IMG/VR virus record: IMGVR_UViG_3300030104_000829
Location: 1 to 63,107 of that record
From: a virus
Length of the DNA stretch: 63,107 nucleotides
Strand: one strand, 5' to 3'
A program made the position numbers and the translations under genes. The notes beneath the pieces are model-generated. The model saw only the letters and a list, made by a program, of their open reading frames with translations. It made no database searches and was not told where the DNA came from. Below are positions 1-63,107 of this stretch, piece by piece. Within the stretch, counting starts at the first letter, position 1, and each line of letters opens with the position of its first letter.

Positions 1-1
1 G

Positions 2-133
2 TATTGTATTACCTGTCTTGTGTTCGATGATAGGCACATAACTGTACGTTTTAGTTGTTGAACACTGAACACACGTTTTATAACCTAACTCGATCCGTAC
101 TGGGTGCACGGTTTGACCACATTTGCAATACAT
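2..133 (-). CDS. Small zinc-ribbon protein, cut by the window edge
   Basis: The gene starts with ATG at 133 and stays open to base 1. The visible 44 residues hold a CxC pair near the N-terminus (YCKCGQ) and a CxxC pair (CVQC) about 20 residues later, the usual arrangement of a small zinc ribbon, followed by a PIIEHKTGNTI segment reminiscent of small marine-phage proteins. It lies 12 bases downstream of a conserved promoter-like element. If the molecule is circular, reading continues from 63107 for about ten codons to a TAG, giving about 54 residues. Function unknown; the zinc ribbon is inferred from the cysteine spacing. Confidence 0.6.
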   Translation of the reverse strand, partial: MYCKCGQTVHPVRIELGYKTCVQCSTTKTYSYVPIIEHKTGNTI

Positions 134-144
134 ATTTTTGTTTA

Positions 145-180
145 TTATATTATCTGTTGGTAATATTATTTTGTTTGTAA
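145..180 (-). promoter_or_regulatory. Phage promoter-like element, copy 1
   Basis: Read on the minus strand: TTACAAACA, 15 bases, CAGATAATATAA. Only about 11 bases separate the downstream box from the ATG at 133, so the mRNA would have a very short leader. It overlaps the last codons and stop of the upstream 59-residue gene. Confidence 0.75.
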
Positions 181-345
181 TAATTTGTTAAGTGCAACAT
201 TTATTACATACTCTTTCATTTCTTGATAGTCATCGCCTTCAAGAGGTGTGTCTGCTAATTGCCAATCAACACTGTCTTCAATTATTTCTTTCATGTGATC
301 CGCCACGCCTTGCGCTATAAGATCTAGTTCTTTCATTTTACTCAT
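166..345 (-). CDS. Small acidic hypothetical protein (59 aa)
   Basis: ATG at 345 overlaps the TGA of the upstream gene (ATGA), pointing to translational coupling. The protein starts MSKMKELDLIAQGVADH and is acidic and probably helical, with no recognisable domain. Its last codons and TAA lie inside promoter-like element 1. It is the last gene of the 1214-to-166 cluster. Supported by the exact start/stop overlap and its position; function unknown. Confidence 0.6.
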   Translation of the reverse strand: MSKMKELDLIAQGVADHMKEIIEDSVDWQLADTPLEGDDYQEMKEYVINVALNKLLQTK

Positions 346-821
346 TTTGCATAGTTTTTAAGGTAATAGTTTAACATAAAGTTTAATCTTGTTATTGGTG
401 AATGTATAAGCGCACGAGCTTTAGTCATACCTTTTGATGTATACAACTCACCATTTTCTCTCTGCCATACGCATCTATAATTCTGCTCGTATGTAGGATT
501 TAGTTGATATGCTCTGTCTGCACCATTTTGCTTACGTACATAACCTGACTTGAAACAAGCCAGTCTTAGTCTTGGTAAATCTTTTAATTTAGAGTTTGGA
601 AACCAAGATCTACTGTGTGTTAATTGAAGACTTTCTTGTTTATTACGTTCTATAAACCACTTAAGTCTTTGTTTAGTATACGCAGGCACAGGAAACTCGA
701 ACTCACGAGTACCGTTTTTAGCTTGCCGCTGTGTTGTTATTTCTCTGATTCCGTAGTCGATAAGCATGCGCTTTACGAACTGTTCTTCGAGCATAAATTG
801 CTCAGCTTGATAATTTGTCAT
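342..821 (-). CDS. Hypothetical protein (159 aa)
   Basis: The start is placed at the ATG at 821 because it overlaps the TGA of the upstream gene (ATGA); a longer reading from 875 would overlap that gene by 58 bases. The product is basic, with a central FPVPAYTKQRLKWF stretch and many Arg, Lys and aromatic residues, as in small early nucleic-acid-binding phage proteins. No family was recognised. It also ends with an ATGA overlap into the next gene, so three genes here form a tightly coupled chain. Confidence 0.65.
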   Translation of the reverse strand: MTNYQAEQFMLEEQFVKRMLIDYGIREITTQRQAKNGTREFEFPVPAYTKQRLKWFIERNKQESLQLTHSRSWFPNSKLKDLPRLRLACFKSGYVRKQNGADRAYQLNPTYEQNYRCVWQRENGELYTSKGMTKARALIHSPITRLNFMLNYYLKNYAK

Positions 822-1072
822 AGTGATTTTATTTGTTTTAATTGTTCTATTGAGTATCTTGATTGATATTTCCACATACGGTTGTGAGTGAACTTACGAA
901 ACTTAGTGAAGTTTTTCTTTTGGTTGACACGTACTCGATTGTACTCTTTGTCAGTAAGTCCACTACACCTGCCGTCATGGAGAGTTAGACGCCTATGCTC
1001 GTCTGCTCTGATTTTACGTTGTGCTTTAGCATAAGCGCACAATTCTTTCATGTTAGTTACTTTGTTATACAT
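818..1072 (-). CDS. Small very basic hypothetical protein (84 aa)
   Basis: Starts at ATG 1072, overlapping the stop of the upstream 49-residue gene by 8 bases, and ends in an ATGA overlap with the next gene. It is rich in Lys and Arg (for example RAQRKIRADEHRRL-like segments), so a nucleic-acid-binding role is possible, but no family was recognised. Part of the leftward early cluster behind promoter-like element 2. Confidence 0.6.
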   Translation of the reverse strand: MYNKVTNMKELCAYAKAQRKIRADEHRRLTLHDGRCSGLTDKEYNRVRVNQKKNFTKFRKFTHNRMWKYQSRYSIEQLKQIKSL

Positions 1073-1214
1073 AAGTGTTATTGTTTATAGTGTAAAACTT
1101 GTTGTAACTTTGATAAGATTTTTCAAAATAGTATTTAGTATAAGGAACTTTAGTAAGTAAAGTATTATTATTTAATAGTATTTGATTGTTAGGTAAGAAT
1201 TTTATTGTTTGCAT
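1065..1214 (-). CDS. Very small hypothetical protein (49 aa)
   Basis: ATG at 1214 is the first start after promoter-like element 2, about 12 bases from the downstream box, and the TAA overlaps the start of the next gene by 8 bases. The product begins MQTIKFLPNN and is rich in Asn, Tyr and Lys with no recognisable motif. Support is positional only: promoter, start and coupled stop. Confidence 0.5.
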   Translation of the reverse strand: MQTIKFLPNNQILLNNNTLLTKVPYTKYYFEKSYQSYNKFYTINNNTYV

Positions 1215-1226
1215 AGTATTATTTAT

Positions 1227-1262
1227 ATATATTATCTGCTAGTGATATTATTTTGTTTGTAA
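1227..1262 (-). promoter_or_regulatory. Phage promoter-like element, copy 2
   Basis: Minus strand: TTACAAACA, 15 bases, CAGATAATATAT. It sits directly behind the TAA of the 43-residue gene and 12 bases before the ATG at 1214, so it should drive the 1214-to-166 cluster. Confidence 0.75.
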
Positions 1263-1394
1263 TTAACTGTAGTATACATCAGTATATTCTTCTACTGTTA
1301 CAAATTTACCTAATTCATGAGAGTAAATCATATCATCTATTACATGCTCGTCATCAAACGACCATATTTTCTCGTGTGTATGTTTTATTTTCAT
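1263..1394 (-). CDS. Very small hypothetical protein (43 aa)
   Basis: ATG at 1394 overlaps the TGA of the upstream 65-residue gene (ATGA). The protein is acidic (VEEYTDVYYS at the C-terminus). Its TAA touches promoter-like element 2, so it closes the cluster that starts at 2007. No family recognised. Confidence 0.5.
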   Translation of the reverse strand: MKIKHTHEKIWSFDDEHVIDDMIYSHELGKFVTVEEYTDVYYS

Positions 1395-1588
1395 CTGTAG
1401 TCAGTATTAGGTTGAATACTATTTGATACATTTTGACGGAATTGCCATTCACGTTTACGATATTCGTAGTCAGTACACCATTTTCTCCATGATTTACTTA
1501 CAGGTTTTTCACCCCATTCTGCTTCGAATTTATTTATTTGTTCTAGTTTTGCAGCGATTTGCTCTGCAGGATAATCTTGAAATTGCAT
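1391..1588 (-). CDS. Small hypothetical protein (65 aa)
   Basis: Starts at ATG 1588, four bases after the stop of the upstream gene, and ends with an ATGA overlap. The product is Trp-, Glu- and Lys-rich (WGEKPVSKSWRKWCTDYEY) and probably helical. The leader TAATACT before the ATG is shared with neighbouring small genes. No function can be proposed. Confidence 0.55.
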   Translation of the reverse strand: MQFQDYPAEQIAAKLEQINKFEAEWGEKPVSKSWRKWCTDYEYRKREWQFRQNVSNSIQPNTDYR

Positions 1589-1592
1589 AGTA

Positions 1593-1727
1593 TTATTTAT
1601 TAGTTGATTTATAAAATTTTATTCTGTCTTGAACGTCTTTACGAGATATCTCGCCGCTCATTTGTTTTAGTATGTCGCTTGACATATCTATTTGTTTACC
1701 GTTAGGTAGATTTAGTATAAATTGCAT
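1593..1727 (-). CDS. Very small hypothetical protein (44 aa)
   Basis: ATG 1727 to TAA. The N-terminus (MQFILNLPNGKQIDM) resembles the MQF/MQT starts of neighbouring small genes, which suggests duplicated or modular leaders. It has short spacing to both neighbours. No recognised family. Confidence 0.5.
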   Translation of the reverse strand: MQFILNLPNGKQIDMSSDILKQMSGEISRKDVQDRIKFYKSTNK

Positions 1728-1738
1728 AGTATTATATT

Positions 1739-1858
1739 TTAATAGAAATTATAGTATATATCTAACACTTTAGACTTTTGTTCATCAGTTAGTTTAGTAT
1801 AGTGCTTGTCGAATAGTCGCCAAGATATTTTTAGTAATGTGTAAGATTTAGTTGACAT
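1739..1858 (-). CDS. Very small hypothetical protein (39 aa)
   Basis: ATG 1858 to TAA. The product is MSTKSYTLLKISWRLFDKHY followed by a short acidic-basic tail. It fills the space between its neighbours with gaps of about 11 bases. Supported only by its fit in the chain of small leftward genes. Confidence 0.45.
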   Translation of the reverse strand: MSTKSYTLLKISWRLFDKHYTKLTDEQKSKVLDIYYNFY

Positions 1859-1869
1859 AGTTATATTAT

Positions 1870-2007
1870 TTAAAGAGTTATTAATTTAGTTTGGAAGCGT
1901 TGGTATACATATACTTCATCGAGTAATTCTTGTGGAAGAACTGGTAGTATTTCATGGTTACTTTGTAGCCATAGTGATAAGCGCGATATGTATTTTATAC
2001 GTTTCAT
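1870..2007 (-). CDS. Very small hypothetical protein, near-leaderless (45 aa)
   Basis: The ATG at 2007 lies only about 4 bases beyond the downstream box of promoter-like element 3, so its transcript is probably leaderless or nearly so. The protein starts with a basic segment (MKRIKYISRLSLWL). No family recognised. An open frame on the opposite strand across this stretch has no support. Confidence 0.5.
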   Translation of the reverse strand: MKRIKYISRLSLWLQSNHEILPVLPQELLDEVYVYQRFQTKLITL

Positions 2008-2011
2008 TTTA

Positions 2012-2047
2012 TTATATTATCTGTGTTAGAAATTATTTTGTTTGTAG
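2012..2047 (-). promoter_or_regulatory. Phage promoter-like element, copy 3
   Basis: Minus strand: CTACAAACA, 15 bases, CAGATAATATAA. It overlaps the 3' end of a tRNA-like element by two bases and leaves only about 4 bases before the ATG at 2007. Confidence 0.75.
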
Positions 2048-2085
2048 ACATAGTGAGAATCGAACTCACTTTAACCATTATGTCT
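2046..2085 (-). ncRNA. 40-nt tRNA-like element (acceptor stem plus T-arm)
   Basis: On the minus strand AGACATA at the 5' side pairs perfectly with TATGTCT at the 3' side (7 bp). Between them are a D-loop-like ATGGTTAAA and a 5-bp T-arm with loop TTCGATT (GTGAG/CTCAC). There is no room for a D-stem or an anticodon arm. It lies at the end of the unit containing the 76-residue gene and just upstream of promoter-like element 3. It could be a mini tRNA mimic, an RNA-processing signal, or a tRNA deletion remnant. Confidence 0.5.
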
Positions 2086-2087
2086 TG

Positions 2088-2157
2088 CTCACGTGTATTT
2101 ACTCTGCCCAGTTAAGCCTGCTTCAAAGCCAAAGGTTCGGACAGTCACCCGTGTGAG
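2088..2157 (-). other. Structured RNA segment before the tRNA-like element
   Basis: In the minus-strand RNA, CTCAC (2157-2153) can pair with GTGAG (2092-2088), and CTGTCC (2144-2139) with GGGCAG (2109-2104, one G-U pair). This makes an extended hairpin directly 5' of the 40-nt tRNA-like element. No open frame fits. It may be the 3' untranslated region or part of a larger RNA. Confidence 0.35.
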
Positions 2158-2177
2158 ATTTTATTTTGAAATGTAGT

Positions 2178-2408
2178 TTACTTTACTTCGACTACATTTC
2201 TTACTGAAACTGGTACGTTATTTGATGAAGTATAAGATTTATACTTGAGAAAACATGGCATAGTTTCTAGTTTACTTTTCATAATTTCAAATACTTTATC
2301 GTGATCATAAGTACAAGTTTTGCCATTTTTAAAGTTGACAGTTATAGTTTGATTTTTACCGATTAAAGATTTTCTGATTACGAATCTTTTAGAAATTAAA
2401 TTTTGCAT
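2178..2408 (-). CDS. Small basic hypothetical protein (76 aa)
   Basis: ATG at 2408 lies downstream of promoter-like element 4. The protein begins MQNLISKRFVIRKSLIGKN and has alternating hydrophobic and charged residues suggesting a small beta-rich fold. No family recognised. It is followed by about 130 bases without a gene that hold the structured and tRNA-like RNA. Confidence 0.6.
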   Translation of the reverse strand: MQNLISKRFVIRKSLIGKNQTITVNFKNGKTCTYDHDKVFEIMKSKLETMPCFLKYKSYTSSNNVPVSVRNVVEVK

Positions 2409-2444
2409 AGTTATTATTATTAAGTTATTATTATTTAGTTACAT

Positions 2445-2480
2445 TTATATTATCTGTAATGTGTTTAGTTTTGTTTGTAA
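2445..2480 (-). promoter_or_regulatory. Phage promoter-like element, copy 4
   Basis: Minus strand: TTACAAACA, 15 bases, CAGATAATATAA, followed by an A/T-rich leader of about 36 bases to the ATG at 2408, the longest leader among the six copies. Confidence 0.75.
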
Positions 2481-2532
2481 AAGTTGTATATTTATTTAAT
2501 TGTTAGTAATGTTAGTAAAGTACTGCACGAAG

Positions 2533-2617
2533 TGTCATAATGTCATATAGATGTCATATTGTCATTAAGACATATTGTCATAGTTATCAGTGACTTACTG
2601 TCATGTCAACTTGTCAT
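2533..2617. repeat. Seven TGTCAT direct repeats
   Basis: TGTCAT occurs at 2533, 2541, 2552, 2560, 2576, 2599 and 2612, with spacings of 8 to 23 bases, in an AT-rich non-coding stretch just 3' of a 35-residue gene. The cluster looks like binding-site iterons (origin, terminator or regulator site). The spacing is too irregular and short for CRISPR. Confidence 0.5.
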
Positions 2618-2621
2618 ATAG

Positions 2622-2729
2622 TTATATTGTAGTAATAACGTGGACAAGAATCATAGTTAGACATGGTATAATAAAAGTGATTGTAAATATTAAACCGATT
2701 GTTTGAGTGATATTATCTTTTTTAAGCAT
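2622..2729 (-). CDS. Tiny single-span membrane protein (35 aa)
   Basis: ATG 2729 follows promoter-like element 5. The product starts MLKKDNITQT, continues with a hydrophobic run from about residue 11 to 30, and ends TTI. It would be a one-helix inner-membrane protein with a short cytoplasmic N-terminus. Small early membrane proteins of phages often alter host functions, but nothing in this one shows a target. Confidence 0.5.
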   Translation of the reverse strand: MLKKDNITQTIGLIFTITFIIPCLTMILVHVITTI

Positions 2730-2754
2730 AGTATTATTTTAAATTGTTTTACAG

Positions 2755-2790
2755 TTATATTATCTGCAAAAAGCCTAAATCTGTTTGTAA
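2755..2790 (-). promoter_or_regulatory. Phage promoter-like element, copy 5
   Basis: Minus strand: TTACAAACA, 15 bases, CAGATAATATAA. The spacer differs completely from the other copies, which shows that the two boxes and their distance are what is conserved. It drives the 35-residue membrane protein gene. Confidence 0.75.
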
Positions 2791-3010
2791 AAATGCTAAA
2801 AAAAAGGCTAGGGGTGGCAAAAAAAGCTAAATTTTCCTAGAATTACAGATAAAAAACGGGTAGGGGGAACACAATTGCTCTCTATTTGTAACGTTTTTTT
2901 AAAATAGGACATAAGCCTTATAAAGTATATAAGTAACAGTCTATTGTCACACTTGTAAAAATCTCACTTTATCTGTAAGTATATATAATATAAGAAATTA
3001 ACAAAGAACT
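2791..3010. promoter_or_regulatory. Divergent intergenic region before the late block
   Basis: No gene fits in these 220 bases. They hold A-runs, a CTAGG/CCTAG inverted repeat near 2810-2840, and a very AT-rich stretch (TATATAATATAAG) about 10 bases before the first rightward ATG. The late promoter should lie here, but the early bipartite element is absent in the rightward direction. Confidence 0.4.
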
Positions 3011-4237
3011 ATGGCAATAATTAACTCTTACCCAACAGTAACACCTACAGGTAGTGATCTTATAATAGGTACTGATGTATCTACTACACCTAACTCTACT
3101 AAGACATTTACTATCGATAGCATAAACGCACTAGCGACTGGAACACCAGCTGCTGGAACACTAAATACATTAGCATTATTCACTAGCGCTGTAGCGATAG
3201 GTGATTCAACAATAGTAAGATCAGGTGCAGGAGCTACTTCTACTTATACTTTTGGTGGAGGAACAGCTATAAACAACACATCGATAACAACTGATGATTT
3301 AACTACAAACGGCAATACAATATTAGGTAACGCTGGCACAGATACATTAACAGTTAACGCTGCTACAACTTTCGCAGATGACGTTACTGTAAACGGAAAT
3401 TTAAAAAGTTTAATAATGGGGCTAACTAGTCCTATAAAGTTTCTTGATGGTGCTGGTTCTCCAAGATTAACAATTGGAGGAAATATAACAGGTAATTCAG
3501 TTATAAACGAGTCAGGAGCTGGAGATCTTATTTTAGCCTCTAATACAGAAGTTGAAATTAAGTCAGGGGAACTAGGAGAAAACTTTGCTAAATTCACAAA
3601 AGACGGACCTATTGAACTTTACTACGATAACGTTAAAAAGTTTGAAACAACAAACACTGGTGTTACAATAACAGGTACTCAATCTTCTTTCAGTGGCCAA
3701 GTGACTATACCAACAACACCTGTAGCAGCTACAGACGCCGCTTCTAAATCATATGTTGATACTTCTATATCTGGAGCTGCATATTTACCTTTAGCAGGTG
3801 GAACAATGTCTGGCGATATTATATTATCGGATAATGTAAAATTAGAGGTTGGAGACGCAGCAGGTGGTGATTTACAAATATATCATGATGGTTCTGATAG
3901 TTATATAGACGAACAAGGAACTGGAGATCTTAAAATAAAAGGTTCTACTAATGTATACATATCTACATCAAGTGGTGGAACAATGGCACAATTTACTGAT
4001 AGTGGTAGTGCTTTTCTTTATCACTCAGGTAATTTAAGATTAGGAACTATGGCGGCTGGTGTTACAGCATACGGTGATGTTACTACTACTGGTCAATTTA
4101 GAGTAAACGCATTAAACGCAGCTCCTGCCTCAGCTTCAGCAGCAGGTACTTTAGGAGAAATAAGATTTACAGCAGACCATATATATGTGTGCGTAGCAAC
4201 AAACACATGGAAAAGAGTTGCTATAGCTACTTTCTAG
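3011..4237 (+). CDS. Tail-fibre-like structural protein
   Basis: 408 residues, rich in Thr, Gly, Ala and Asn. The N-terminal segment (TPTGSDLIIGTD) matches in style the start of the tail-spike gene at 11302, suggesting a shared virion-anchoring module. The middle has DAASKSYVDTS followed by YLPLAGGTMSGDI, a signature of phage fibre shafts, and the end GEIRFTADHIYVC...WKRVA is a common C-terminal cap of marine phage fibres. First gene of the late block. Host-recognition role is inferred from these family features. Confidence 0.8.
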   Translation: MAIINSYPTVTPTGSDLIIGTDVSTTPNSTKTFTIDSINALATGTPAAGTLNTLALFTSAVAIGDSTIVRSGAGATSTYTFGGGTAINNTSITTDDLTTNGNTILGNAGTDTLTVNAATTFADDVTVNGNLKSLIMGLTSPIKFLDGAGSPRLTIGGNITGNSVINESGAGDLILASNTEVEIKSGELGENFAKFTKDGPIELYYDNVKKFETTNTGVTITGTQSSFSGQVTIPTTPVAATDAASKSYVDTSISGAAYLPLAGGTMSGDIILSDNVKLEVGDAAGGDLQIYHDGSDSYIDEQGTGDLKIKGSTNVYISTSSGGTMAQFTDSGSAFLYHSGNLRLGTMAAGVTAYGDVTTTGQFRVNALNAAPASASAAGTLGEIRFTADHIYVCVATNTWKRVAIATF

Positions 4238-4324
4238 TAAAATTCACCAAAACCAAGTGAATATATAAAATATACCCGGCACGGGAAAGTGCAAACCAAA
4301 TATTAACAATTAAAACCAAAACCA

Positions 4325-4615
4325 ATGACGTTTTATTATCAGACTCAATCGTGGTCTAGTCAACCACAAATAACCGAAGAAGCCAAGAGTTTATGGGATC
4401 ATGTAGTTCAAAAGAAAAACTGGAGAATAGTACAGCTACCAAATGGTTTCTACCAAACTGAATACCTTGACCCTAATGAAGAAGATACATGGGTCGATGT
4501 AACGAGACGCGAAACAATTGAAGGTGCTGAATCAGCAATAGATGCTTCGATTAACCACTATGAGAAAAAATTAGCTCATATTCGCGGACCACAAGTCGTT
4601 AAGACTTTTAAATAG
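4325..4615 (+). CDS. Small conserved-looking hypothetical protein (96 aa)
   Basis: Starts MTFYYQTQSWSSQPQ and contains WRIVQLPNGFYQTEYLDP and an ETIEGAESAIDASINHYEKKL helix. This layout is seen in short proteins next to tail fibres in marine phages, but no biochemical role is known to me. It stands alone between the fibre gene and groEL, with an A/C-rich leader. Confidence 0.6.
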   Translation: MTFYYQTQSWSSQPQITEEAKSLWDHVVQKKNWRIVQLPNGFYQTEYLDPNEEDTWVDVTRRETIEGAESAIDASINHYEKKLAHIRGPQVVKTFK

Positions 4616-4622
4616 TAAAAGT

Positions 4623-4647
4623 AAATTAAATTAAATTAAATTAAATT
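4623..4647 (+). promoter_or_regulatory. AAATT pentamer leader before groEL
   Basis: About five tandem AAATT units run straight into the groEL ATG with no Shine-Dalgarno sequence. Similar TTAAA/AAATT leaders precede the genes at 14357, 33162 and 35463. A/T-rich, unstructured leaders are how many Bacteroidetes mRNAs are recognised by ribosomes. Confidence 0.45.
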
Positions 4648-6204
4648 ATGTCAGACTTAATAGTCAAAAACCTTAACTTTGGTGACAAAGCTAGGGAAGA
4701 AGTATTTAAAGGTATAACAAAACTCACAAATGCTGTTAGCTCCACACTTGGAGCTAGCGGTAAATGTGTAATGTTAGAAGATCACAATGGTAAACCAGTT
4801 ATAACTAAAGATGGTGTAACTGTTGCCGATTCAGTAATATTGAGAAACCCTGTTGAAAACATGGGTGCTACACTTATAAAAGAAGCGGCACGCAAAACAG
4901 TTAGAGAAGCTGGAGACGGCACAACAACAGCAACAGTATTAGCGCATGCTATATTAGAAGAAGCTTATAAGGTTTCTAATAAAACAAACTCAAGAGAATT
5001 AAAAGAAGGTATAAACAAAAGTGTTAAAAAAGTAGTAAAATACTTAGAATCAATTTCAGTTCCAGTAAAAGGAGACATGCTAAAACAAGTTGCTTCAATA
5101 TCTACTAATAATGATGAAGTTCTTGGATCTATTATAGCAGATGCTTTTAATTCTGTAGAAAACACTGGTGTTGTTATGATGGAAACAGCTGAAGATGGAA
5201 AAACAAGTTTTGAAGTTATAGATGGAGTTCAATACGATAAAGGATTAAAAAACTCTCATTTTATAAATAATAAACAAAACAAGTCTGCTGAACTAGAAAA
5301 TCCACTAGTATTATTAATTGAATCACCAGTTGATACAATTAGACAAATTCAACCCGTGCTAGAGCACGTAATAAAAAACAATAAACCCTTGCTTATTATA
5401 GGCGATTTAGAACAGGGTGTTTTATCAGCTCTAGCAATGAATAAGATGAAGGGTAATATAAAAGTCAATGTTATAGACGCGCCTACATATGGAGTAAACA
5501 AACAGCAAATGCTACAAGATTTATCCATGCTTACTGGTGCTACTATAATAAATGAAGACTTAGGTGATGATATGGAGATGATACAAGTAGATCATTTAGG
5601 TTCATGCTTAAAAAGTGTTACCACCTATGATAATACTGTTCTTCAAATAGCTAATCAATCAGATGAAACAAAAGCTATAATTGAAGATATAAAAGAAAAA
5701 GTATTAAAAGAAAAAAATCCTAATTTAGTTATAAAATTAGAAAAAAGACTAGCAATGTTAGCTGCTAAAATAGCTATAGTTAAAGTAGGTGCTAATTCTG
5801 AAATTGAATTAAAAGAAAAACTAGATAGAGTCGAAGACGCTATTTGTGCTACTAAAGCTGCTGTTAAAGAAGGCATAGTTTCAGGTGGGGGTATTGCTTT
5901 GTTAAACGCTGCTTTAAAAATGAAAGGGAAAAGTGATGGTGAAAAAGTTTTAAGCAAAGCTATATTATCTCCGTATAAAACAATACTGCATAATGCTGGA
6001 ATTGAAAACAAAGAAATACCAGCAAAAGAAAAATATGGTATTGATGTAGTTACAGGAAATATGGTACATATGATTAATTACGGTATAATAGATCCGTTAT
6101 TAGTTACAAAAAGCGCTCTTCAAAACGCAGCTTCTGTAGCAACAACAATACTTTCCACTGATTGTGTAATCAATAATTTAAGAATAGATGAAAGCAATAG
6201 GTAG
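4648..6204 (+). CDS. groEL: Chaperonin GroEL (phage-encoded)
   Basis: 518 residues (bacterial GroEL about 548). ATP-binding motif [11 protein letters not shown], the TKDGVTVA segment and the GGGIALLNA segment of the equatorial domain are all present, so the ATPase should be active. The hydrophobic Gly-Met C-terminal tail of bacterial GroEL is missing. A groES follows with a 17-base overlap, the reverse of the usual bacterial order. It sits among virion genes, pointing to folding of capsid or tail proteins inside a 14-mer ring. Confidence 0.95.
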
Positions 6205-6448
6205 GAATTTAATTATAAAAAAAATAAAAGAAGGAACTACTAAAACAAAAGGTGGTTTACTTTTAGCTGAAAACCAAAGATCAGATATAAGATATATAGA
6301 AGCCAATGTTATTTCTGTTGGTACTGATGTAGCTGGAATAAGCGAAAATGATACTATATTTTATGACAGACACGCTGGTCATACTATAGAAATAAATAAA
6401 AAATCTTATAGTGTTATAAAAGCTCAAGATGTAGTGTTAGTGACATGA
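6188..6448 (+). CDS. groES: Co-chaperonin GroES (phage-encoded)
   Basis: 86 residues. The mobile-loop region (KTKGGLLLAENQRSD, about residues 20-34) carries the GGLLL patch that binds the GroEL apical domain, and the C-terminal half has the KSYSVIKAQDVVLV strand typical of GroES. Its start overlaps groEL by 17 bases, so the two products are probably translated together to cap the phage chaperonin ring. Confidence 0.9.
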   Translation: MKAIGRNLIIKKIKEGTTKTKGGLLLAENQRSDIRYIEANVISVGTDVAGISENDTIFYDRHAGHTIEINKKSYSVIKAQDVVLVT

Positions 6449-6891
6449 GATCATTAACGGCTAGTGACATTAAAGATTTAAGTCTACTAAAGCATTACAG
6501 AATAATAAGAAAATGGGCTTGTAAAAATAATAGTTTAAACGATGCTGATTTAGAGTTATTAATTTATTTAGATTGTATAGGATTATTTAGTATAAAAGAT
6601 TTTAAACAAGGCACATATTCTTATAGTTGGGATACAAGACGCTGGGCTAAATTAATAGACAATGAATGGGTTGTTATATGGAGGAAAAGAAATAGATCAA
6701 CTCAAAAGCATAATTTATACCAATTGTCATTTAAAGGTAAGCAACTTATAAAAAGAATATATAGAATAATGCTAGGCGAAGAAGACTTGCCAACAAGCAT
6801 TAGAAGAAATAAATTAATGGCTGGTAAAAGTTATACAGATAAAGTTTTATCAAAAGCTATTGAAAATGTAAATAAAGATAAACACAGATGA
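6445..6891 (+). CDS. Winged-helix-like hypothetical protein (148 aa)
   Basis: Overlaps groES by an ATGA. Helices around LLKHYRIIRKWA and LNDADLELLIYLDCIGLFS, then a WVVIWRKRNRSTQKHNLYQLSFKGKQLIKRIY segment, resemble the helices and wing of MarR-type winged-helix proteins (visual judgement only). It could be a late regulator or simply a virion-associated protein. Confidence 0.6.
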   Translation: MRSLTASDIKDLSLLKHYRIIRKWACKNNSLNDADLELLIYLDCIGLFSIKDFKQGTYSYSWDTRRWAKLIDNEWVVIWRKRNRSTQKHNLYQLSFKGKQLIKRIYRIMLGEEDLPTSIRRNKLMAGKSYTDKVLSKAIENVNKDKHR

Positions 6892-7244
6892 TTAATAAAG
6901 ATAATGATAGTCCACTAGGTTTTGGTATATTTGGAAGTATAGGTAGAGCTCTTGGAATAAAACGCCCACGAGGCAACAGACTTGAGCAAAATATAATGTC
7001 TAAACTAGATGCTATAAGTGAACAAATATCTCAATCTACAGGAGCTACACCACAAGACGCTGCTAACCCAGTTGAGCCAGCAGCTATAAATACAGTTGAA
7101 GAAAATGCTATGCAAGCCGCGGATATGGTGGCGAATGGAGTAGGTACCGCTGCTTCAAGTGGTGATTTAAATGCTGATAAAGTTTTTGGAACTCCATTAG
7201 AAAGACAGAGATCTGTAAGTAAAAAATATTTAAAAAAAAATTAA
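6888..7244 (+). CDS. Hypothetical virion-associated protein (118 aa)
   Basis: Coupled to the preceding gene by an ATGA overlap. Starts MINKDNDSPLGFGIFGSIG (note the DSPLG, related to the SP motifs of the next genes), has an Ala/Gln-rich middle and a basic C-terminus ending KKYLKKN. Low complexity suggests a flexible structural or assembly protein. Confidence 0.55.
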   Translation: MINKDNDSPLGFGIFGSIGRALGIKRPRGNRLEQNIMSKLDAISEQISQSTGATPQDAANPVEPAAINTVEENAMQAADMVANGVGTAASSGDLNADKVFGTPLERQRSVSKKYLKKN

Positions 7245-7254
7245 ACAACTAATT

Positions 7255-7464
7255 ATGAGCATGCACGATATTGAAAAAATTAAAAAAAATCCTAAATTAT
7301 CAGGGCAGATAGGTGAAAACGCTGTATGGGACGGTCCATTAAGTAAAGTAGGTTTTCCAATGGGCGTTGGTAATAGCAATGGTATTACAGGTATGCAGGT
7401 ATCTAAGTATCCTTGCAAATATGAAGCAGGACCAATAACACAAAAAGCTAAAGTATATAAATAA
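7255..7464 (+). CDS. Small hypothetical protein (69 aa)
   Basis: Begins MSMHDIEKIKKNPKLSG, Gly-rich in the middle, basic at the end. One base (TAATG) is shared between its stop and the next start. It belongs to the run of small late genes between groES and the holin. No recognised domain. Confidence 0.55.
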   Translation: MSMHDIEKIKKNPKLSGQIGENAVWDGPLSKVGFPMGVGNSNGITGMQVSKYPCKYEAGPITQKAKVYK

Positions 7465-7688
7465 TGTATAGATCACCATTTTTAAAAAAAGACGATTTTC
7501 CTGAAATAAAAAAAGAAAATCAAGGAAAATTTACATCTTGGGCTAAAGAAAACGGCTTTAAAGACGCTTGTAGCGGCGCGTCTGCAGTTATGGGTAATAA
7601 AGAAAAATACAAAGGAAAAAAATACAAAGGTAGCGATGTCATTGAAATGGCTAACTATGCTAAAAACTTTGGTTGTTCTAAAAAATAA
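7464..7688 (+). CDS. Small basic protein with N-terminal SPF motif (74 aa)
   Basis: Starts MYRSPFLKKDDFPEIKK, followed by KFTSWAKENGFKDACSGAS and a MANYAKNFGCSKK end. The SWAKENGF and NYAKNFG segments resemble the small Lys-rich proteins at 44289-47554. Probably a virion or DNA-associated minor protein; function unknown. Confidence 0.6.
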   Translation: MYRSPFLKKDDFPEIKKENQGKFTSWAKENGFKDACSGASAVMGNKEKYKGKKYKGSDVIEMANYAKNFGCSKK

Positions 7689-7691
7689 ATT

Positions 7692-7925
7692 ATGATAAGT
7701 AAATCACCATTTAAACAAGACAAATGTGCTGAAGCTAAAGCAAAGAAAAAAGCTGAGTATATGTCTAGAAAATCTAAAACCACACTTAAAAAAGTTGATG
7801 GTAAATATAAGAAAGTAGAAGTACCTATAAGTGAAGCTGAAAATTTAAAAGAGTTTAACAGAGAAATAAATGAGTTTGAGTGTGTGAACGGTAAACTTAA
7901 AATAAAGCAAGATCCCAACGATTAA
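7692..7925 (+). CDS. Small Lys-rich protein with SPFK motif (77 aa)
   Basis: MISKSPFKQDKCAEAKAKKK at the N-terminus, then a charged helical part. The SPFK near the start matches the position of SP motifs in the neighbouring genes. No known domain. Confidence 0.55.
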   Translation: MISKSPFKQDKCAEAKAKKKAEYMSRKSKTTLKKVDGKYKKVEVPISEAENLKEFNREINEFECVNGKLKIKQDPND

Positions 7926-7935
7926 AAATAAAATT

Positions 7936-8394
7936 ATGACTAAATTTAGAGACGGCTTCATGATGAAGTCACCACTACCTGCTCATGGCAAGTTAGAAAA
8001 AAAGCTTAAAAAAGCTAAAGCTGGAAAAATAGGATCTGAGCAAGGAGATAAAGATTATGAATTAATAGCTGATTTAGAAAGTCAAATAAAAGAAGCAAAA
8101 GCTAAACATCGACCTATGCGTAGAGAGGATGATACTCTAGCAAAAGAAGACGAAGACGCTGCTAGAGGCTCTGCGGCAGAAATGCACACACCGCTTCATA
8201 ACTATGGTGGATATAGAGGTGGCGCTGATATAGGTCAGTATGAACCAACTGCTGATTTATATCAAAAGCTGTTTGATAAAATAGAATCATCTACAACAGA
8301 GTATCATGACAGAAGAGATGGAACTGGTGCCTACGCTCCCGATTCAGATAAAGAAGACGATAAAGAAGACGATAAAAAGAATAAAAATCAATAA
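7936..8394 (+). CDS. Charged hypothetical protein with SPLPA motif (152 aa)
   Basis: The N-terminus FMMKSPLPAHGKLEKKLKKA combines an SP motif with a basic helix. The middle ELIADLESQIKEAKAKH is coiled-coil-like, and the C-terminus is a strongly acidic DKEDDKEDDKK tail. It looks like a bipolar linker or assembly protein. No family recognised. Confidence 0.55.
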   Translation: MTKFRDGFMMKSPLPAHGKLEKKLKKAKAGKIGSEQGDKDYELIADLESQIKEAKAKHRPMRREDDTLAKEDEDAARGSAAEMHTPLHNYGGYRGGADIGQYEPTADLYQKLFDKIESSTTEYHDRRDGTGAYAPDSDKEDDKEDDKKNKNQ

Positions 8395-8396
8395 AA

Positions 8397-8747
8397 ATGG
8401 GACACAAAGGACATTGGGGTGAATATACTGGTAACGCAAAATGGTCAAGAGACCATGCCCACACAAGAGTTACAGCTAGTAATTATAAAGCAACTGAAAG
8501 AGATGACGCTGCTCATATAGATTATTTAAAGCGTGATGTATTATATGATGATCATCACGGACACAGCGACGAGAAAATGACTGCTGATGAGAAACATATT
8601 TCAAAATTAGCAGGCGACATGAAATATGATAAAGAACATCATAGTTCACCAGCTAAAAAACACTTCAAACCTCAAGATATAAATAAAAATGGAGAGATTG
8701 AAGACTGGGAAATAGGAAAAGCTAAAGCAATGAATAAACATAAATAA
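8397..8747 (+). CDS. His-rich protein with an EF-hand-type loop (116 aa)
   Basis: Contains HHSSPAKKHF (residues 81-90) and then DINKNGEIEDWE (94-105), which satisfies the 12-residue EF-hand/dockerin calcium loop: acidic or Asn side chains at positions 1, 3 and 5, Gly at 6, Ile at 8, Glu at 12. More than a dozen His residues are spread through the first 90 positions, so other metals may bind too. Function in the virion is unknown. Confidence 0.6.
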   Translation: MGHKGHWGEYTGNAKWSRDHAHTRVTASNYKATERDDAAHIDYLKRDVLYDDHHGHSDEKMTADEKHISKLAGDMKYDKEHHSSPAKKHFKPQDINKNGEIEDWEIGKAKAMNKHK

Positions 8748-8758
8748 AAACTAATATT

Positions 8759-9202
8759 ATGCCTGGAAAATTTGGATACGGCCCTGACGCCGGAAAAAAA
8801 GGAGCACTAAAAATGAAATATGGAACTGTTCTTGAAATGGGTCACAGCCCAGCAGAAATGGGACATAACTCACCAGCTAAAAACCATCATTATGGTAAAA
8901 GAAAAGGAGAGTCAGTAAAACAAGAAAAGTATAATTTAGAACACGATAATCCAGTAGCAAAGCACGCTAGTTGGATGTCTAAATTTGCAGGTAACTCTAG
9001 AATGAGTCCTATGAATATGGATCATGGTTCACCAGCTAAAAACTTAGGTCATGGTATGGATGATATGAGTCCAGAAAAAGGTGCTCATAGAAAATACCAC
9101 TTAAAGCAGAGAATGTCTAAAAAATCTAAAGAGTCAGTAGGTTCTAAAGATTCAATGGCTGAAATGAAGTATCCTTCACCAGCTGGAAAGCACTGCATGT
9201 AA
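8759..9202 (+). CDS. Low-complexity protein with repeated SPAK/SPAE motifs (147 aa)
   Basis: Carries at least five SP units: GHSPAEMGH, NSPAKNHH, SRMSPMNM, GSPAKNLGH, DMSPEK and PSPAGKH. They are set in Met-, His-, Gly- and Lys-rich sequence. The repeats are similar to SPKK-type DNA minor-groove-binding motifs, though the second Lys is usually missing. It may be an assembly or DNA-associated protein; no family recognised. Confidence 0.6.
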   Translation: MPGKFGYGPDAGKKGALKMKYGTVLEMGHSPAEMGHNSPAKNHHYGKRKGESVKQEKYNLEHDNPVAKHASWMSKFAGNSRMSPMNMDHGSPAKNLGHGMDDMSPEKGAHRKYHLKQRMSKKSKESVGSKDSMAEMKYPSPAGKHCM

Positions 9203-9275
9203 AATAAAACAGTAGAGAACTGTATAAAACTCAAAACAACCAATTACACAATTACACAATTTAAAACTAAAAATT

Positions 9276-9677
9276 ATGGCACAATGGATTAATTTTCCTG
9301 TAGTAGGAGGACATGATGGAAGTACAGCTGTTGCAGCTGAAGACGGAGACAACTTGTTGTTGGCTTCAAGTATCGTAGCTGTATCTGTAGCAGAAACTGC
9401 AAACAGAATGACTGCTACTTTAACATTACGCGCACCTACTGCAGCTACAGATGTATGTACTGTATTATGTAGTACAGATGCTGCTGCAACTGACCCTGAC
9501 ACGGCAAGATGTGATGCCGCTGGTTATGAAGCGCAATTAAAAGCAGCTATTAACAGAGCTATCACAGCTAACCCAGGTGGAGTAAAATCTACAGTAGGAG
9601 CACCTCAAAATGCTGTTGCTGGAGCTAAATATGACTCTGCAAATAAAGTTTATTTTAAATCATTTAAAATAGGTTAA
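9276..9677 (+). CDS. Probable minor structural protein (133 aa)
   Basis: Starts MAQWINFPVVGGHDGST and is rich in Ala, Thr and Val with four cysteines in the middle and a C-terminal VYFKSFKIG. The composition resembles beta-rich decoration or surface proteins of phages. The leader has repeats of AATTACAC and an ACAGT/ACTGT hairpin. Role inferred from context only. Confidence 0.55.
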   Translation: MAQWINFPVVGGHDGSTAVAAEDGDNLLLASSIVAVSVAETANRMTATLTLRAPTAATDVCTVLCSTDAAATDPDTARCDAAGYEAQLKAAINRAITANPGGVKSTVGAPQNAVAGAKYDSANKVYFKSFKIG

Positions 9678-9679
9678 TA

Positions 9680-9835
9680 ATGAAATCAACAGGTTTAGGA
9701 GACAGCGTAGAAAAGTTTACTAAAGCTACTGGTATCAAAAAAATGGTAGACACAATGAGCAAGGGACTAAACATCCCTTGCGGTTGTGAAGCCAGAAAAG
9801 GTGCATTAAACAAAATGTTTCCTTATAAACAATAA
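9680..9835 (+). CDS. Small Cys-containing protein (51 aa)
   Basis: Starts MKSTGLGDSVEKFTKATGIK and contains CGCEARKGALNKMFPYK at the end. The CxC next to an Arg and a C-terminal LNxxFPY are seen in other small marine-phage proteins, to my knowledge uncharacterised. It is two bases from both neighbours, within the holin cluster. Confidence 0.6.
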   Translation: MKSTGLGDSVEKFTKATGIKKMVDTMSKGLNIPCGCEARKGALNKMFPYKQ

Positions 9836-9837
9836 CT

Positions 9838-10146
9838 ATGGCTTTTAAACTTAACAATCCTCCGTATAAAATAGACAACACTCCAGTGTATCACGTAGAT
9901 ATGGAAGACGGGGTTATGGGTAAGGCCAATAATAATTTAACAATTATTATAAATAAAGATGTATGTCCTTCTAGAACTCAAGACGTTATAGATCACGAAA
10001 TGGTTCATATAGATCAAATGAAACGTGGTGATTTAGATTATGACGATAAAAACGTTTACTGGAAAGGTAAAGTTTATCCAAGATCTAAAATGAACGAAGG
10101 AGCAAAAAATCTGCCTTGGGAAGACGAGGCTTATAAAAATGCCTAA
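9838..10146 (+). CDS. Minimal HExxH metalloprotease-like protein (102 aa)
   Basis: HEMVH at residues 53-57, followed by IDQ, is a classical zincin motif (two His ligands and the catalytic Glu). It is followed by YWKGKVYPR and PWEDEAYKN, where the late Glu could be the third ligand. At 102 residues it is far below usual zincins. Located beside the holin, it may act in virion maturation or lysis. Confidence 0.65.
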   Translation: MAFKLNNPPYKIDNTPVYHVDMEDGVMGKANNNLTIIINKDVCPSRTQDVIDHEMVHIDQMKRGDLDYDDKNVYWKGKVYPRSKMNEGAKNLPWEDEAYKNA

Positions 10147-10597
10147 AAAGAAATTTAAAGATACTAAAGTCGGTCAGTTTTTAAGCAAAGCCGCACCAGG
10201 TATATTAGGAACTGTTAGTGATGTATTACCAGATCAAGGTTTATTAGGTGTAGTAAAAAACCTAATACAAAAAGAAGATCCAGTAGTATTACCACCAGAA
10301 GATAAAGAAAAAGCTCTAAAACTATTAGAGCAAGATATGGTAGAAATGCAAGAAATATCGAAACGTTGGGATAGTGATATGAAGTCTGATTCATGGCTTT
10401 CAAAAAACACACGCCCAATGACATTGATATTTTTAACTGTTTCTATGATTTTTTTAATAATATTAGATAGTTTTGAAATAGATTTTAGCGTAGACTCAGG
10501 TTGGGTTGATCTTTTAAAATCACTATTAATTACTGTGTACGTAGCATATTTTGGTTCACGAGGCGCAGAAAAGTTTAAATCAATAAGTAATAAATAA
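10139..10597 (+). CDS. Holin of the 3TM type
   Basis: 152 residues: basic N-terminus, amphipathic middle, the ISKRWDSDMKSDSWLSKNTRP segment that precedes the membrane part in 3TM holins, then hydrophobic helices at about 93-110 and 124-142. The C-terminal YFGSRGAEKFK is also typical. It should form inner-membrane lesions letting the endolysin (46815) reach the wall. Overlaps the upstream gene by 8 bases. Confidence 0.8.
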   Translation: MPKKKFKDTKVGQFLSKAAPGILGTVSDVLPDQGLLGVVKNLIQKEDPVVLPPEDKEKALKLLEQDMVEMQEISKRWDSDMKSDSWLSKNTRPMTLIFLTVSMIFLIILDSFEIDFSVDSGWVDLLKSLLITVYVAYFGSRGAEKFKSISNK

Positions 10598-10602
10598 AAC
10601 AA

Positions 10603-11118
10603 ATGGCAAGTAATCAACCAACACAAGCATTAAAAGTAATACCAAGTGATGTTATTAATATACCAGAACCAGATGCTTATATAATAGGAAATAATAGCGC
10701 GGGGGCAGGTACAACTATAACAGATGCTTTTGCTAATTTTTTAGGAGTATCAAATCCAGGTAACACAGGATATTCTAATAAAGTAGCTATAGGAGATGTA
10801 GTATATCACGAAGCAGCAGGACCAGTTTTTACTTTATTAACGGTAGTAAGTATAATAGATAATAATAATATACAAGTCTCTGCGTCTATAACTGGAGGTC
10901 GTTATCAAATATATAGAGATAATGGTGGGGATGGTTTTTTAAATCAAGAAGGATTTAGCTTATTTGTAGGTAAAACTGGTAATATATCAGTTATACCTGC
11001 GTCAAGTGGTCAAACAGTTGTACTAAAAAATATACCTGATTCTTCATTCATACCACTGCAAGTAAAAAGAGTTAACGCAACTAGCACTACAGCAACAGAC
11101 ATAATAGCATTAAGATAA
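10603..11118 (+). CDS. Probable structural protein (171 aa)
   Basis: Beta-rich composition: VIPASSGQTVVLKNIP and PLQVKRVNATSTTATDIIALR at the C-terminus. This looks like a small capsid-decoration or fibre-associated protein. The start MASNQPTQALKVIPSDV follows the holin stop by 5 bases. No precise family recognised. Confidence 0.6.
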   Translation: MASNQPTQALKVIPSDVINIPEPDAYIIGNNSAGAGTTITDAFANFLGVSNPGNTGYSNKVAIGDVVYHEAAGPVFTLLTVVSIIDNNNIQVSASITGGRYQIYRDNGGDGFLNQEGFSLFVGKTGNISVIPASSGQTVVLKNIPDSSFIPLQVKRVNATSTTATDIIALR

Positions 11119-11119
11119 T

Positions 11120-11284
11120 ATGCCAACTATACTAGGTAACGCAAACGCTATACTAGCAGTCCCCTTAACTAAAGCAGGTGGTGGTGGTCCATCTCCTGTA
11201 ACGTTTTTTATACTTGCAGAAAACGGAGACAAGTGTATAACAGAAGTTGGCACTAATTTCATGGTACAAGAAATAGCACCTTAA
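11120..11284 (+). CDS. Very small hypothetical protein (54 aa)
   Basis: ATG one base after the previous stop. The sequence contains KAGGGGPSPVTFF and ends MVQEIAP. It precedes the spike gene by 17 bases. Supported by tight spacing on both sides; function unknown. Confidence 0.5.
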   Translation: MPTILGNANAILAVPLTKAGGGGPSPVTFFILAENGDKCITEVGTNFMVQEIAP

Positions 11285-11301
11285 ATAAATAAAAATATAA
11301 A

Positions 11302-14016
11302 ATGGCAAATATAAAATTTTCGGCTTTTACAGTAGAAACAGATCCAACACAAATAGATGCTTTAGTAGGTTATCAAGGCACGACAATGAAGCAAATAGCA
11401 CCTAGTAATTTAAGTGCAGGACTACCTTTTCTATATAATTCTACAGCAGAGTCTTTATATGTATATAATATACCAAGCGGACAAACTAACACGGCGCAAG
11501 GAAATACAAGTCTTGGGTATTCAGCATTAAATTTAGTTACAGATGGAGACAGAAACACCGCTTTTGGTTATCGCGTTTTTGATAGTATAACTACTGGAAC
11601 AGATAATGCTGCTTTTGGTTATTACTGCGGTCAAGCTATTACTTCTGGTCAAGGCAATGTTTTAATGGGTAGAGATACCGGAATGTTTACTAGTACAACT
11701 TTCACTGGAAATATACTCTTAGGTTATAGAGCAGGATATCAAGCTCAAGGAAATTATAGCGTTTCTATAGGGTATGAAGCTGGTAAAGTTAATACAGCTT
11801 CAGGAACTATATCTATTGGTTACTATGCTGGTCTTTCTAATACTTCTGGTAATTACAACATAAATATAGGTTACCAAGCAGGTCAAAACAATACCACTGC
11901 GCAGGGTAGAACAATGGTTGGTAATGAAGCTGGAACGTATCAAACAGGTTCACAAAATACTGGAATTGGTAGATACGCTTGTAGGCAAGGTACTGGAATT
12001 CAGAATACAGCTTTAGGGCATTCAGCTATGGTTGGTAACGCGTTAGGTAGTAATGGTAACACAGTTGTAGGCTATAACGCTATGTCAAGTAATGGTACAA
12101 AAAATGATAATGTTATTTTTGGTAGAAACGCCGGAAGACTTATGACCTCAGGTAGTACTAATACTATTTTAGGCTCTGAAGCTGGAAACAATTTAACTAC
12201 TGGTTCAAATAACATACTTATTGGATATGATGTTGCTGCGAGCGCTGTAGGTGTTTCAAATGAAATAACTTTAGGTGATGCAAATATAACTGCGTTAAGA
12301 ATACCAGGATTACAATCAGGAGCTTCTGATGGTGATGTTTTAACATTTAGTTCAGGCACAGGTCTAATTACTTTACAATCCGGCGGTGGTGGTGGAGCTT
12401 CAAGTTTAAATGGTCTTTCTGATTGTTTAGTTGATACCGATTCTGTATATGTAGCAGAAGTACCTGCTGGATTATCTGGTAATCCACAAAGAAACACAGT
12501 ATTTGGTATAGATGCGGGTGGAGGCTTAACTACTGGTGAAAATAATACATTCATTGGTAACGATGCCGGTCTTGGCAACACTACTACAAGCGGTGTGGTT
12601 GCTATAGGTTGGGAATCAGCTTTAAGCACAAACTCAAATGCTAATAGTGTTTCTATAGGAGCAAGAGCAAATAGAGGCGGTGGAAGCAGTAATGGTGTTA
12701 TCATTGGTGCGAGCGCGGCTTACAACGGTGCGGCATCTAATGCAGTTGTTATAGGTCAAGCCGCTGGTAATTCAAGCTCTGGTAATGAAACTGTTTTAAT
12801 AGGGCAATTTGCTGGAGCTTTTGGCACAGCTGCTTCTAAACAAATAGCAATAGGTGCTGGTCAAGCAGGTAGAAGTAACACAGCAGATGACCACATGGAT
12901 GTAGGATATGCTGCTGGTTATTCAAATACATCAGGACAATATAACACAAACATAGGATTTAAAGCTGGTAATACAAACACTACTAGCAGTAGTAGAACTA
13001 TGCTTGGATATGAAGCTGGACTAAATAATACAGGTAGTAATAACGTGTTCTTGGGTAAAGCTACTGGTAAAGGCGCTGGTTCTGGTGCTCAAGTAATAGC
13101 TATTGGACAAGGTGTAATGGAAACGGCTAGTCAAATAGATAACTCTGTATTGATTGGAAATTATATGGCTGCTAACTGTACTTCAGGAGCGGGTTCAACT
13201 GTAGCTATTGGAGTAAACTGTTTATCTGTTTCAGGTTATAGTGGCGAAGGAAACACAGCGATAGGTCATCAAGCTGGAAATAATTTAACATCTGGAGATA
13301 ACAACGTTTTATTAGGTAAAAATGCTGGTGACGCAATAACAACAAGTCCAGACAATACTTTCGTTGGCTTTCAATCTGGAAGATTATATAATAATACAAG
13401 TGGAGATGGTAGAAATGTAGGAGTAGGTAGTACTTCTGCTGGAGCTTTAACAACTGGTATATATAATACTTTTTTAGGTTATGGAGCTGGAAATGGTGGT
13501 GGTGGTACGAGTGGCACAGTTACAACGGGTAATTTTAACACTATGGTTGGTTATCAAGCTAAAGGTAGCGCTACTGGAGCCGCTAATCAAAATAGTTTTG
13601 GGTATTCAGCTGCTTGTACTGGAAATAATCAAATAACGTTAGGTAATACCAGTATAGGAACTATTAGAGCTCAAGTAACAAGTATTACAGCTATATCTGA
13701 TGAAAGAGATAAAACAGATATTGAAACAATACCTTATGGATTAGATTTTGTTAATTCATTGCAGCCTAAAAAGTTTGTATGGGATAATAGAGCAGAAATT
13801 GACGGAGATGGTAATGAATTTTTTAGCGCTAATAAAGGTAAAAAAGATATTGGGTTTATAGCACAAGAACTACAAACTGTTGATGACGATTATTTAAATT
13901 TAGTATATGATGCTAATCCAGAAAAATTAGAAGCTACATACGGTAGATTAATACCTGTATTAGTACAAGCAATAAAAGATTTGTCAGCAAAAGTAACAGC
14001 ATTAGAAAACGCTTAA
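11302..14016 (+). CDS. Tail spike/adhesin with S74 intramolecular chaperone
   Basis: 904 residues. From about residue 60 to 790 there are dozens of short repeats of the type NT-x-G-x-x-AG, as in YadA-like left-handed parallel beta-roll heads. From about 798 the sequence ISDERDKTDIETIPYGLDF begins an S74 peptidase/chaperone domain, whose Ser-Lys dyad (S and K of SDERDK) cuts itself off after trimer folding; the end ALENA-type coiled coil fits this. It binds a host surface receptor. Confidence 0.85.
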   Translation: MANIKFSAFTVETDPTQIDALVGYQGTTMKQIAPSNLSAGLPFLYNSTAESLYVYNIPSGQTNTAQGNTSLGYSALNLVTDGDRNTAFGYRVFDSITTGTDNAAFGYYCGQAITSGQGNVLMGRDTGMFTSTTFTGNILLGYRAGYQAQGNYSVSIGYEAGKVNTASGTISIGYYAGLSNTSGNYNINIGYQAGQNNTTAQGRTMVGNEAGTYQTGSQNTGIGRYACRQGTGIQNTALGHSAMVGNALGSNGNTVVGYNAMSSNGTKNDNVIFGRNAGRLMTSGSTNTILGSEAGNNLTTGSNNILIGYDVAASAVGVSNEITLGDANITALRIPGLQSGASDGDVLTFSSGTGLITLQSGGGGGASSLNGLSDCLVDTDSVYVAEVPAGLSGNPQRNTVFGIDAGGGLTTGENNTFIGNDAGLGNTTTSGVVAIGWESALSTNSNANSVSIGARANRGGGSSNGVIIGASAAYNGAASNAVVIGQAAGNSSSGNETVLIGQFAGAFGTAASKQIAIGAGQAGRSNTADDHMDVGYAAGYSNTSGQYNTNIGFKAGNTNTTSSSRTMLGYEAGLNNTGSNNVFLGKATGKGAGSGAQVIAIGQGVMETASQIDNSVLIGNYMAANCTSGAGSTVAIGVNCLSVSGYSGEGNTAIGHQAGNNLTSGDNNVLLGKNAGDAITTSPDNTFVGFQSGRLYNNTSGDGRNVGVGSTSAGALTTGIYNTFLGYGAGNGGGGTSGTVTTGNFNTMVGYQAKGSATGAANQNSFGYSAACTGNNQITLGNTSIGTIRAQVTSITAISDERDKTDIETIPYGLDFVNSLQPKKFVWDNRAEIDGDGNEFFSANKGKKDIGFIAQELQTVDDDYLNLVYDANPEKLEATYGRLIPVLVQAIKDLSAKVTALENA

Positions 14017-14034
14017 TAATAAAAATAATTAAAA

Positions 14035-14292
14035 ATGTATAAAAACGTAATAACATCAGAAAACACGCCAGACAGTCACAAAGCAGTTATAGTTAGTCAA
14101 GTAGATGGTCAATTGGCAGAAGCTGCGGATTCAGAAACTTCAGCAGAGCAGCTGCAGTGTCTTAAAGATCACTTTCTTTGGTTACTATCTAACGACTTTT
14201 ACAAAGACGAATGTAGTGCTGAGCAAGTAAGTGATATGGAATCATATTTACCTGCTGATTATGCAGATGGATATGAAGATTTACCTTCTTAG
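14035..14292 (+). CDS. Small acidic hypothetical protein (85 aa)
   Basis: Starts MYKNVITSENTPDSHK and ends YEDLPS. It is acidic, with an LQCLKDHFLWLLSNDFY helix. It directly follows the spike gene; small proteins in this position may help fibre assembly, but nothing in the sequence proves that. Confidence 0.55.
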   Translation: MYKNVITSENTPDSHKAVIVSQVDGQLAEAADSETSAEQLQCLKDHFLWLLSNDFYKDECSAEQVSDMESYLPADYADGYEDLPS

Positions 14293-14356
14293 TAGATTTG
14301 TTAAAACAGGTGTAACTATATAAATATAAAACAATTAAATTAAATCAAATAAAATT

Positions 14357-14608
14357 ATGAGTGAAGAAATTAAAAAAATTGAAGAAGTAGAACTTTCTAA
14401 AGTAACAGAGCAACAACAAAGATTATCAGAAGCTCTTGCTAACATTGGTGTATTAGATGTACAAAAATTAAGTCTACATACTAAGGTAAAAGAAATTAGT
14501 GATGAAATTGAAGCTACTAAAAAAGAATTAGAAGCTAAATATGGAAAAATTAATATTGACTTAAAAGACGGAAGTTATACAGATATAGAAAAAACTGATG
14601 GCGAGTAA
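14357..14608 (+). CDS. Small coiled-coil protein (83 aa)
   Basis: Nearly all helix-forming, with heptad-like LSKVTEQQQRLSEALANIG and KVKEISDEIEATKKELEAKYG. An AAATT-like leader precedes the ATG. It overlaps the next gene by 11 bases. Possibly an oligomerising assembly factor. Confidence 0.6.
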   Translation: MSEEIKKIEEVELSKVTEQQQRLSEALANIGVLDVQKLSLHTKVKEISDEIEATKKELEAKYGKINIDLKDGSYTDIEKTDGE

Positions 14609-14825
14609 TATTAGGAAGATTAGTATTGGATCTGACTATAAAAACGATGCCATGCATTATTCTATAGGTCAACAAGTTTACGGTGGTCACGAAATATCAC
14701 ACATACTTTTTGAAGATTCAGATAATTCTTATAATATACATATAAAGAAAAACAACGAAGTATTGCCATGGAAAAAGTTTAATTCTCATATGGCTATATC
14801 AGTTGAGTATGATTTAGAGTATTAA
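14598..14825 (+). CDS. Small hypothetical protein (75 aa)
   Basis: Begins MASNIRKISIGSDYKNDAMHY and has a VYGGHEISHILFEDS segment and a VLPWKKF motif near the C-terminus. Its TAATG junction shares one base with the next start. No family recognised; context is the packaging cluster. Confidence 0.55.
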   Translation: MASNIRKISIGSDYKNDAMHYSIGQQVYGGHEISHILFEDSDNSYNIHIKKNNEVLPWKKFNSHMAISVEYDLEY

Positions 14826-15430
14826 TGAAAAGTTTATATGATTTTATCGTTGAACCATTAGGCGATAAATACAGTAATACTGTAAGTGTTGGTGATAAAA
14901 AACTAGTTGTAAATACTAAAATAGAAAATTGGAAATTTGTTAACAGAGTGGCTAGAGTTTTAGAGACCCCAGCCGCTTTTTCCACTCCTATAAAAAAAGG
15001 TGATATAGTAATTATACACCAAAATGTATTTAGAACTTTTTACGACATAAAAGGTGAAAAGAAAAAAAGCAGATCTTGGTTTAAAGATGATTTATATTTT
15101 TGCGCTGTAGATCAAATTTATTTATACAAAAACAATAATGGTTGGCACGCTATAAATGACAGATGCTTTGTAACACCTATAAAAAACACTGAAGATTTAA
15201 CGCTTAATAAAGAAGCAAGCCTTATTGGTATACTTAAATATGGTAACAAGTTCTTAGAAGCGCTTAATATTAACCCAGGTGATCTGATTGGTTTTACACC
15301 TAACAGTGAATGGGAATTTTTAGTCGATAATAAACGACTATATTGTATGAAATCAAATGATATTGTAATTAAGTATGAGTACCAAGGAAACGAAGAAGAA
15401 TATAATCCAAGCTGGGCGAGTAGCAGTTGA
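14825..15430 (+). CDS. Tandem GroES-like protein
   Basis: 201 residues that look like two GroES-type barrels. The first (about 1-75) starts LYDFIVEPLGDKYSN and has the PIKKGDIVIIHQNVFR strand pattern that GroES shows as VGDIVIF. The second (about 125-192) has INPGDLIGFTP and RLYCMKSNDIVIKYEY, the pattern of the GroES end. It lies just before the terminase genes, far from groEL. Homology is judged by eye only; it may be a capsid chaperone or a fold-sharing structural protein. Confidence 0.5.
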   Translation: MKSLYDFIVEPLGDKYSNTVSVGDKKLVVNTKIENWKFVNRVARVLETPAAFSTPIKKGDIVIIHQNVFRTFYDIKGEKKKSRSWFKDDLYFCAVDQIYLYKNNNGWHAINDRCFVTPIKNTEDLTLNKEASLIGILKYGNKFLEALNINPGDLIGFTPNSEWEFLVDNKRLYCMKSNDIVIKYEYQGNEEEYNPSWASSS

Positions 15431-15650
15431 AGAATTAATTAAGGTAGCTAAAGAACCTATTGTAGATTCAGATGACGATATATCTGCTGATAGATTAAAA
15501 AATGCAGCAGCAACAAAAAAATTAGCAATATTTGATGCTTTCGAAATATTAAATAGAATACAAGAAGAGCAAGATATGTTAGAAGATAAACCAAAAGAAG
15601 TTAAAAAGCAAAACACTTTTAAAGGCTTTGCAGAAGGAAGATCTAAGTAA
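15375..15650 (+). CDS. Putative small terminase subunit (TerS)
   Basis: 91 residues, mostly helical, with GRVAVEELIKVAKEP, an acidic linker DSDDDISADRL and AAATKKLAIFDAFEILNRIQEE, ending in a basic GFAEGRSK. It overlaps the upstream gene by 56 bases and shares its last base with the TerL start (TAATG). Position directly before TerL and size suggest TerS, which binds DNA and regulates packaging; sequence alone does not prove it. Confidence 0.5.
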   Translation: MSTKETKKNIIQAGRVAVEELIKVAKEPIVDSDDDISADRLKNAAATKKLAIFDAFEILNRIQEEQDMLEDKPKEVKKQNTFKGFAEGRSK

Positions 15651-17869
15651 TGTATCAACAAGATTTATATAAAATATTAAAAGACCATATTAAACCTAAA
15701 GTTCTTAAACGAATGAATAGGTATAAAAAATGGGAGTACGGTTATAACGAAGAACACGATATTGTAGTTATAAGTAGAACTGGTAAAATAGATGAGATAT
15801 ATGAAATACAAAATCTTAAAATAGCTTTACCAGAAAAAGAAAACGTACATAAGTTTAATAATAACAAGTGGAATCAATTTGAATATCCAAAAGCGTTAAG
15901 TAGAATTAAATCTACATTTGATTGGAGACAATATCCACAAGATTTTAAAGATAAGTGGTATGATTACATCGATAATGAGTTTAACCGTAGGGAAGAAGGT
16001 TTTTGGTTTTATAACAAAAGCGTTCCTACTTACATTACTGGTACTCATTACATGTACTTGCAGTGGAGTAAAATTGATGTCGGGGCACCAGACTTTCGGG
16101 AGTCGAATAGATTATTCTACATTTTCTGGGAAGCTTGTAAGGCCGATATACGGTCTTACGGATTGTGCTACCTTAAGAACAGACGTTCTGGGTTTTCCTT
16201 TATGGCCTCAGGAGAGGTGGTTAACTTGGCAACCATATCCTCTGACTCTAGATATGGTGTATTATCAAAGTCCGGTCCTGATGCTAAGAAGATGTTCACA
16301 GATAAGGTGGTACCCATATCGGTTAATTACCCCTTCTTTTTCAAGCCGACCCAGGACGGAATGGACCGTCCAAAGACCGAGCTTGCCTACCGTGTCCCAG
16401 CCAGTAAGTTTACCCGTAGAAAACTCACCGCGACCAACGACGAAACCTTACAGGACGAACTACAGGGTCTCGACACCACAATCGATTGGAAGAACACAGG
16501 TGATAACTCCTACGATGGAGAGAAGCTCAAGCTCCTCGTCCATGATGAATCGGGCAAGTGGGAGAAACCGAACAACATCCTCAACAACTGGAGGGTTACG
16601 AAAACGACACTAAGATTAGGTAGTAGAGTTATTGGAAAGTGTATGATGGGAAGTACATCAAACTCTTTAGACAAAGGTGGTAGAAACTTTAAAAAACTTT
16701 ATGATGACTCAGATGTTACAAAAAGGAACAGCAACGGACAGACTCGCTCAGGATTATATTCTTTGTTCATACCTATGGAATGGAACTACGAGGGATACAT
16801 TGATTCTTATGGGCTACCTGTCTTCGACACACCAAAGAAACATACTGAGGGACCGCATGGGGAAAAAATAAAACTAGGCGTAATAGAATATTGGAATAAT
16901 GAAGTAGAAGGCTTAAAAGATGACCAAGATGGTTTAAATGAATTTTATAGACAGTTTCCAAGAACAACTAAACACGCTTTTAGAGATGAATCTAAACAAT
17001 CATTATTTAATCTAACAAAAATATATCAACAAATAGATTACAATGAAGATGTAAAAAATTCTATAAGTGTAGTACAAGGAAGTTTTCAATGGGAAAACGG
17101 ACATCAAGACACTAGAGTTATATTTGTGCCAAATAAAAATGGTAGATTTTTAGTTACTTGGGTTCCACCTTTTGAACTACAAAATAAAAGATTTTTAAAA
17201 AATGGAGTTAATTATCCAGGTAACGAGCATTGTGGTGCTTTTGGATGCGATCCATATGATATATCAGGAACTGTAGATAAGAGAGGTTCTAATGGCGCTT
17301 TACATGGTTTAACAAAATTTAGCATGGAAGAAGTTCCACCAAATCATTTTTTCTTAGAATATATAGCTAGACCACAAACAGCTGAAATATTTTTTGAAGA
17401 TGTACTTATGGCTTGTGTATTTTATGGTATGCCAATTCTAGCAGAAAACAATAAACCAAGACTACTTTATTATTTTAAACGTAGAGGTTATAGAGGTTTT
17501 GCTATGAATAGACCAGATAAAAAAAGAAATAAATTATCTGTTACAGAAAAAGAAATAGGTGGTATACCTAATTCAAGTGAAGACATTAAACAAGCACACG
17601 CGTCTGCTATAGAAACTTACATAGAACATTTTGTAGGTTTAAAAGAAACTGGTTATGGTGATATGTATTTTCAACGTACATTAGAAGACTGGTCAAAATT
17701 CAACATCAATAATAGAACAACACACGATGCTTCTATTAGTTCGGGTTTAGCTTTAATGGCTTGTAATAAGCACAGGTATACACCTGTAAGTAAAAGAAAA
17801 TTAAAACCAGTTGATTTAGGTATAAAAAAATACGACAACAAAGGAACTGTATCAAAAATTTTAAATTAA
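15650..17869 (+). CDS. terL: Large terminase subunit (ATPase and nuclease)
   Basis: 739 residues. A Walker-A-like segment LKNRRSGFSF (175-184) and a Walker B LKLLVHDE (293-300, catalytic Glu 300) define the packaging ATPase, followed by GSTSN (334-338) as the coupling motif. The C-terminal half holds the RNase-H-like nuclease, with an acidic cluster starting GCDPYDIS near 535. Residues about 143-321 are encoded by a GC-rich patch unlike the rest of the gene. It moves DNA into the prohead through the portal encoded next. Confidence 0.9.
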   Translation: MYQQDLYKILKDHIKPKVLKRMNRYKKWEYGYNEEHDIVVISRTGKIDEIYEIQNLKIALPEKENVHKFNNNKWNQFEYPKALSRIKSTFDWRQYPQDFKDKWYDYIDNEFNRREEGFWFYNKSVPTYITGTHYMYLQWSKIDVGAPDFRESNRLFYIFWEACKADIRSYGLCYLKNRRSGFSFMASGEVVNLATISSDSRYGVLSKSGPDAKKMFTDKVVPISVNYPFFFKPTQDGMDRPKTELAYRVPASKFTRRKLTATNDETLQDELQGLDTTIDWKNTGDNSYDGEKLKLLVHDESGKWEKPNNILNNWRVTKTTLRLGSRVIGKCMMGSTSNSLDKGGRNFKKLYDDSDVTKRNSNGQTRSGLYSLFIPMEWNYEGYIDSYGLPVFDTPKKHTEGPHGEKIKLGVIEYWNNEVEGLKDDQDGLNEFYRQFPRTTKHAFRDESKQSLFNLTKIYQQIDYNEDVKNSISVVQGSFQWENGHQDTRVIFVPNKNGRFLVTWVPPFELQNKRFLKNGVNYPGNEHCGAFGCDPYDISGTVDKRGSNGALHGLTKFSMEEVPPNHFFLEYIARPQTAEIFFEDVLMACVFYGMPILAENNKPRLLYYFKRRGYRGFAMNRPDKKRNKLSVTEKEIGGIPNSSEDIKQAHASAIETYIEHFVGLKETGYGDMYFQRTLEDWSKFNINNRTTHDASISSGLALMACNKHRYTPVSKRKLKPVDLGIKKYDNKGTVSKILN
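16078..16612 (+). other. GC-rich compositional patch inside terL
   Basis: A hand count gives 93 G+C in the 180 bases 16381-16560 (52%), against 16 in 60 at 15841-15900 (27%). Within the patch Arg codons are often CGT and third positions prefer C or G. The reading frame stays intact. A weaker patch continues at about 16725-16870. Confidence 0.8.
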
Positions 17870-20250
17870 TGAATATATATACTAATACCAGAAGTGATTT
17901 CCCTAGTCAAGTAGTGAGTGATGCTGAAAAAGCCAGTATTGAGTATGGTAGACAAGTAGCACAAGCTATAGAACACGAGTGGTTTTCTCAAGGTAGAACT
18001 ACGGGTAATAGGTATTTAACCGCTTGGAATAATTTTCACCAACTAAGATTATATGCTAGAGGTGAGCAGTCAATACAAAAATACAAAGATGAATTATCTA
18101 TTAATGGTGATTTATCATATCTTAATTTAGACTGGAAACCTGTTCCTATATTATCTAAGTTTGTAGATATAGTGGTTAATGGTATATCTGAAAGAACCTA
18201 TGATATAAAAGCTTATGCTCAAGATCCTGAGTCAATAAAGAAAAGAACTGAATACGCTTCTAAGATATATGAAGACATGTTAGCTAAAGAATATTTAGAT
18301 AACTTAAAAAATACTCTTGGAATTGATTTACATCAAGTACCTAATCCAGAATTATTACCAGAATCAGAAGAAGAGTTAGAGTTACACATGCAATTAAGCT
18401 ACAAGCAATCATTAGAAATAGCTGAAGAAGAAGCTATATCTAGTGTTTTAGCTCAAAACAAGTATCAATTAACAAGACGTAGGCTTAATATGGATTTAAC
18501 AGTTTTAGGTATTGCTGCTTGTAAGACAAATTTTAACACAGCTAACGGTATAACTGTTGATTACGTAGATCCTGCTTATATGGTATATTCTTACACAGAA
18601 GATCCTAATTTTGAAGATGTATATTATGTAGGTGAATTAAAAGCTGTAACAATACCGGAGCTTAAAAAAGAGTTTCCAGACATAACGGATAAAGAATTAG
18701 AACGTATACAAAATATGCCCGGTAATAGATCTTATATTACTGGTTGGGGTGATTATAATAGTAATACTGTTCAAGTTCTTTATTTTGATTATAAAACATA
18801 TCATAATCAAGTATTTAAAATTAAAAAGACTGATCAAGGTTTACTTAAAGCCATAGAAAAAGATGACACTTTTAATCCAGTTGAAAACGATAATTTTGAA
18901 AAAATATCAAGATCTATAGAAGTATTATATAGCGGAGCAAAAGTATTAGGTACAGATACAATGCTTAAATGGGAGCTTGCTGAAAATATGTCAAGACCTT
19001 ACGCTGATACTACTAAAGTAAAAATGAATTACTCAATTTGTGCGCCAAGAATATATAAAGGCAGAATAGAATCTTTAGTTAGCAAATGTATTGGTTTTGC
19101 TGACATGATTCAACTTACTCATTTAAAACTACAACAAGTAATGTCTAGAATAGTACCAGATGGTGTTTATTTAGATATGGACGGTTTAGCAGAAGTCGAT
19201 TTAGGTAATGGAACAAATTATAATCCAGCTGAAGCATTAAACATGTATTTTCAAACTGGTTCTATTGTAGGTAGATCACTTACGCAAGATGGTGATATGA
19301 ATCCTGGTAAAGTACCTATTCAAGAATTAAATTCTAGTTCAGGTCAAGGTAAAATACAAAGCCTTATAAATACTTATCAGTATTATTTACAAATGATACG
19401 CGATGTAACCGGACTTAATGAAGCTAGAGATGGTAGTACACCAGATAAACAAACGCTTGTAGGGTTGCAAAAGATGGCTGCTAATGCATCTAATGTTGCA
19501 ACAAGACACATTAAGCAAGCTGGTTCTTATTTAACTCTTAGAATATCAGAAAATATTGCGTTAAAAATAGCTGACGCGTTAGAATTTCCATTAACAGCTG
19601 AGTCTTTAACCAACTCTATTAGTAATTACAACGTCAATACACTAAAAGAAATTGTTAATTTGAATTTACATGACTTTGGTATATTTTTAGAATTAGAGCC
19701 AGATGATGAAGAAAAAGCTCAACTAGAACAAAATATTCAAGTTGCTCTACAGGCTGGTGGTATTAATCTTGAAGATGCTATTGATTTGAGGCAAATAAAA
19801 AATCTTAAATTAGCTAATCAATTACTTAAAGTAAAGCGTAAGCAAAAAGCTATTAAAGATCAAGAAAACGCTCAAGCTAACATTAGAGCTCAAGCAGAAT
19901 CTCAAGCAGAGGCTAATGAAAAAATAGCAATGAACGAGGTTCAAAAACAAGAAGCTATTAGTGGCTCTAAAGTTCAATACGAACAAGCTAGAACACAAAT
20001 GGAAATACAAAAAATGAATAATCAAGCTCAACTTGATATGCAAAAAATGCAAATGCAACATGAGTTTGACATGCAGTTAGCTCAAGTGCAATCACAGGCT
20101 AATGCTCAAAATAATTCTGCTAAAGAAGCAGCTAAAGATAAGCGTATAAAAATGGAAGGTACGCAGCAAAGTAAAATGATAACACAAAGGCAAAATCAAA
20201 TGCTTCCAATAAATTTTGAACAAGAAGCAGAAGAACCGCCTGTTGTTTAA
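17869..20250 (+). CDS. Portal protein
   Basis: 793 residues, starting one base before the terL stop ends (TAATG). The central body with VDYVDPAYMVYSYTEDPNFEDVYY, KMNYSICAPRIYKGRIESLVSKCIGFADM and the following helix fits large podovirus-type portals. The last 150 residues are a Gln-, Ala- and Met-rich coiled coil, resembling the long barrel of portals that reach into the capsid. Identification rests on size, this composition and position between TerL and scaffold. Confidence 0.8.
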   Translation: MNIYTNTRSDFPSQVVSDAEKASIEYGRQVAQAIEHEWFSQGRTTGNRYLTAWNNFHQLRLYARGEQSIQKYKDELSINGDLSYLNLDWKPVPILSKFVDIVVNGISERTYDIKAYAQDPESIKKRTEYASKIYEDMLAKEYLDNLKNTLGIDLHQVPNPELLPESEEELELHMQLSYKQSLEIAEEEAISSVLAQNKYQLTRRRLNMDLTVLGIAACKTNFNTANGITVDYVDPAYMVYSYTEDPNFEDVYYVGELKAVTIPELKKEFPDITDKELERIQNMPGNRSYITGWGDYNSNTVQVLYFDYKTYHNQVFKIKKTDQGLLKAIEKDDTFNPVENDNFEKISRSIEVLYSGAKVLGTDTMLKWELAENMSRPYADTTKVKMNYSICAPRIYKGRIESLVSKCIGFADMIQLTHLKLQQVMSRIVPDGVYLDMDGLAEVDLGNGTNYNPAEALNMYFQTGSIVGRSLTQDGDMNPGKVPIQELNSSSGQGKIQSLINTYQYYLQMIRDVTGLNEARDGSTPDKQTLVGLQKMAANASNVATRHIKQAGSYLTLRISENIALKIADALEFPLTAESLTNSISNYNVNTLKEIVNLNLHDFGIFLELEPDDEEKAQLEQNIQVALQAGGINLEDAIDLRQIKNLKLANQLLKVKRKQKAIKDQENAQANIRAQAESQAEANEKIAMNEVQKQEAISGSKVQYEQARTQMEIQKMNNQAQLDMQKMQMQHEFDMQLAQVQSQANAQNNSAKEAAKDKRIKMEGTQQSKMITQRQNQMLPINFEQEAEEPPVV

Positions 20251-20278
20251 ACCATTAATTATTTAATTATATTATATT

Positions 20279-21496
20279 ATGTCAGAAACAAAAACAAATG
20301 AACCTGTTAAACAGGAAGGTGAATTTAAGTTAAAAACAAAAAAGAAAACACCTAAAAAATTAAACGAAACCAAGGACAATGTTACTAAAGTAAATATTAA
20401 TCCAAAAGAACCTTTGATTGAATTAGAACCAGAGGTTAAGAAAGTAGTAATTCCAAAACAAGAAGAAAAAGAAGATGCTATTCAAATCGGAGAAACAAAG
20501 GAGGTATCTGTGGAAAAACCATCCGGAGATAGCGCAACGGTGGGAAAACCTGTACAAGAGTCCAACGAGGATGTTGAAGGGTTTTCTCCGATCCAAGAAG
20601 TAACAGAAGAAGAAGTTAAAGAAGTTGAAGCTGAAGTTAAAGAAGCTATAAGAGATGAAAAAGTTTTAGGTAAACCATTACCTGAAAACATTGAAAAACT
20701 TGTAAACTTCATAGAAGAAACTGGTGGTACTATAGAAGATTATACTAGATTAAATGCTGACTATACAAACGTAGATGAAACTATATTGTTGAAAGAGTAT
20801 TATAAAAAATCTAAACCACACTTAGATTTAGAAGAAATTAATTTCATAATGGAAGAAAAATTCGATTATGATGCCGATATTGACGAAGAGCGAGAAGTCA
20901 AAAGAAAAAAACTCGCTAAAAAAGAAGAGGTTGCAAAAGCCAAAAACTATTTAGAAGATCTTAAGATTAAATATTACGAGGAAATCAAGTTGAGACCCGG
21001 CGTAACTCAAGATCAACAAAAAGCAATGGATTTTTTCAATCGCTATAACAAGCAACAAGAAGTAGCTGAAAAACAACACGAATTATTTAAACAAAAAACT
21101 AAAGAATTATTCAATAACGATTTCAAAGGTTTTGATATTAATGTGGGGGATAAAAAATTTAAGTATAATATTGTTAATCGTGATAAAGTTGCTGAAAACC
21201 AATCAAACATTAATAACCTTGTAGGGAAGTTCCTTGACAATGACGGTAATATTAATGATCACGCAGGTTATCATAAGGCTATTTATGCTGCTGAAAACGT
21301 AGATAGAATTGCAGCTCATTTTTATGAGCAAGGAAAAGCTGATGCTGTAAAAGACGTCGTAAACAAATCAAAAAACCTAGTAGATACTGAAGGTAGAAAA
21401 TCTCAAGGTGATGTGTTTATTGGTGGAATGAAAGTTAAAGCTATTTCTGGTGCAGATTCTTCAAAATTAAAAATTAAAACGAAAAGGTTTAACTAA
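20279..21496 (+). CDS. Probable scaffolding protein
   Basis: 405 residues, lying between portal and capsid genes as scaffolds do. The first 140 residues are low-complexity, Lys- and Glu-rich and probably disordered; the middle is helical (EEREVKRKKLAKKEEVAKAKNYLEDL). The C-terminus is basic (KLKIKTKRFN), as in scaffolds that bind the coat protein. The stretch 20480-20600 has a slightly higher GC content than its surroundings. Confidence 0.7.
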   Translation: MSETKTNEPVKQEGEFKLKTKKKTPKKLNETKDNVTKVNINPKEPLIELEPEVKKVVIPKQEEKEDAIQIGETKEVSVEKPSGDSATVGKPVQESNEDVEGFSPIQEVTEEEVKEVEAEVKEAIRDEKVLGKPLPENIEKLVNFIEETGGTIEDYTRLNADYTNVDETILLKEYYKKSKPHLDLEEINFIMEEKFDYDADIDEEREVKRKKLAKKEEVAKAKNYLEDLKIKYYEEIKLRPGVTQDQQKAMDFFNRYNKQQEVAEKQHELFKQKTKELFNNDFKGFDINVGDKKFKYNIVNRDKVAENQSNINNLVGKFLDNDGNINDHAGYHKAIYAAENVDRIAAHFYEQGKADAVKDVVNKSKNLVDTEGRKSQGDVFIGGMKVKAISGADSSKLKIKTKRFN

Positions 21497-21512
21497 TTAA
21501 AATTAACAAATT

Positions 21513-22964
21513 ATGAGTTTATCTCCACAATTTGGTAGTATTGTACCTTCGCAAATTCAACAAACTCTAGCTAGTAACTATCTAACATTTGATGGTGGTG
21601 CTGGAGTAAATTTTGCGCAACAATATTTACCAGAAATTTACGAACAAGAAGTAGAGCGTTATGGAAACAGAACGTTATCAGGCTTCTTAAGAATGGTTGG
21701 CGCTGAAATGCCAATGACATCTGATCAAGTTATTTGGTCTGAACAAAATAGATTACATATTGCTTATGATGCTTGTACTGTAGTTGCTACAGGTGCAAAC
21801 AACGCTGCTACTGTAACTCCTACTGCTGCTGGTGTTTCAACTGTAGTATCTATAAATGATACTGTAGTTCTTATGGACCCAGTTTCAGGAGCTGAAGCTA
21901 AAGGTATTGTAATTGCTACAACTCCTGGAGTTGGTGGTGATTTTATTGCGCAGCCATTTGCTAACGCAACTTTTGCTGCACAAGGATTAGCTGCTGCTGG
22001 AATTAAAGTATTTGTTTACGGTTCTGCTTATGTAAAAGGATCATCTATGGTAGGTGGTACTCTTGCAAACGCGCAAGCGGATAGAGTATCTGTAGACCCT
22101 GCTTTTACACAATTTTCTAACTCACCTATTATATTGAGAGATCAGTATGTTATTAACGGGTCTGATATGGCTCAAATCGGTTGGGTAGAAGTTGCAACTG
22201 AAGATGGTGCTTCTGGGTATTTATGGTATTTAAAAGCTGAGTCTGAAACAAGACTACGTTTTGAAGATTACCTAGAAATGTCTATGGTAGAATCTGAATT
22301 AAACGCAAATGCTCTTGCTGCTGCAGGAACAGTTGCTGCTGCTTTACCAGGATCTGAAGGTTTATTTGCTGCTATTGAAAATAGAGGTAATGTAGAAGTA
22401 GGATTTACTGCTGCTGCTGGAATTGATGAGTTTGATGAAATTCTTAAAAACTTAGACACTCAAGGAGCTATTGAAGAAAACATGCTTTTCTTACAAAGAC
22501 AAACTGCTCTTGATTTTGATGATATGCTAGCTGGTATTTCTGGTGGTTTCGCTGGTGGTACTGCTTTTGGTTTATTTGAAAACTCAGAAGAAATGGCTCT
22601 TAACTTAGGTTTCTCTGGATTTAGAAGAGGATCTTATGACTTTTATAAAACTGATTGGAAATACTTAAATGACGCTTCTACAAGAGGTGGTATTGTAGGT
22701 ATTAACTCAGTCGAAGGTGTATTAGTACCTGCTGGAACTTCTACTGTTTATGACCAAATTTTAGGTACAAACATTAGACGACCATTCTTACACGTGCGTT
22801 ATAGAGCATCTCAAGGAGATGACAGACGTATGAAGTCTTGGTTGACTGGTTCTGCTGGTGGTGCATTTACTTCAACTCTTGATGCTATGGAAATTAACTT
22901 CCTATCTGAAAGATGTTTAGTAACTCAAGCTGCTAATAACTTTGTATTATTTAAAGGTATCTAA
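21513..22964 (+). CDS. Major capsid protein
   Basis: 483 residues with high Ala, Gly and Thr content and strong preference for frequent codons, as expected for the most abundant protein. It begins MSLSPQFGSIVPSQIQQ, includes LPEIYEQEVERYGNRTLSGFLRM (N-arm and spine-helix-like) and ends AANNFVLFKGI. A strong terminator follows directly, which suits a highly expressed gene. HK97-type fold is presumed. Confidence 0.85.
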   Translation: MSLSPQFGSIVPSQIQQTLASNYLTFDGGAGVNFAQQYLPEIYEQEVERYGNRTLSGFLRMVGAEMPMTSDQVIWSEQNRLHIAYDACTVVATGANNAATVTPTAAGVSTVVSINDTVVLMDPVSGAEAKGIVIATTPGVGGDFIAQPFANATFAAQGLAAAGIKVFVYGSAYVKGSSMVGGTLANAQADRVSVDPAFTQFSNSPIILRDQYVINGSDMAQIGWVEVATEDGASGYLWYLKAESETRLRFEDYLEMSMVESELNANALAAAGTVAAALPGSEGLFAAIENRGNVEVGFTAAAGIDEFDEILKNLDTQGAIEENMLFLQRQTALDFDDMLAGISGGFAGGTAFGLFENSEEMALNLGFSGFRRGSYDFYKTDWKYLNDASTRGGIVGINSVEGVLVPAGTSTVYDQILGTNIRRPFLHVRYRASQGDDRRMKSWLTGSAGGAFTSTLDAMEINFLSERCLVTQAANNFVLFKGI

Positions 22965-22979
22965 TACCTAAATTAAATC

Positions 22980-23017
22980 TTAGGGTCACAAAGTGAGCGT
23001 GACCCTAGGGTTTTTTT
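22980..23017 (+). terminator. Rho-independent terminator after the capsid gene
   Basis: TTAGGGTCAC pairs with GTGACCCTAG (10 bp, one G-U) around a 9-base loop, followed by GG and seven T. It should separate capsid transcription from the downstream tail genes, or attenuate it. Confidence 0.85.
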
Positions 23018-23042
23018 ATTAACTATTTAATTTTATCATATT

Positions 23043-23861
23043 ATGGCTAAAAAAGCTAAAGCAGTAGAAACTGTTGAGGTTGCACCTCAGGAAGTGGTTA
23101 CAAAAACACCAACAAAACCCGCAAAAGAAGCGTGGGAAGTTAAGGATAGAGTTTATTACTTAAAAGGTAATAAAAATCCATTAACATTAACAATACCTGG
23201 AAAACACACTAAAAAGCATGCATTGCTTTATTTTGATCCAGAAATAAAAAAACAAAGAGAACTAAAATATGCAACTAATCAATCAAGCCCATTTGTTGAT
23301 GAGCAAAAAGGCGAGTGTACTATGGGGCATATTATGTTTAAAGATGGAACATTGAGAGTAGGTAAAGGAGATATTGCGCTTCAAAAATTACTTTCATTAT
23401 ACCACCCATTAAAAGGAAGAGTGTATGAAGAATTTAGCGCTGTAGCTGAAGCAGAAGACGATTTAGATTTAATAAATCTTGAAATAGACGCTATGACAGC
23501 CGCTAGATCTATGGATATTGATCAAGCAGAAGCTATAATGAGAGTTGAAAAAGGTTCTGCAGTAAACAACATGAGCTCTAAAGAATTAAAAAGAGATATA
23601 TTGTTGTTTGCAAAACAAAATCCTAAAACTTTTATAGCTCTAGCTAAAGATGATAATGTTCAACTAAGAAACTTTGGTATTAAAGCCGCTGAGGCTGGTA
23701 TAATAAAGTTATCTCAAGATCAAAGAACATTTACTTGGGGATCAAATGATAGAAAACTAATGAATGTGCCTTTTGATGAAAATCCATATTCAGCCTTTGC
23801 TGCTTTCTTGAAAACAGACGAAGGAGTTGAGATCTATAAATCTATAGATAAAAAACTATAA
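23043..23861 (+). CDS. Hypothetical structural protein (272 aa)
   Basis: Lys/Ala-rich N-terminus, then YYLKGNKNPLTLTIPGKH and a MGHIMFKDGTLRVGKGDIALQKLLSLYHPL segment, and a helical C-terminal half (ELKRDILLFAKQNPKTFIAL). It stands between two terminators directly behind the capsid gene, so it may be an independently regulated head or connector protein. The fold is not recognised. Confidence 0.65.
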   Translation: MAKKAKAVETVEVAPQEVVTKTPTKPAKEAWEVKDRVYYLKGNKNPLTLTIPGKHTKKHALLYFDPEIKKQRELKYATNQSSPFVDEQKGECTMGHIMFKDGTLRVGKGDIALQKLLSLYHPLKGRVYEEFSAVAEAEDDLDLINLEIDAMTAARSMDIDQAEAIMRVEKGSAVNNMSSKELKRDILLFAKQNPKTFIALAKDDNVQLRNFGIKAAEAGIIKLSQDQRTFTWGSNDRKLMNVPFDENPYSAFAAFLKTDEGVEIYKSIDKKL

Positions 23862-23880
23862 AAACAAGTGATACTAATAT

Positions 23881-23903
23881 AAGGCGGATTCGTCCGCCTT
23901 TTT
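23881..23903 (+). terminator. UUCG-loop terminator
   Basis: AAGGCGGA and TCCGCCTT form an 8-bp stem around a TTCG tetraloop (extra-stable UUCG), followed by TTT. The A-run on the 5' side gives weaker termination in the other direction too. Confidence 0.85.
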
Positions 23904-23924
23904 AGTATATTAAAAATTAAAATA

Positions 23925-24686
23925 ATGGTAAATGTAAATACAGTATATACAACAGTTTTGTACATATTAAACAAAGAGCAAAGAGGTTATATTACTCCAA
24001 GCGAGTTTAATAGTTTAGCTGTACAGGTTCAAAATGAAATTTTTGAATCGTATTTTCCTGATGGCAATCAATTAAACCGTCAAAATCAAAACAATACTCA
24101 AAATGATACAGAGTTTTTTAACATGTTTAAAGACACTGCTTATAAGCTTTATCCTTTTGAAAAAGATGCAGAATTCACATATGACACTACCAATAACGGT
24201 TGGTATTTTAATAGTTTAAATTCTATATTTAAATTAGGTGAAATCATATCTACATATAACACTACAAATCCTACATACGAATCTATAACTCAATTAACTA
24301 GTAGAAGTGATTATACTAAAATAACTAAATCTAAGCTTACAGCTCCTACGATTCAATATCCTATAGCGATCACAACTCAATCAACAACAAACATATCTCC
24401 ATTTTCACAATCAATTTTATTAGTAAAAGTTAATCCTAAGCCAGATAAACTAACAATAAACTGTATTTTTACTCCTAGTAATCCTACATGGGGATTTACT
24501 CCTGGAGCTATGGGGCAATACGTATATAGTCCTTCTACGTCTATAGACTTTGAACTAGATATATCAGAACAAACTAATTTAATAATAGGTATTTTAAAAT
24601 ATGCTGGGGTTATAATAAAAGATCCTGAGATAGTTCAAGCAGCTACACAAGAAGCACAACAAGTATCTATAAATGAAAAATCTTAA
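23925..24686 (+). CDS. Head-tail connector/tail protein (253 aa)
   Basis: The N-terminus MVNVNTVYTTVLYILNKEQRGYITPSEFNSLAVQVQNEIFESYF is helical and resembles short-tailed phage adaptor proteins; the rest is beta-rich. First gene of the tail set following the UUCG terminator. Connector role is inferred from position. Confidence 0.6.
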   Translation: MVNVNTVYTTVLYILNKEQRGYITPSEFNSLAVQVQNEIFESYFPDGNQLNRQNQNNTQNDTEFFNMFKDTAYKLYPFEKDAEFTYDTTNNGWYFNSLNSIFKLGEIISTYNTTNPTYESITQLTSRSDYTKITKSKLTAPTIQYPIAITTQSTTNISPFSQSILLVKVNPKPDKLTINCIFTPSNPTWGFTPGAMGQYVYSPSTSIDFELDISEQTNLIIGILKYAGVIIKDPEIVQAATQEAQQVSINEKS

Positions 24687-24692
24687 CAATAA

Positions 24693-25928
24693 ATGGCATT
24701 AGTAACTGAAACAAATCAACAATATTATCAAGGCGTACAAGGCTTTAGAGGTACTGGAAATCCTTTAACTATAAAAACTACTTTTGATACAGATTTAGTT
24801 TTTGGTGATTGGAATCCTTCTAATACAAACTATGCTTTAAATAATTTTAAAATATATACTAGCACAACTGGTTTACCTAATCCAGGTAGTTGGAGCGAGT
24901 ATGTCTTAGAATACTCTGTAGTTAACAACTCTATAACATTTGCAGCTAATCCAGCTAATGACTTATACATTGTTGTGCAACTTAAAAAATTAGATGGTGG
25001 TAAATACGCAAATACTCCAGCCGAAGAAGCTATAGGTAGTGCTGTTGAAGAAAATTACGGATCTTATCAATATATAAAATTATCTGATATAGTAGATAAT
25101 TACATGGTAGGTTATGTTGGCGATGGAAAAATAATTCAGTCTGCTAAAAAATCTGATGTAGTTTTTTTTGCTAAAAGATCTTTACAAGAATTTAGTTATG
25201 ATACTTTAAAAAGTATAAAATCACAAGAATTAACTATACCTTCTAGCTTATCTCTTCCAATACCACAAGATTATGTTAACTATGTTTCTTTTTGTTACAT
25301 AGATTCTTTGGGTGTAAAAAGACCTTTATATCCTAATAATAACTTAACTACTAATCCTTATTATAATTTAATACAAGATGACCAGGGTGTTCCAACTCAA
25401 GATAATTTTGGAGAAAATTTAGAAGGTACTTCTCAAACAGTAGAAAGATGGAGAAAAGCTGACGATAGAATAATAAATAATCAAGCTTTTAATCAATTAT
25501 ATGATAATTTTGCATATGGATTATATGCAGAAGGCTGGTATGGTTCTGGTCCTTGGGATTGGGGAAGATTATATGGTTTAGAACCACAAACATCACAAGT
25601 TAACGGTTGGTTTGGAATAAATGAAAGAGATGGTTTGTTTACTTTTTCAAGTAATTTAAGAGATAAATTAATTGTTGTAGATTACATATCAGATGGACTT
25701 GCATATGATTTAGATACAAGAGTTCCTAAACTAGCTGAAGAAGCAATGTATACGAGTATTTCATATAATTTGTTATCTGGAAGAGCCAATGTATCTGAAG
25801 GTATTGTCGCTAGGTTTAAAAAAGATAGAAGAGCAGCTCTTAGAAATGCTAAAATAAGATTATCTAACATTAAATTAGACGAAATAGTTCAAGTTATGCG
25901 AGGTAAATCTAAATGGATAAAACACTAA
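24693..25928 (+). CDS. Tail ring/tubular A-like protein (411 aa)
   Basis: An Ig-like N-terminal part (DLVFGDWNPSNTNYALNNFKIY) is followed by a helical SDVVFFAKRSLQEFSYDTLKS segment and PIPQDYVNYVSFCYIDSLGVKRPLYP, the layout of ring proteins beneath the portal of podoviruses. It ends in a basic helix (RRAALRNAKIRLSNIK). Assignment is moderate and rests on position and composition. Confidence 0.55.
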   Translation: MALVTETNQQYYQGVQGFRGTGNPLTIKTTFDTDLVFGDWNPSNTNYALNNFKIYTSTTGLPNPGSWSEYVLEYSVVNNSITFAANPANDLYIVVQLKKLDGGKYANTPAEEAIGSAVEENYGSYQYIKLSDIVDNYMVGYVGDGKIIQSAKKSDVVFFAKRSLQEFSYDTLKSIKSQELTIPSSLSLPIPQDYVNYVSFCYIDSLGVKRPLYPNNNLTTNPYYNLIQDDQGVPTQDNFGENLEGTSQTVERWRKADDRIINNQAFNQLYDNFAYGLYAEGWYGSGPWDWGRLYGLEPQTSQVNGWFGINERDGLFTFSSNLRDKLIVVDYISDGLAYDLDTRVPKLAEEAMYTSISYNLLSGRANVSEGIVARFKKDRRAALRNAKIRLSNIKLDEIVQVMRGKSKWIKH

Positions 25929-25934
25929 AATTTA

Positions 25935-28900
25935 ATGGCAAAAGTTAAAAATACTTTTATAAAATCCAAGATGAATAAAGACTTGGATGCTCGTATTATT
26001 GCTAACAATGAATACAGAAACGCTTTAAATGTACAAGTTAGTAAATCCGAAGGTGAAAATGTAGGTTCTTTAGAAAACGTATTAGGTAATAATTTAATAG
26101 CTAACGTAGCCGTACACACAGGTGTTAGTGGTTTGTATTGCATAGGACATGTAGAAGATGATTCTAATGGTAATATGTATTTATTTTTTACAAACTATTT
26201 AGATCAAGATCCAACCCAACTCAAGTATAGTTCAAGCGCTGAAAATTTTATATTAAAATGTAGCAGTTCTGGTGTATTAACAACACTGGTTAAAGGCGCT
26301 TTTTTAAATTTTTCAAAAACACATCTTATATACGGTATTAATATAGTTGAAAATTTATTATTTTGGACAGATAATAGAAACCAACCTAGAAAAATAAATA
26401 TAGATTTAGCTAATCCAACTAAACTTGCAATTCCAACTTATTATACTACAGAAGATCAAATATCTGTTGCCAAATACAATCCTTATAGCGCCATAGAGTT
26501 ATATGCTGAAAGTAAAGAATCTACAGCCCCTACAACTCAATACGAGACAACTATGAAGGATGTCACTAGTAAGTTTTATCCTAACGGTGGTAGTTCAAAA
26601 CTAAATACCCAAGCCTTATCAGGAGCAGCTAGCTTTGTAGTTAAAAATTTAAAAGGATATATAGCTCAAGCTCAAATACCTAATCCTTATGATAGTGGCG
26701 CTAACGTATCATATATAGATGCTTTAGGAAATATAGTACCAATACCTTCAGCATATGTTGATACCGTTGTTTATTCTGCTCCTGCTGGTGTTAATCCAGC
26801 TCTATGGACTGTTAATATATTAGGTGCAACTATACCTACAACGCTAGCAGCAGATACAGAAATAATTTTTAATTATAATAAATATTACGAAAAAGATTTT
26901 GCGGGTGATGACACTTATTTAGAAGATAAGTTTGTAAGATTTGCATATAGATTTAAATTTATAGATGATGAATATTCTTTATTCTCTACATTCACACAAT
27001 CTACATTTATACCTAGACAAGATGGGTATTTTATGTATGTTAAAGATGACGCTAGGGGAATGCCTGAGTTAGACGATCAAGCAGAGTCTTATAGAAGTAC
27101 TATAGTTTCTTTTGTAGAAAATAAAGTAGATAAAATACAACTAAGAATACCATTACCTTTTAAAAACTATGAATTAAAAGATAAATTGCTTTTAGAATCT
27201 ATTGATATACTATATAGAGAATCTGATCAAACAACTGTTAAAGTTGTTGATACAATAGAAGAGCAGGAAATTTTTAATCAATCAGCTAACTGTACCGTAA
27301 GAACAACTACCACGTCTAGTAATACTGTTTTAGTAGATAATGTAAAAGGAGGTATAAACGTAGGTAGTTATGTAACTGGTTTTGGTATAACTACAAATAT
27401 AACAGTAACTGCTTACCAACCTGATAATCCAAATATTAATCCTAGTACATCTGGTGAAATAACTTTAAGTTCACCTGTTTCTTTAGCTGCTAATGTAGAG
27501 TTAACTATAGGTGAACCTGAGTATTTTACATATGACTATCAGTCTCAAAAACCTTTTAAAACATTACCTGAAAAAGATTTAATAAGAGTTTATGACAAAA
27601 TACCTGTAAGAGCTTTAGCTCAAGAAGTTTCTGGTAACAGAGTTATATATGGTAATTTTTTAAATAAACACACTGCTCCTGATTTTATAGATTATCAAAC
27701 AGCTATTACAACTAAATCAGCATTTAACACATTAGAAGCACAGGGCGATGCTGTTGGACCTATTCCAATTGGATCTACACAAATAGAATTAATTAACATA
27801 AAAGATGTAATTTCTGTAGGTATGGTAGTTATATGTGACGGAGTTCCAGAAGGTACTTTAGTTACAGGTATAAATGCTACTACTATTGAAATAGACACGC
27901 CAACAACGGCTGTAATAGCTAACTTACAACTAGTTTTATTAGTTCCTGGTAGTGATATACAAAAAACAACTAGTAAAATAGAATATCCGAACTCTAGTGT
28001 AAAAACAAATAGAAATTATCAAATTGGAGTAGTGTTATCTGATAGATACGGTAGACAATCAGGTACTATTTTATCAAACAATAAAACAAGCATAACACTT
28101 CCAAATGGAGCTAGTTTTAAAGGTGATACTGCTTATTCCCCTTATAATGATGAAAACATAGACAATGATAGTTGGCCTGGAAACTCTATAAAAGTTTTAT
28201 TTAACAATGTTATAGGCGAGCAAAAAGACGCTCAATTAGCTTTACCTGGTGTTTATAATGGTGATCCTACGAGTGCAGATTATAATCCATTAGGTTGGTA
28301 TAGTTTTAAAATAGTTGTAAAACAAACAGAGCAAGATTATTACAATGTATATCTTCCTGGTATAATGGCATCGTATCCTAGCGACCAATCATTAGAAGTT
28401 GGTGAAACTTCACATACTGTTTTAATTAGTGATAATATAAATAAAGTACCAAGAGATTTAGTTGAAGTTGGTCCACAACAAGATCAATTTAGAGCATCTG
28501 TAAGGCTGTATGGAAGAGTTCAAAATTCTGCAACAAGTGTATCTGTAGGATCTACGAATTTAGGTTTAAGCAATGAACAGTATTATCCAGGTAGAACTTC
28601 TGATTTTGCTTCAACAGTTTCAACTGTAAGAGATTTATTTGATTACGATCCACAAACTCCACCTCAACCTAACTTTTTTCCTCAATTTTATTCATTAGAT
28701 TCAAATCCTTATATAGCAAGAATAAATACAGCTAATAAAATAGGTCAATTGTCTAATGTTAATTTTTCAGCAGTAAGTGGAACAGTGTCTATATCTGGAA
28801 CATCAAGTACTATAAGATTAAATAATGTTAGCGGAACAACTGGTACTATACTACCAGGAGATACAGTGCAAGGTCCAGGTTTTCCAAGTGATTTAACTTT

Positions 28901-31253
28901 AGTTAGTTTCACTGGAACTACTACTGGTCCTGCAGGTGTAGTAATGGCGGGTGCTTACACAGGCACAAGCATAACAGTAGCACCAGGCGGTGGTGCGATA
29001 GGTGGTATTACTGTAGGAATGATGGTAACAGCTGCTTCTGGTACACCTACAATACCCGCTGGCACAATAGTGTTAAATAAAGACGCAACAACTGCTGCTC
29101 CTAATGTTATTTTAGAACTTAATAACCCTGTTAACATTGGAGCGGCTGACACTCTTAACTTTACAACACCTGCTCAAATAGTAGTAAGTGAAGCTGTTGA
29201 CGCCTCAGTAGGTGATTTAGTTAATATATACAGTGCTGCAACACCTGGTATACAATATTTAGCTGTATATGAAACAGAACCAGTTGAAAGTTTATTAGAT
29301 ATATTCTGGGAAACCTCTACTACTGGACTAGTTAAAAGTATAAATGATATTGTTTTAAATGAAAATACTGGTGGATTAGGAGCTGCAGGATTAAATCAAT
29401 GGAATGATTCTCCTTTTTTAGAAAGTTTAACTTTTGATTTTGGAGGAACTAAACCAAGTATATTAACTGGACCTATATATCTAGTAAATAACTTTGACGT
29501 ACAAATACCAAACTCAGAAATAAATGAAGTTTTATCTTTAGATAGCGTTGTAGATGGTTATGGCACCAATGTGCAAACTGCTTATGATCAAGGACCTTGT
29601 TTTGCTTTTACAGAAACAGGTACTAACACGAATCAATTTAACGTAACTATAGATACTGGATTCATAGGTGGTCATACTTTAACACAAACTAACTCTGTTT
29701 GGTTTGGTACAGATCCTTTACTAAGAACATTTACTTTTACTTTTTCTGCAGTTGTAAATGGTTTGCCTTTTAACCAAAGCTTTACATCTACATTAGGAAA
29801 TGTAGCTCCTCATATTCCTACTGGAATTGGAGCTTCAATGAAAGTTTTAATACCAGAAACTACAACTATTATAAAAGTTTACGACGCTAGTGATACATCT
29901 GACACTATAGATGTTGGTGACACTGTAGAAGGTGTTGGTATTCCTCTAAATACTATAGCCACGGGCACTACTTTTAGCCCTCCTGGTGGACCTAGTCAAC
30001 TTTTACCTTTAGTGAACACAGTTTATCAATCAACAACATCAGAGCATTATGCTTGGGAAAACTCACTTCTAGTTGTCGGGTATGAACTTGTTGCCTTTAC
30101 ATTTCAGTATCAAACCCCAACAGGACCTTTCTACACACCTCCTGGTACGTATCTAGTATCTAAAACAACACTTGGTAGTGGTAATATACAATGTACGTGG
30201 AACAAAGCGATTAGTTTTGTATCTGGTACTGGCGGTGGAATACAGATAAGACCTCCAGCTACTTTAGAAGTCAATAATAGTTCTACTGTTACAAATGGTA
30301 CGCTTCTAGAAGTTTTAGACTCTGTTCTTTGGGATAACTGTCCTATTCCTACTATTTATCCTTTGTTTTTAGCTGTTGGTGAAAACCAAGGAGTACAGCC
30401 TACAGAAATAAGAGATTTAGGTTTATTAAAAGCTGTAAATGGAGCTGGCTGGAGAAACAATAGATTGGCTTCTGGTAATAGTAATTCTTATAAAGATTTA
30501 ACTTTTGAAATAACAGATCAAAGAGATAGTCTTGGCAACGTGGTAAATCACTTTGCTTTAGATCAAGCTAATCAAAGCTTTAATCTAGCTAGACAAGCAA
30601 CTATACCTTTAATAAATCAAGACTATCAAACTCCAAATGTAGCTACTGATGTTTACACAATAGAGTATAGAGTTTCTGATCCTACTGACTTTGTTGACTG
30701 TTCCGTTTTAGTAAACATGGGTATAAATATTAGTAAAGTTCAGCAATGGAGACTAGATGTTTACTATAGTAGCAACTGTACACCAGGTGGTAATACCGGT
30801 GTTACTGATTCATTCAAAGTTATAACGTTGTTAATGTCTAGACCGGGAGGCATGTTTGTTGGCGGCGATGGTTCTAATGGTTATTATGCATACATAGCAA
30901 ACTCTAATGGCGCGGGCCAATTTCCAAGCTGGACTCATTTAATATCTAATAGCTCGGCAAACAATATAGTTATCAGCGGAGCAGAATCGGGTCCTTCTGC
31001 TACTAATTGCGGATGGAGAGGTCCAAAATTAAATCTTGCAGACACATTGGTTCCAGGTGAGTACGTTGGATATGGTTTACTAAGTGACATCGCTCACGGT
31101 GGTGGTAATCCTGAAGATGGTTTATGTGGAAGCCCTGGTTGTTTTGTACAAGGTGGCCCAGATTCATTTACTTGGACTTTAGAAGCTGGATTTGGTACTA
31201 CTGTGCCCATAGAACCATCACCAACTAATTATGCGTTTTCATATCAAGAGTAA
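25935..31253 (+). CDS. Large tail protein, gp10/tail-tubular-B-like N-terminus (1772 aa)
   Basis: Begins KNTFIKSKMNKDLDARIIANNEYRNALNVQV and continues with SLENVLGN and FWTDNRNQPRKINID, the propeller-type start seen in tail tubular B or stabilisation proteins of short-tailed phages. Several copies of a 50-residue beta module of the pattern VGMxVxGxGIPxGTxV are inserted along the chain (for example near residues 460, 620, 1000, 1330). It is 2-3 times longer than T7 gp12, probably from these insertions. Confidence 0.65.
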   Translation: MAKVKNTFIKSKMNKDLDARIIANNEYRNALNVQVSKSEGENVGSLENVLGNNLIANVAVHTGVSGLYCIGHVEDDSNGNMYLFFTNYLDQDPTQLKYSSSAENFILKCSSSGVLTTLVKGAFLNFSKTHLIYGINIVENLLFWTDNRNQPRKINIDLANPTKLAIPTYYTTEDQISVAKYNPYSAIELYAESKESTAPTTQYETTMKDVTSKFYPNGGSSKLNTQALSGAASFVVKNLKGYIAQAQIPNPYDSGANVSYIDALGNIVPIPSAYVDTVVYSAPAGVNPALWTVNILGATIPTTLAADTEIIFNYNKYYEKDFAGDDTYLEDKFVRFAYRFKFIDDEYSLFSTFTQSTFIPRQDGYFMYVKDDARGMPELDDQAESYRSTIVSFVENKVDKIQLRIPLPFKNYELKDKLLLESIDILYRESDQTTVKVVDTIEEQEIFNQSANCTVRTTTTSSNTVLVDNVKGGINVGSYVTGFGITTNITVTAYQPDNPNINPSTSGEITLSSPVSLAANVELTIGEPEYFTYDYQSQKPFKTLPEKDLIRVYDKIPVRALAQEVSGNRVIYGNFLNKHTAPDFIDYQTAITTKSAFNTLEAQGDAVGPIPIGSTQIELINIKDVISVGMVVICDGVPEGTLVTGINATTIEIDTPTTAVIANLQLVLLVPGSDIQKTTSKIEYPNSSVKTNRNYQIGVVLSDRYGRQSGTILSNNKTSITLPNGASFKGDTAYSPYNDENIDNDSWPGNSIKVLFNNVIGEQKDAQLALPGVYNGDPTSADYNPLGWYSFKIVVKQTEQDYYNVYLPGIMASYPSDQSLEVGETSHTVLISDNINKVPRDLVEVGPQQDQFRASVRLYGRVQNSATSVSVGSTNLGLSNEQYYPGRTSDFASTVSTVRDLFDYDPQTPPQPNFFPQFYSLDSNPYIARINTANKIGQLSNVNFSAVSGTVSISGTSSTIRLNNVSGTTGTILPGDTVQGPGFPSDLTLVSFTGTTTGPAGVVMAGAYTGTSITVAPGGGAIGGITVGMMVTAASGTPTIPAGTIVLNKDATTAAPNVILELNNPVNIGAADTLNFTTPAQIVVSEAVDASVGDLVNIYSAATPGIQYLAVYETEPVESLLDIFWETSTTGLVKSINDIVLNENTGGLGAAGLNQWNDSPFLESLTFDFGGTKPSILTGPIYLVNNFDVQIPNSEINEVLSLDSVVDGYGTNVQTAYDQGPCFAFTETGTNTNQFNVTIDTGFIGGHTLTQTNSVWFGTDPLLRTFTFTFSAVVNGLPFNQSFTSTLGNVAPHIPTGIGASMKVLIPETTTIIKVYDASDTSDTIDVGDTVEGVGIPLNTIATGTTFSPPGGPSQLLPLVNTVYQSTTSEHYAWENSLLVVGYELVAFTFQYQTPTGPFYTPPGTYLVSKTTLGSGNIQCTWNKAISFVSGTGGGIQIRPPATLEVNNSSTVTNGTLLEVLDSVLWDNCPIPTIYPLFLAVGENQGVQPTEIRDLGLLKAVNGAGWRNNRLASGNSNSYKDLTFEITDQRDSLGNVVNHFALDQANQSFNLARQATIPLINQDYQTPNVATDVYTIEYRVSDPTDFVDCSVLVNMGINISKVQQWRLDVYYSSNCTPGGNTGVTDSFKVITLLMSRPGGMFVGGDGSNGYYAYIANSNGAGQFPSWTHLISNSSANNIVISGAESGPSATNCGWRGPKLNLADTLVPGEYVGYGLLSDIAHGGGNPEDGLCGSPGCFVQGGPDSFTWTLEAGFGTTVPIEPSPTNYAFSYQE

Positions 31254-31288
31254 GCGTAATTTATATAAAAAATAAGTAATAATTAAAT

Positions 31289-33151
31289 ATGGCTGCATCA
31301 GTAGAAGTTAAATACTTTAACACTTTTATTCTTAAAAAGACGAATAATGACGAAGAACCTATTTGGAACGGTTCTTTCGGCATACCCAATGATAGAGGTG
31401 GTTATCCTGTGATTACGGGTATAACAGGTAATAACAATTGGAATATTGAAGAATCTAGAATTAGAGGTGGTTATAATAATACTACTGTTGATTTTGGTGT
31501 AAAAGCTTATATAGTTGATGAAAACAATAGCGGTGCTTATAGATTAAGTTCTTTAATATATTCAGGTATATTTAACTCAAGAACAGGTATAAATCAAACT
31601 AATGTATTCTCAGTTGGTGAAGATATAACAAAAACAGCTGATCCTGCAAATGCATCTATACAAAAACTTTACGCAGAAGATACCAATTTAATAATTTTTC
31701 AAGAAGACAAAGTTAGTAGAGCTCTAATAGATAAAGATGCTATATATAGCGCTGAAGGTGGTGGTGCTGTTACATCTAGTAATTTAGTTATAGGAACAAT
31801 ACAGCCTTTTGGTGGTGAATACGGTATAAGCAAAAATCCTGAAAGTTTTGCTGTTTATGGTTATAATAAATATTTCTCTGATAAAAATAATAACGCTATA
31901 TTAAGACTTAGTGGAGGTAATATATCTGAAATATCTGCATTAGGTATGAGAGATTATTTTAGAGATGAATTAGACGCTATAGGCAATAAAGGCTTGGTTA
32001 TTGGTGGTTATGATATACACAACGATCAATATGTTGTTTCAACACAAGTACCTATAGATTCAAGCGCTACTAAAAAAGGGTTTTCAACTGTTTCATACGA
32101 CGAACAAGCACAAGGTTGGGTTAGCTTTTTCAGTTATACACCAGAGCAAGTTTTTAGTTTAAAAAACAAATTGTATACAGTTAAAGACGGAGGTGTGTAC
32201 CAGCATTATTCTACATCTGTAAATAGAGGTAGTTTTTATAGTGTAGAAACACCAAGCGAAGCAACAGTTGTATTCAATCCTGCACCAGATAATTCTAAAA
32301 CATTTAAAACTATAGGTTACGAAGGTAGTAATGGGTGGATGCTTAAGTCTTTATTTTCTGATTCAACTGGAAGAGATTACCAACCAAATGTAATAACTGT
32401 ATCAAATATTGACCAATCAAGTATAATTAGAAGTTATTATGGAGGAGAATACATACAAACAGGATCAAATGCAGCATGTGCACAAACAGTGACAGGGACA
32501 AGTGTAACTATATATTCTAATATTGATATACCAATTGGATCTTCTGTTGACAGTGCCGCTATAGCTGTTCCAGCGAACACAACAGTAACTAATCAAGTAG
32601 AAGTTATAGGTTTTGCAAGTATTCAATCTGTAGGTAACACTGTTACATTAACAAGTGCTTCTTATGTTATACCTGCTGGTGTTGTAATATCGGGTTCTGG
32701 TATAGAAACAGGCACAACAGTTGTATCTTATAACGCTTTAACGGGTGTTTTAGTTGCAAGCCAAGACATACAAGTAAATATAGGTTCGACTGTAACTTTT
32801 GAAGGTATAAGAGTTATATCTGTAAACAATGCTGTTCCTTTTGTTTTAAATGCAACTATAAGCTTTTCTAGTGTTACTAGTAGAGCTAATTATTTAAGTA
32901 CATTTGGCACAGAATACCCACCATATGATAAACAAAGAATAGGTTTTTCTAGAAAAGAAAATTATTATGTTTCTAATGTTGTAAACAATAGTGTACCTAG
33001 AGCTGGGGAAATTATATTTGGAGACTCAATGAGTGGTTTAAAAGGTTATTATACAACTGCCACTTTCTCTACAGATGATGTAACAGATGTTGGAGGAGAA
33101 AAACAATTATTTTTAGTTTCATCAGATTTTGTGATGGACAACGGTTATTAA
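31289..33151 (+). CDS. Tail protein with propeller-like domain (620 aa)
   Basis: The first 370 residues have repeating aromatic/Gly/Asp beta-strand units (YIVDENNSGAYRLSSLIYSG, FAVYGYNKYFSDKNNNAILRLSGG) suggesting a propeller. Residues about 410-510 carry the same inserted VGxxVxGxGIxxGTxV module as the preceding gene. It may continue the tail nozzle as a second part of the tail-tubular-B complex. Confidence 0.55.
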   Translation: MAASVEVKYFNTFILKKTNNDEEPIWNGSFGIPNDRGGYPVITGITGNNNWNIEESRIRGGYNNTTVDFGVKAYIVDENNSGAYRLSSLIYSGIFNSRTGINQTNVFSVGEDITKTADPANASIQKLYAEDTNLIIFQEDKVSRALIDKDAIYSAEGGGAVTSSNLVIGTIQPFGGEYGISKNPESFAVYGYNKYFSDKNNNAILRLSGGNISEISALGMRDYFRDELDAIGNKGLVIGGYDIHNDQYVVSTQVPIDSSATKKGFSTVSYDEQAQGWVSFFSYTPEQVFSLKNKLYTVKDGGVYQHYSTSVNRGSFYSVETPSEATVVFNPAPDNSKTFKTIGYEGSNGWMLKSLFSDSTGRDYQPNVITVSNIDQSSIIRSYYGGEYIQTGSNAACAQTVTGTSVTIYSNIDIPIGSSVDSAAIAVPANTTVTNQVEVIGFASIQSVGNTVTLTSASYVIPAGVVISGSGIETGTTVVSYNALTGVLVASQDIQVNIGSTVTFEGIRVISVNNAVPFVLNATISFSSVTSRANYLSTFGTEYPPYDKQRIGFSRKENYYVSNVVNNSVPRAGEIIFGDSMSGLKGYYTTATFSTDDVTDVGGEKQLFLVSSDFVMDNGY

Positions 33152-33161
33152 ATTAAATTAA

Positions 33162-33680
33162 ATGAGCAACTCCTTAATAAAACAAGAGTATACATTAGAG
33201 CAGCTAGAACATATAGAACGTTTTAGAGAGCTAATAATAGATTTTGAAGAACAACTTTTAAATTTACCAGGATCTTATGGCGACCCTAAAGAAGCTGGCA
33301 GAAATAAAATTGTTAACACAATAAATCCGTTAAAACATACTTTTGCTGATGGATTATATATTAGAGAAATATTTATGCCTAAAGGTCAAATAGTCTCTAC
33401 TGGTATACACAAAATAGAACACCCTTATTTTGTACAAAAAGGTGATATATCTGTTTTAACAGAAGAAGGTATAAAAAGAATAAAAGCGCCTTATAATGGC
33501 ATAACTAAACCAGGAACAAAAAGATTAATTTACATGCATGAAGACACTGTTTGGATAACTGTTCACGCAACAGATAAAAAAATACCAGAAGATGTTTTAG
33601 AAGATGTAATAGCAAAGGATTTTAATGATCCAGATATTAGTGTTGAAAATATGAAAAAACAATTAAAACTAAATAATTAA
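33162..33680 (+). CDS. Cupin-like protein (172 aa)
   Basis: After an N-terminal helix, the segment DGLYIREIFMPKGQIVSTGIH, then HPYFVQKGDISVLTEEG and APYNGITKPGTKRLIY, ending in VWITVHAT, follows the strand and His pattern of small cupin barrels found in many marine phages. Metal or sugar binding is possible. Context between tail and internal virion genes suggests a virion component. The leader is TTAAATTAAA. Confidence 0.65.
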   Translation: MSNSLIKQEYTLEQLEHIERFRELIIDFEEQLLNLPGSYGDPKEAGRNKIVNTINPLKHTFADGLYIREIFMPKGQIVSTGIHKIEHPYFVQKGDISVLTEEGIKRIKAPYNGITKPGTKRLIYMHEDTVWITVHATDKKIPEDVLEDVIAKDFNDPDISVENMKKQLKLNN

Positions 33681-33684
33681 TAAT

Positions 33685-34350
33685 ATGAGTGTAGTAGCAG
33701 CCGGGATTGGCACAGCAATAAATATCGGTGCGGGTATTTTTGGAGCTAGTAAAGCTCGAAAAGAAGCTCGTAGAAGAGCTAGACAAGCTAGGCTTTTAGA
33801 AAAAAAATTAAAGCGGCTTGAAGATAACCGTCAAGAAATAATAAATCCATACGCTGGTGTTACTGATCTTAGCAACATGTTATCTAATCCTTTCGCTAAT
33901 TTAAGCGTAGCAACACAAGCTACTGAAATTAAAATGGAACAAACTGATCAAGCTTTAGCTAATACTTTAGATACATTAAGAGCTACTGGTGCTTCAGCTG
34001 GTGGGGCAACCGCGCTTGCACAAGCTGCTTTACAAGCTAAAAAAGGTATTGCTTCGGATATAGAAAGACAAGAGGTTAATAACGAGCAGCAGAGAGCCGC
34101 TGGAGAGCAAAGACTTCAAAGCCAGCAAATGTCAGAAGCACAAAGAATACAGCAAGCAGATGTACAAGGAGACTTGTTCCAGTTCGAGCAAAGAGAAATT
34201 AGAGAAACAACTCAATTAGATAGAGTTGCTAATCAAATAGCAGCTTTAAGAGGTCAAGAAGCTCAAGCAAGAAGAGATGAAACTAGCGCAATAACTGGAG
34301 CTATTGGATCTGTAGCTGGAATAGTAGGAGGCTTAGGAGGTAAATTATAA
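33685..34350 (+). CDS. Internal virion protein, T7 gp14-like (221 aa)
   Basis: A hydrophobic Gly/Ala N-terminus (AAGIGTAINIGAGIFGASKARKEARRRARQ), a long Gln- and Arg-rich helix, and a hydrophobic Gly-rich C-terminus (GAIGSVAGIVGGLGGKL). This membrane-philic/coiled-coil/membrane-philic layout is typical of ejection proteins that insert in the host envelope. Position before two larger internal virion genes supports it. Confidence 0.65.
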   Translation: MSVVAAGIGTAINIGAGIFGASKARKEARRRARQARLLEKKLKRLEDNRQEIINPYAGVTDLSNMLSNPFANLSVATQATEIKMEQTDQALANTLDTLRATGASAGGATALAQAALQAKKGIASDIERQEVNNEQQRAAGEQRLQSQQMSEAQRIQQADVQGDLFQFEQREIRETTQLDRVANQIAALRGQEAQARRDETSAITGAIGSVAGIVGGLGGKL

Positions 34351-34354
34351 TAAA

Positions 34355-35452
34355 ATGGAGAATAAAAACATTACATACAATCTTACGATTAAACAAACTA
34401 ATCAGAGTAATGCACTCGCATATGATAAAAATTACGTTGCCGCTAACATAGACACTTCTTTTGGTATACTAGATAACGCTTATAAAGGAACTGGAAAATT
34501 TTATGCTAAATTAAAAACAGCTATAGATTCGGGTAAATGTATTAGTGAAAACTGTGATTATGAATATAAACAATTACAGAGACTTAAAAATGCTCCGCAA
34601 AAATCTTTAGATTTTATAAAATCTGTTGTTGATCAATTATCTGTTACTGAAGACCAATATTATGATGTTAATAATGATTATTCTTTTATGGTTGCTAATT
34701 GCATTATGACAAATAAACCAGGTTTTTCTAAAACAGAAGGATATAATGTTTATTTAAATTTACTAGAAGATAATTCTCAACAATTAGTTTTTGAAGGTCC
34801 AATGCTAGAAAGGCCGTTAGAAATAAATAGTAACACATTAAAAGCTTTATTAGATGCTAACACTGATTTAATAGCTACTACGCCTGATATTAACAAAGAC
34901 ATGCTAAGACTTTTAACTGAAGTTGGTGTTTTAGCAAAAGGATCTGCTGATGAAGAAGGTAATTTAATGCCTAATGCTGCTATAGCTGACGAATTTATAC
35001 TTAAAAATTCTGATGGTAGTTATGATTATGAAATTATAGACATAGGCATGGGTAAAGGTAGAAACATATTGAAATTTGATTTAGATAAAATTAAAAGAAA
35101 AGCTAAACCTTTTATAAATGCTGAGGTAGCAGGTTTAATGCAACAAGAACAAGAAGTTATAGCTGCCTGGAATGTTTTTATAGCTAAAGGTTCTAGTGAA
35201 GAAGAAGATGACCAAATGATGCAAAATGCAAATGCGGGTAGTTTAGCATGGTCTTATGAAAGAGATTTACCTTTATCTCAAGATAAAAAAATACAATTTG
35301 AAAATAATTACATAAATTATTTTATGAAAAATTATTTAAAACAATTTATTACAAATAAATTACCTATAGTTGAGCAAGACGCTGCTGTATTTGATTTAGC
35401 TGAAGCTAAAAAAGCTAAAGCCCAAAAGTTCATTGATGATAACAAACTTTAA
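34355..35452 (+). CDS. Putative internal virion protein (365 aa)
   Basis: Begins MENKNITYNLTIKQTNQSNALAYDKNYV; Asn-, Asp- and Lys-rich, mostly helical, with an EEEDDQMMQNANAGSLAW stretch near the end. Lies between the gp14-like gene and the giant gene, so probably an ejection-apparatus or chaperone protein. No family recognised. Confidence 0.55.
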   Translation: MENKNITYNLTIKQTNQSNALAYDKNYVAANIDTSFGILDNAYKGTGKFYAKLKTAIDSGKCISENCDYEYKQLQRLKNAPQKSLDFIKSVVDQLSVTEDQYYDVNNDYSFMVANCIMTNKPGFSKTEGYNVYLNLLEDNSQQLVFEGPMLERPLEINSNTLKALLDANTDLIATTPDINKDMLRLLTEVGVLAKGSADEEGNLMPNAAIADEFILKNSDGSYDYEIIDIGMGKGRNILKFDLDKIKRKAKPFINAEVAGLMQQEQEVIAAWNVFIAKGSSEEEDDQMMQNANAGSLAWSYERDLPLSQDKKIQFENNYINYFMKNYLKQFITNKLPIVEQDAAVFDLAEAKKAKAQKFIDDNKL

Positions 35453-35462
35453 ATTAAATTAA

Positions 35463-38400
35463 ATGGAATTAGTAGAAAAAGTACAAGAACTACAAGCTAT
35501 TAAACCACCTTTAGATATCGATGAGATAAATAGAAGAATACAAGAGTGGAAAAAATCTACTGGTTATAAAGCACCAGAGGCGGTAGAAGTTAAAGAAGTA
35601 AAGACAAACGACTCCCAGACACAGGATCCGAGCTCGGAGTCAGAAGACAATACAGGATCCGAATCGGACGATGGATCTTCACAGCAACCACTTTTTAGTT
35701 TATCTTCAACATCAAGTTTGTCTAATAAAAAAGGTGGATTTGGAACAGGTGAGTTCGCTGGTTCATTAAATAAGTTTAGACAAGAAGAACAACAGAAAAA
35801 AATTAACCAATATACTTCTGTTGCTAAACCAAATGAAATTATAACTAAAAACGGTTATGATTTTAAGTATGATGAAAATGGTATATATTATTATAAACCT
35901 AAAGGATCTTCAGATGATAAATGGAAAACTTATAAAGATAAAAATGGTGCAGGTAATTTAGGTATAGCAGCTCAATTTGGTCATTCAGATTTTGACTCAA
36001 GTGCGTCATATTCCACAAGAAAGCAATTAAAAGAAGGTGAAGAAGTTTATAGTAGTATTGATGGTCAATTAATTATTACGGAGGGTAAACAATATACTTT
36101 GACTCCAGAAATGTTAGAATTAGAAAAAGAGTTTTTAGAAGCAACTTCTTTAACTGATAATGACAATATAGATATACAAAAAGATGTAGATAAATGGTTT
36201 TCAAAGAAAGTTATACCTCAATATAAAACAGAACCATATGTAGATCCATATTCAAAAACGGGTAATGTTAAGAAAAGAAAAGTTAAGACAGGTGAAATGA
36301 TACCTAATCCTGAGTGGGAGCAAGCTCAAATAAAATCAAAAGAAGCTTGGGATAAACTAGATCCCAAACCTACTGATATTTCAGAGCAGCAGTGGATTGA
36401 AAACAATATGAAAAAAACTTATACTGCTGAGTTAGTAGATAAGAAAGAAAAAGACAAACTAGAATCTTGGATAGAAGATCAAGATAGTAAATTTAACTGG
36501 AAAAGAGCGCTTCAGCTTTTTGGACCAGCAAGAGGTGCAGTTCTTGCCGGCGAAAGTGTTGTTGAAAAAGGCGACAAGCAAAAAGCAGTTAAATATATTC
36601 AAGATATAAGAAAACTTAATTTAGATAATAAAGAAAAAGATGCTAATAATTTTGCTAATTCGGCTAAAACTAGCATAGAAGCCTTAAATAATCAAATAAT
36701 TATCTTATCTAAAGCCAAATATCAAACTGAAGGGGAAGCAAAAAGAGGAAAGGCTTTAATAACTAAACTTACTGAAAAAAGAGATAAAATATTTGGACTT
36801 TATGAGTCTAAAATAGAGGACTTAAACACCATGATGCTTGAGCCTGAGTACAAAAACTTGAGCACAAGACTTGATTATTTAGAAAGAAATTTTAATCCTA
36901 TAGCTATTTTTGGTGAAAATGTTAAAATTGCCGCGGTTAACGCAGGAAAGTCTATACTTGATCTTGGACACATGGTTGTTAACGCACCAAATGCTTTTGG
37001 TATTACTGATAATCCTATAACATCAAAAGTTTTTAATGTTTTTTCACCTGGTGCTTCTTTAGCGGCTAAGTTTTTAAGATCAGACGCTTATACAGAAGCT
37101 AGGGGAAATTTAAATAATATAGTTGATGCTTATGTAGAGCAAACTTCTAATGGTATTGCTCATGCTCAAACTTTATCTGATTTAAAAGACGGTGATGATT
37201 GGGGTAGATATTTTTCAACGATGCTTGGAAGTCAGTCTATTAACACTGCTGTTATGTTTATGGGTGGTGGTGCTGCTTTACCTATATTAACAGGTCAAGC
37301 TGTTGGCTCTAGTTATCGCGAAATGGAAAAAGATAATGAAGAAAAAGCAGCTAAAGGTCAACCAGTTTTTTCTCCACTTCAAATGTATGGAGTAGCAATA
37401 GGTAATGGTATTTTAGAATTTGGTTCTGAAAGAATATCACTCGGTATAATAAATAGATCTAGAGCCGCTTTTAATTCTATGGGTCCTAGTGTAAGGCAGG
37501 GTTTTTCTCAACAAGTTGCTAGTTTATTAACAACAAAAGGAGCAACTAGAACAGCTAAAGGTATTGGATACTTTGGTTTGGACGCAACTAAAGAAGGTGC
37601 TTCAGAAGGTTTCGTTGAATTAGGTGGGAACATGTTTGACAGATATATATTAGGCAAAGATGTGAATCTTTTTGATGGTGTTCCAGACGCTACTTTTAGT
37701 GGAGCTTTTATGGCTAGTGGTGTTTATAAAGCACCAGCGTTATTTGCTAATGTATCTCAAATGGTTCAAGGGCCAGATAGTAATACTAAAATAGCTAACA
37801 ATAGGTCTAAAATATTAGAATTACAAAATACACTAATAGCTAATCCTAACATGTCAGATGCTAATAGAGCTAGATTAAACGATCAAATAGTAGATTTAAC
37901 CAGAAGCTCTAGTAATGAAATAAATAAAACACTAAACAGATTTAGTGAAATGGATAGATCTGAGATTGATGATTTATCTGATATAGAATTACAAGTAAAC
38001 AACAAAAGAAAGGCTATTGACGAAGTTAATTCTGATCCTAACTTTAATGATAAAGAACCTGAGATAAATAGAATTAAAAATGAAATACTAGAGCTTGAAA
38101 TACAAAAAAATAATATCTTAAAACCTTATATTGATGCTGATGCTAAACAAAGCAAAAAACCTAAATTAGATGGTTCAGGTAGTTTTACAGAATTTAATAT
38201 TCCACCAGTTGAATTAACTAATAGAATTCAAAAAGGTGCTGACGTTGTAGCTGATCAATTAGGTGATGTCGGTATTACTAGATTTGACACAACAGAAGAC
38301 ATTGTTGGAGCTTTTGAAACGTTAAAAGAACAAGGTATAAAGCTAGATGTAGCAACAAACGATGCTGGCGAGATACTAGATGCTAAAGACCAAGGGTATG

Positions 38401-41400
38401 GTATAATAGCTACTTTACCAGATGGAACTAAACAAATTGTTATAAACAATGCCTCAAGTGAAGCTGACGGTACTATACCCGCTGACAACCACGAGTTAAT
38501 ACACGCTTTTGCTAGTAAAGTAAATCCTGATCTTTTACTTAAAATGGGTATAGATTTAAAAAATAAACTAGATAACGATCCTTTTGTTAAAGTTGATGCT
38601 ACAACTAAATCTTTATTAAACGATTATGCAACTGACTTAAAAGATGGTAAAATAAGTGAAGCTACTTTTTATGAAGAAGTTATGGCTGTTACGAGTGACG
38701 CTTTAACTACTGGTGGTATTCAAATAACTGACCCAACTAAATTTGCTCAAACATGGAATTTTTTAGAAACTATAGGCTGGAATCAAAGTTTTAAAGACGG
38801 AGATCAAGTTATAGACTTTTTAAAAGGATTTAATAAAGATTTATTAAGTGGCGAAGGTTTATCGCAGCAAACATTAGATGCGGCACAAGTTGAATTAGAT
38901 ACTGAAAACCTTGATGAAGTTGACTTAGGCACTGTTAAAAAATCTAATAAAAAGCAGGAAAAAGTAGATAATGCAGCTGGACCTAAAGACGATGCTGGTA
39001 ATTACACAGTTACTAAAGCTGAATGGGATGCGGGTAAAGCTGATCAAGCAATAGGTGATTTATTTGGTAATAATACTCTTCAAGGTTTAATTGAAAGTAA
39101 AATACCTTCACCAAGTCAACAGCCTCCTGGTTTTAGTAAAGATGATTTTGTACAAGCAACCGTCACAGAGTTAATACCTCATATTAGAAACTTTAATCCA
39201 GAAGTAAACAATAGTTTATCTGGCTGGATAAATTCTCAATTATCTAATAAAATTGGTAATGTATTTAAAAAAGGAGAAGCAGGTACTAAAGATGTTTTTG
39301 AAGCAGATGTGACCGAAGCAAAAGGCGTTGTAGCTGAAACAGAAACAGAAGTAGAAACACAAGCACCTAGAAGAAAAAGAAGTCCAAAAGGAGATGCTAT
39401 TTATAGCTCTGTATTAACAGAAAACCTAGGCACAGATGTTGCTCCTGCTATTGAAACAGCAATACAGACTGATCTTAAAACGACACCTGTAGCTAATATG
39501 GCAGGTACTAGAAATATAGGTCCGGCTTTAGGTAGAACACTGGGAAAAGCTTTTGGTATTAATCCTAAAGTTTTTACAGACAAAAGACAAAACATACAGA
39601 AAAAAGATTTAAAAGGTTTAGTAAACTTAAAACAATATCTTAACAATAATGCTCAGCAAGATTTTAAAAACTTACCTGATGCTTATGATTCTAGTGGTAA
39701 ATCTACTTTTATACCTAACAACATATTAAATGCTTTATATGTTAAAGATGGAAAAGGTAAATGGAAATTAGATCCTAGCAAAACAGTTGCTGACTATAAA
39801 AACTTATTAGGTGATATAACTAGTGATAAACCTATATATAGAGCAGCAGAAGCTCAAACCATAAAAGGTTTAGCTGGATTATCTTTTAGAAATAAAATGT
39901 TTGAAACTGCTTTTCCCAAAGCAGAATTAAGAGTTGGTACTGGTGTTAAGTTTAGTAAAAAAGCAGATAAAAATAAAACAATAAAAAAACAACAAGAAGA
40001 TATTGTAGAAAGCTTTGGCGCTAAAGTAATAAAAAAAGGTAAAGAAGGAGTTAACAGGGTTTCAGAGTTTATAACTAGTGGTATGGTAGATGGTTTTGGA
40101 GATGCTACTTCATTGCTTTTAACACCATCAACGTGGGCTGGAGCAGGTAATAATATAGCTTCAGCTTTAAAAAGAGGTTTTTTAGCTATTAACGACGCTT
40201 CAAGAGCTTCAAAAAATAAAAAAGACTCTATAGATGGAGTTAAAAATGGTGATATACTTGAATTAAAAACTGTAAAAGGAGAAGTAAACCAAAAAACTAA
40301 TGTTAAAAACCTAGATAAAGATACACAAAGAGATATTAAAAATGCCATAGGTAGTCAAAAAGGTGCTGCTAAAGCTGAAAAGAACCAAGGACAACAAAAC
40401 TCTATTTTAAAAGGTAAAAACTTTATTCTTGATGGTATTAGAAAAATAGTTTTAAATAATAAATTTGATATAGCTGGTTTACAATTTATGCTAGGTAATC
40501 AAAATGCTAATGCTGGTTTAGCTAGAAACATGGCTACAATTAACAATGACGGTAGAACAAACAAAAAAGGTAAAGCATACGAAGAACATTGGTTTCCAAT
40601 GAGTGCTTGGGTAACAAACACATTAAAAGCTTCTGGTCTTAGTGACGCGGTGTGGAAGGGTTGGAAAGATTTGTCAAACGAAATTTACTATCAAGAAATA
40701 GTTAACAAAGATCTTCAAGAAAATCACTTAGATAAAACTTATGATGTAAAAATGCCAGATGGTTCTGTTGTAAAATGGAACTCAAAGAGTGGTTTGCATC
40801 CTTTACTAGACAATGCTATAAATTTAGGTTTAGAAACAGGTGATTTTAGTGATGCTAAGAGATTAGCTGATATAAGAAAATATCCTGGAAAAGATGTACA
40901 TACTGCTGTTAATCCATTTACACATGGTAGAAACGGCGTTAGTGATGCTGTTAGATATGATATTATAGTAAGTAAAGATTTACAATCAAATCCTAACATA
41001 CAGCATGCTACTAGCTCTTTAATAAATGAAATTATAATTGGAAAAATAACTTCTAAGCAAGCTCAAGAAAGAATAGACGCCTACGAAACAACAGCTAAAG
41101 ACGAAGTTAAGTCAAGTAAAAAAAATAATAAAACTTTTGGAGACAAAGTAAATCCTGATTCTACTATAGAAGATCAAATAAAAGATCTAGGTAATTATGA
41201 TAAAGCTGCAGACCTAGGTAGAGCATTAGATACTCCAACAAAAGGTATTAGTGTTTTTGATTTTGATGACACGTTAGCTAAAACAAAAGAAAAAGTAATA
41301 GTAAACAAAAGAGATGGTTCTACCGTAGAAATATCTGCATCTGAGTTTGCTCAACAAGCAGCTAATTTAGAAGCTGATGGAGCTGCATTTGATTTTACTA

Positions 41401-43922
41401 ATTTTGAAAAAGTTGCTGATGGTACATCAAAAGGACCATTAGCTGATCTTGCTTTAAAACGTCAAGATAAGTTTGGTAGTAAAGATATTTTTGTATTAAC
41501 AGCTAGACCTCAGGTTTCTGCTTCAGCAATTAAAACATTTTTAGATGGTATTGGTTTAAATTTACCTTTAGGAAATATAACAGGATTAGCAGACGGAACA
41601 CCAGGTGCAAAAGGTAGATGGGTTGCAAGTAAAGCAGCGGAAGGTTATAATGATTTTTATTTTGCTGATGATGCTGTAAAAAATGTTAAAGCAGTAAAAG
41701 AAGTATTAGATCAAATAGATGTTAAGTCTGACGTACAAATAGCTAAACAAAGTAAAAAGAAAAACTTTGATAAAATATTTAACGATATACTAGAAAGCTC
41801 TACCGGTATTGAGTCATTTAAAGAATATTCAAAAGCAAAAGCTCAAACTGTAGGTAAGAAAAAAGGTAAATTTAGTTTCTTTACTACACCTTCAGCTGAA
41901 GACTTTTTAGGTTTATTATATAAAACACTAGGTAAAGGAAAAGTTGGTGAAGCTCAAATAGATTTTTATAAGAAAAATTTATTAGACACTTACGATAGAG
42001 CTGAATTAGCTACAACAAGAGCTAAAATTCAAGCTGCTGCAGACTTTAAAAAGTTAAAAGGTAATTTAAAAACATTACCTAAAAGCTTAAGTAAAGAAAT
42101 GGGTTACGGTGGATTTACGCATTCACAAGCTGCAAGAGTTGCTGTATGGACTAGACAAGGTATGACTATACCTGGTCTTTCTAAAACTGATTTAAAAGCA
42201 TTAAATGATTTTGTAGATAAAAATGCTGAAATGAATACTCTTGTTGATGAATTAATGAAAATACAAAAAGGCAAAGAGTATCCAGCTCCAAGCGATAGTT
42301 GGTTGGCTGGAACTATTACCACAGATGTATTAAATGGTATAACAAAAGTAAACAGAAAAGAATATTTACAAGAGTGGCAAGAAAATGTAGACATTATATT
42401 TTCTGACAAAAACATGAACAAGTTGGAAGCCGCATACGGTCCTAAGTATGTAGAAGCTTTACGTGATCAATTACGTAGAATGAAGTCAGGATCTAATAGA
42501 CCTATCGGTGGTTCTAGGGTTGTTAACAACCTTTTAGATTGGCTTAATAACTCTGTAGGTGCTATTATGTTCTTAAACACTAGATCAGCCGTCTTACAAA
42601 CTCTTTCAGCAGTTAACTTTATAGGTGTTGGAAACAATAGTTTAATAAATTCTGCTAAAGCTTTTGCTAATCAAAAACAATATTGGAAAGATTTTAAGAC
42701 ATTAATGAACTCTCCTTACTTAGTTGAAAGACGTAATGGCTTAAAAATAAATGTAAGTGAATCTGAAATAGCCGATGCAGTTGCTGAAAGTTCTGATAAA
42801 CCTAAAGCTGCTTTAAATTATTTATTGAATAAAGGATTTGTATTAACTAGGTTTGCTGACAGTTTTGCTATTGCAACAGGTGGCGCTGGTTTCTATAGAA
42901 ATCAATTAGACATGTATATTAAGCAAGGTATGCCACAAGATCTTGCACAAAAACAAGCTTTTGAAGATTTTTATGCTATTGCAGAGAAAAATCAGCAATC
43001 AAGTAATCCAAGCAAAATATCACAACAACAAGCAAGCGGTGCTGGTCGTGTAATACTAGCTTTTGCTAATACACCAATGCAGTATGCTCGTATTATAAAA
43101 AGATCTACACAAGATCTAATAAGTGGTAGAGGAGATTGGAAGAAAAACGTAGGCACGATAGCTTTTTATGGTGTAGCACAAAACTTAATATTTAACGCCA
43201 TGCAAAACGCTTTATTTGCTGACGCTTTTGGTGAAGAAGAAGAAGAAGAAAAAGACAACAACAAAACAGGTAGAATAGCTAACGGTATGGCTGATTCTTT
43301 GTTAGATGGTTTAGGTATACAAGGTAAAGCTGCTTTAGCACTTAAAAACTCTTTAATAACTTTAGCTAAAGAAAATGATAAAAAATCACCTAAGTTTGTA
43401 AAAGCTGTTTATGACTTATTTGATTTTTCACCACCATTAGATTCTAAGTTTAGAAAATTAAGAGTTGCTGCTAATACTTTTACATGGGATAGACAGTTAA
43501 TGAAAGAAAAAGGATTTAGCTTAGATAACCCTGCTTATTTAGCTGGCGCACAGGTTATATCAGGTTTAACAAACCTACCTCTTGATAGAGCTATTCAAAA
43601 AATGAATAACATTAGAGGTATAATGAGTGAGCAATCTCAGAACTGGCAAAAAGTTGCTTTAGCTTTAGGTTGGTCAACTTGGGATGTTGGATTAGGATAT
43701 TATGGTGGGTTTGATCCTGTAAAACCTCTTACGCCAGAACAACAATATGATTTAGATGTTTCTAACATGAAAAAAGAAACTACATCTAAACAACAAAAAC
43801 AAATGTTGCTAGACTTAGGTTTAACAAGACAAGAGCTTAAAAAGTTAAGATACGAAGAAGATAGAGTTAAAAAAATAATTGAACTACAAAAAAAGAAAAA
43901 AAATGCCAGATCCAAAGAATAA
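35463..43922 (+). CDS. Giant multidomain internal virion (polyvalent-type) protein, 2819 aa
   Basis: Acidic, Ser-rich N-terminus, then helical blocks. HELIH at residues 1010-1014 is a zincin metalloprotease motif. A HAD-type phosphatase follows: FDFDDT at 1932-1937 (nucleophile Asp 1933, acid Asp 1935), LTARP, a conserved Lys in GAKGRW, and FADDAVKN. Membrane-tropic helices occur around 560-650. The C-terminus (LNTRSAVLQTLSAVNFI, PMQYARIIKRSTQDL) resembles the large packaged proteins of phages. It would be injected with the DNA, carrying enzymatic domains into the host. Confidence 0.75.
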   Translation: MELVEKVQELQAIKPPLDIDEINRRIQEWKKSTGYKAPEAVEVKEVKTNDSQTQDPSSESEDNTGSESDDGSSQQPLFSLSSTSSLSNKKGGFGTGEFAGSLNKFRQEEQQKKINQYTSVAKPNEIITKNGYDFKYDENGIYYYKPKGSSDDKWKTYKDKNGAGNLGIAAQFGHSDFDSSASYSTRKQLKEGEEVYSSIDGQLIITEGKQYTLTPEMLELEKEFLEATSLTDNDNIDIQKDVDKWFSKKVIPQYKTEPYVDPYSKTGNVKKRKVKTGEMIPNPEWEQAQIKSKEAWDKLDPKPTDISEQQWIENNMKKTYTAELVDKKEKDKLESWIEDQDSKFNWKRALQLFGPARGAVLAGESVVEKGDKQKAVKYIQDIRKLNLDNKEKDANNFANSAKTSIEALNNQIIILSKAKYQTEGEAKRGKALITKLTEKRDKIFGLYESKIEDLNTMMLEPEYKNLSTRLDYLERNFNPIAIFGENVKIAAVNAGKSILDLGHMVVNAPNAFGITDNPITSKVFNVFSPGASLAAKFLRSDAYTEARGNLNNIVDAYVEQTSNGIAHAQTLSDLKDGDDWGRYFSTMLGSQSINTAVMFMGGGAALPILTGQAVGSSYREMEKDNEEKAAKGQPVFSPLQMYGVAIGNGILEFGSERISLGIINRSRAAFNSMGPSVRQGFSQQVASLLTTKGATRTAKGIGYFGLDATKEGASEGFVELGGNMFDRYILGKDVNLFDGVPDATFSGAFMASGVYKAPALFANVSQMVQGPDSNTKIANNRSKILELQNTLIANPNMSDANRARLNDQIVDLTRSSSNEINKTLNRFSEMDRSEIDDLSDIELQVNNKRKAIDEVNSDPNFNDKEPEINRIKNEILELEIQKNNILKPYIDADAKQSKKPKLDGSGSFTEFNIPPVELTNRIQKGADVVADQLGDVGITRFDTTEDIVGAFETLKEQGIKLDVATNDAGEILDAKDQGYGIIATLPDGTKQIVINNASSEADGTIPADNHELIHAFASKVNPDLLLKMGIDLKNKLDNDPFVKVDATTKSLLNDYATDLKDGKISEATFYEEVMAVTSDALTTGGIQITDPTKFAQTWNFLETIGWNQSFKDGDQVIDFLKGFNKDLLSGEGLSQQTLDAAQVELDTENLDEVDLGTVKKSNKKQEKVDNAAGPKDDAGNYTVTKAEWDAGKADQAIGDLFGNNTLQGLIESKIPSPSQQPPGFSKDDFVQATVTELIPHIRNFNPEVNNSLSGWINSQLSNKIGNVFKKGEAGTKDVFEADVTEAKGVVAETETEVETQAPRRKRSPKGDAIYSSVLTENLGTDVAPAIETAIQTDLKTTPVANMAGTRNIGPALGRTLGKAFGINPKVFTDKRQNIQKKDLKGLVNLKQYLNNNAQQDFKNLPDAYDSSGKSTFIPNNILNALYVKDGKGKWKLDPSKTVADYKNLLGDITSDKPIYRAAEAQTIKGLAGLSFRNKMFETAFPKAELRVGTGVKFSKKADKNKTIKKQQEDIVESFGAKVIKKGKEGVNRVSEFITSGMVDGFGDATSLLLTPSTWAGAGNNIASALKRGFLAINDASRASKNKKDSIDGVKNGDILELKTVKGEVNQKTNVKNLDKDTQRDIKNAIGSQKGAAKAEKNQGQQNSILKGKNFILDGIRKIVLNNKFDIAGLQFMLGNQNANAGLARNMATINNDGRTNKKGKAYEEHWFPMSAWVTNTLKASGLSDAVWKGWKDLSNEIYYQEIVNKDLQENHLDKTYDVKMPDGSVVKWNSKSGLHPLLDNAINLGLETGDFSDAKRLADIRKYPGKDVHTAVNPFTHGRNGVSDAVRYDIIVSKDLQSNPNIQHATSSLINEIIIGKITSKQAQERIDAYETTAKDEVKSSKKNNKTFGDKVNPDSTIEDQIKDLGNYDKAADLGRALDTPTKGISVFDFDDTLAKTKEKVIVNKRDGSTVEISASEFAQQAANLEADGAAFDFTNFEKVADGTSKGPLADLALKRQDKFGSKDIFVLTARPQVSASAIKTFLDGIGLNLPLGNITGLADGTPGAKGRWVASKAAEGYNDFYFADDAVKNVKAVKEVLDQIDVKSDVQIAKQSKKKNFDKIFNDILESSTGIESFKEYSKAKAQTVGKKKGKFSFFTTPSAEDFLGLLYKTLGKGKVGEAQIDFYKKNLLDTYDRAELATTRAKIQAAADFKKLKGNLKTLPKSLSKEMGYGGFTHSQAARVAVWTRQGMTIPGLSKTDLKALNDFVDKNAEMNTLVDELMKIQKGKEYPAPSDSWLAGTITTDVLNGITKVNRKEYLQEWQENVDIIFSDKNMNKLEAAYGPKYVEALRDQLRRMKSGSNRPIGGSRVVNNLLDWLNNSVGAIMFLNTRSAVLQTLSAVNFIGVGNNSLINSAKAFANQKQYWKDFKTLMNSPYLVERRNGLKINVSESEIADAVAESSDKPKAALNYLLNKGFVLTRFADSFAIATGGAGFYRNQLDMYIKQGMPQDLAQKQAFEDFYAIAEKNQQSSNPSKISQQQASGAGRVILAFANTPMQYARIIKRSTQDLISGRGDWKKNVGTIAFYGVAQNLIFNAMQNALFADAFGEEEEEEKDNNKTGRIANGMADSLLDGLGIQGKAALALKNSLITLAKENDKKSPKFVKAVYDLFDFSPPLDSKFRKLRVAANTFTWDRQLMKEKGFSLDNPAYLAGAQVISGLTNLPLDRAIQKMNNIRGIMSEQSQNWQKVALALGWSTWDVGLGYYGGFDPVKPLTPEQQYDLDVSNMKKETTSKQQKQMLLDLGLTRQELKKLRYEEDRVKKIIELQKKKKNARSKE

Positions 43923-44289
43923 AAAACACAGAGATACCATAAGAATTAATAATCCTAGTAAAATTTACAAGCCAAACGACCACGTTACAGAAGATGATTT
44001 TGAAAAGCAATTTGCTCAAATAAAAGGAGATTCATCTACTTTTCCGCAATCATCTGTTGAAGATTACTCTAATATAAAAGTAGACGACATAGGACCTTAT
44101 GTTGTTAGAAATTCTTCTAATAAAATGAAAACAGAAGGCTCGGCTTTATACGCGAAAATAAGTGCTAGCTGTAAAGCAGCTGCAAAAAGAAAATTTAAAG
44201 TTTGGCCTAGTGCTTATGCTTCAGGTTGGGGTGTAAGATGTACTAAAGCTGGTGGACCAAGTAAGTTTGGCGGAGGTAAAAAGAAATAA
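43903..44289 (+). CDS. Small basic protein with KVWPSAYASGW motif (128 aa)
   Basis: The start is taken at ATG 43903 (MPDPKNKKHRDTIRI), overlapping the giant gene by 20 bases; an upstream ATG at 43879 would overlap more. The C-terminal half ALYAKISASCKAAAKRKFKVWPSAYASGWGVRC and a Gly-Lys tail form a short module known from small proteins of marine phages and some large viruses, function unknown. Likely virion-associated and nucleic-acid-binding. Confidence 0.7.
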   Translation: MPDPKNKKHRDTIRINNPSKIYKPNDHVTEDDFEKQFAQIKGDSSTFPQSSVEDYSNIKVDDIGPYVVRNSSNKMKTEGSALYAKISASCKAAAKRKFKVWPSAYASGWGVRCTKAGGPSKFGGGKKK

Positions 44290-44531
44290 TGGCAAAAGAA
44301 AAAAGACCTGAGTGGAAAGACTCTGATGCACCAGACGCTAAAGGTAAGTTTAGAGATCTTAGTTGTGAAGCTTTGGCTAACTGGCTTATTAAAAGTAGAA
44401 AAGGTAATAAAAAGAAAATTGTTGGTAGTTTAAACCAACAGATAGTGTTTAACCGCAAGCGTAATCCTAGCTATGCTAAAAAAATGAAGTGTGCTAGAAA
44501 TAAAGCAATGCGTAAATTAGATAAATCATGA
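44289..44531 (+). CDS. Small Lys-rich protein (80 aa)
   Basis: Begins MAKEKRPEWKDSDAPDAKG and has LSCEALANWLIKSRKGNKKKIVGSLNQQ with a conserved Cys, then a basic helix MKCARNKAMRKLDKS. Coupled to both neighbours (TAATG and ATGA overlaps). Part of a set of four small, very basic late proteins; their role is unknown. Confidence 0.6.
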   Translation: MAKEKRPEWKDSDAPDAKGKFRDLSCEALANWLIKSRKGNKKKIVGSLNQQIVFNRKRNPSYAKKMKCARNKAMRKLDKS

Positions 44532-44932
44532 GTTATAAACAAGGAACACCAATGTTACATTGCGCTGCTACAGTAATGCACTCAAAACCCTGGAATAAAA
44601 TGCGTAATAGAACCGCTGCTGTTGCTGGGAGAGGTGATGGTAATAAAGTAGGATTAAAGCATGCTGAAGAAGAAAGATCTCCACTTAATAAACAAAAAGG
44701 TGGTGGAACTACTAAAACTTGTTTGCCCGCTGCTAAAATACGCGGCATGAGTAAAGAAGAAAGACAGAAGCTAGTTAACTCTAAAAGAGCTGCTGGTGCA
44801 CAAGGTAAATATAAACGATCATCTTCAACAAACGTAAAAGGAGCTCGTAAAAAAGGAGCTACATTACGTGACTGGTTTGAAAATGAAGACTGGAGAAGGG
44901 TTGATGATCCATCTAAAAAATGTGGAGAATAA
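44528..44932 (+). CDS. Small Lys/Arg-rich protein (134 aa)
   Basis: Contains HAEEERSPLNKQKGGG, TCLPAAKIRGMSKEERQKLVNSKRAAG and KKGATLRDWFENEDWRRVDDPSKKCGE. The SPLNK echoes the SP motifs of the genes at 7464-9202. The KIRGMSKEERQKLVNSKR helix is basic. ATGA-coupled to its upstream gene. Function unknown. Confidence 0.6.
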   Translation: MSYKQGTPMLHCAATVMHSKPWNKMRNRTAAVAGRGDGNKVGLKHAEEERSPLNKQKGGGTTKTCLPAAKIRGMSKEERQKLVNSKRAAGAQGKYKRSSSTNVKGARKKGATLRDWFENEDWRRVDDPSKKCGE

Positions 44933-44933
44933 T

Positions 44934-46115
44934 ATGAAAAAAATACTATGTATATTGTTGTTGTTAATTACTTTTAATAGTAACGCACAAATATTTAAAA
45001 AGTTTTATAATAATGTATTAAAGTATTCTAGTGTATACGCGGCTGGTAATACTTCAAATTCATTTGAAACACCTCGTAAAGATTATTTTGTAAGACCTCC
45101 AGCTGATGGTAATTTGTATGATATACCACAAGTAATTGATGTTACTGAATATTTTCCAAATGATTATAGAATAGGTTTTGGTGTACGTAAATTAGCTAGA
45201 TTTGGATATGAAAATAAACCTAATTTTTATAATGGTACAGAAAACAATATAGCCTTGTCTGCACCTACTGCAGCTGTACAAGGCTTAGAATATTTATTTC
45301 ATTATGAAAAAGAAAGACAACGTGGTGATGAGTTTGAAAACTCTAGATATTTTATAAGACATACAGGTAAATACCACATAATAAAAGCAGAACAAAGACA
45401 AGCTGGTAACGTGGGTTTTAAATATCAATCTGCAGAAGCTAGACTGCGTTTGCCTATAGGTAATAAGTTTAGCATATCAGCCGGGGCTATATATAGAACA
45501 CACGAGCAAGCTTTTGGTTATAATCCTATAGAAATATGGCTAAATGAAACTCAAACTATTAACGGTCAAGAATACCCTGCTAATTACTGGTATGAACTAG
45601 GTTTTTTATATGGATATGATGATATATATTATACTGAAGAAGACGAGTTTGGTAACGAAAGATCTGACTGGTATTGGATTGATCCTGCCGGTAATAGAGT
45701 TGCTGATAGTGATTTAGAGTTTAGAAACACTGTATTTGGTGATTTAATGCTAAGATATAATAATGAGCAGTGGGATTTATTAGATCCTTTTGGTGAGGTT
45801 GCGCCTATAGTTGGTTTTGATTTTTATCACTATCAAAATAATTTTTGGCTACATGCTTATGGCAATTTAATACTACCTTATCACAAATATGTGAAAGGTG
45901 ATGTTGACTTTAGCTATTTAAACAGAAACAACTGGGGTAAAGGCGGTTTAATAGAAAACTCAGAATTAGAACAATGGCAAGACATACAAGGTGGTGTAAT
46001 GTTTGGTTGGAAAATATGGAAAACATTAGGATTGTTTGCAGAAGCTGAATATGTAAAGTTCTGGGATAGAGAAATATTTAATACAAGCTTCGGCATAAAT
46101 ATAACACTTAGGTAA
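44934..46115 (+). CDS. Outer-membrane beta-barrel-like protein with signal peptide (393 aa)
   Basis: Start at ATG 44934, one base after the preceding stop, gives a clean signal peptide MKKILCILLLLITFNSNAQ; a longer reading would lose it. The mature part alternates hydrophobic and polar residues with many Tyr, Trp and Phe girdles (FGFGVRKLARFGYEN, YYTEEDEFGNERSDWYWID) and ends SFGINITLR, a strand-like C-terminus. It should be an outer-membrane protein made late in infection, perhaps for receptor masking or lysis. Confidence 0.7.
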   Translation: MKKILCILLLLITFNSNAQIFKKFYNNVLKYSSVYAAGNTSNSFETPRKDYFVRPPADGNLYDIPQVIDVTEYFPNDYRIGFGVRKLARFGYENKPNFYNGTENNIALSAPTAAVQGLEYLFHYEKERQRGDEFENSRYFIRHTGKYHIIKAEQRQAGNVGFKYQSAEARLRLPIGNKFSISAGAIYRTHEQAFGYNPIEIWLNETQTINGQEYPANYWYELGFLYGYDDIYYTEEDEFGNERSDWYWIDPAGNRVADSDLEFRNTVFGDLMLRYNNEQWDLLDPFGEVAPIVGFDFYHYQNNFWLHAYGNLILPYHKYVKGDVDFSYLNRNNWGKGGLIENSELEQWQDIQGGVMFGWKIWKTLGLFAEAEYVKFWDREIFNTSFGINITLR

Positions 46116-46405
46116 TGGCTAAAACACCACAAATAGGAGAAAACACTAAAATAACATTAGACTTTAAGACAATAGGTATGATAGTTGGTTTTGTTATAAC
46201 TTTATCAGGTATGTGGTACACATTACAAGCTGATATAGCTGAAGCAATGAAGAAACCTGAACCTGTTATAGATCGCGTTGAGTACGACTTGAAAGACGAG
46301 CTTATACGCCAAACAATAATGGATACACAAGAAGATGTTGAAGAAATAAAAGAAACAATTGATAAAATAGATCAACGTTTATACGAAATACAAAGAGGAA
46401 GATGA
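46115..46405 (+). CDS. Single-span membrane protein, spanin-like (96 aa)
   Basis: Hydrophobic segment at about 18-36 (TIGMIVGFVITLSGMWYTL) followed by a long charged coiled coil (DVEEIKETIDKIDQRLYEIQ). TAATG overlap with the outer-membrane gene and position among lysis genes suggest an inner-membrane spanin or a holin accessory protein. No lipobox partner was found. Confidence 0.55.
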   Translation: MAKTPQIGENTKITLDFKTIGMIVGFVITLSGMWYTLQADIAEAMKKPEPVIDRVEYDLKDELIRQTIMDTQEDVEEIKETIDKIDQRLYEIQRGR

Positions 46406-46812
46406 GAAGTTTAATTTTATTTTTATTTACAACATTTGCTTTTAGTCAAACAAGTGTACCTGAAGACAAATGGATAGATGATAGTAGTTTTGAAAAAGCT
46501 ATAGCTCAAGTTTCTTCTTTTGGTGAAAACAATTTTGAAACAATAGTTGTAGAATTTTGGGCGGAATTTAATGAAAAAAATTGTTTTGAACAATGGGAGG
46601 AAATAAAAAACGCTACTTATTATAGAGTAGATATAGCTAAAGCGCCTATAGCGAAAAAGAAACATAGAGTACGCATGGCTCCGACTTTATTAATATTTAA
46701 AAACGGTATTAAAGAAGCTACATTTAAAGCTGGACTAGATTTATTATTACCTACAGATCTTAAAGAAATTCAAGCTACTATAGACGAAATAAATCAAGCT
46801 GATAAATTTTAA
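46402..46812 (+). CDS. Secreted degenerate thioredoxin-fold protein (136 aa)
   Basis: Signal peptide MRSLILFLFTTFAFSQ, then VVEFWAEFNEKNCFEQW at about 49-65, matching the thioredoxin WCGPC strand-helix but with only Cys 61 left. The RVRMAPTLLIFKNG segment (89-102) has the cis-Pro and the following strand. A one-Cys thioredoxin cannot catalyse normal disulfide exchange. It may be a periplasmic binding or blocking protein. Confidence 0.65.
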   Translation: MRSLILFLFTTFAFSQTSVPEDKWIDDSSFEKAIAQVSSFGENNFETIVVEFWAEFNEKNCFEQWEEIKNATYYRVDIAKAPIAKKKHRVRMAPTLLIFKNGIKEATFKAGLDLLLPTDLKEIQATIDEINQADKF

Positions 46813-46814
46813 TT

Positions 46815-47276
46815 ATGGAAAATATAAGTAAACATATAACTTACGCTGAAGCTATACACTCTAATACTGCTAAACGCAAAGGTATAGATAACACTCCAAA
46901 TCCTACTCAAGTAGAAACAATGGGTTTAACTGCTAGAAAAATATTTGAACCACTAAGAAAATGGGTTGGAGGCGCAATAAAAGTTACATCATTTTTTAGA
47001 TCACCAGTTTTAAATGAAGCTATAGGAGGGTCTAAAACATCACAACACATGAAAGGTCAAGCAATGGACTTAGATGATGTTTATGGCTGTAAAACCAACG
47101 CTGAGATGTATCATTGGATAAAAGAAAATTTAAACTTTGATCAATTGATATGGGAGTTTGGTACAGATACAAATCCTAATTGGATACATGTTTCGTATGT
47201 AAATGATGAAGACAATAGAAATAGATGTTTAAAAGCTTACAAAAAAAACGGTAAAACAAAATATAAAGTAATATGA
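46815..47276 (+). CDS. M15-type peptidase endolysin (153 aa)
   Basis: TSFFRSPVLNEAIGG, SQHMKGQAMDLD and NWIHVSY give the zinc ligands of the M15 (VanY/D-Ala-D-Ala peptidase-like) family: His 78, Asp 85 and His 125. No signal peptide, so it needs the holin at 10139 to reach the wall, where it would cut peptide cross-links. It follows the secreted thioredoxin-like gene and overlaps the next gene by an ATGA. Confidence 0.85.
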   Translation: MENISKHITYAEAIHSNTAKRKGIDNTPNPTQVETMGLTARKIFEPLRKWVGGAIKVTSFFRSPVLNEAIGGSKTSQHMKGQAMDLDDVYGCKTNAEMYHWIKENLNFDQLIWEFGTDTNPNWIHVSYVNDEDNRNRCLKAYKKNGKTKYKVI

Positions 47277-47554
47277 GTTCACCAAGTAAAATAACAGATG
47301 CTGCATACGAAAAGCAGAACAGAACTATGCGATCAGAGCATAAACGAGATACAGGTAAAACTTTAGGTAAAAGATTAACTTCTGGTAAAAATAAACGTAG
47401 AGTATCATTTGCTTGTAGATTCGCTGGTATGGCTGGCGCAATGAAAGACGCTAAAGGAAAGCCAACCAAAAAAGCAATAGCATTAAAAAAGTGGGGATTT
47501 GGTAGTGTAGAAGCTGCTAGAAACTTCTGTCAAAAAAATAAATCTAAAAAATAA
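47273..47554 (+). CDS. Small Lys-rich protein (93 aa)
   Basis: Begins MSSPSKITDAAYEKQN; the middle KNKRRVSFACRFAGMAGAMKD and KKAIALKKWGFGSVEAARNFC are a compact module seen in small marine-phage proteins, uncharacterised as far as I know. Its SFACRFAG and WGFGSVEAARNFC blocks resemble the small protein at 7464. Last-but-one gene of the late block. Confidence 0.65.
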   Translation: MSSPSKITDAAYEKQNRTMRSEHKRDTGKTLGKRLTSGKNKRRVSFACRFAGMAGAMKDAKGKPTKKAIALKKWGFGSVEAARNFCQKNKSKK

Positions 47555-47558
47555 AATT

Positions 47559-47699
47559 ATGGGAAAATTATTAGTAAAATTAGGATTATGGATGCAGGCT
47601 TGCTGGTGTAAGCTAATGTGCAAATGGAACTGGTTAGTATCTAAATTAATTGTAGATGTTAAAGATTGTCCAGTGGCACAGTGTGTGTGCAAAAAATAA
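47559..47699 (+). CDS. Very small Cys/Trp-rich protein (46 aa)
   Basis: MGKLLVKLGLWMQACWCKLM, then CKWNWL and two CxxxxxC-like pairs at the end (DCPVAQCVCKK). It has six cysteines and an amphipathic N-terminal helix, so it might associate with the membrane or bind metal. Supported by its fit between the previous stop and the terminator. Confidence 0.5.
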   Translation: MGKLLVKLGLWMQACWCKLMCKWNWLVSKLIVDVKDCPVAQCVCKK

Positions 47700-47745
47700 G
47701 GAACAAAGATAACTGGGCGTACCATACCCAAAAGTTCCTGTAACG

Positions 47746-47776
47746 AAAGGGGATCTCTATTGAGGTCCCCTTTTTT
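47746..47776. terminator. Bidirectional terminator between converging blocks
   Basis: AAAGGGGATCTC, loop TATT, GAGGTCCCC and six T: a 9-bp GC-rich stem (one G-U) with A-run and T-run, so it can stop the late transcript from the left and the early transcript from the right. Confidence 0.9.
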
Positions 47777-47777
47777 A

Positions 47778-49496
47778 TTATCCATCACAGGCAACACAAT
47801 CTTCACTCATAGCTTGTTGAGCTATATCTCCACGTAAAACAGATTCTGTTCTTGTATAGTATAAAGTTTTAATACCTTTTTTCCAAGCTTCAAAATGAAC
47901 TTTGTTAATCCATTTTGGTGTGGCAATACTAGGAAAAGCTAAATTTAAACTTACAGACTGATCAACATATTGCTGTCTCAAGCCTGCTTGATTAACTAAT
48001 TCTAATTGATTAATCTCTTTAAAAGTCTTAAATACCTCTTTTGCTGGCGTGTCATGAGCCAAGACAACATCATCAAGCTCAGTAATGTTTTGAACACTAC
48101 CACCGTCAGCAAGTATTTTATCCCATGTTTCATTGTTGTTTATTTTAAGTTTTCTAAGAAGCTTAACTAATGTAGGATTTTTTCTTATAAAAGTTCCTTT
48201 AGCTGATTGCTCTGTAAATACGTTTGCAGCCCAAGGTTCTATTCCGGGTGATACGTTTCCACTAAGCTTCGAATTACTAACAGTGGGAGCAACAGCACGC
48301 AAGTGAGTATTCCTATAACCAGTATTAGCACACCACAAAGGCTCGCCATAAGTTTCAGCAAGAGCCATAGAAGCTCTTTCGCTCTCAATTTTAATCTGAC
48401 TAAAAATTTTCCTAGTTTCAAACTGAGCAAGTAAACCTTCGAACGATATACCTTTTTCCTGTAAATACGTGTGCCAGCCCAAGACGCCGAGCCCAAGTGC
48501 TCTTCCTTTAGTTGCTGATCTGACTGCGTTTTCAAAACCTCGTAAGCCCTTAGCTCTTTGTATAAACTCCTCCATAACTCCGTCCAAAAACCATATACTG
48601 TCATAAATAAGGTTTGTACCTTTCCATTCTTCATATTTTGCTAGATTTAAAGATGATAAACAACATACAAAACTGTGGTTTTCATCTGTGTGTAATGTAA
48701 TTTCAGAACATATATTTGTCATATGAACCTTTAAGCCATTGTCTTTGTATGCTTTGGGGTTTTGCTTATTCGTATTTCCTTTAAATAAAATATAAGGTTC
48801 ACCAGTAGCTTTTCGTTTCTGTAACAACTTACCCCATTTTTTTCTGGCTTTTTTATCTCCAGCTTCAAGTCTTCGCATAAACTTATCACCGACGACAGCG
48901 CACTGGTGTAGGTTAAGAGATTGTCTATTGACATCTCCTTTTGGCTCTCTAATCTCGAGCCATTCTTCAAAATCGTCATGTTCAATGTTGATATTAACTG
49001 ATGCCGCTCCTCTTCTGACAGATCCTTGATTAGTGGCAAGTATAGTTGAATCATATATTTTACAAAACGGTACAACTCCATCACTTGTTCCATTACCTGT
49101 TATTTTAGCTCCGGCGGGTCTTATTTGATTTATACCGATACCAACTCCACCGCCGTGTTTAGCGAGTAGCATCATCTCTAAATTTTTACTACCTATATCT
49201 TGTATTGAGTCGGCAACATCAATGCCAAAACAACTAATAGGCAAACCACGATCCGTTCCAGTGTTGGATAAAACAGGACTAGCAAGGCATAACCACCCAT
49301 TCCAAATATAGTCAAAAAATTTGTTAGCCAGTTCGGGTTTGTATAACCTCCTAGCGACGGTTTTAGCAACTCGCATATACGCTTCACGAGGTGTTTCATC
49401 TGGAAGTAAGTAGCCTCCAGATATAGTTTTTTTATAAACATCTGTATCACCCCACTTAGGGTAATCTTCTCCTTTTTTCCATTCATTATTCCACAT
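47778..49496 (-). CDS. nrdA: Ribonucleoside-diphosphate reductase alpha subunit
   Basis: 572 residues with ATG 49496 as start, two bases after the upstream stop; a longer reading begins inside that gene. No ATP-cone, so overall activity regulation is probably lacking. Class I residues are present: SCFG (first redox Cys), TNICSE (Asn, radical Cys, Glu), VCCLSSLNL (second redox Cys), TLYYTR (Tyr pair for radical transfer) and the C-terminal DCVACDG that exchanges electrons with thioredoxin. It makes dNTP precursors together with NrdB. Confidence 0.93.
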   Translation of the reverse strand: MWNNEWKKGEDYPKWGDTDVYKKTISGGYLLPDETPREAYMRVAKTVARRLYKPELANKFFDYIWNGWLCLASPVLSNTGTDRGLPISCFGIDVADSIQDIGSKNLEMMLLAKHGGGVGIGINQIRPAGAKITGNGTSDGVVPFCKIYDSTILATNQGSVRRGAASVNINIEHDDFEEWLEIREPKGDVNRQSLNLHQCAVVGDKFMRRLEAGDKKARKKWGKLLQKRKATGEPYILFKGNTNKQNPKAYKDNGLKVHMTNICSEITLHTDENHSFVCCLSSLNLAKYEEWKGTNLIYDSIWFLDGVMEEFIQRAKGLRGFENAVRSATKGRALGLGVLGWHTYLQEKGISFEGLLAQFETRKIFSQIKIESERASMALAETYGEPLWCANTGYRNTHLRAVAPTVSNSKLSGNVSPGIEPWAANVFTEQSAKGTFIRKNPTLVKLLRKLKINNNETWDKILADGGSVQNITELDDVVLAHDTPAKEVFKTFKEINQLELVNQAGLRQQYVDQSVSLNLAFPSIATPKWINKVHFEAWKKGIKTLYYTRTESVLRGDIAQQAMSEDCVACDG

Positions 49497-49498
49497 AT

Positions 49499-49768
49499 TT
49501 ATACTCCATTTATTAAGTGTATTATCCAAGCTATTAAACCGTTTATATTTAAAGCTACTAAATTCCATTGTTTGCGTGATGATGTTTGTACTATCACGCA
49601 TATAAATCCTATAATAAAAAATACAGGTTCAATTGTCCATTGACCAGCAATAACAAAACCCGCACCCATGTATCCAACACGTGATGCAAACTTTTGCCAA
49701 GATGTAAGTTTATTAGTGTAGCGTAAGGCTTTAATCAACCTGTACTTCAGTCTCCTCTTTGCTTTCAT
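49499..49768 (-). CDS. Small membrane protein between nrdA and nrdB (89 aa)
   Basis: Basic N-terminus (MKAKRRLKYRLIKALRY) and two or three hydrophobic segments (ASRVGYMGAGFVIAG, PVFFIIGFICVIVQ, LNINGLIAWIIHLI). Probably an inner-membrane protein in the RNR operon. Overlaps the upstream gene by 38 bases. No known family. Confidence 0.55.
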   Translation of the reverse strand: MKAKRRLKYRLIKALRYTNKLTSWQKFASRVGYMGAGFVIAGQWTIEPVFFIIGFICVIVQTSSRKQWNLVALNINGLIAWIIHLINGV

Positions 49769-49952
49769 CTTTTTTAGTTACTTCGTTTTTTAATTTTTCT
49801 AACGCTTCGTCATAACCAGGCATTTTCTTTATTGTTTCTAAAGTACCAACAGCTACTTCTCTAGTAAACTGTAATTCAGTTATAAGTTGTTGCAAAACTC
49901 TAGTCATTGCTTCAACTTTATTTTTCATTTCTATTAATTTAGTCTCTTTCAT
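49731..49952 (-). CDS. Small coiled-coil protein (73 aa)
   Basis: KVEAMTRVLQQLITELQFTREVAVG then an acidic-basic KNEVTKKDESKEETEVQ tail. Helical, soluble. It lies 38 bases after nrdB. Function unknown. Confidence 0.55.
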   Translation of the reverse strand: MKETKLIEMKNKVEAMTRVLQQLITELQFTREVAVGTLETIKKMPGYDEALEKLKNEVTKKDESKEETEVQVD

Positions 49953-49990
49953 ATAAGTCTTCGTATATATCTTCGTTTGTTATTTTTATA

Positions 49991-50959
49991 TTACCAAATA
50001 TCTTCAAAGTCTTCTCCTTCATTAGCTTTGCTATAGTCTGTCGGACGAATAGAGAAAAAATCAGTATGGGTAATGCCCCCGGTAAGATGATAAAACCAAT
50101 CAAGCTTAGCCGCTGCTTCAGTGTCATATTTGAACTTATCTTTAAGTTCTGTATAACCGAGTTCCATAAGTTTTTCATTTGTTCTTTTTCTTATAAATTG
50201 TTTTAAGTCATAAGATTTTATGCCTTCTATATCACCCATTTCAAACATCTTGTCAATATACTTTTCTTCAAGATCTACCATAATTTCAGCAGCTTTTACT
50301 ACATCTGGTTTACAAGCAAATAATAATTCATTATCTTCTTCACACATATGTCTAAATAATCTACAGCCCATTTTGCTGTGTAGTGATTCATCTCTTACAG
50401 ACCACTTCATTTGTTGCCCGATACCCTTAAGTAAATTTCGAAGCTGAAAACTATACAGCACTGCAAAAGCACTATACAGACTAACTCCTTCAGCGAAGGC
50501 TGAAAATACAGCCAAGCTTTTCGCAATACCCACAGATTCAGTACCGTCGTAAGCAACAAGATTATCAAAGCGATTAGCCGTTGCTTCTTCATGTAAGAAA
50601 GCTTCATAATCTTCTAGTTTTAATGTTTCATTTAAATAACTATATGCTACTGCATGGATTGTTTCTTGCGATCCAAACATCATAGCCATTTGTTGTATTT
50701 CATGTTTAGGAAACCAACTTACTACTTTTTGGGTCCAGTAATCAGAAACCGCACACTCCGTCTGCGCGAAGCCAAGGAGTATATTACCGACCAAGTTCTT
50801 TTCTTTATCATTTAGTTTTTCGTTCCAATCTTTTACATCTCCGCTCATAGGTATTTCAGTATGTAGCCAAAATGCCTGAGCTTGTTTTAGCCAACCCTCA
50901 GTATAATACTCAGGATATTCAAACGGTTTGTACGCTACGCGCTCATTAAATAATCCCAT
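49991..50959 (-). CDS. nrdB: Ribonucleoside-diphosphate reductase beta subunit
   Basis: 322 residues. QETIHAVAYSYL holds the Glu and His iron ligands and, four residues after His, the Tyr expected to carry the radical; AEGVSLYSAF gives the third Glu, and RDESLHSKMG the last Glu-His pair. The C-terminal tail EDFEDIW fits the NrdA-binding peptide. Together with NrdA it forms a class Ia-like enzyme that needs oxygen. TAATG overlap with the upstream 48-residue gene. Confidence 0.93.
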   Translation of the reverse strand: MGLFNERVAYKPFEYPEYYTEGWLKQAQAFWLHTEIPMSGDVKDWNEKLNDKEKNLVGNILLGFAQTECAVSDYWTQKVVSWFPKHEIQQMAMMFGSQETIHAVAYSYLNETLKLEDYEAFLHEEATANRFDNLVAYDGTESVGIAKSLAVFSAFAEGVSLYSAFAVLYSFQLRNLLKGIGQQMKWSVRDESLHSKMGCRLFRHMCEEDNELLFACKPDVVKAAEIMVDLEEKYIDKMFEMGDIEGIKSYDLKQFIRKRTNEKLMELGYTELKDKFKYDTEAAAKLDWFYHLTGGITHTDFFSIRPTDYSKANEGEDFEDIW

Positions 50960-51105
50960 TAGCTATATATTTCTAACGCTAGATCAATAAACGGCACATA
51001 TAATACATGTGTTGTTTGATTAGTTTCATTGTAAGATCTTACTCCGAATAATATACCCGGATAAAACCCTAATGATAAACTCCAGCTTTTGTTTTGTTTT
51101 TTCAT
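50959..51105 (-). CDS. Very small hypothetical protein (48 aa)
   Basis: ATG 51105 overlaps the upstream TGA (ATGA), and its TAA shares a base with the nrdB ATG (TAATG). Product MKKQNKSWSLSLGFYPGILF followed by VLYVPFIDLALEIYS. Perhaps weakly membrane-associated. Supported by overlaps at both ends. Confidence 0.55.
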   Translation of the reverse strand: MKKQNKSWSLSLGFYPGILFGVRSYNETNQTTHVLYVPFIDLALEIYS

Positions 51106-51251
51106 ATTATATTCTTACTTAATATTAAAGGTGAAGCATCTTTATTTGTTGAAACAAAATAACAACACTTACCTTCCATTACTATTATTTCTTTATTTTT
51201 AAATGTTTTAGGGTATTTTTCTAAAACATAATCAATAATATTTGATTCCAT
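51102..51251 (-). CDS. Very small hypothetical protein (49 aa)
   Basis: MESNIIDYVLEKYPKTFKNK, then a GKCCYFVS beta segment; ends in an ATGA overlap. It overlaps the upstream gene by 20 bases. No family recognised. Confidence 0.5.
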   Translation of the reverse strand: MESNIIDYVLEKYPKTFKNKEIIVMEGKCCYFVSTNKDASPLILSKNII

Positions 51252-51402
51252 AATAATCTTGTTTTGCTACTAATTCTTTATATTTTATTTTACCTCTAAT
51301 ATCCCAGCTCCACTTCCACCATTTATCAATTTGGCGCTCTGCGTATTTACGCCTAGCTATTGCTTTAGCTTTTCGAGGATCAGTCTTACTGTTTCGTCGC
51401 AT
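51232..51402 (-). CDS. Very small basic hypothetical protein (56 aa)
   Basis: MRRNSKTDPRKAKAIARRKY then a Trp-rich WWKWSWDIRGKIKYKEL. It overlaps the nuclease gene by 46 bases and the next gene by 20. Strong positive charge suggests nucleic-acid binding. Confidence 0.5.
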   Translation of the reverse strand: MRRNSKTDPRKAKAIARRKYAERQIDKWWKWSWDIRGKIKYKELVAKQDYYGIKYY

Positions 51403-51812
51403 TCTTTTTGATTTTGAGGTTTATATAATGTAAATGGTCCTATTTTGTTTTCTGTTAAAAGTTTTTTAAACATCTTCCACCTAATTGGAAAAGATTCATT
51501 TGGTCTACCTTTAGTTTCTATTATAAAACCTTTACCTACAAAATCAGGAGTATATTTTATATTAAATATTTTTTTATTGCCTCTGTTTTTATAATCACCT
51601 TTACTGTTGCCGCATCTTTCATATGACTCAAATGGAAAATCAAAAGCTTCTTGTAGTTCAAAAGTCTCGCCTTCATATAAAGCTTTAATCTTTGCCTTTT
51701 TTAAAGCCATGTACATATAGCGTTCAAGACCTGATGCAAAGTTAATACCATCATATGTTATCTTCTTTGATTGAACAGGACCTCTTTTTCTTTTATAGCT
51801 CTTCTTCTTCAT
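51357..51812 (-). CDS. PD-(D/E)XK nuclease, DUF1064/T7 endonuclease I-like
   Basis: 151 residues. FASGLERYMYMALKKAKI is the N-terminal helix with the first acidic residue, and KYTPDFVGKGFIIETKGR gives the PD and E-x-K of the active site. Basic N-terminus. Such enzymes cut DNA branch points or junctions; in phage they act in recombination and head filling. Overlaps its upstream gene by 20 bases. Confidence 0.8.
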   Translation of the reverse strand: MKKKSYKRKRGPVQSKKITYDGINFASGLERYMYMALKKAKIKALYEGETFELQEAFDFPFESYERCGNSKGDYKNRGNKKIFNIKYTPDFVGKGFIIETKGRPNESFPIRWKMFKKLLTENKIGPFTLYKPQNQKECDETVRLILEKLKQ

Positions 51813-52059
51813 GTACTTGGATTCTGTTTAACATTGCTTCTTCGATCTCATCAGTCAAACAACGTTTAGCAGCTTCGATGTATAGCAAAGCGTCCATAAG
51901 CTCTTCTTGTACATCAACTAAAAAACGATTAAGATCTTTTTCCTGACCTTCAATCTCTTGCATCATTGTAGCTCCGTATTTTTTTTGTCCTACTAAACTA
52001 CGTTCGTCCATCTTCCTTAGTACTTGCTGTACTATCTTGTCTTCAGTTTTAATTCTCAT
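51793..52059 (-). CDS. Small helical phage protein, possible NTP-pyrophosphatase fold (88 aa)
   Basis: RSLVGQKKYGATM and KDLNRFLVDVQEELMDALLYIEAAKRCL fit a small all-alpha family common in phage nucleotide operons. The EEL-x-DA layout is reminiscent of MazG-type helices, but the full EExxE motif is missing. Overlaps the GIY-YIG/MazG gene by 11 bases. Confidence 0.55.
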   Translation of the reverse strand: MRIKTEDKIVQQVLRKMDERSLVGQKKYGATMMQEIEGQEKDLNRFLVDVQEELMDALLYIEAAKRCLTDEIEEAMLNRIQVHEEEEL

Positions 52060-52825
52060 CTTTTACAAATGTTCCGTTAATCATTTTACCTGTACGCGCA
52101 GCTATTTCTACATAAGCCGAATCAATACAGTCTTCTATTTCTGTGCCTTCTAAGTGAGCTAAGTTTGTCAATACAACAACTATATCTCCAATAGCATCTA
52201 TTATTTCTGGCTTATCATTTTTAAGCAATGCTTTAGCTAATTCACCAGCTTCTTCTTGAAGCTTAACATATTGCGTGTGTGAATTACCTTTGTCATATAA
52301 ACCTCTAGTCGCAGCCCAGTCTCTTATTAAATCAAATCTATCTGGAAAATGATTATTATTTAAAACTAAGTCCGGGTTATGGTGAGGATTAAAAAATGCT
52401 TCATAAAAAGCCTTGTTATATACATAACACCTATTAGTATTATACATTGACTCTTTTATATTAGCCATTATCCACGGAATATTTTGTTTGTTAATTTCAA
52501 ACTGGCCAAAATCCGTTTGCCATTTTAAACCTATATTATCGTGTAATTGTCCTTTTAATTTATTAACTGGACAAGGGAAAGTTGAGGTTTGCTGTGTTGC
52601 GTTTATTTTCATTTTATTAAATAAGTTTTTATATAGTTTTCTATCTACTTTGTAGCCATAAGACTTTTGAAGTTCTATTTCACGGTCTGATATATAATCT
52701 ATATCGTTTGACTGTTCAAGAACTTCATACTCATTCTCCTTATAACCTTGCATAAGGGTAACTCTGGTATTAAGATCACGTGTAACACCGATCTTTTTAC
52801 CTGGTATGTGGTATAAATAATACAT
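52049..52825 (-). CDS. GIY-YIG nuclease fused to MazG pyrophosphohydrolase (258 aa)
   Basis: Residues 2-22 (YYLYHIPGKKIGVTRDLNTR) match the GIY-YIG strand pair, with Arg 16 and Arg 21, and SDREIELQKSYGY (46-58) gives its catalytic Glu region. Residues 190-222 (EEAGELAKAL, then IIDAIGDIVVVL) carry the EExxE and D-x-x-x-D magnesium sites of MazG. In between lies a segment of about 100 residues without clear family. The fusion may join DNA cutting to nucleotide-pool or alarmone control. Confidence 0.7.
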   Translation of the reverse strand: MYYLYHIPGKKIGVTRDLNTRVTLMQGYKENEYEVLEQSNDIDYISDREIELQKSYGYKVDRKLYKNLFNKMKINATQQTSTFPCPVNKLKGQLHDNIGLKWQTDFGQFEINKQNIPWIMANIKESMYNTNRCYVYNKAFYEAFFNPHHNPDLVLNNNHFPDRFDLIRDWAATRGLYDKGNSHTQYVKLQEEAGELAKALLKNDKPEIIDAIGDIVVVLTNLAHLEGTEIEDCIDSAYVEIAARTGKMINGTFVKDEN

Positions 52826-52827
52826 AA

Positions 52828-53469
52828 TTATAATTTATCGTTATATAAGTGCATGTTATGTGCGTGGTGGTAATACCAACCAATTTTAAAATTTAGTCTC
52901 TCTGCAATCATTTTTTGCAATGATGAAAACTGATATTGATCATTGCAGAAACCGTACCAGATGTCATTAGAACGCATATAGACAGACATACAAAGCTCAT
53001 CATTTATAATTGTAAACTGAATAGCATAAGTACAAGGTGTATCTTTCTTGTATTTATCAAATTCTTTAGCGTCGTATATACTAATCGCTGCATGACGCGT
53101 ATTAGGGTTTGTTTTAAGCTTCGCGCAGACATAGTCTATTTGAGCTTTACGTTTCCATTGGTAACCATAATTACTATTTACCTCACGATTACTGTCTGCC
53201 ATGCGTTCCCATATTGGTGGTACTTTACCATACAGTTCACCAAGCTTGTCAATACTAGGATCACCGGACAGATACCATTGCCACTCAGCTTCAGCATATT
53301 CTAAACTCCAATTACGCTGTTTGTTTTTTATATGATTATCTTCTGGATTCAATATATAAAAACCACAATTAAATATAGCTTTAGTATTATCAAAGTCTAT
53401 ACCACTTATAATAACTTCATCAAGTAAAGCCTCATACGCTTCATCTGCATTGTGAAATTTATTTCTCAT
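52828..53469 (-). CDS. thyA: Thymidylate synthase (ThyA family)
   Basis: 213 residues from ATG 53469, which overlaps the upstream stop by 11 bases. NSNYGYQWKRKAQIDYVC, KKDTPCTYAI with catalytic Cys 146, MRSNDIWYGFCNDQYQF and the end YYHHAHNMHLY follow the ThyA order. Asn 176 sits where thymidylate synthase has Asn and dCMP hydroxymethylase has Asp, favouring dUMP. Shorter than bacterial ThyA (about 264). It works with NrdA/B in dNTP supply. Confidence 0.85.
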   Translation of the reverse strand: MRNKFHNADEAYEALLDEVIISGIDFDNTKAIFNCGFYILNPEDNHIKNKQRNWSLEYAEAEWQWYLSGDPSIDKLGELYGKVPPIWERMADSNREVNSNYGYQWKRKAQIDYVCAKLKTNPNTRHAAISIYDAKEFDKYKKDTPCTYAIQFTIINDELCMSVYMRSNDIWYGFCNDQYQFSSLQKMIAERLNFKIGWYYHHAHNMHLYNDKL

Positions 53470-53704
53470 ATTTGTCGTAATAATATTTATAAAACTCATA
53501 CATTTTAATCCATATAGTATCTTTACCATATGTAACCGGTGATCTATTAGTTTTTTTGTTAATCTCTATATCTAAGTACCATGTCGCTTCTCCAGTTGCA
53601 AACGGGGAAATATATATTCCATTGTTTATACACCAGTGATACGCTTTTGTTTCCTCTAACGTAGGCAAATAGCTTCCCATTATTTGTTTTTTTACTCTCG
53701 GCAT
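53459..53704 (-). CDS. Small hypothetical protein (81 aa)
   Basis: MPRVKKQIMGSYLPTLEETKAYHWCINNGIYIS, then YLDIEINKKTNRSP and a Tyr/Lys-rich end YKYYYDKYEK. Its ATG follows the primase stop directly. Function unknown; context is DNA replication. Confidence 0.6.
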   Translation of the reverse strand: MPRVKKQIMGSYLPTLEETKAYHWCINNGIYISPFATGEATWYLDIEINKKTNRSPVTYGKDTIWIKMYEFYKYYYDKYEK

Positions 53705-55429
53705 CTATTCCCATGGCATTGGTTCATCATTAATACTTATTGGTTCGAAAGGTATAAAACAACCTGATTTATGTTCCCATTTAAAATGGGCTTCAGCACC
53801 GTTTTCACCAAGGTTTTGAAATTTTACTTTAAGAACCTTAGCTTTAACTGTTTTAGCTTCATAATCTCTGTGAACTAATATACCGTGATAACTAGCATCA
53901 TACCATTCACCACCACCTTTTATATTATACATTGTTGGCTCTTCAATTTTACCGTCTTTGTCTTTATACATTTTAGTAGGATGTGCTACGATAAACACTA
54001 ATACATCAAACTTTTTAGCAAAAGTTTCTATTTTAGTAAGATACTCCATTGTATAGCGATTTACATCTTCTGTTTTACAATCAACATCTCTTACTTTATT
54101 ATAAGGATCAATAACTAAGCATTTAATTCCTTTTCGTTTAACTAGCTCTGCACCTTTACGTAATACAGATTCTAATGTATAACGCTCCATGTCTATGAAA
54201 AAGTAGTTATCGTTAACGTGATCAGCTACTGTATTCCATTTATCTCCATGTATATCTGCTGACGTTGGCATACCTTTCCATGTTTTACGCATTAACTTGT
54301 GAGCATGTAAATACGTGGGTGCATTTTCTGGTGATGCAAAAGCCGTTTTCCAGCCATAATTACGATTGTAACCTACAACCATCTGGTCAACAAAATCAGA
54401 CTTACCACTACTAGGTATCCCAGTAACAGTAATAAACTGTCCGGTGTAAGTGCTAAAAATGTTGTCAAAGTTTTCCAAGCCGACTTGATAGCCTTTTTTA
54501 AATCCATTACGAACAAAGTCTGTAACCTCGTCTTCAATGTCTTTAAATGTTGTAACATTTTCAAGAGGAACAGGCCTCGCTCTTGAAATAATTTCTGATA
54601 ATCTCTCTGATCCATGTTTTATTAGATATTCATTAGCGTCTTTACAATCATCAAACGAAACTAAATAACATACTTCAGCACCTAATCTTCTAACTAGTTC
54701 AGCTTGTAATGCTTGACCTGCTTCATCTGAATCAACAGCTAATATTATTTTTTCTTTATCTTCAAAATAATCTATACAATTATCAAGATAATCTAAATTA
54801 TTACTATTAAGTGTAGCGCCGTTAGGAACTGATATAGCGTTTGGTATACCAGCTTCATGTAACGCTAACACATCCATTTCTCCTTCAGTTATAATACAGT
54901 ACTCATAACCTACAATACTATTAATATTATAGAATACTTTTTCAGCACCTTTATATAACTTAAAGTTTTTACGACCATCTCTATATTTAACATTAATAAG
55001 TTGATCGCCCATAAAGTAATTAAACTTTATAGTATTCTCGGTCTTACCGGTTTGCGGCATATACTCAAGACCCTCACCGACTTGTAAGTCGACCAGAGTC
55101 TGAGCTGATATACCTCTTGTTTTAAACCATTTCAAGACTTTTTGCTCTGGATCACCAGTTATATTATAATCCTCTTGTTTGTCAACAGGTCTTACATATT
55201 CTTTTTCACTAGCTCCTTTACGTTGATAAGTATGTAGTTGAAATGATGTATTACAATTGTGACAAGTACCGAGACCCCGTTCCCAATCATAAGACGCACA
55301 TTTTGCCTTTTGATTCTTGGGTTTTCTAGTGTGCGAGCAAAGAGGACATATACCCTGCTTTTTCCCTTCTTCTAGCTTATGTTGATTGAACTCATCAATC
55401 AAAAATCCATTGATCTCTACTGTCTGCAT
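53705..55429 (-). CDS. Primase-helicase (T7 gp4-like)
   Basis: 574 residues. Zinc-binding CPLC (28-31) and CHNC (56-59) as in primases; TOPRIM with ITEGEMDVLALHEAG (Glu 183) and AVDSDEAG (Asp 233, Asp 235); DnaB/RecA-type helicase with Walker A GIPSSGKS (337-344) and Walker B CLVIDPY (437-443). One polypeptide thus makes primers and unwinds DNA. No DNA polymerase gene follows, so it should load a host polymerase. Confidence 0.93.
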   Translation of the reverse strand: MQTVEINGFLIDEFNQHKLEEGKKQGICPLCSHTRKPKNQKAKCASYDWERGLGTCHNCNTSFQLHTYQRKGASEKEYVRPVDKQEDYNITGDPEQKVLKWFKTRGISAQTLVDLQVGEGLEYMPQTGKTENTIKFNYFMGDQLINVKYRDGRKNFKLYKGAEKVFYNINSIVGYEYCIITEGEMDVLALHEAGIPNAISVPNGATLNSNNLDYLDNCIDYFEDKEKIILAVDSDEAGQALQAELVRRLGAEVCYLVSFDDCKDANEYLIKHGSERLSEIISRARPVPLENVTTFKDIEDEVTDFVRNGFKKGYQVGLENFDNIFSTYTGQFITVTGIPSSGKSDFVDQMVVGYNRNYGWKTAFASPENAPTYLHAHKLMRKTWKGMPTSADIHGDKWNTVADHVNDNYFFIDMERYTLESVLRKGAELVKRKGIKCLVIDPYNKVRDVDCKTEDVNRYTMEYLTKIETFAKKFDVLVFIVAHPTKMYKDKDGKIEEPTMYNIKGGGEWYDASYHGILVHRDYEAKTVKAKVLKVKFQNLGENGAEAHFKWEHKSGCFIPFEPISINDEPMPWE

Positions 55430-55438
55430 TTAATTTAA

Positions 55439-55747
55439 TTAAAATGGTAAATCATCTACCGGTGCCGCAGCTGGTGTAGCTTTAGCAGGTTGGTCTTGTC
55501 TTGGTGCAACATCTACGTTGCTGCCGTTTGTCCATACTACTTGTACGTTGCCTAAGTAAACTTTAGCAGTTTTAGCCTCACGCTCCTCTTTAGTTTGTGC
55601 TATACAAACTGGACCGTTATTACCAAACTGATCTACTTCGTCATTTAACGTAATAGTAATAGGTAAGTATTTACCTTTTTTACCCTCGATAACTTTTGAT
55701 TTATCGATGTTAGTAAGGTTAATACTGGTTTTAATTATACTAGCCAT
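55439..55747 (-). CDS. Single-stranded DNA-binding protein (small)
   Basis: 102 residues; beta-rich N-terminal part (ITLNDEVDQFGNNGPVCIAQ, VYLGNVQVVW) then an Ala/Pro-rich flexible tail ending DDLPF, like the acidic DDIPF tip of bacterial SSB that docks partner proteins. Next to primase-helicase and exonuclease genes, it protects ssDNA during replication and annealing. Confidence 0.75.
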   Translation of the reverse strand: MASIIKTSINLTNIDKSKVIEGKKGKYLPITITLNDEVDQFGNNGPVCIAQTKEEREAKTAKVYLGNVQVVWTNGSNVDVAPRQDQPAKATPAAAPVDDLPF

Positions 55748-55748
55748 A

Positions 55749-55928
55749 TTATACGTATTGATTTATTTGATTAAACATTCTTTGCATCTGCTCTTTAGTA
55801 GCTCCAGTAGTTCTTCTTAAGTTATCTACTGCTTTAACATGAGTTTGATTAGCGTAAAAGTTGTTTACACTAGTTTCTAATCCTGTTACACTACATACTT
55901 TAGTTTGGTTTTTTCTGGTTCTTGCCAT
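55749..55928 (-). CDS. Small basic hypothetical protein (59 aa)
   Basis: MARTRKNQTKVCSVTGLETS then KAVDNLRRTTGATKEQMQRM, ending QINQYV. Two bases from the SSB start and two from the exonuclease stop. Basic, possibly helix-turn-helix-like; no family recognised. Confidence 0.55.
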   Translation of the reverse strand: MARTRKNQTKVCSVTGLETSVNNFYANQTHVKAVDNLRRTTGATKEQMQRMFNQINQYV

Positions 55929-55930
55929 AA

Positions 55931-56662
55931 TTATAAGGTTTTATTAATAAAATATTGTTTAGGGTCAAAGCCCTCAGACTTATAGAACAATTCATAAGCC
56001 TGTACTGCTCTTTCAACTTTATCTTTACCACGTTCATAGAACTCTGGTGAGCAATCAAAGATACCTATTTGTTCTGTGTTTTTATCAATGGCAATAAATA
56101 CCATTTCATAACCAAATAGTTTACTATAAATATAAGCTTGTGAGTCGTAATTGTATTTAGAAGCTGAATATTTAAATTTATTAAGATCTGCAGTAGTTTT
56201 CAAATCAACAATGAGTTTTTCATTATGATTAATAATATCAGCTTTACCTTTCCACATTTGACCCTCAAGCTCTGTTATGCCTGGTACTTCATATTCTGTA
56301 TTACTATCACGTATTAATCCTTTGCATACATTATTATCTAAAACTTTGTCTGTTAATAATTCTATAGCATCGACTTCGTGTTGCAATAAGCATAATTCAC
56401 CGCCAGACATCTCTTTGTAAGCCTTAGTGTTTCTAGTGGTAGACTGTATCACTCTATACTTATGCAGTTTATCTGGTTCAAGTATAGCCGTGTGAAAATA
56501 TCCACCAACTAGAAATGCAGGTCGCGGAGCTTGCTGCTTACCTAAAGCTAAAGGATTTGTAAGTAAAGTACCAATATCAGAGTTACTTAAATACTTTTTA
56601 CCAAAAGCACCATAGTAATTCTCATCATCACGTAACTTTTCAATTACTTTTTCTTTATTCAT
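55931..56662 (-). CDS. PD-(D/E)XK exonuclease (RecB/RecE-like)
   Basis: 243 residues. YLSNSDIGTLLTNPLAL at the start, FLVGGYFHTAILEP (His as in lambda-type exonucleases), GKADIINHNEKLIVDLKTT giving the Asp and Asp-x-Lys active site, and YDSQAYIYSKLFG (Gln motif). With the ERF protein just upstream it forms an exonuclease plus annealing-protein pair for recombination-dependent replication. Confidence 0.85.
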   Translation of the reverse strand: MNKEKVIEKLRDDENYYGAFGKKYLSNSDIGTLLTNPLALGKQQAPRPAFLVGGYFHTAILEPDKLHKYRVIQSTTRNTKAYKEMSGGELCLLQHEVDAIELLTDKVLDNNVCKGLIRDSNTEYEVPGITELEGQMWKGKADIINHNEKLIVDLKTTADLNKFKYSASKYNYDSQAYIYSKLFGYEMVFIAIDKNTEQIGIFDCSPEFYERGKDKVERAVQAYELFYKSEGFDPKQYFINKTL

Positions 56663-56663
56663 A

Positions 56664-57212
56664 TTATAGTGTTGTTAATGCTCCTTCTATTTCTTTAGAT
56701 AGAGCATACTTGGCTTTTATAGCCGATACTTTACCACCTGCTGTTACGTATTGAACCGCTTTTTCATAAGCTGGATCATTTTTAGAGGTTAAAGTTGGTT
56801 TTTTTGGCTCGAACTTTTTCTTGCCGTGATTGTTTGTAGCATCGCTATCTTGGGTGTCGTCTATTAGAAATAAATTTCCTAGTGCATACTTCTTTGCGTA
56901 ACTCGATGCTGACCCAAACTGTTGAGGTGCTTGCATACCTTTTTGATTAAGATCAACTCCAACTATTGATGTAGCTGTAATTGTACCTTTACCATCAGTT
57001 ACTGTAGCTGTTGTTTGTATAACAGGCATTGGCTCTGTTGCAATCAACTCTTCATTAACTGTTACGGTAACTCCTAACTCTAACAGAAAGGGTTTTGTAG
57101 CTTCGAGAATGTCTTCGGCTGACCTGAAGTAATACTTACCGAATGAGTTAAATCTACTTTTTTTCGATTTAAACTTTGTCTGAATTTGAGATAATTTTTC
57201 GTATATGGTCAT
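56664..57212 (-). CDS. erf: ERF-family single-strand annealing protein
   Basis: 182 residues. KKSRFNSFGKYYFRSAEDILEATKP at the start and SASSYAKKYALGNLFLIDDTQDSD in the middle are hallmarks of the ERF recombinase superfamily. It anneals single strands made by the exonuclease that follows. C-terminal Lys-rich tail. A 42-base gap separates it from the sigma gene. Confidence 0.88.
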   Translation of the reverse strand: MTIYEKLSQIQTKFKSKKSRFNSFGKYYFRSAEDILEATKPFLLELGVTVTVNEELIATEPMPVIQTTATVTDGKGTITATSIVGVDLNQKGMQAPQQFGSASSYAKKYALGNLFLIDDTQDSDATNNHGKKKFEPKKPTLTSKNDPAYEKAVQYVTAGGKVSAIKAKYALSKEIEGALTTL

Positions 57213-57254
57213 ACTATTATAATTACATGTTTAAAATTAATTTACATATCTAAC

Positions 57255-58022
57255 TTACACTATATCAAGCACTTGCGAGTGATCTACATTGTCAATTAGT
57301 TTTTGAACTGCTTGCTTTTTTAACTCTGAAACGCGTACATAATTACCCACGCCGTTCATATTTAATTTTACAGCAATTTGTTTTGCAGAGTGCTTATCAC
57401 AATCAAGACCATAACTCATACGCAGTACCTCGTATTCATTTTCATTAAGGTATTTTTCCATTAAACTTTTTAAATAAATATTAAGTATATGTATGTTATA
57501 AGGTTCTGATTTGTCTGCTATTTGATACATCATATTTTCTTCATCATCATTTGTAACTTGAGCATCAATAGACAAAAATATACTATTGAAAAATATTTCA
57601 ACCATTTTTTTATCTTTAGGATTTTTACGTATTTCATTTAGTTTATGCTCTGGTATACGTATATCACCTCTAGCCATATCAATACGTCTACGTATAGCAC
57701 CTTTAATACGTTTAGATAGAAATGATTTTAATGTTTTTTCTATATCATCTGACTCATATAGTTTTGTCCACTCTATTCTATCAACAGCTTTTGTTAAGGC
57801 TTCACCACCACATTGTATTATATCATTTATAGTCATAACACCTGATGCTTGTTGAGTTGTAGAGAATTTACGACCTAAGTTTTCAATTAAAGGACTAAAT
57901 TTTATTATGAGTTCTTCTCTTGTATATTTTTTATAATCTGAACCATAGTCTGGTAATCTGGCTAAAGACTGTTTTAAGTCTTCTTTGTACCTTATATAGT
58001 TTTGTACGTTATATTTCTTCAT
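57255..58022 (-). CDS. Phage sigma factor (sigma-70 family)
   Basis: 255 residues. LIENLGRKF...TINDIIQCGGEALTKAVDRIEW fits region 2.1-2.2, FLSKRIKGAIRRRIDMARGDIRIPEHK the region 2.4/3 boundary, and NENEYEVLRMSYGLDCDKHSAKQIA with VRVSELKKQAVQKL region 4 with its helix-turn-helix. It probably redirects host RNA polymerase to phage promoters, the six bipartite elements being the best candidates. Confidence 0.85.
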   Translation of the reverse strand: MKKYNVQNYIRYKEDLKQSLARLPDYGSDYKKYTREELIIKFSPLIENLGRKFSTTQQASGVMTINDIIQCGGEALTKAVDRIEWTKLYESDDIEKTLKSFLSKRIKGAIRRRIDMARGDIRIPEHKLNEIRKNPKDKKMVEIFFNSIFLSIDAQVTNDDEENMMYQIADKSEPYNIHILNIYLKSLMEKYLNENEYEVLRMSYGLDCDKHSAKQIAVKLNMNGVGNYVRVSELKKQAVQKLIDNVDHSQVLDIV

Positions 58023-58650
58023 TTAATATTGCTTTTTCTTTTCTCAGGCAATCATTTAGATTACGCTGTATTGTTCTAGTAGAACAGTCTAACAAACCTG
58101 CTATTCTGCCCCATGTTATTGTTTTACCCATATCGTTTAGATCTAACATGCATTGATAAATTGATTCACCATCTACACGACTAGATCTACCGATAAGCTT
58201 ACCAACGATACTCATCTTCTCGTTAGGTGTTAAACCGCTATAGTCTTTAAATATTATCTTACGTTTTTTATTTACAGGTGGTTCGCCACCAGTTTTAAAA
58301 ACATCTTTAATCATTTCGTTTAACTTTTTATCACTAATAAAAAATGTAACAAAACCATTTTCTTTATCAGCTATAAACTCAAACCATTTTTTTAAATGCT
58401 CTAAATTCCAAAAAGCTACATTAATACCTTCTTTACAAGGATTTAGATAATATAAAACATAAAAATGCCACTTCAAAGATTTATATGTTGTAATCTTTGC
58501 TTTACTACGAAACAAGTGATAGCATTCGTATGTACCATTTTCATAGTAACTATACAATGCGGTATCAATCGTAGGTTTATCATTAACAGGATCACACCTG
58601 TAATTTATTCTACGATCGTTTAACCATTTCATGTTTCTTTCATGTGACAT
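58009..58650 (-). CDS. HTH DNA-binding protein (213 aa)
   Basis: The C-terminal part KTITWGRIAGLLDCSTRTIQRNLND (about residues 175-199) is a convincing helix-turn-helix. The N-terminal 120 residues are mixed and unrecognised, followed by a basic linker (PPVNKKRKIIFKDYSG). It overlaps the sigma gene by 14 bases, so a regulatory or replication-initiation role is likely. Confidence 0.65.
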   Translation of the reverse strand: MSHERNMKWLNDRRINYRCDPVNDKPTIDTALYSYYENGTYECYHLFRSKAKITTYKSLKWHFYVLYYLNPCKEGINVAFWNLEHLKKWFEFIADKENGFVTFFISDKKLNEMIKDVFKTGGEPPVNKKRKIIFKDYSGLTPNEKMSIVGKLIGRSSRVDGESIYQCMLDLNDMGKTITWGRIAGLLDCSTRTIQRNLNDCLRKEKAILNEEI

Positions 58651-58775
58651 TAGCCTCTTACTTTATTATCTTTACGGGCTTTTGTCAGCCTCGGTTTAAC
58701 AAAATTCTTAATTTTGGTACGAATACCAAATACGTCTGTTTGTATAATGTGGTTATATATTTTATATCTACTCAT
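58650..58775 (-). CDS. Very small basic protein (41 aa)
   Basis: MSRYKIYNHIIQTDVFGIRT followed by KIKNFVKPRLTKARKDNKVRG. TAATG overlap with the HTH gene and 8-base overlap with the upstream gene. Strongly basic C-terminus suggests nucleic-acid binding. Confidence 0.55.
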   Translation of the reverse strand: MSRYKIYNHIIQTDVFGIRTKIKNFVKPRLTKARKDNKVRG

Positions 58776-59103
58776 TTATAATTGTTATTTTTACGTTATT
58801 CCATTTACCGCCTTTTACATCTTTATTTACAAGAAAATCAATACGGTTTTTCCATCGTTTATTCATACGATCTTCAATAGTCCATATTCCATCTAACTGA
58901 CCTGCTCCTTGAACACAAACTTTAGTGCCAAACACAAAACCGTGTTGCTCTAAATCTCTAGATACGGCTATCCAACGGTGAACTTGAGGATCAGCTTCAT
59001 TAATAGTTTTAAGTGAAGCTGTAGTTAAATAGTCTGCATTGCATTGAGTAGGATCAGCATGGTATATTGTTGCTGTTACTAATATTGATATTAAAAAATT
59101 CAT
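58768..59103 (-). CDS. Secreted 3D-domain-like protein (111 aa)
   Basis: Short hydrophobic N-terminus (MNFLISILVTATIYHA), then QCNADYLTTASLKTINEADPQVHRWIAVSRDL, GTKVCVQGAGQLDGIWTIEDRMNKRWKNRIDFLV. The Asp-rich barrel pattern fits the 3D/double-psi-barrel family of wall-active proteins. It may weaken the cell wall or protect from lysis. Overlaps the upstream gene by 50 bases. Confidence 0.6.
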   Translation of the reverse strand: MNFLISILVTATIYHADPTQCNADYLTTASLKTINEADPQVHRWIAVSRDLEQHGFVFGTKVCVQGAGQLDGIWTIEDRMNKRWKNRIDFLVNKDVKGGKWNNVKITIINE

Positions 59104-59581
59104 CTGGTCTAGTTATTAATTGTTCGTTTTTATTAGCCACTAAGTATTTTTCACCTTCATAATAATTCCAATATGCAGTTATACTACATCCAGGCACTTT
59201 ATATTGATCTGGCATACACTGTGGCGGTTCTGTAAAAAAACCATCAGGTATACCTTTAGGTATAAACATTAAAGGTATTTTGCATCTAGTTATTGTTAAA
59301 TGTTCTTTACCATATCGATTTGTGTATTCTTCGCCAAGCGCTACCATGTGATTATACAACCACAAATACTGGCTTTTATTACCTCTACACCATATTGTTG
59401 ATGGGTGATTGTAATGTGCTTTTTTGTATGGTACAAAAGTCTTGTAGTCATACAACTCAGCATAATGATGATGCGCTGTACAAAGCATCTGGGCTGATTC
59501 TAGGATCATTTTAACCACATGCTTATTATATTGTATCTGCGCAGCTTTAACTGGGTCAGGATGTAAATAAAATATATTCAT
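59054..59581 (-). CDS. Conserved marine-phage hypothetical protein (175 aa)
   Basis: Begins MNIFYLHPDPVKAAQIQYNKHVVKMILESAQM, a start frequent in marine phage genomes, followed by HHHYAELYDY, HPSTIWCRGNKSQYLWLYNH and a YWNYYEGEKYL end. Annotated in other phages mostly as unknown; similarity to DNA-repair glycosylases is sometimes proposed but I see no proof of it. Confidence 0.65.
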   Translation of the reverse strand: MNIFYLHPDPVKAAQIQYNKHVVKMILESAQMLCTAHHHYAELYDYKTFVPYKKAHYNHPSTIWCRGNKSQYLWLYNHMVALGEEYTNRYGKEHLTITRCKIPLMFIPKGIPDGFFTEPPQCMPDQYKVPGCSITAYWNYYEGEKYLVANKNEQLITRPDEFFNINISNSNNIPC

Positions 59582-59688
59582 TTATATCTTTTATTGTTTA
59601 ATCTATTATAATGCGCGTCTAATAATATATGAGCAACCTCTTCGCTGATCATATTATCATTATATAATTTCCATATTACTTTACTCAT
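59578..59688 (-). CDS. Very small hypothetical protein (36 aa)
   Basis: MSKVIWKLYNDNMISEEVAH, then a basic ILLDAHYNRLNNKRYK end. ATGA overlaps at both sides make it part of the coupled chain. Function unknown. Confidence 0.5.
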   Translation of the reverse strand: MSKVIWKLYNDNMISEEVAHILLDAHYNRLNNKRYK

Positions 59689-59957
59689 AATTCTTCTTGT
59701 ATTTTAATAAACTTTTTAACTTTGTGTATTAGCGCTGTGAATATAGCTAAACCCATGCCACCTACAAATAATTTTACATTAGTTGTAAAAGGCTTTAAAG
59801 TAAAACCCCATATTAATAAAGCTATAAGATCTAGCGCAAACATAGCACCGCCAATGCCCATTATAACATCAGGAAATTTTTTACAAATTAAAGCTACTAA
59901 TCCTGTTATTTGTATAAGGATAATTATTGAACCAAAACCTAATAAAAAATCTTCCAT
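59685..59957 (-). CDS. Small membrane protein (90 aa)
   Basis: Three hydrophobic segments (FGSIIILIQITGLVALIC, VIMGIGGAMFALDLIALLIWG, LFVGGMGLAIFTALI) and a short basic end. Inner-membrane protein in the early operon; possible superinfection or host-takeover factor. One base from the ligase stop. Confidence 0.6.
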   Translation of the reverse strand: MEDFLLGFGSIIILIQITGLVALICKKFPDVIMGIGGAMFALDLIALLIWGFTLKPFTTNVKLFVGGMGLAIFTALIHKVKKFIKIQEEL

Positions 59958-59958
59958 A

Positions 59959-60798
59959 TTATTCGTAATTTCTTATACATTTAAACAGCGGGTGTCTGTA
60001 AGAACCTGCATTAGTTTTTTGAAAATAAGTAAAGGTAGCACGCTGACCAATGTAGTCATGAACGTTATCGAGCATAGCCGCTAAATCCTTGTAGGAATAA
60101 CCTTTGCCTGGTGGACAACCAAACTGTATACCTTCGTCATCTAGCATAATGAACTTACCGAGCGTGCCTTGTCTCTTACCTTTACCTGCTTCATAACCAA
60201 TGATAGTTGCTTCAGTATCGCTGAAGTCTTTGAATTTCATTAAGTCGTAAGACCTACCGTGCTTGTATAGACCATCTAGTCTGATAATAGAGCCTTCGTA
60301 ACCTTGATCAAGGAACTCAGCGTGTATATCTCTAGCATAATTATAACTGTCAACAAGTTTTGCAGGTACATACATAACTGTGTGATCAGGAGTATATATA
60401 CCTGACGTTACAAGTTGTTGCATACGAGTTTTGTAGCTGTCATATTTGACACCATCAAAGTAATCGTATACGTGAAACTGCACAAGATGTTGAGCATCTA
60501 GTCTATCATCTGCGGTAGGCTTTTGCTTACGAACTAATGATATAATTTTTTCGAAGTCATTTTTAAGCTTGTGATTGTACAACTCGCCATCGAGTATTAC
60601 GTCTGGGTTTTGCTTGAAAAATGGTATAAGTGCTAACTCGATATGAGCTAGGTTTTTAAAATGTTTGCCTGTACGAGAGTACGCGCCATTTTTAGTAAAG
60701 AGGCAACGAACACCGTCAAGCTTAGCTTGTATATACACAGGTTGAGACCAGTCAACTCTTGACTCGTCAAACTTGTGTGCTAGCATTGGTTTCTGCAT
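59959..60798 (-). CDS. ATP-dependent DNA ligase
   Basis: 279 residues. QAKLDGVRC (Lys 26, the adenylation residue), SRTGKHF (motif III-like), DGELYNH, YEGSIIRLDG and LMKFKDF (motifs IIIa-V) are in order. Minimal ligase with an OB fold at the C-terminus. It seals nicks during phage replication and recombination. Confidence 0.9.
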   Translation of the reverse strand: MQKPMLAHKFDESRVDWSQPVYIQAKLDGVRCLFTKNGAYSRTGKHFKNLAHIELALIPFFKQNPDVILDGELYNHKLKNDFEKIISLVRKQKPTADDRLDAQHLVQFHVYDYFDGVKYDSYKTRMQQLVTSGIYTPDHTVMYVPAKLVDSYNYARDIHAEFLDQGYEGSIIRLDGLYKHGRSYDLMKFKDFSDTEATIIGYEAGKGKRQGTLGKFIMLDDEGIQFGCPPGKGYSYKDLAAMLDNVHDYIGQRATFTYFQKTNAGSYRHPLFKCIRNYE

Positions 60799-60799
60799 A

Positions 60800-61042
60800 T
60801 TATTTAAATTTGTTAAGTTTATTTTCTATTGTTTTTATTTTATCTTGCAATTCTTTGCATTTTTCATAATTCTCACGTTTTAATTCAAAATCTAGTTTAG
60901 TCATTGTAGCTGCTAATTCTGCTAACAATTCTTCTTCGTTTGATTGTTTTGTAGGAACTATAAAAGCCGCATGATACATTAACTCTGTTATTACTAATTC
61001 AGCAACACGTTGAGCTATTTGTTCTATTTCTTTTTTAGTCAT
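60800..61042 (-). CDS. Small helical UVR-like protein (80 aa)
   Basis: ATG 61042 (MTKKEIEQIAQRVAEL) is preferred; it overlaps the previous stop by 8 bases. The C-terminal half TMTKLDFELKRENYEKCKELQDKIKTIENKL resembles the UVR helix pair of UvrB/UvrC and some regulators. Might bind a host repair protein. Confidence 0.55.
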   Translation of the reverse strand: MTKKEIEQIAQRVAELVITELMYHAAFIVPTKQSNEEELLAELAATMTKLDFELKRENYEKCKELQDKIKTIENKLNKFK

Positions 61043-61484
61043 AATTAGTTTGATTGTTAGCAAAATCAGTATATTCCATATCTTGCATATATTTAGATAT
61101 AATTTTCTCAGGCGTTAACACAAACACACATTTGCTACTGTACATATCCCAACAACTTACGTGTATTTTATCTCTATCACCTGACCATATTATGTATCTA
61201 TACTGATGGTCTATTTGATCTGCTTTAGGGTATAAGTAGCAACTGTCATAGTACATGTCATGTACAAGTTTACTAGCTAATCTGCTACCGTCTTGACAAC
61301 CATTGCTTTTAGCAAGCAACCAATTAGCTATTTGTACACCTTGCCATTCAGGATAACCATCATGGTGCATGTATATGTTTACATAGCTTTTGTCTTGCAT
61401 AAGATCAGGATGTATAGCAAATCCTTCTGGGTATCTACTACTATGTTCTCGATCTACAACCATTAATAAGTTTCTAGTGCTCAT
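61035..61484 (-). CDS. Hypothetical protein (149 aa)
   Basis: MSTRNLLMVVDREHSSRYPEG, then HHDGYPEWQGVQIANWLLAKSNG and YRYIIWSGDRDKIHVSCWDMYSSKCVF. The pattern of a small beta-sheet with conserved Tyr, Trp and Cys is known from other phage early proteins without function. ATGA overlap with the upstream gene. Confidence 0.6.
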   Translation of the reverse strand: MSTRNLLMVVDREHSSRYPEGFAIHPDLMQDKSYVNIYMHHDGYPEWQGVQIANWLLAKSNGCQDGSRLASKLVHDMYYDSCYLYPKADQIDHQYRYIIWSGDRDKIHVSCWDMYSSKCVFVLTPEKIISKYMQDMEYTDFANNQTNYD

Positions 61485-61930
61485 GCTTCTGTTTTTTCAT
61501 ATTCGTAACCTTCTTCTATTAATTCATTTTCAACTTCTTGTTTCATATCATTTACATACTCATCATACACTTCTGTAACTGCATCTTGTACATAATAAGA
61601 ATCTAAATCATCTACGTAGATAATATCATTATAATCAGTCATAGCTTCAGATAGTTTTTCTGCTAAGTCATTTTCGTAATAATGTACATCTTCGTTGATA
61701 CACACGTTTCTACCATCACCGTGAGTTGCAACCCATACTTCGTAGCCATCTGCTGTGCTTTCTGTATATATACTGTAGCAAGGAGTCTCGTTCCAGTTAT
61801 CTGTTAGTTTAAAATCGTAGTGTTTTTGTATTACTTTAAGTGCTTCATCGTGGTCAATATCAAACTTCACGCCACGAGCTTCTAATCTTTTATCGATTAG
61901 TTCTTCTGTTATTAATTTTTTAGTTCCCAT
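61481..61930 (-). CDS. Strongly acidic hypothetical protein (149 aa)
   Basis: About 39 of 149 residues are Asp or Glu against about 13 Lys/Arg. The C-terminal half (DYNDIIYVDDLDSYYVQDAV, YVNDMKQEVENELIEEGYEYE) is dense in acid groups. Such charge is typical of DNA mimics, as in some anti-restriction proteins, but no known family is evident. Confidence 0.6.
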   Translation of the reverse strand: MGTKKLITEELIDKRLEARGVKFDIDHDEALKVIQKHYDFKLTDNWNETPCYSIYTESTADGYEVWVATHGDGRNVCINEDVHYYENDLAEKLSEAMTDYNDIIYVDDLDSYYVQDAVTEVYDEYVNDMKQEVENELIEEGYEYEKTEA

Positions 61931-62207
61931 ATTCTATTTTATTATTATTAGTTACCATCCATTCACAGTCATTTACCTTGTGACCTGCTCCGTATAAGAA
62001 CGATTCACAAGATTCTGTGTCAGGGTTCCATTCATTTTCTTTTGTACATAATACGCTAATGTCATATCTATATACTTTACCATCTGTAAAATCTAGTAAG
62101 AATATATATTTAGCTGACTCATCCGCTGTTATTACTTCTTTTGCATTGTTACCAAAGTGTCCAACAATTGGATTATCTTCGAAGTATTTTGTTACTGAAT
62201 CACTCAT
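61920..62207 (-). CDS. Small acidic hypothetical protein (95 aa)
   Basis: MSDSVTKYFEDNPIVGHFGN, then KYIFLLDFTDGKVYRYDISVL and CESFLYGAGHKVNDCEWMVTN. A compact beta protein with several Cys and His. Overlaps its neighbours on both sides (11 and 8 bases). No family recognised. Confidence 0.6.
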   Translation of the reverse strand: MSDSVTKYFEDNPIVGHFGNNAKEVITADESAKYIFLLDFTDGKVYRYDISVLCTKENEWNPDTESCESFLYGAGHKVNDCEWMVTNNNKIEYGN

Positions 62208-62448
62208 AGTCTTTAGATATTAAAATGTTATCGCCATATTTAAAATCCCATGCAGTAACTTTAATTAACTCAATATCAGAAAATGTATATAACATGCTAA
62301 TGTCACTTATTTTTAAGTTAGAATAAAAATATTCATTACTTAGCGTTTCAATAACACTTAGCACACTGCTTTCATAGTTTACAGTATTCGCTAGTAAAGC
62401 CTCTTTAACTTCGGGTTTTAGTCTTTCGTAGATTGTTAGTCTTTTCAT
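62200..62448 (-). CDS. Small hypothetical protein, first gene after promoter 6 (82 aa)
   Basis: MKRLTIYERLKPEVKEALLANTVNY, SVIETLSNEYFYSNLKISDISMLYTFSDIELI. About 13 bases separate the ATG from promoter-like element 6. Helical N-terminal half. Function unknown; likely among the earliest transcripts. Confidence 0.6.
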   Translation of the reverse strand: MKRLTIYERLKPEVKEALLANTVNYESSVLSVIETLSNEYFYSNLKISDISMLYTFSDIELIKVTAWDFKYGDNILISKDYE

Positions 62449-62461
62449 ATTTATTATTTAA

Positions 62462-62497
62462 TTATATTATCTGTTGGTGTTTGTATTTTGTTTGTAA
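62462..62497 (-). promoter_or_regulatory. Phage promoter-like element, copy 6
   Basis: Minus strand: TTACAAACA, 15 bases, CAGATAATATAA. It abuts the stop of the 68-residue gene and probably starts the long leftward operon that runs toward nrdA. Confidence 0.75.
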
Positions 62498-62704
62498 TTA
62501 CTCACCAAGTACAATGACGTCGCCATGAATAGACTCGTTTTCAATAATAGACTCTACATCTTGCCAATGATACCAGTCCATTTCTAGTTCTGTCATTGTT
62601 TGCTTAATTTGATTTACTTTGTTTTGTTGACCATTGTTGTCGCCAATAATATAACCACCGACAAATAGTACGCACGCTAGTGCAATCGCTTTTCTTCTGT
62701 TCAT
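62498..62704 (-). CDS. Small membrane-anchored protein (68 aa)
   Basis: MNRRKAIALACVLFVGGYIIG is a signal-anchor, followed by an acidic soluble part (QNKVNQIKQTMTELEMDWYHWQDVESII). It lies between the tRNA and promoter 6. Function unknown. Confidence 0.6.
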   Translation of the reverse strand: MNRRKAIALACVLFVGGYIIGDNNGQQNKVNQIKQTMTELEMDWYHWQDVESIIENESIHGDVIVLGE

Positions 62705-62718
62705 ATATTTAATTTTAG

Positions 62719-62792
62719 GTGCGCCAGCAGGATTCGAACCTGCGACCTCTAGGTTATGAGCCTAGCGAGCTGACCAACTGCTCCACAGCGCA
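62719..62792 (-). tRNA. tRNA with CAT anticodon (Met, or Ile2 if modified)
   Basis: Full cloverleaf on the minus strand: acceptor TGCGCTG/TGGCGCA (two wobble pairs), D-arm GAGC/GCTC with AGTTGGTCA loop, anticodon arm CTAGG-CTCATAA-CCTAG, T-arm GCAGG-TTCGAAT-CCTGC. The anticodon stem lacks three G-C pairs of initiators, so it is an elongator-type Met or a lysidine-type Ile tRNA. CCA is not encoded. Confidence 0.93.
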
Positions 62793-62798
62793 ATATAG

Positions 62799-62877
62799 TG
62801 GAGGTGGACAGAATCGAACTGTCTTCCGTAATAATTCCTTTGCAGGCTTTTTACTACGTCAAAACCATATCACCCCC
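62799..62877 (-). ncRNA. tmRNA-like tRNA domain lacking the mRNA-like part (79 nt)
   Basis: Minus strand 5' GGGGGTG pairs with 3' CACCTCC (7 bp), including G3-U70, the alanine identity pair. A D-loop ATATGGTTTTGAC without D-stem resembles the conserved tmRNA GGxTTCGAC loop. GTAGTAA/TTATTAC forms a 7-bp helix-2-like stem capped by a CCT-GCAA-AGG hairpin, and a T-arm GACAG-TTCGATT-CTGTC follows. The tag ORF and pseudoknots are absent. Six bases separate it from the tRNA. Confidence 0.65.
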
Positions 62878-62881
62878 CAAA

Positions 62882-62964
62882 AATACCACCTGTCACTACG
62901 ACTGGCTTTGTACAACTGATACCTCAAGGAAGCCAAGGCGTCGATTTACTGTTAGGGTGGTATT
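62882..62964 (-). terminator. Long structured stem-loop ending in T-run
   Basis: In the minus-strand RNA AATACCACC (62964-62956) pairs perfectly with GGTGGTATT (62890-62882), followed by TTTT. Inside, CGAC/GTCG and GGCTT/AAGCC add further stems. It lies 4 bases before the tmRNA-like RNA and could be a terminator or a separate structured RNA. Confidence 0.45.
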
Positions 62965-63107
62965 GCTAGCAATTCACTTATGTGCGTGTAATACACTTCC
63001 GATTTCCATAAGGACTCACATACACACCTAATTAAGCTACTCGTCTAGCTATTTACGCTTCACAACCGTGCACTACTATTTCAAGCTGTGATTGTTCTTC
63101 GCGCTAT
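62965..63107. other. Non-coding end region with small hairpins
   Basis: No gene of its own. In the minus-strand RNA TATGTG/CACATA can pair, a palindrome ATTGCTAGCAAT lies at 62962-62973, and a tRNA D-arm-like GTAGCTTAATTAGG occurs without the rest of a tRNA. If the genome is circular, the last about 32 bases encode the end of the zinc-ribbon gene that is cut at base 1. Confidence 0.35.

What the first reader, a model, noticed from the sequence alone, without database searches (positions are those of the whole stretch)
62799..62877. A tmRNA without a message: AlaRS-type tRNA-like domain of only 79 nt
The element has the acceptor stem with the G3-U70 pair used by alanyl-tRNA synthetase, the stem-less D-loop GGTTTTGACG and a T-arm, all as in tmRNA. 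Where the mRNA-like domain and pseudoknots should be there is only a short hairpin with a GNRA-type GCAA loop. If charged and bound by SmpB it could jam or divert ribosome rescue, act as a decoy, or be a remnant of integration into ssrA.
Basis: partly seen in the sequence, partly recalled or inferred. Interest (0 to 1): 0.88.

Follow-up and report, generated by a model that had tools for sequence, protein, structure and literature searches.

The report
Phage tmRNA lacking its message
A virus of bacteria carries a 79-nucleotide gene for the transfer-RNA half of the bacterial ribosome-rescue RNA without the message half; the same stripped-down RNA turns up in more than 200 other phage sequences, and it probably jams or diverts the host's rescue of stalled ribosomes.

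Summary
Window 62799-62877 (minus strand) matches the Rfam tmRNA model end to end (64.7 bits, E 2.8e-24), with the ~300-nt message and pseudoknot region replaced by a short hairpin. It is not an integration scar. The same 59-85-nt form is in about 226 further viral records (188 distinct true sequences), including cultured Streptomyces phages and a Stenotrophomonas phage, where it is unannotated. Base-pair covariation is very strong (20 of 23 pairs change on both sides).

In a scan that left the acceptor stem free, G3-U70 is kept in every true copy and the discriminator is always A, while pairs 4-6 vary freely. This implies selection for charging with alanine. SmpB-contact positions are also kept. 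Carriers lack SmpB, release-factor-like and Pth genes, so host SmpB must be used.

The kind is already known: mycobacteriophage DS6A has a TLD-only tmRNA, and such a molecule inhibits tmRNA in E. coli. What is new is how widespread it is, a conserved P2 internal-loop/hairpin module, and the charging constraint. The most likely function is an alanyl-charged, SmpB-bound competitor that blocks host trans-translation. That function was not tested here.

The parts
62799..62877 (-). message-less tmRNA (TLD-only) gene, 79 nt
   Evidence: RF00023 64.7 bits, full model span; own covariance model R1 82.5 bits
62871..62877 (-). acceptor stem 5' strand GGGGGUG; G3 at 62875
   Evidence: fold, covariation
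62859..62870 (-). stem-less D-loop AUAUGGUUUUGA
   Evidence: RF00023 alignment; the same D-loop is recovered when the D-loop is left free in the search
62851..62858 (-). P2a stem 5' strand CGUAGUAA
   Evidence: fold; all 8 P2 pairs show changes on both sides
62827..62834 (-). P2a stem 3' strand UUAUUACG
62837..62850 (-). conserved P2 tip: AAAG internal-loop strand, then hairpin CCU-GCAA-AGG, in place of the mRNA-like domain and pseudoknots
62824..62826 (-). GAA linker between P2 and T-arm; A at 62825 is the equivalent of E. coli A334 (SmpB Trp122 pocket)
   Evidence: A in 81 of 83 representatives where the position was unconstrained; contact from PMC8363625
62807..62823 (-). T-arm GACAG-UUCGAUU-CUGUC
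62799..62806 (-). acceptor stem 3' strand CACCUCC (U70 at 62802) and discriminator A
62718..62792 (-). tRNA-Met(CAU), 6 nt downstream on the same strand; probable shared transcript
   Evidence: tRNA proximity statistic

Best explanation
It is a phage gene for a stand-alone tmRNA tRNA-like domain. Shown or strongly implied by sequence: a structured, conserved RNA with tRNA-like ends, alanine identity (G3-U70, A73) and the SmpB-contact positions of tmRNA, but no message. Inferred: it is processed like a tRNA, charged by host AlaRS, bound by host SmpB and EF-Tu, and delivered to stalled ribosomes in competition with host tmRNA. Having no resume codon or tag, it cannot finish trans-translation. 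It therefore acts as an inhibitor or diverter of host ribosome rescue and ssrA tagging during infection.
For: Identity: RF00023 match. Prevalence: 227 viral loci including the window against 12 pattern matches in 84,980 bacterial and archaeal species genomes. Covariation: 20 of 23 pairs change on both sides, score 0.711 versus 0.155 shuffled and about 0.09-0.11 slid. Charging selected: in the acceptor-free scan G3-U70 is in 76 of 78, the two exceptions being a register artefact and a chance hit; A73 in 78 of 78; pairs 4-6 vary with compensation. A scan for C70 gave one poorly paired hit and a scan for A3-U70 none. SmpB contacts: A334 equivalent kept in 81 of 83; the GG..T.GAC D-loop, holding the U17 and G19 equivalents, is recovered without being asked for in the D-loop-free scan, with length variants; contacts and G19C effect from PMC8363625. 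Expression context: tRNA within 500 bp in 26 of 122 loci versus 5.3% expected, 24 on the same strand; among the tRNA genes of Streptomyces phages. Host dependence: no SmpB, RF-1-type or Pth family in 38-41 carriers. Most of the bacterial carriers searched also have full-length tmRNA. Function by analogy: TLD-only molecules inhibit tmRNA. A tmRNA whose resume codon is a stop is lethal in H. pylori, so a message-less tmRNA should not rescue (PMC2584231).
Against: No transcript, charging, SmpB or inhibition data for this RNA. The cited E. coli result says inhibition did not need charging, whereas phages keep the charging signature without exception, so simple titration does not explain the conservation. 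The benefit to the phage is unknown. The mitochondrial tmRNAs without a tag are thought by others to help rescue.
Confidence: 0.6

Rival explanations
1. Minimal rescue or untemplated alanine addition: the alanyl-RNA with host SmpB enters stalled ribosomes and accepts the nascent chain (adding one alanine), and the peptidyl-RNA then drops off or is hydrolysed by host Pth, freeing the ribosome without a degradation tag.
For: Strict keeping of G3-U70 and A73 suggests peptidyl transfer to alanine matters; mitochondrial tmRNAs without a tag persist and are thought to help.
Against: Resume-codon mutants are lethal in H. pylori; no Pth or release-factor-like gene in carriers; no direct data.
Confidence: 0.2
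2. Passive sink: the uncharged or charged RNA simply titrates SmpB away from tmRNA; ribosome entry plays no part.
For: PMC4131195 reports inhibition whether or not the molecule was chargeable and suggests SmpB titration.
Against: Alanine identity elements are invariant while neighbouring pairs drift, which a pure sink would not require.
Confidence: 0.12
3. A role outside trans-translation: an alanyl-RNA donor, or a decoy for another host factor or a defence nuclease that recognises tRNA.
For: It is often close to tRNA genes; the P2 internal loop and hairpin are conserved beyond what the TLD should need.
Against: The D-loop and A334-type SmpB positions are kept, which a plain tRNA mimic would not need.
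Confidence: 0.06
4. Pseudogene, att-site remnant of ssrA, or ordinary tRNA.
For: Integrative elements often use ssrA, and ssrA fragments occur in prophages (PMC9004378).
Against: Complete and covarying in its relatives; integrase in only 6 of 38 carriers; no tRNA call; flanks turn over while the element is kept.
Confidence: 0.02

Closest known systems
TLD-only tmRNA of mycobacteriophage DS6A (PMC4131195, PMC11915505; original report Mao et al. 2009, not held)
   Same: Phage-encoded, little more than the tmRNA tRNA-like domain; such a molecule inhibits endogenous tmRNA in E. coli.
   Different: DS6A is the only phage example described in the papers I could read.
Canonical tmRNA (ssrA, RF00023)
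   Same: Acceptor stem with G3-U70, stem-less D-loop, T-arm, P2 stem, alanine identity.
   Different: No tag reading frame, no resume codon, no pseudoknots; 79 nt instead of about 350.
Mitochondrial (jakobid, oomycete) and Mallomonadaceae plastid tmRNAs without a coding region
   Same: Loss of the message with the tRNA-like part kept; the plastid forms are about 65 nt.
   Different: Organelle genes, the mitochondrial ones usually permuted, thought to serve the cell's own rescue with nucleus-encoded SmpB.
Full-length phage tmRNAs (mycobacteriophages Bxz1 and Wildcat, Bacillus phage G, Melnitz)
   Same: Phage-encoded ssrA.
   Different: They are listed as full ssrA genes with a message, so they could tag proteins.

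Membership tests
tmRNA tRNA-like domain | covariance-model match over both ends | tested here: met
   RF00023 1-374, 64.7 bits
tmRNA tRNA-like domain | G3-U70 and A73 alanine identity | tested here: met
   present; invariant in the acceptor-free scan apart from two false hits
tmRNA tRNA-like domain | stem-less D-loop with SmpB-contact bases | tested here: met
   contacts from PMC8363625
tmRNA tRNA-like domain | charged with alanine and bound by SmpB | not testable with these tools
   bench work needed
Functional trans-translating tmRNA (ssrA) | tag reading frame with resume codon and stop | tested here: not met
   only 12 nt replace 304 model positions; no tag frame conserved among relatives
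Functional trans-translating tmRNA (ssrA) | pseudoknots PK1-PK4 | tested here: not met
   no room in 79 nt
DS6A-type phage TLD-only tmRNA | phage-borne, TLD without message | tested here: met
   definition from PMC4131195
DS6A-type phage TLD-only tmRNA | inhibits endogenous tmRNA | not testable with these tools
   reported for a DS6A-like molecule, not for this one
DS6A-type phage TLD-only tmRNA | sequence homology to the DS6A element | not tested
   DS6A record not found in the held collections (accessions recalled from memory)
Ordinary tRNA | D-stem and 7-nt anticodon loop | tested here: not met
   no ARAGORN call; fold

The most novel reading that the evidence does not exclude
Phages across many host groups run a message-less rescue reaction of their own: an alanyl-charged, SmpB-bound RNA that accepts the chain from stalled ribosomes and adds untemplated alanine without a degradation tag. 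The conserved P2 internal-loop/hairpin would be a dedicated module that replaces the mRNA-like domain.
Probability: 0.13. Interest if true: 0.88.

Novelty: new member of a known kind. Interest (0 to 1): 0.68.

Why it matters
One phage TLD-only tmRNA (DS6A) was on record, and the 2025 tmRNA database lists only 9 standard-form tmRNAs without a coding sequence among 97,179. The 188 distinct sequences found here suggest that interference with trans-translation by an RNA decoy is a common phage strategy that annotation pipelines miss. The conserved charging signature makes a testable distinction between simple SmpB titration and active ribosome entry. Cultured Streptomyces phages make the test feasible. 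It would also give a natural inhibitor of trans-translation, a pathway studied as an antibiotic target.

Tried and rejected
Ordinary tRNA: rejected. Integration scar of ssrA: rejected, because the element is complete, covarying and mostly in records without a detected integrase. Phage-borne SmpB, release-factor or Pth partner: none found. Recurrent protein neighbour across unrelated carriers: only lineage-specific synteny and common phage genes seen. A shortened tag frame in the P2 loop: the stretch resembles E. coli tmRNA upstream of its tag (GUAAAAAGCC.GCAAA), but relatives do not keep a GCA codon or frame, so treated as chance (E. coli sequence from memory). ARAGORN 'tmRNA' calls over the elements in L027 and L088: judged spurious, because no tmRNA-type 5' half was seen at the called starts. 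Plasmids: no carrier found with seven query elements. Direct comparison with DS6A: record not available. The original Mao et al. 2009 paper is not held, so its result is cited second-hand. Other RNA in the 230 nt upstream: no Rfam match.

Full report
Observation. The minus strand of window 62799-62877 reads GGGGGUGAUAUGGUUUUGACGUAGUAAAAAGCCUGCAAAGGAAUUAUUACGGAAGACAGUUCGAUUCUGUCCACCUCCA. Rfam's tmRNA model matches it from first to last position (64.7 bits, E 2.8e-24), with 304 model positions replaced by 12 nt. The fold is an acceptor stem with G3-U70, a stem-less D-loop, P2 with an internal loop and tiny hairpin, and a T-arm; z = -3.2 against shuffles. ARAGORN finds only the neighbouring tRNA-Met, and Rfam with fast filters on the whole window misses the element. 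These RNAs are therefore easily overlooked.

Host phage. The window is a virus record of 63,107 bases. Its terminase is 44% identical to that of Flavobacterium elemo phages and 61% to an uncultured podovirus; Cellulophaga phages also match. It carries GroEL, a terminase and portal protein of PHROG families, primase/helicase and ribonucleotide reductase.

Relatives. The same looser pattern in 84,980 species genomes gave 12, of which two identical Phycisphaerae hits look like chance matches. With acceptor-free and D-loop-free scans added, the strict census is 237 loci, 227 of them viral, and 188 distinct true sequences of 59-85 nt, most of them 77-80. Cultured carriers are Streptomyces phages Shaeky, LuckySocke, GiJojo, pSt2308 and BRock and Stenotrophomonas virus Jojan60; Alone3 matches by BLAST over the full element. 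In the Streptomyces phages the element sits among tRNA genes without an RNA annotation of its own. Within the window's own phage group the element is 78-99% identical, with the match often stopping at its ends, while flanks differ.

Structure under selection. A covariance model was built from 87 sequences and 101 matches realigned, of which about five are weak, probably tRNA, hits. On these, 20 of 23 pairs show changes on both sides, 93.7% of cells pair, and the covariation score is 0.711 against 0.155 in shuffles and about 0.09-0.11 in slid controls. The alignment was fitted to the structure, so it leans towards it, but the margin is large. All 138 parses of the first census had a fully paired T-stem, although the pattern fixed only its innermost pair.

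Charging signature. The first patterns fixed GGGG/CUCC, so they cannot test G3-U70. A scan that fixed only the D-loop and T-loop gave 78 paired elements. G3-U70 is in 76; one exception is a register artefact (L172) and one a chance hit (L214). A73 is in all 78. Pairs 4-69, 5-68 and 6-67 occur as GC, CG, UA and AU. Dedicated scans for C70 and for A3-U70 found one poorly paired GC-rich hit and none. That third pair is what AlaRS reads in tmRNA (PMC8363625; PMC2584231).

SmpB signature. The E. coli A334 equivalent, part of the pocket for SmpB Trp122, is A in 81 of 83 representatives although the pattern that found them did not fix it. The D-loop-free scan found 32 new loci with the standard GG..T.GAC loop, and most of the 32 non-standard sequences show the same loop with one or more extra bases; three are 3' parts of full-length tmRNAs. 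The pooled count there (98 of 130 standard) also includes loci from earlier scans that fixed the loop. G19 and U17 in that loop touch SmpB, and G19C prevents binding. No SmpB gene was found in 38 carrier records, many of them fragments, so host SmpB would be used.

P2 module. In most representatives P2 is about 8 bp, followed by AAAG or a near variant, a C-C-N/N-G-G hairpin with a short loop, and AA before the return strand. A minority of 59-72 nt have a plain hairpin. The module's role is unknown; I did not find it described in the papers searched.

Context. A tRNA lies within 500 bp in 26 of 122 loci, against 5.3% for random positions in the same loci, and 24 of the 26 are on the same strand. 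Most loci have no tRNA on the stretch held, so the gene also stands alone. An integrase is found in 6 of 38 carriers. No Pth or RF-1-type gene is found in 41. No dedicated protein neighbour spans unrelated carriers.

Mechanism. Shown: a conserved tRNA-like RNA with the alanine and SmpB features of tmRNA and no message. [quoted passage not shown] PMC11915505). Loss of the resume codon is lethal in H. pylori (PMC2584231), so a message-less tmRNA should not complete rescue. Inferred: this phage RNA competes with host tmRNA as an alanyl-SmpB complex. Because phages keep the charging signature without exception, I think ribosome entry or peptidyl transfer matters, not SmpB titration alone. Whether the outcome is a block or an untagged release cannot be decided here.

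Novelty. The kind is known, from one phage. The 2025 database counts 9 standard-form tmRNAs without a coding sequence among 97,179. The prevalence, the P2 module and the charging constraint are the new parts, within the literature I could search.

Noticed in passing
L136:4093-4175 and L133:1863-1945: Two Poribacteria genomes carry an 83-nt TLD-only form; the L136 copy lies among chromosomal genes (Na/Ca exchanger, decarboxylase). One genome also has a full-length tmRNA; in the other none was found (incomplete MAG).
   Followed up: partly
L132:5344-5423: Leptolyngbya MAG with a TLD-only form inside a 16-tRNA array, in a contig that also holds a full-length tmRNA; probably a mobile tRNA island.
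   Followed up: partly
L141:779-858 and L139:27-104: Actinobacterial genomes (Cellulomonas massiliensis, Phytoactinopolyspora halophila) carry the short form as well as a full-length tmRNA; the L141 neighbours tested match no phage family.
   Followed up: partly
L245:1438-1527: Microbacterium phage Armstrong has a divergent 90-nt candidate (30 bits) with G3-U70 just before tRNA-Asn; several related Microbacterium phages share the 3' part.
   Followed up: no
L260, L269, L286 (matches): 3' parts of full-length tmRNAs in viral contigs preceded by a GGGG stretch; possibly att-site fragments, clearly different from the short form.
   Followed up: no
window 62878-63107, minus strand: About 230 nt upstream of the element with no Rfam match, shared as pieces with relatives L012, L004, L112 and L014 in a mosaic way.
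   Followed up: partly
window 4648-6204: Phage-encoded GroEL, also present in the related Flavobacterium elemo phages and podovirus ctfjg026.
   Followed up: no
L027:2976-3318 and L088:5905-6228: ARAGORN calls full-length tmRNAs with odd tags by joining unrelated upstream sequence to the short element; a source of misannotation.
   Followed up: partly
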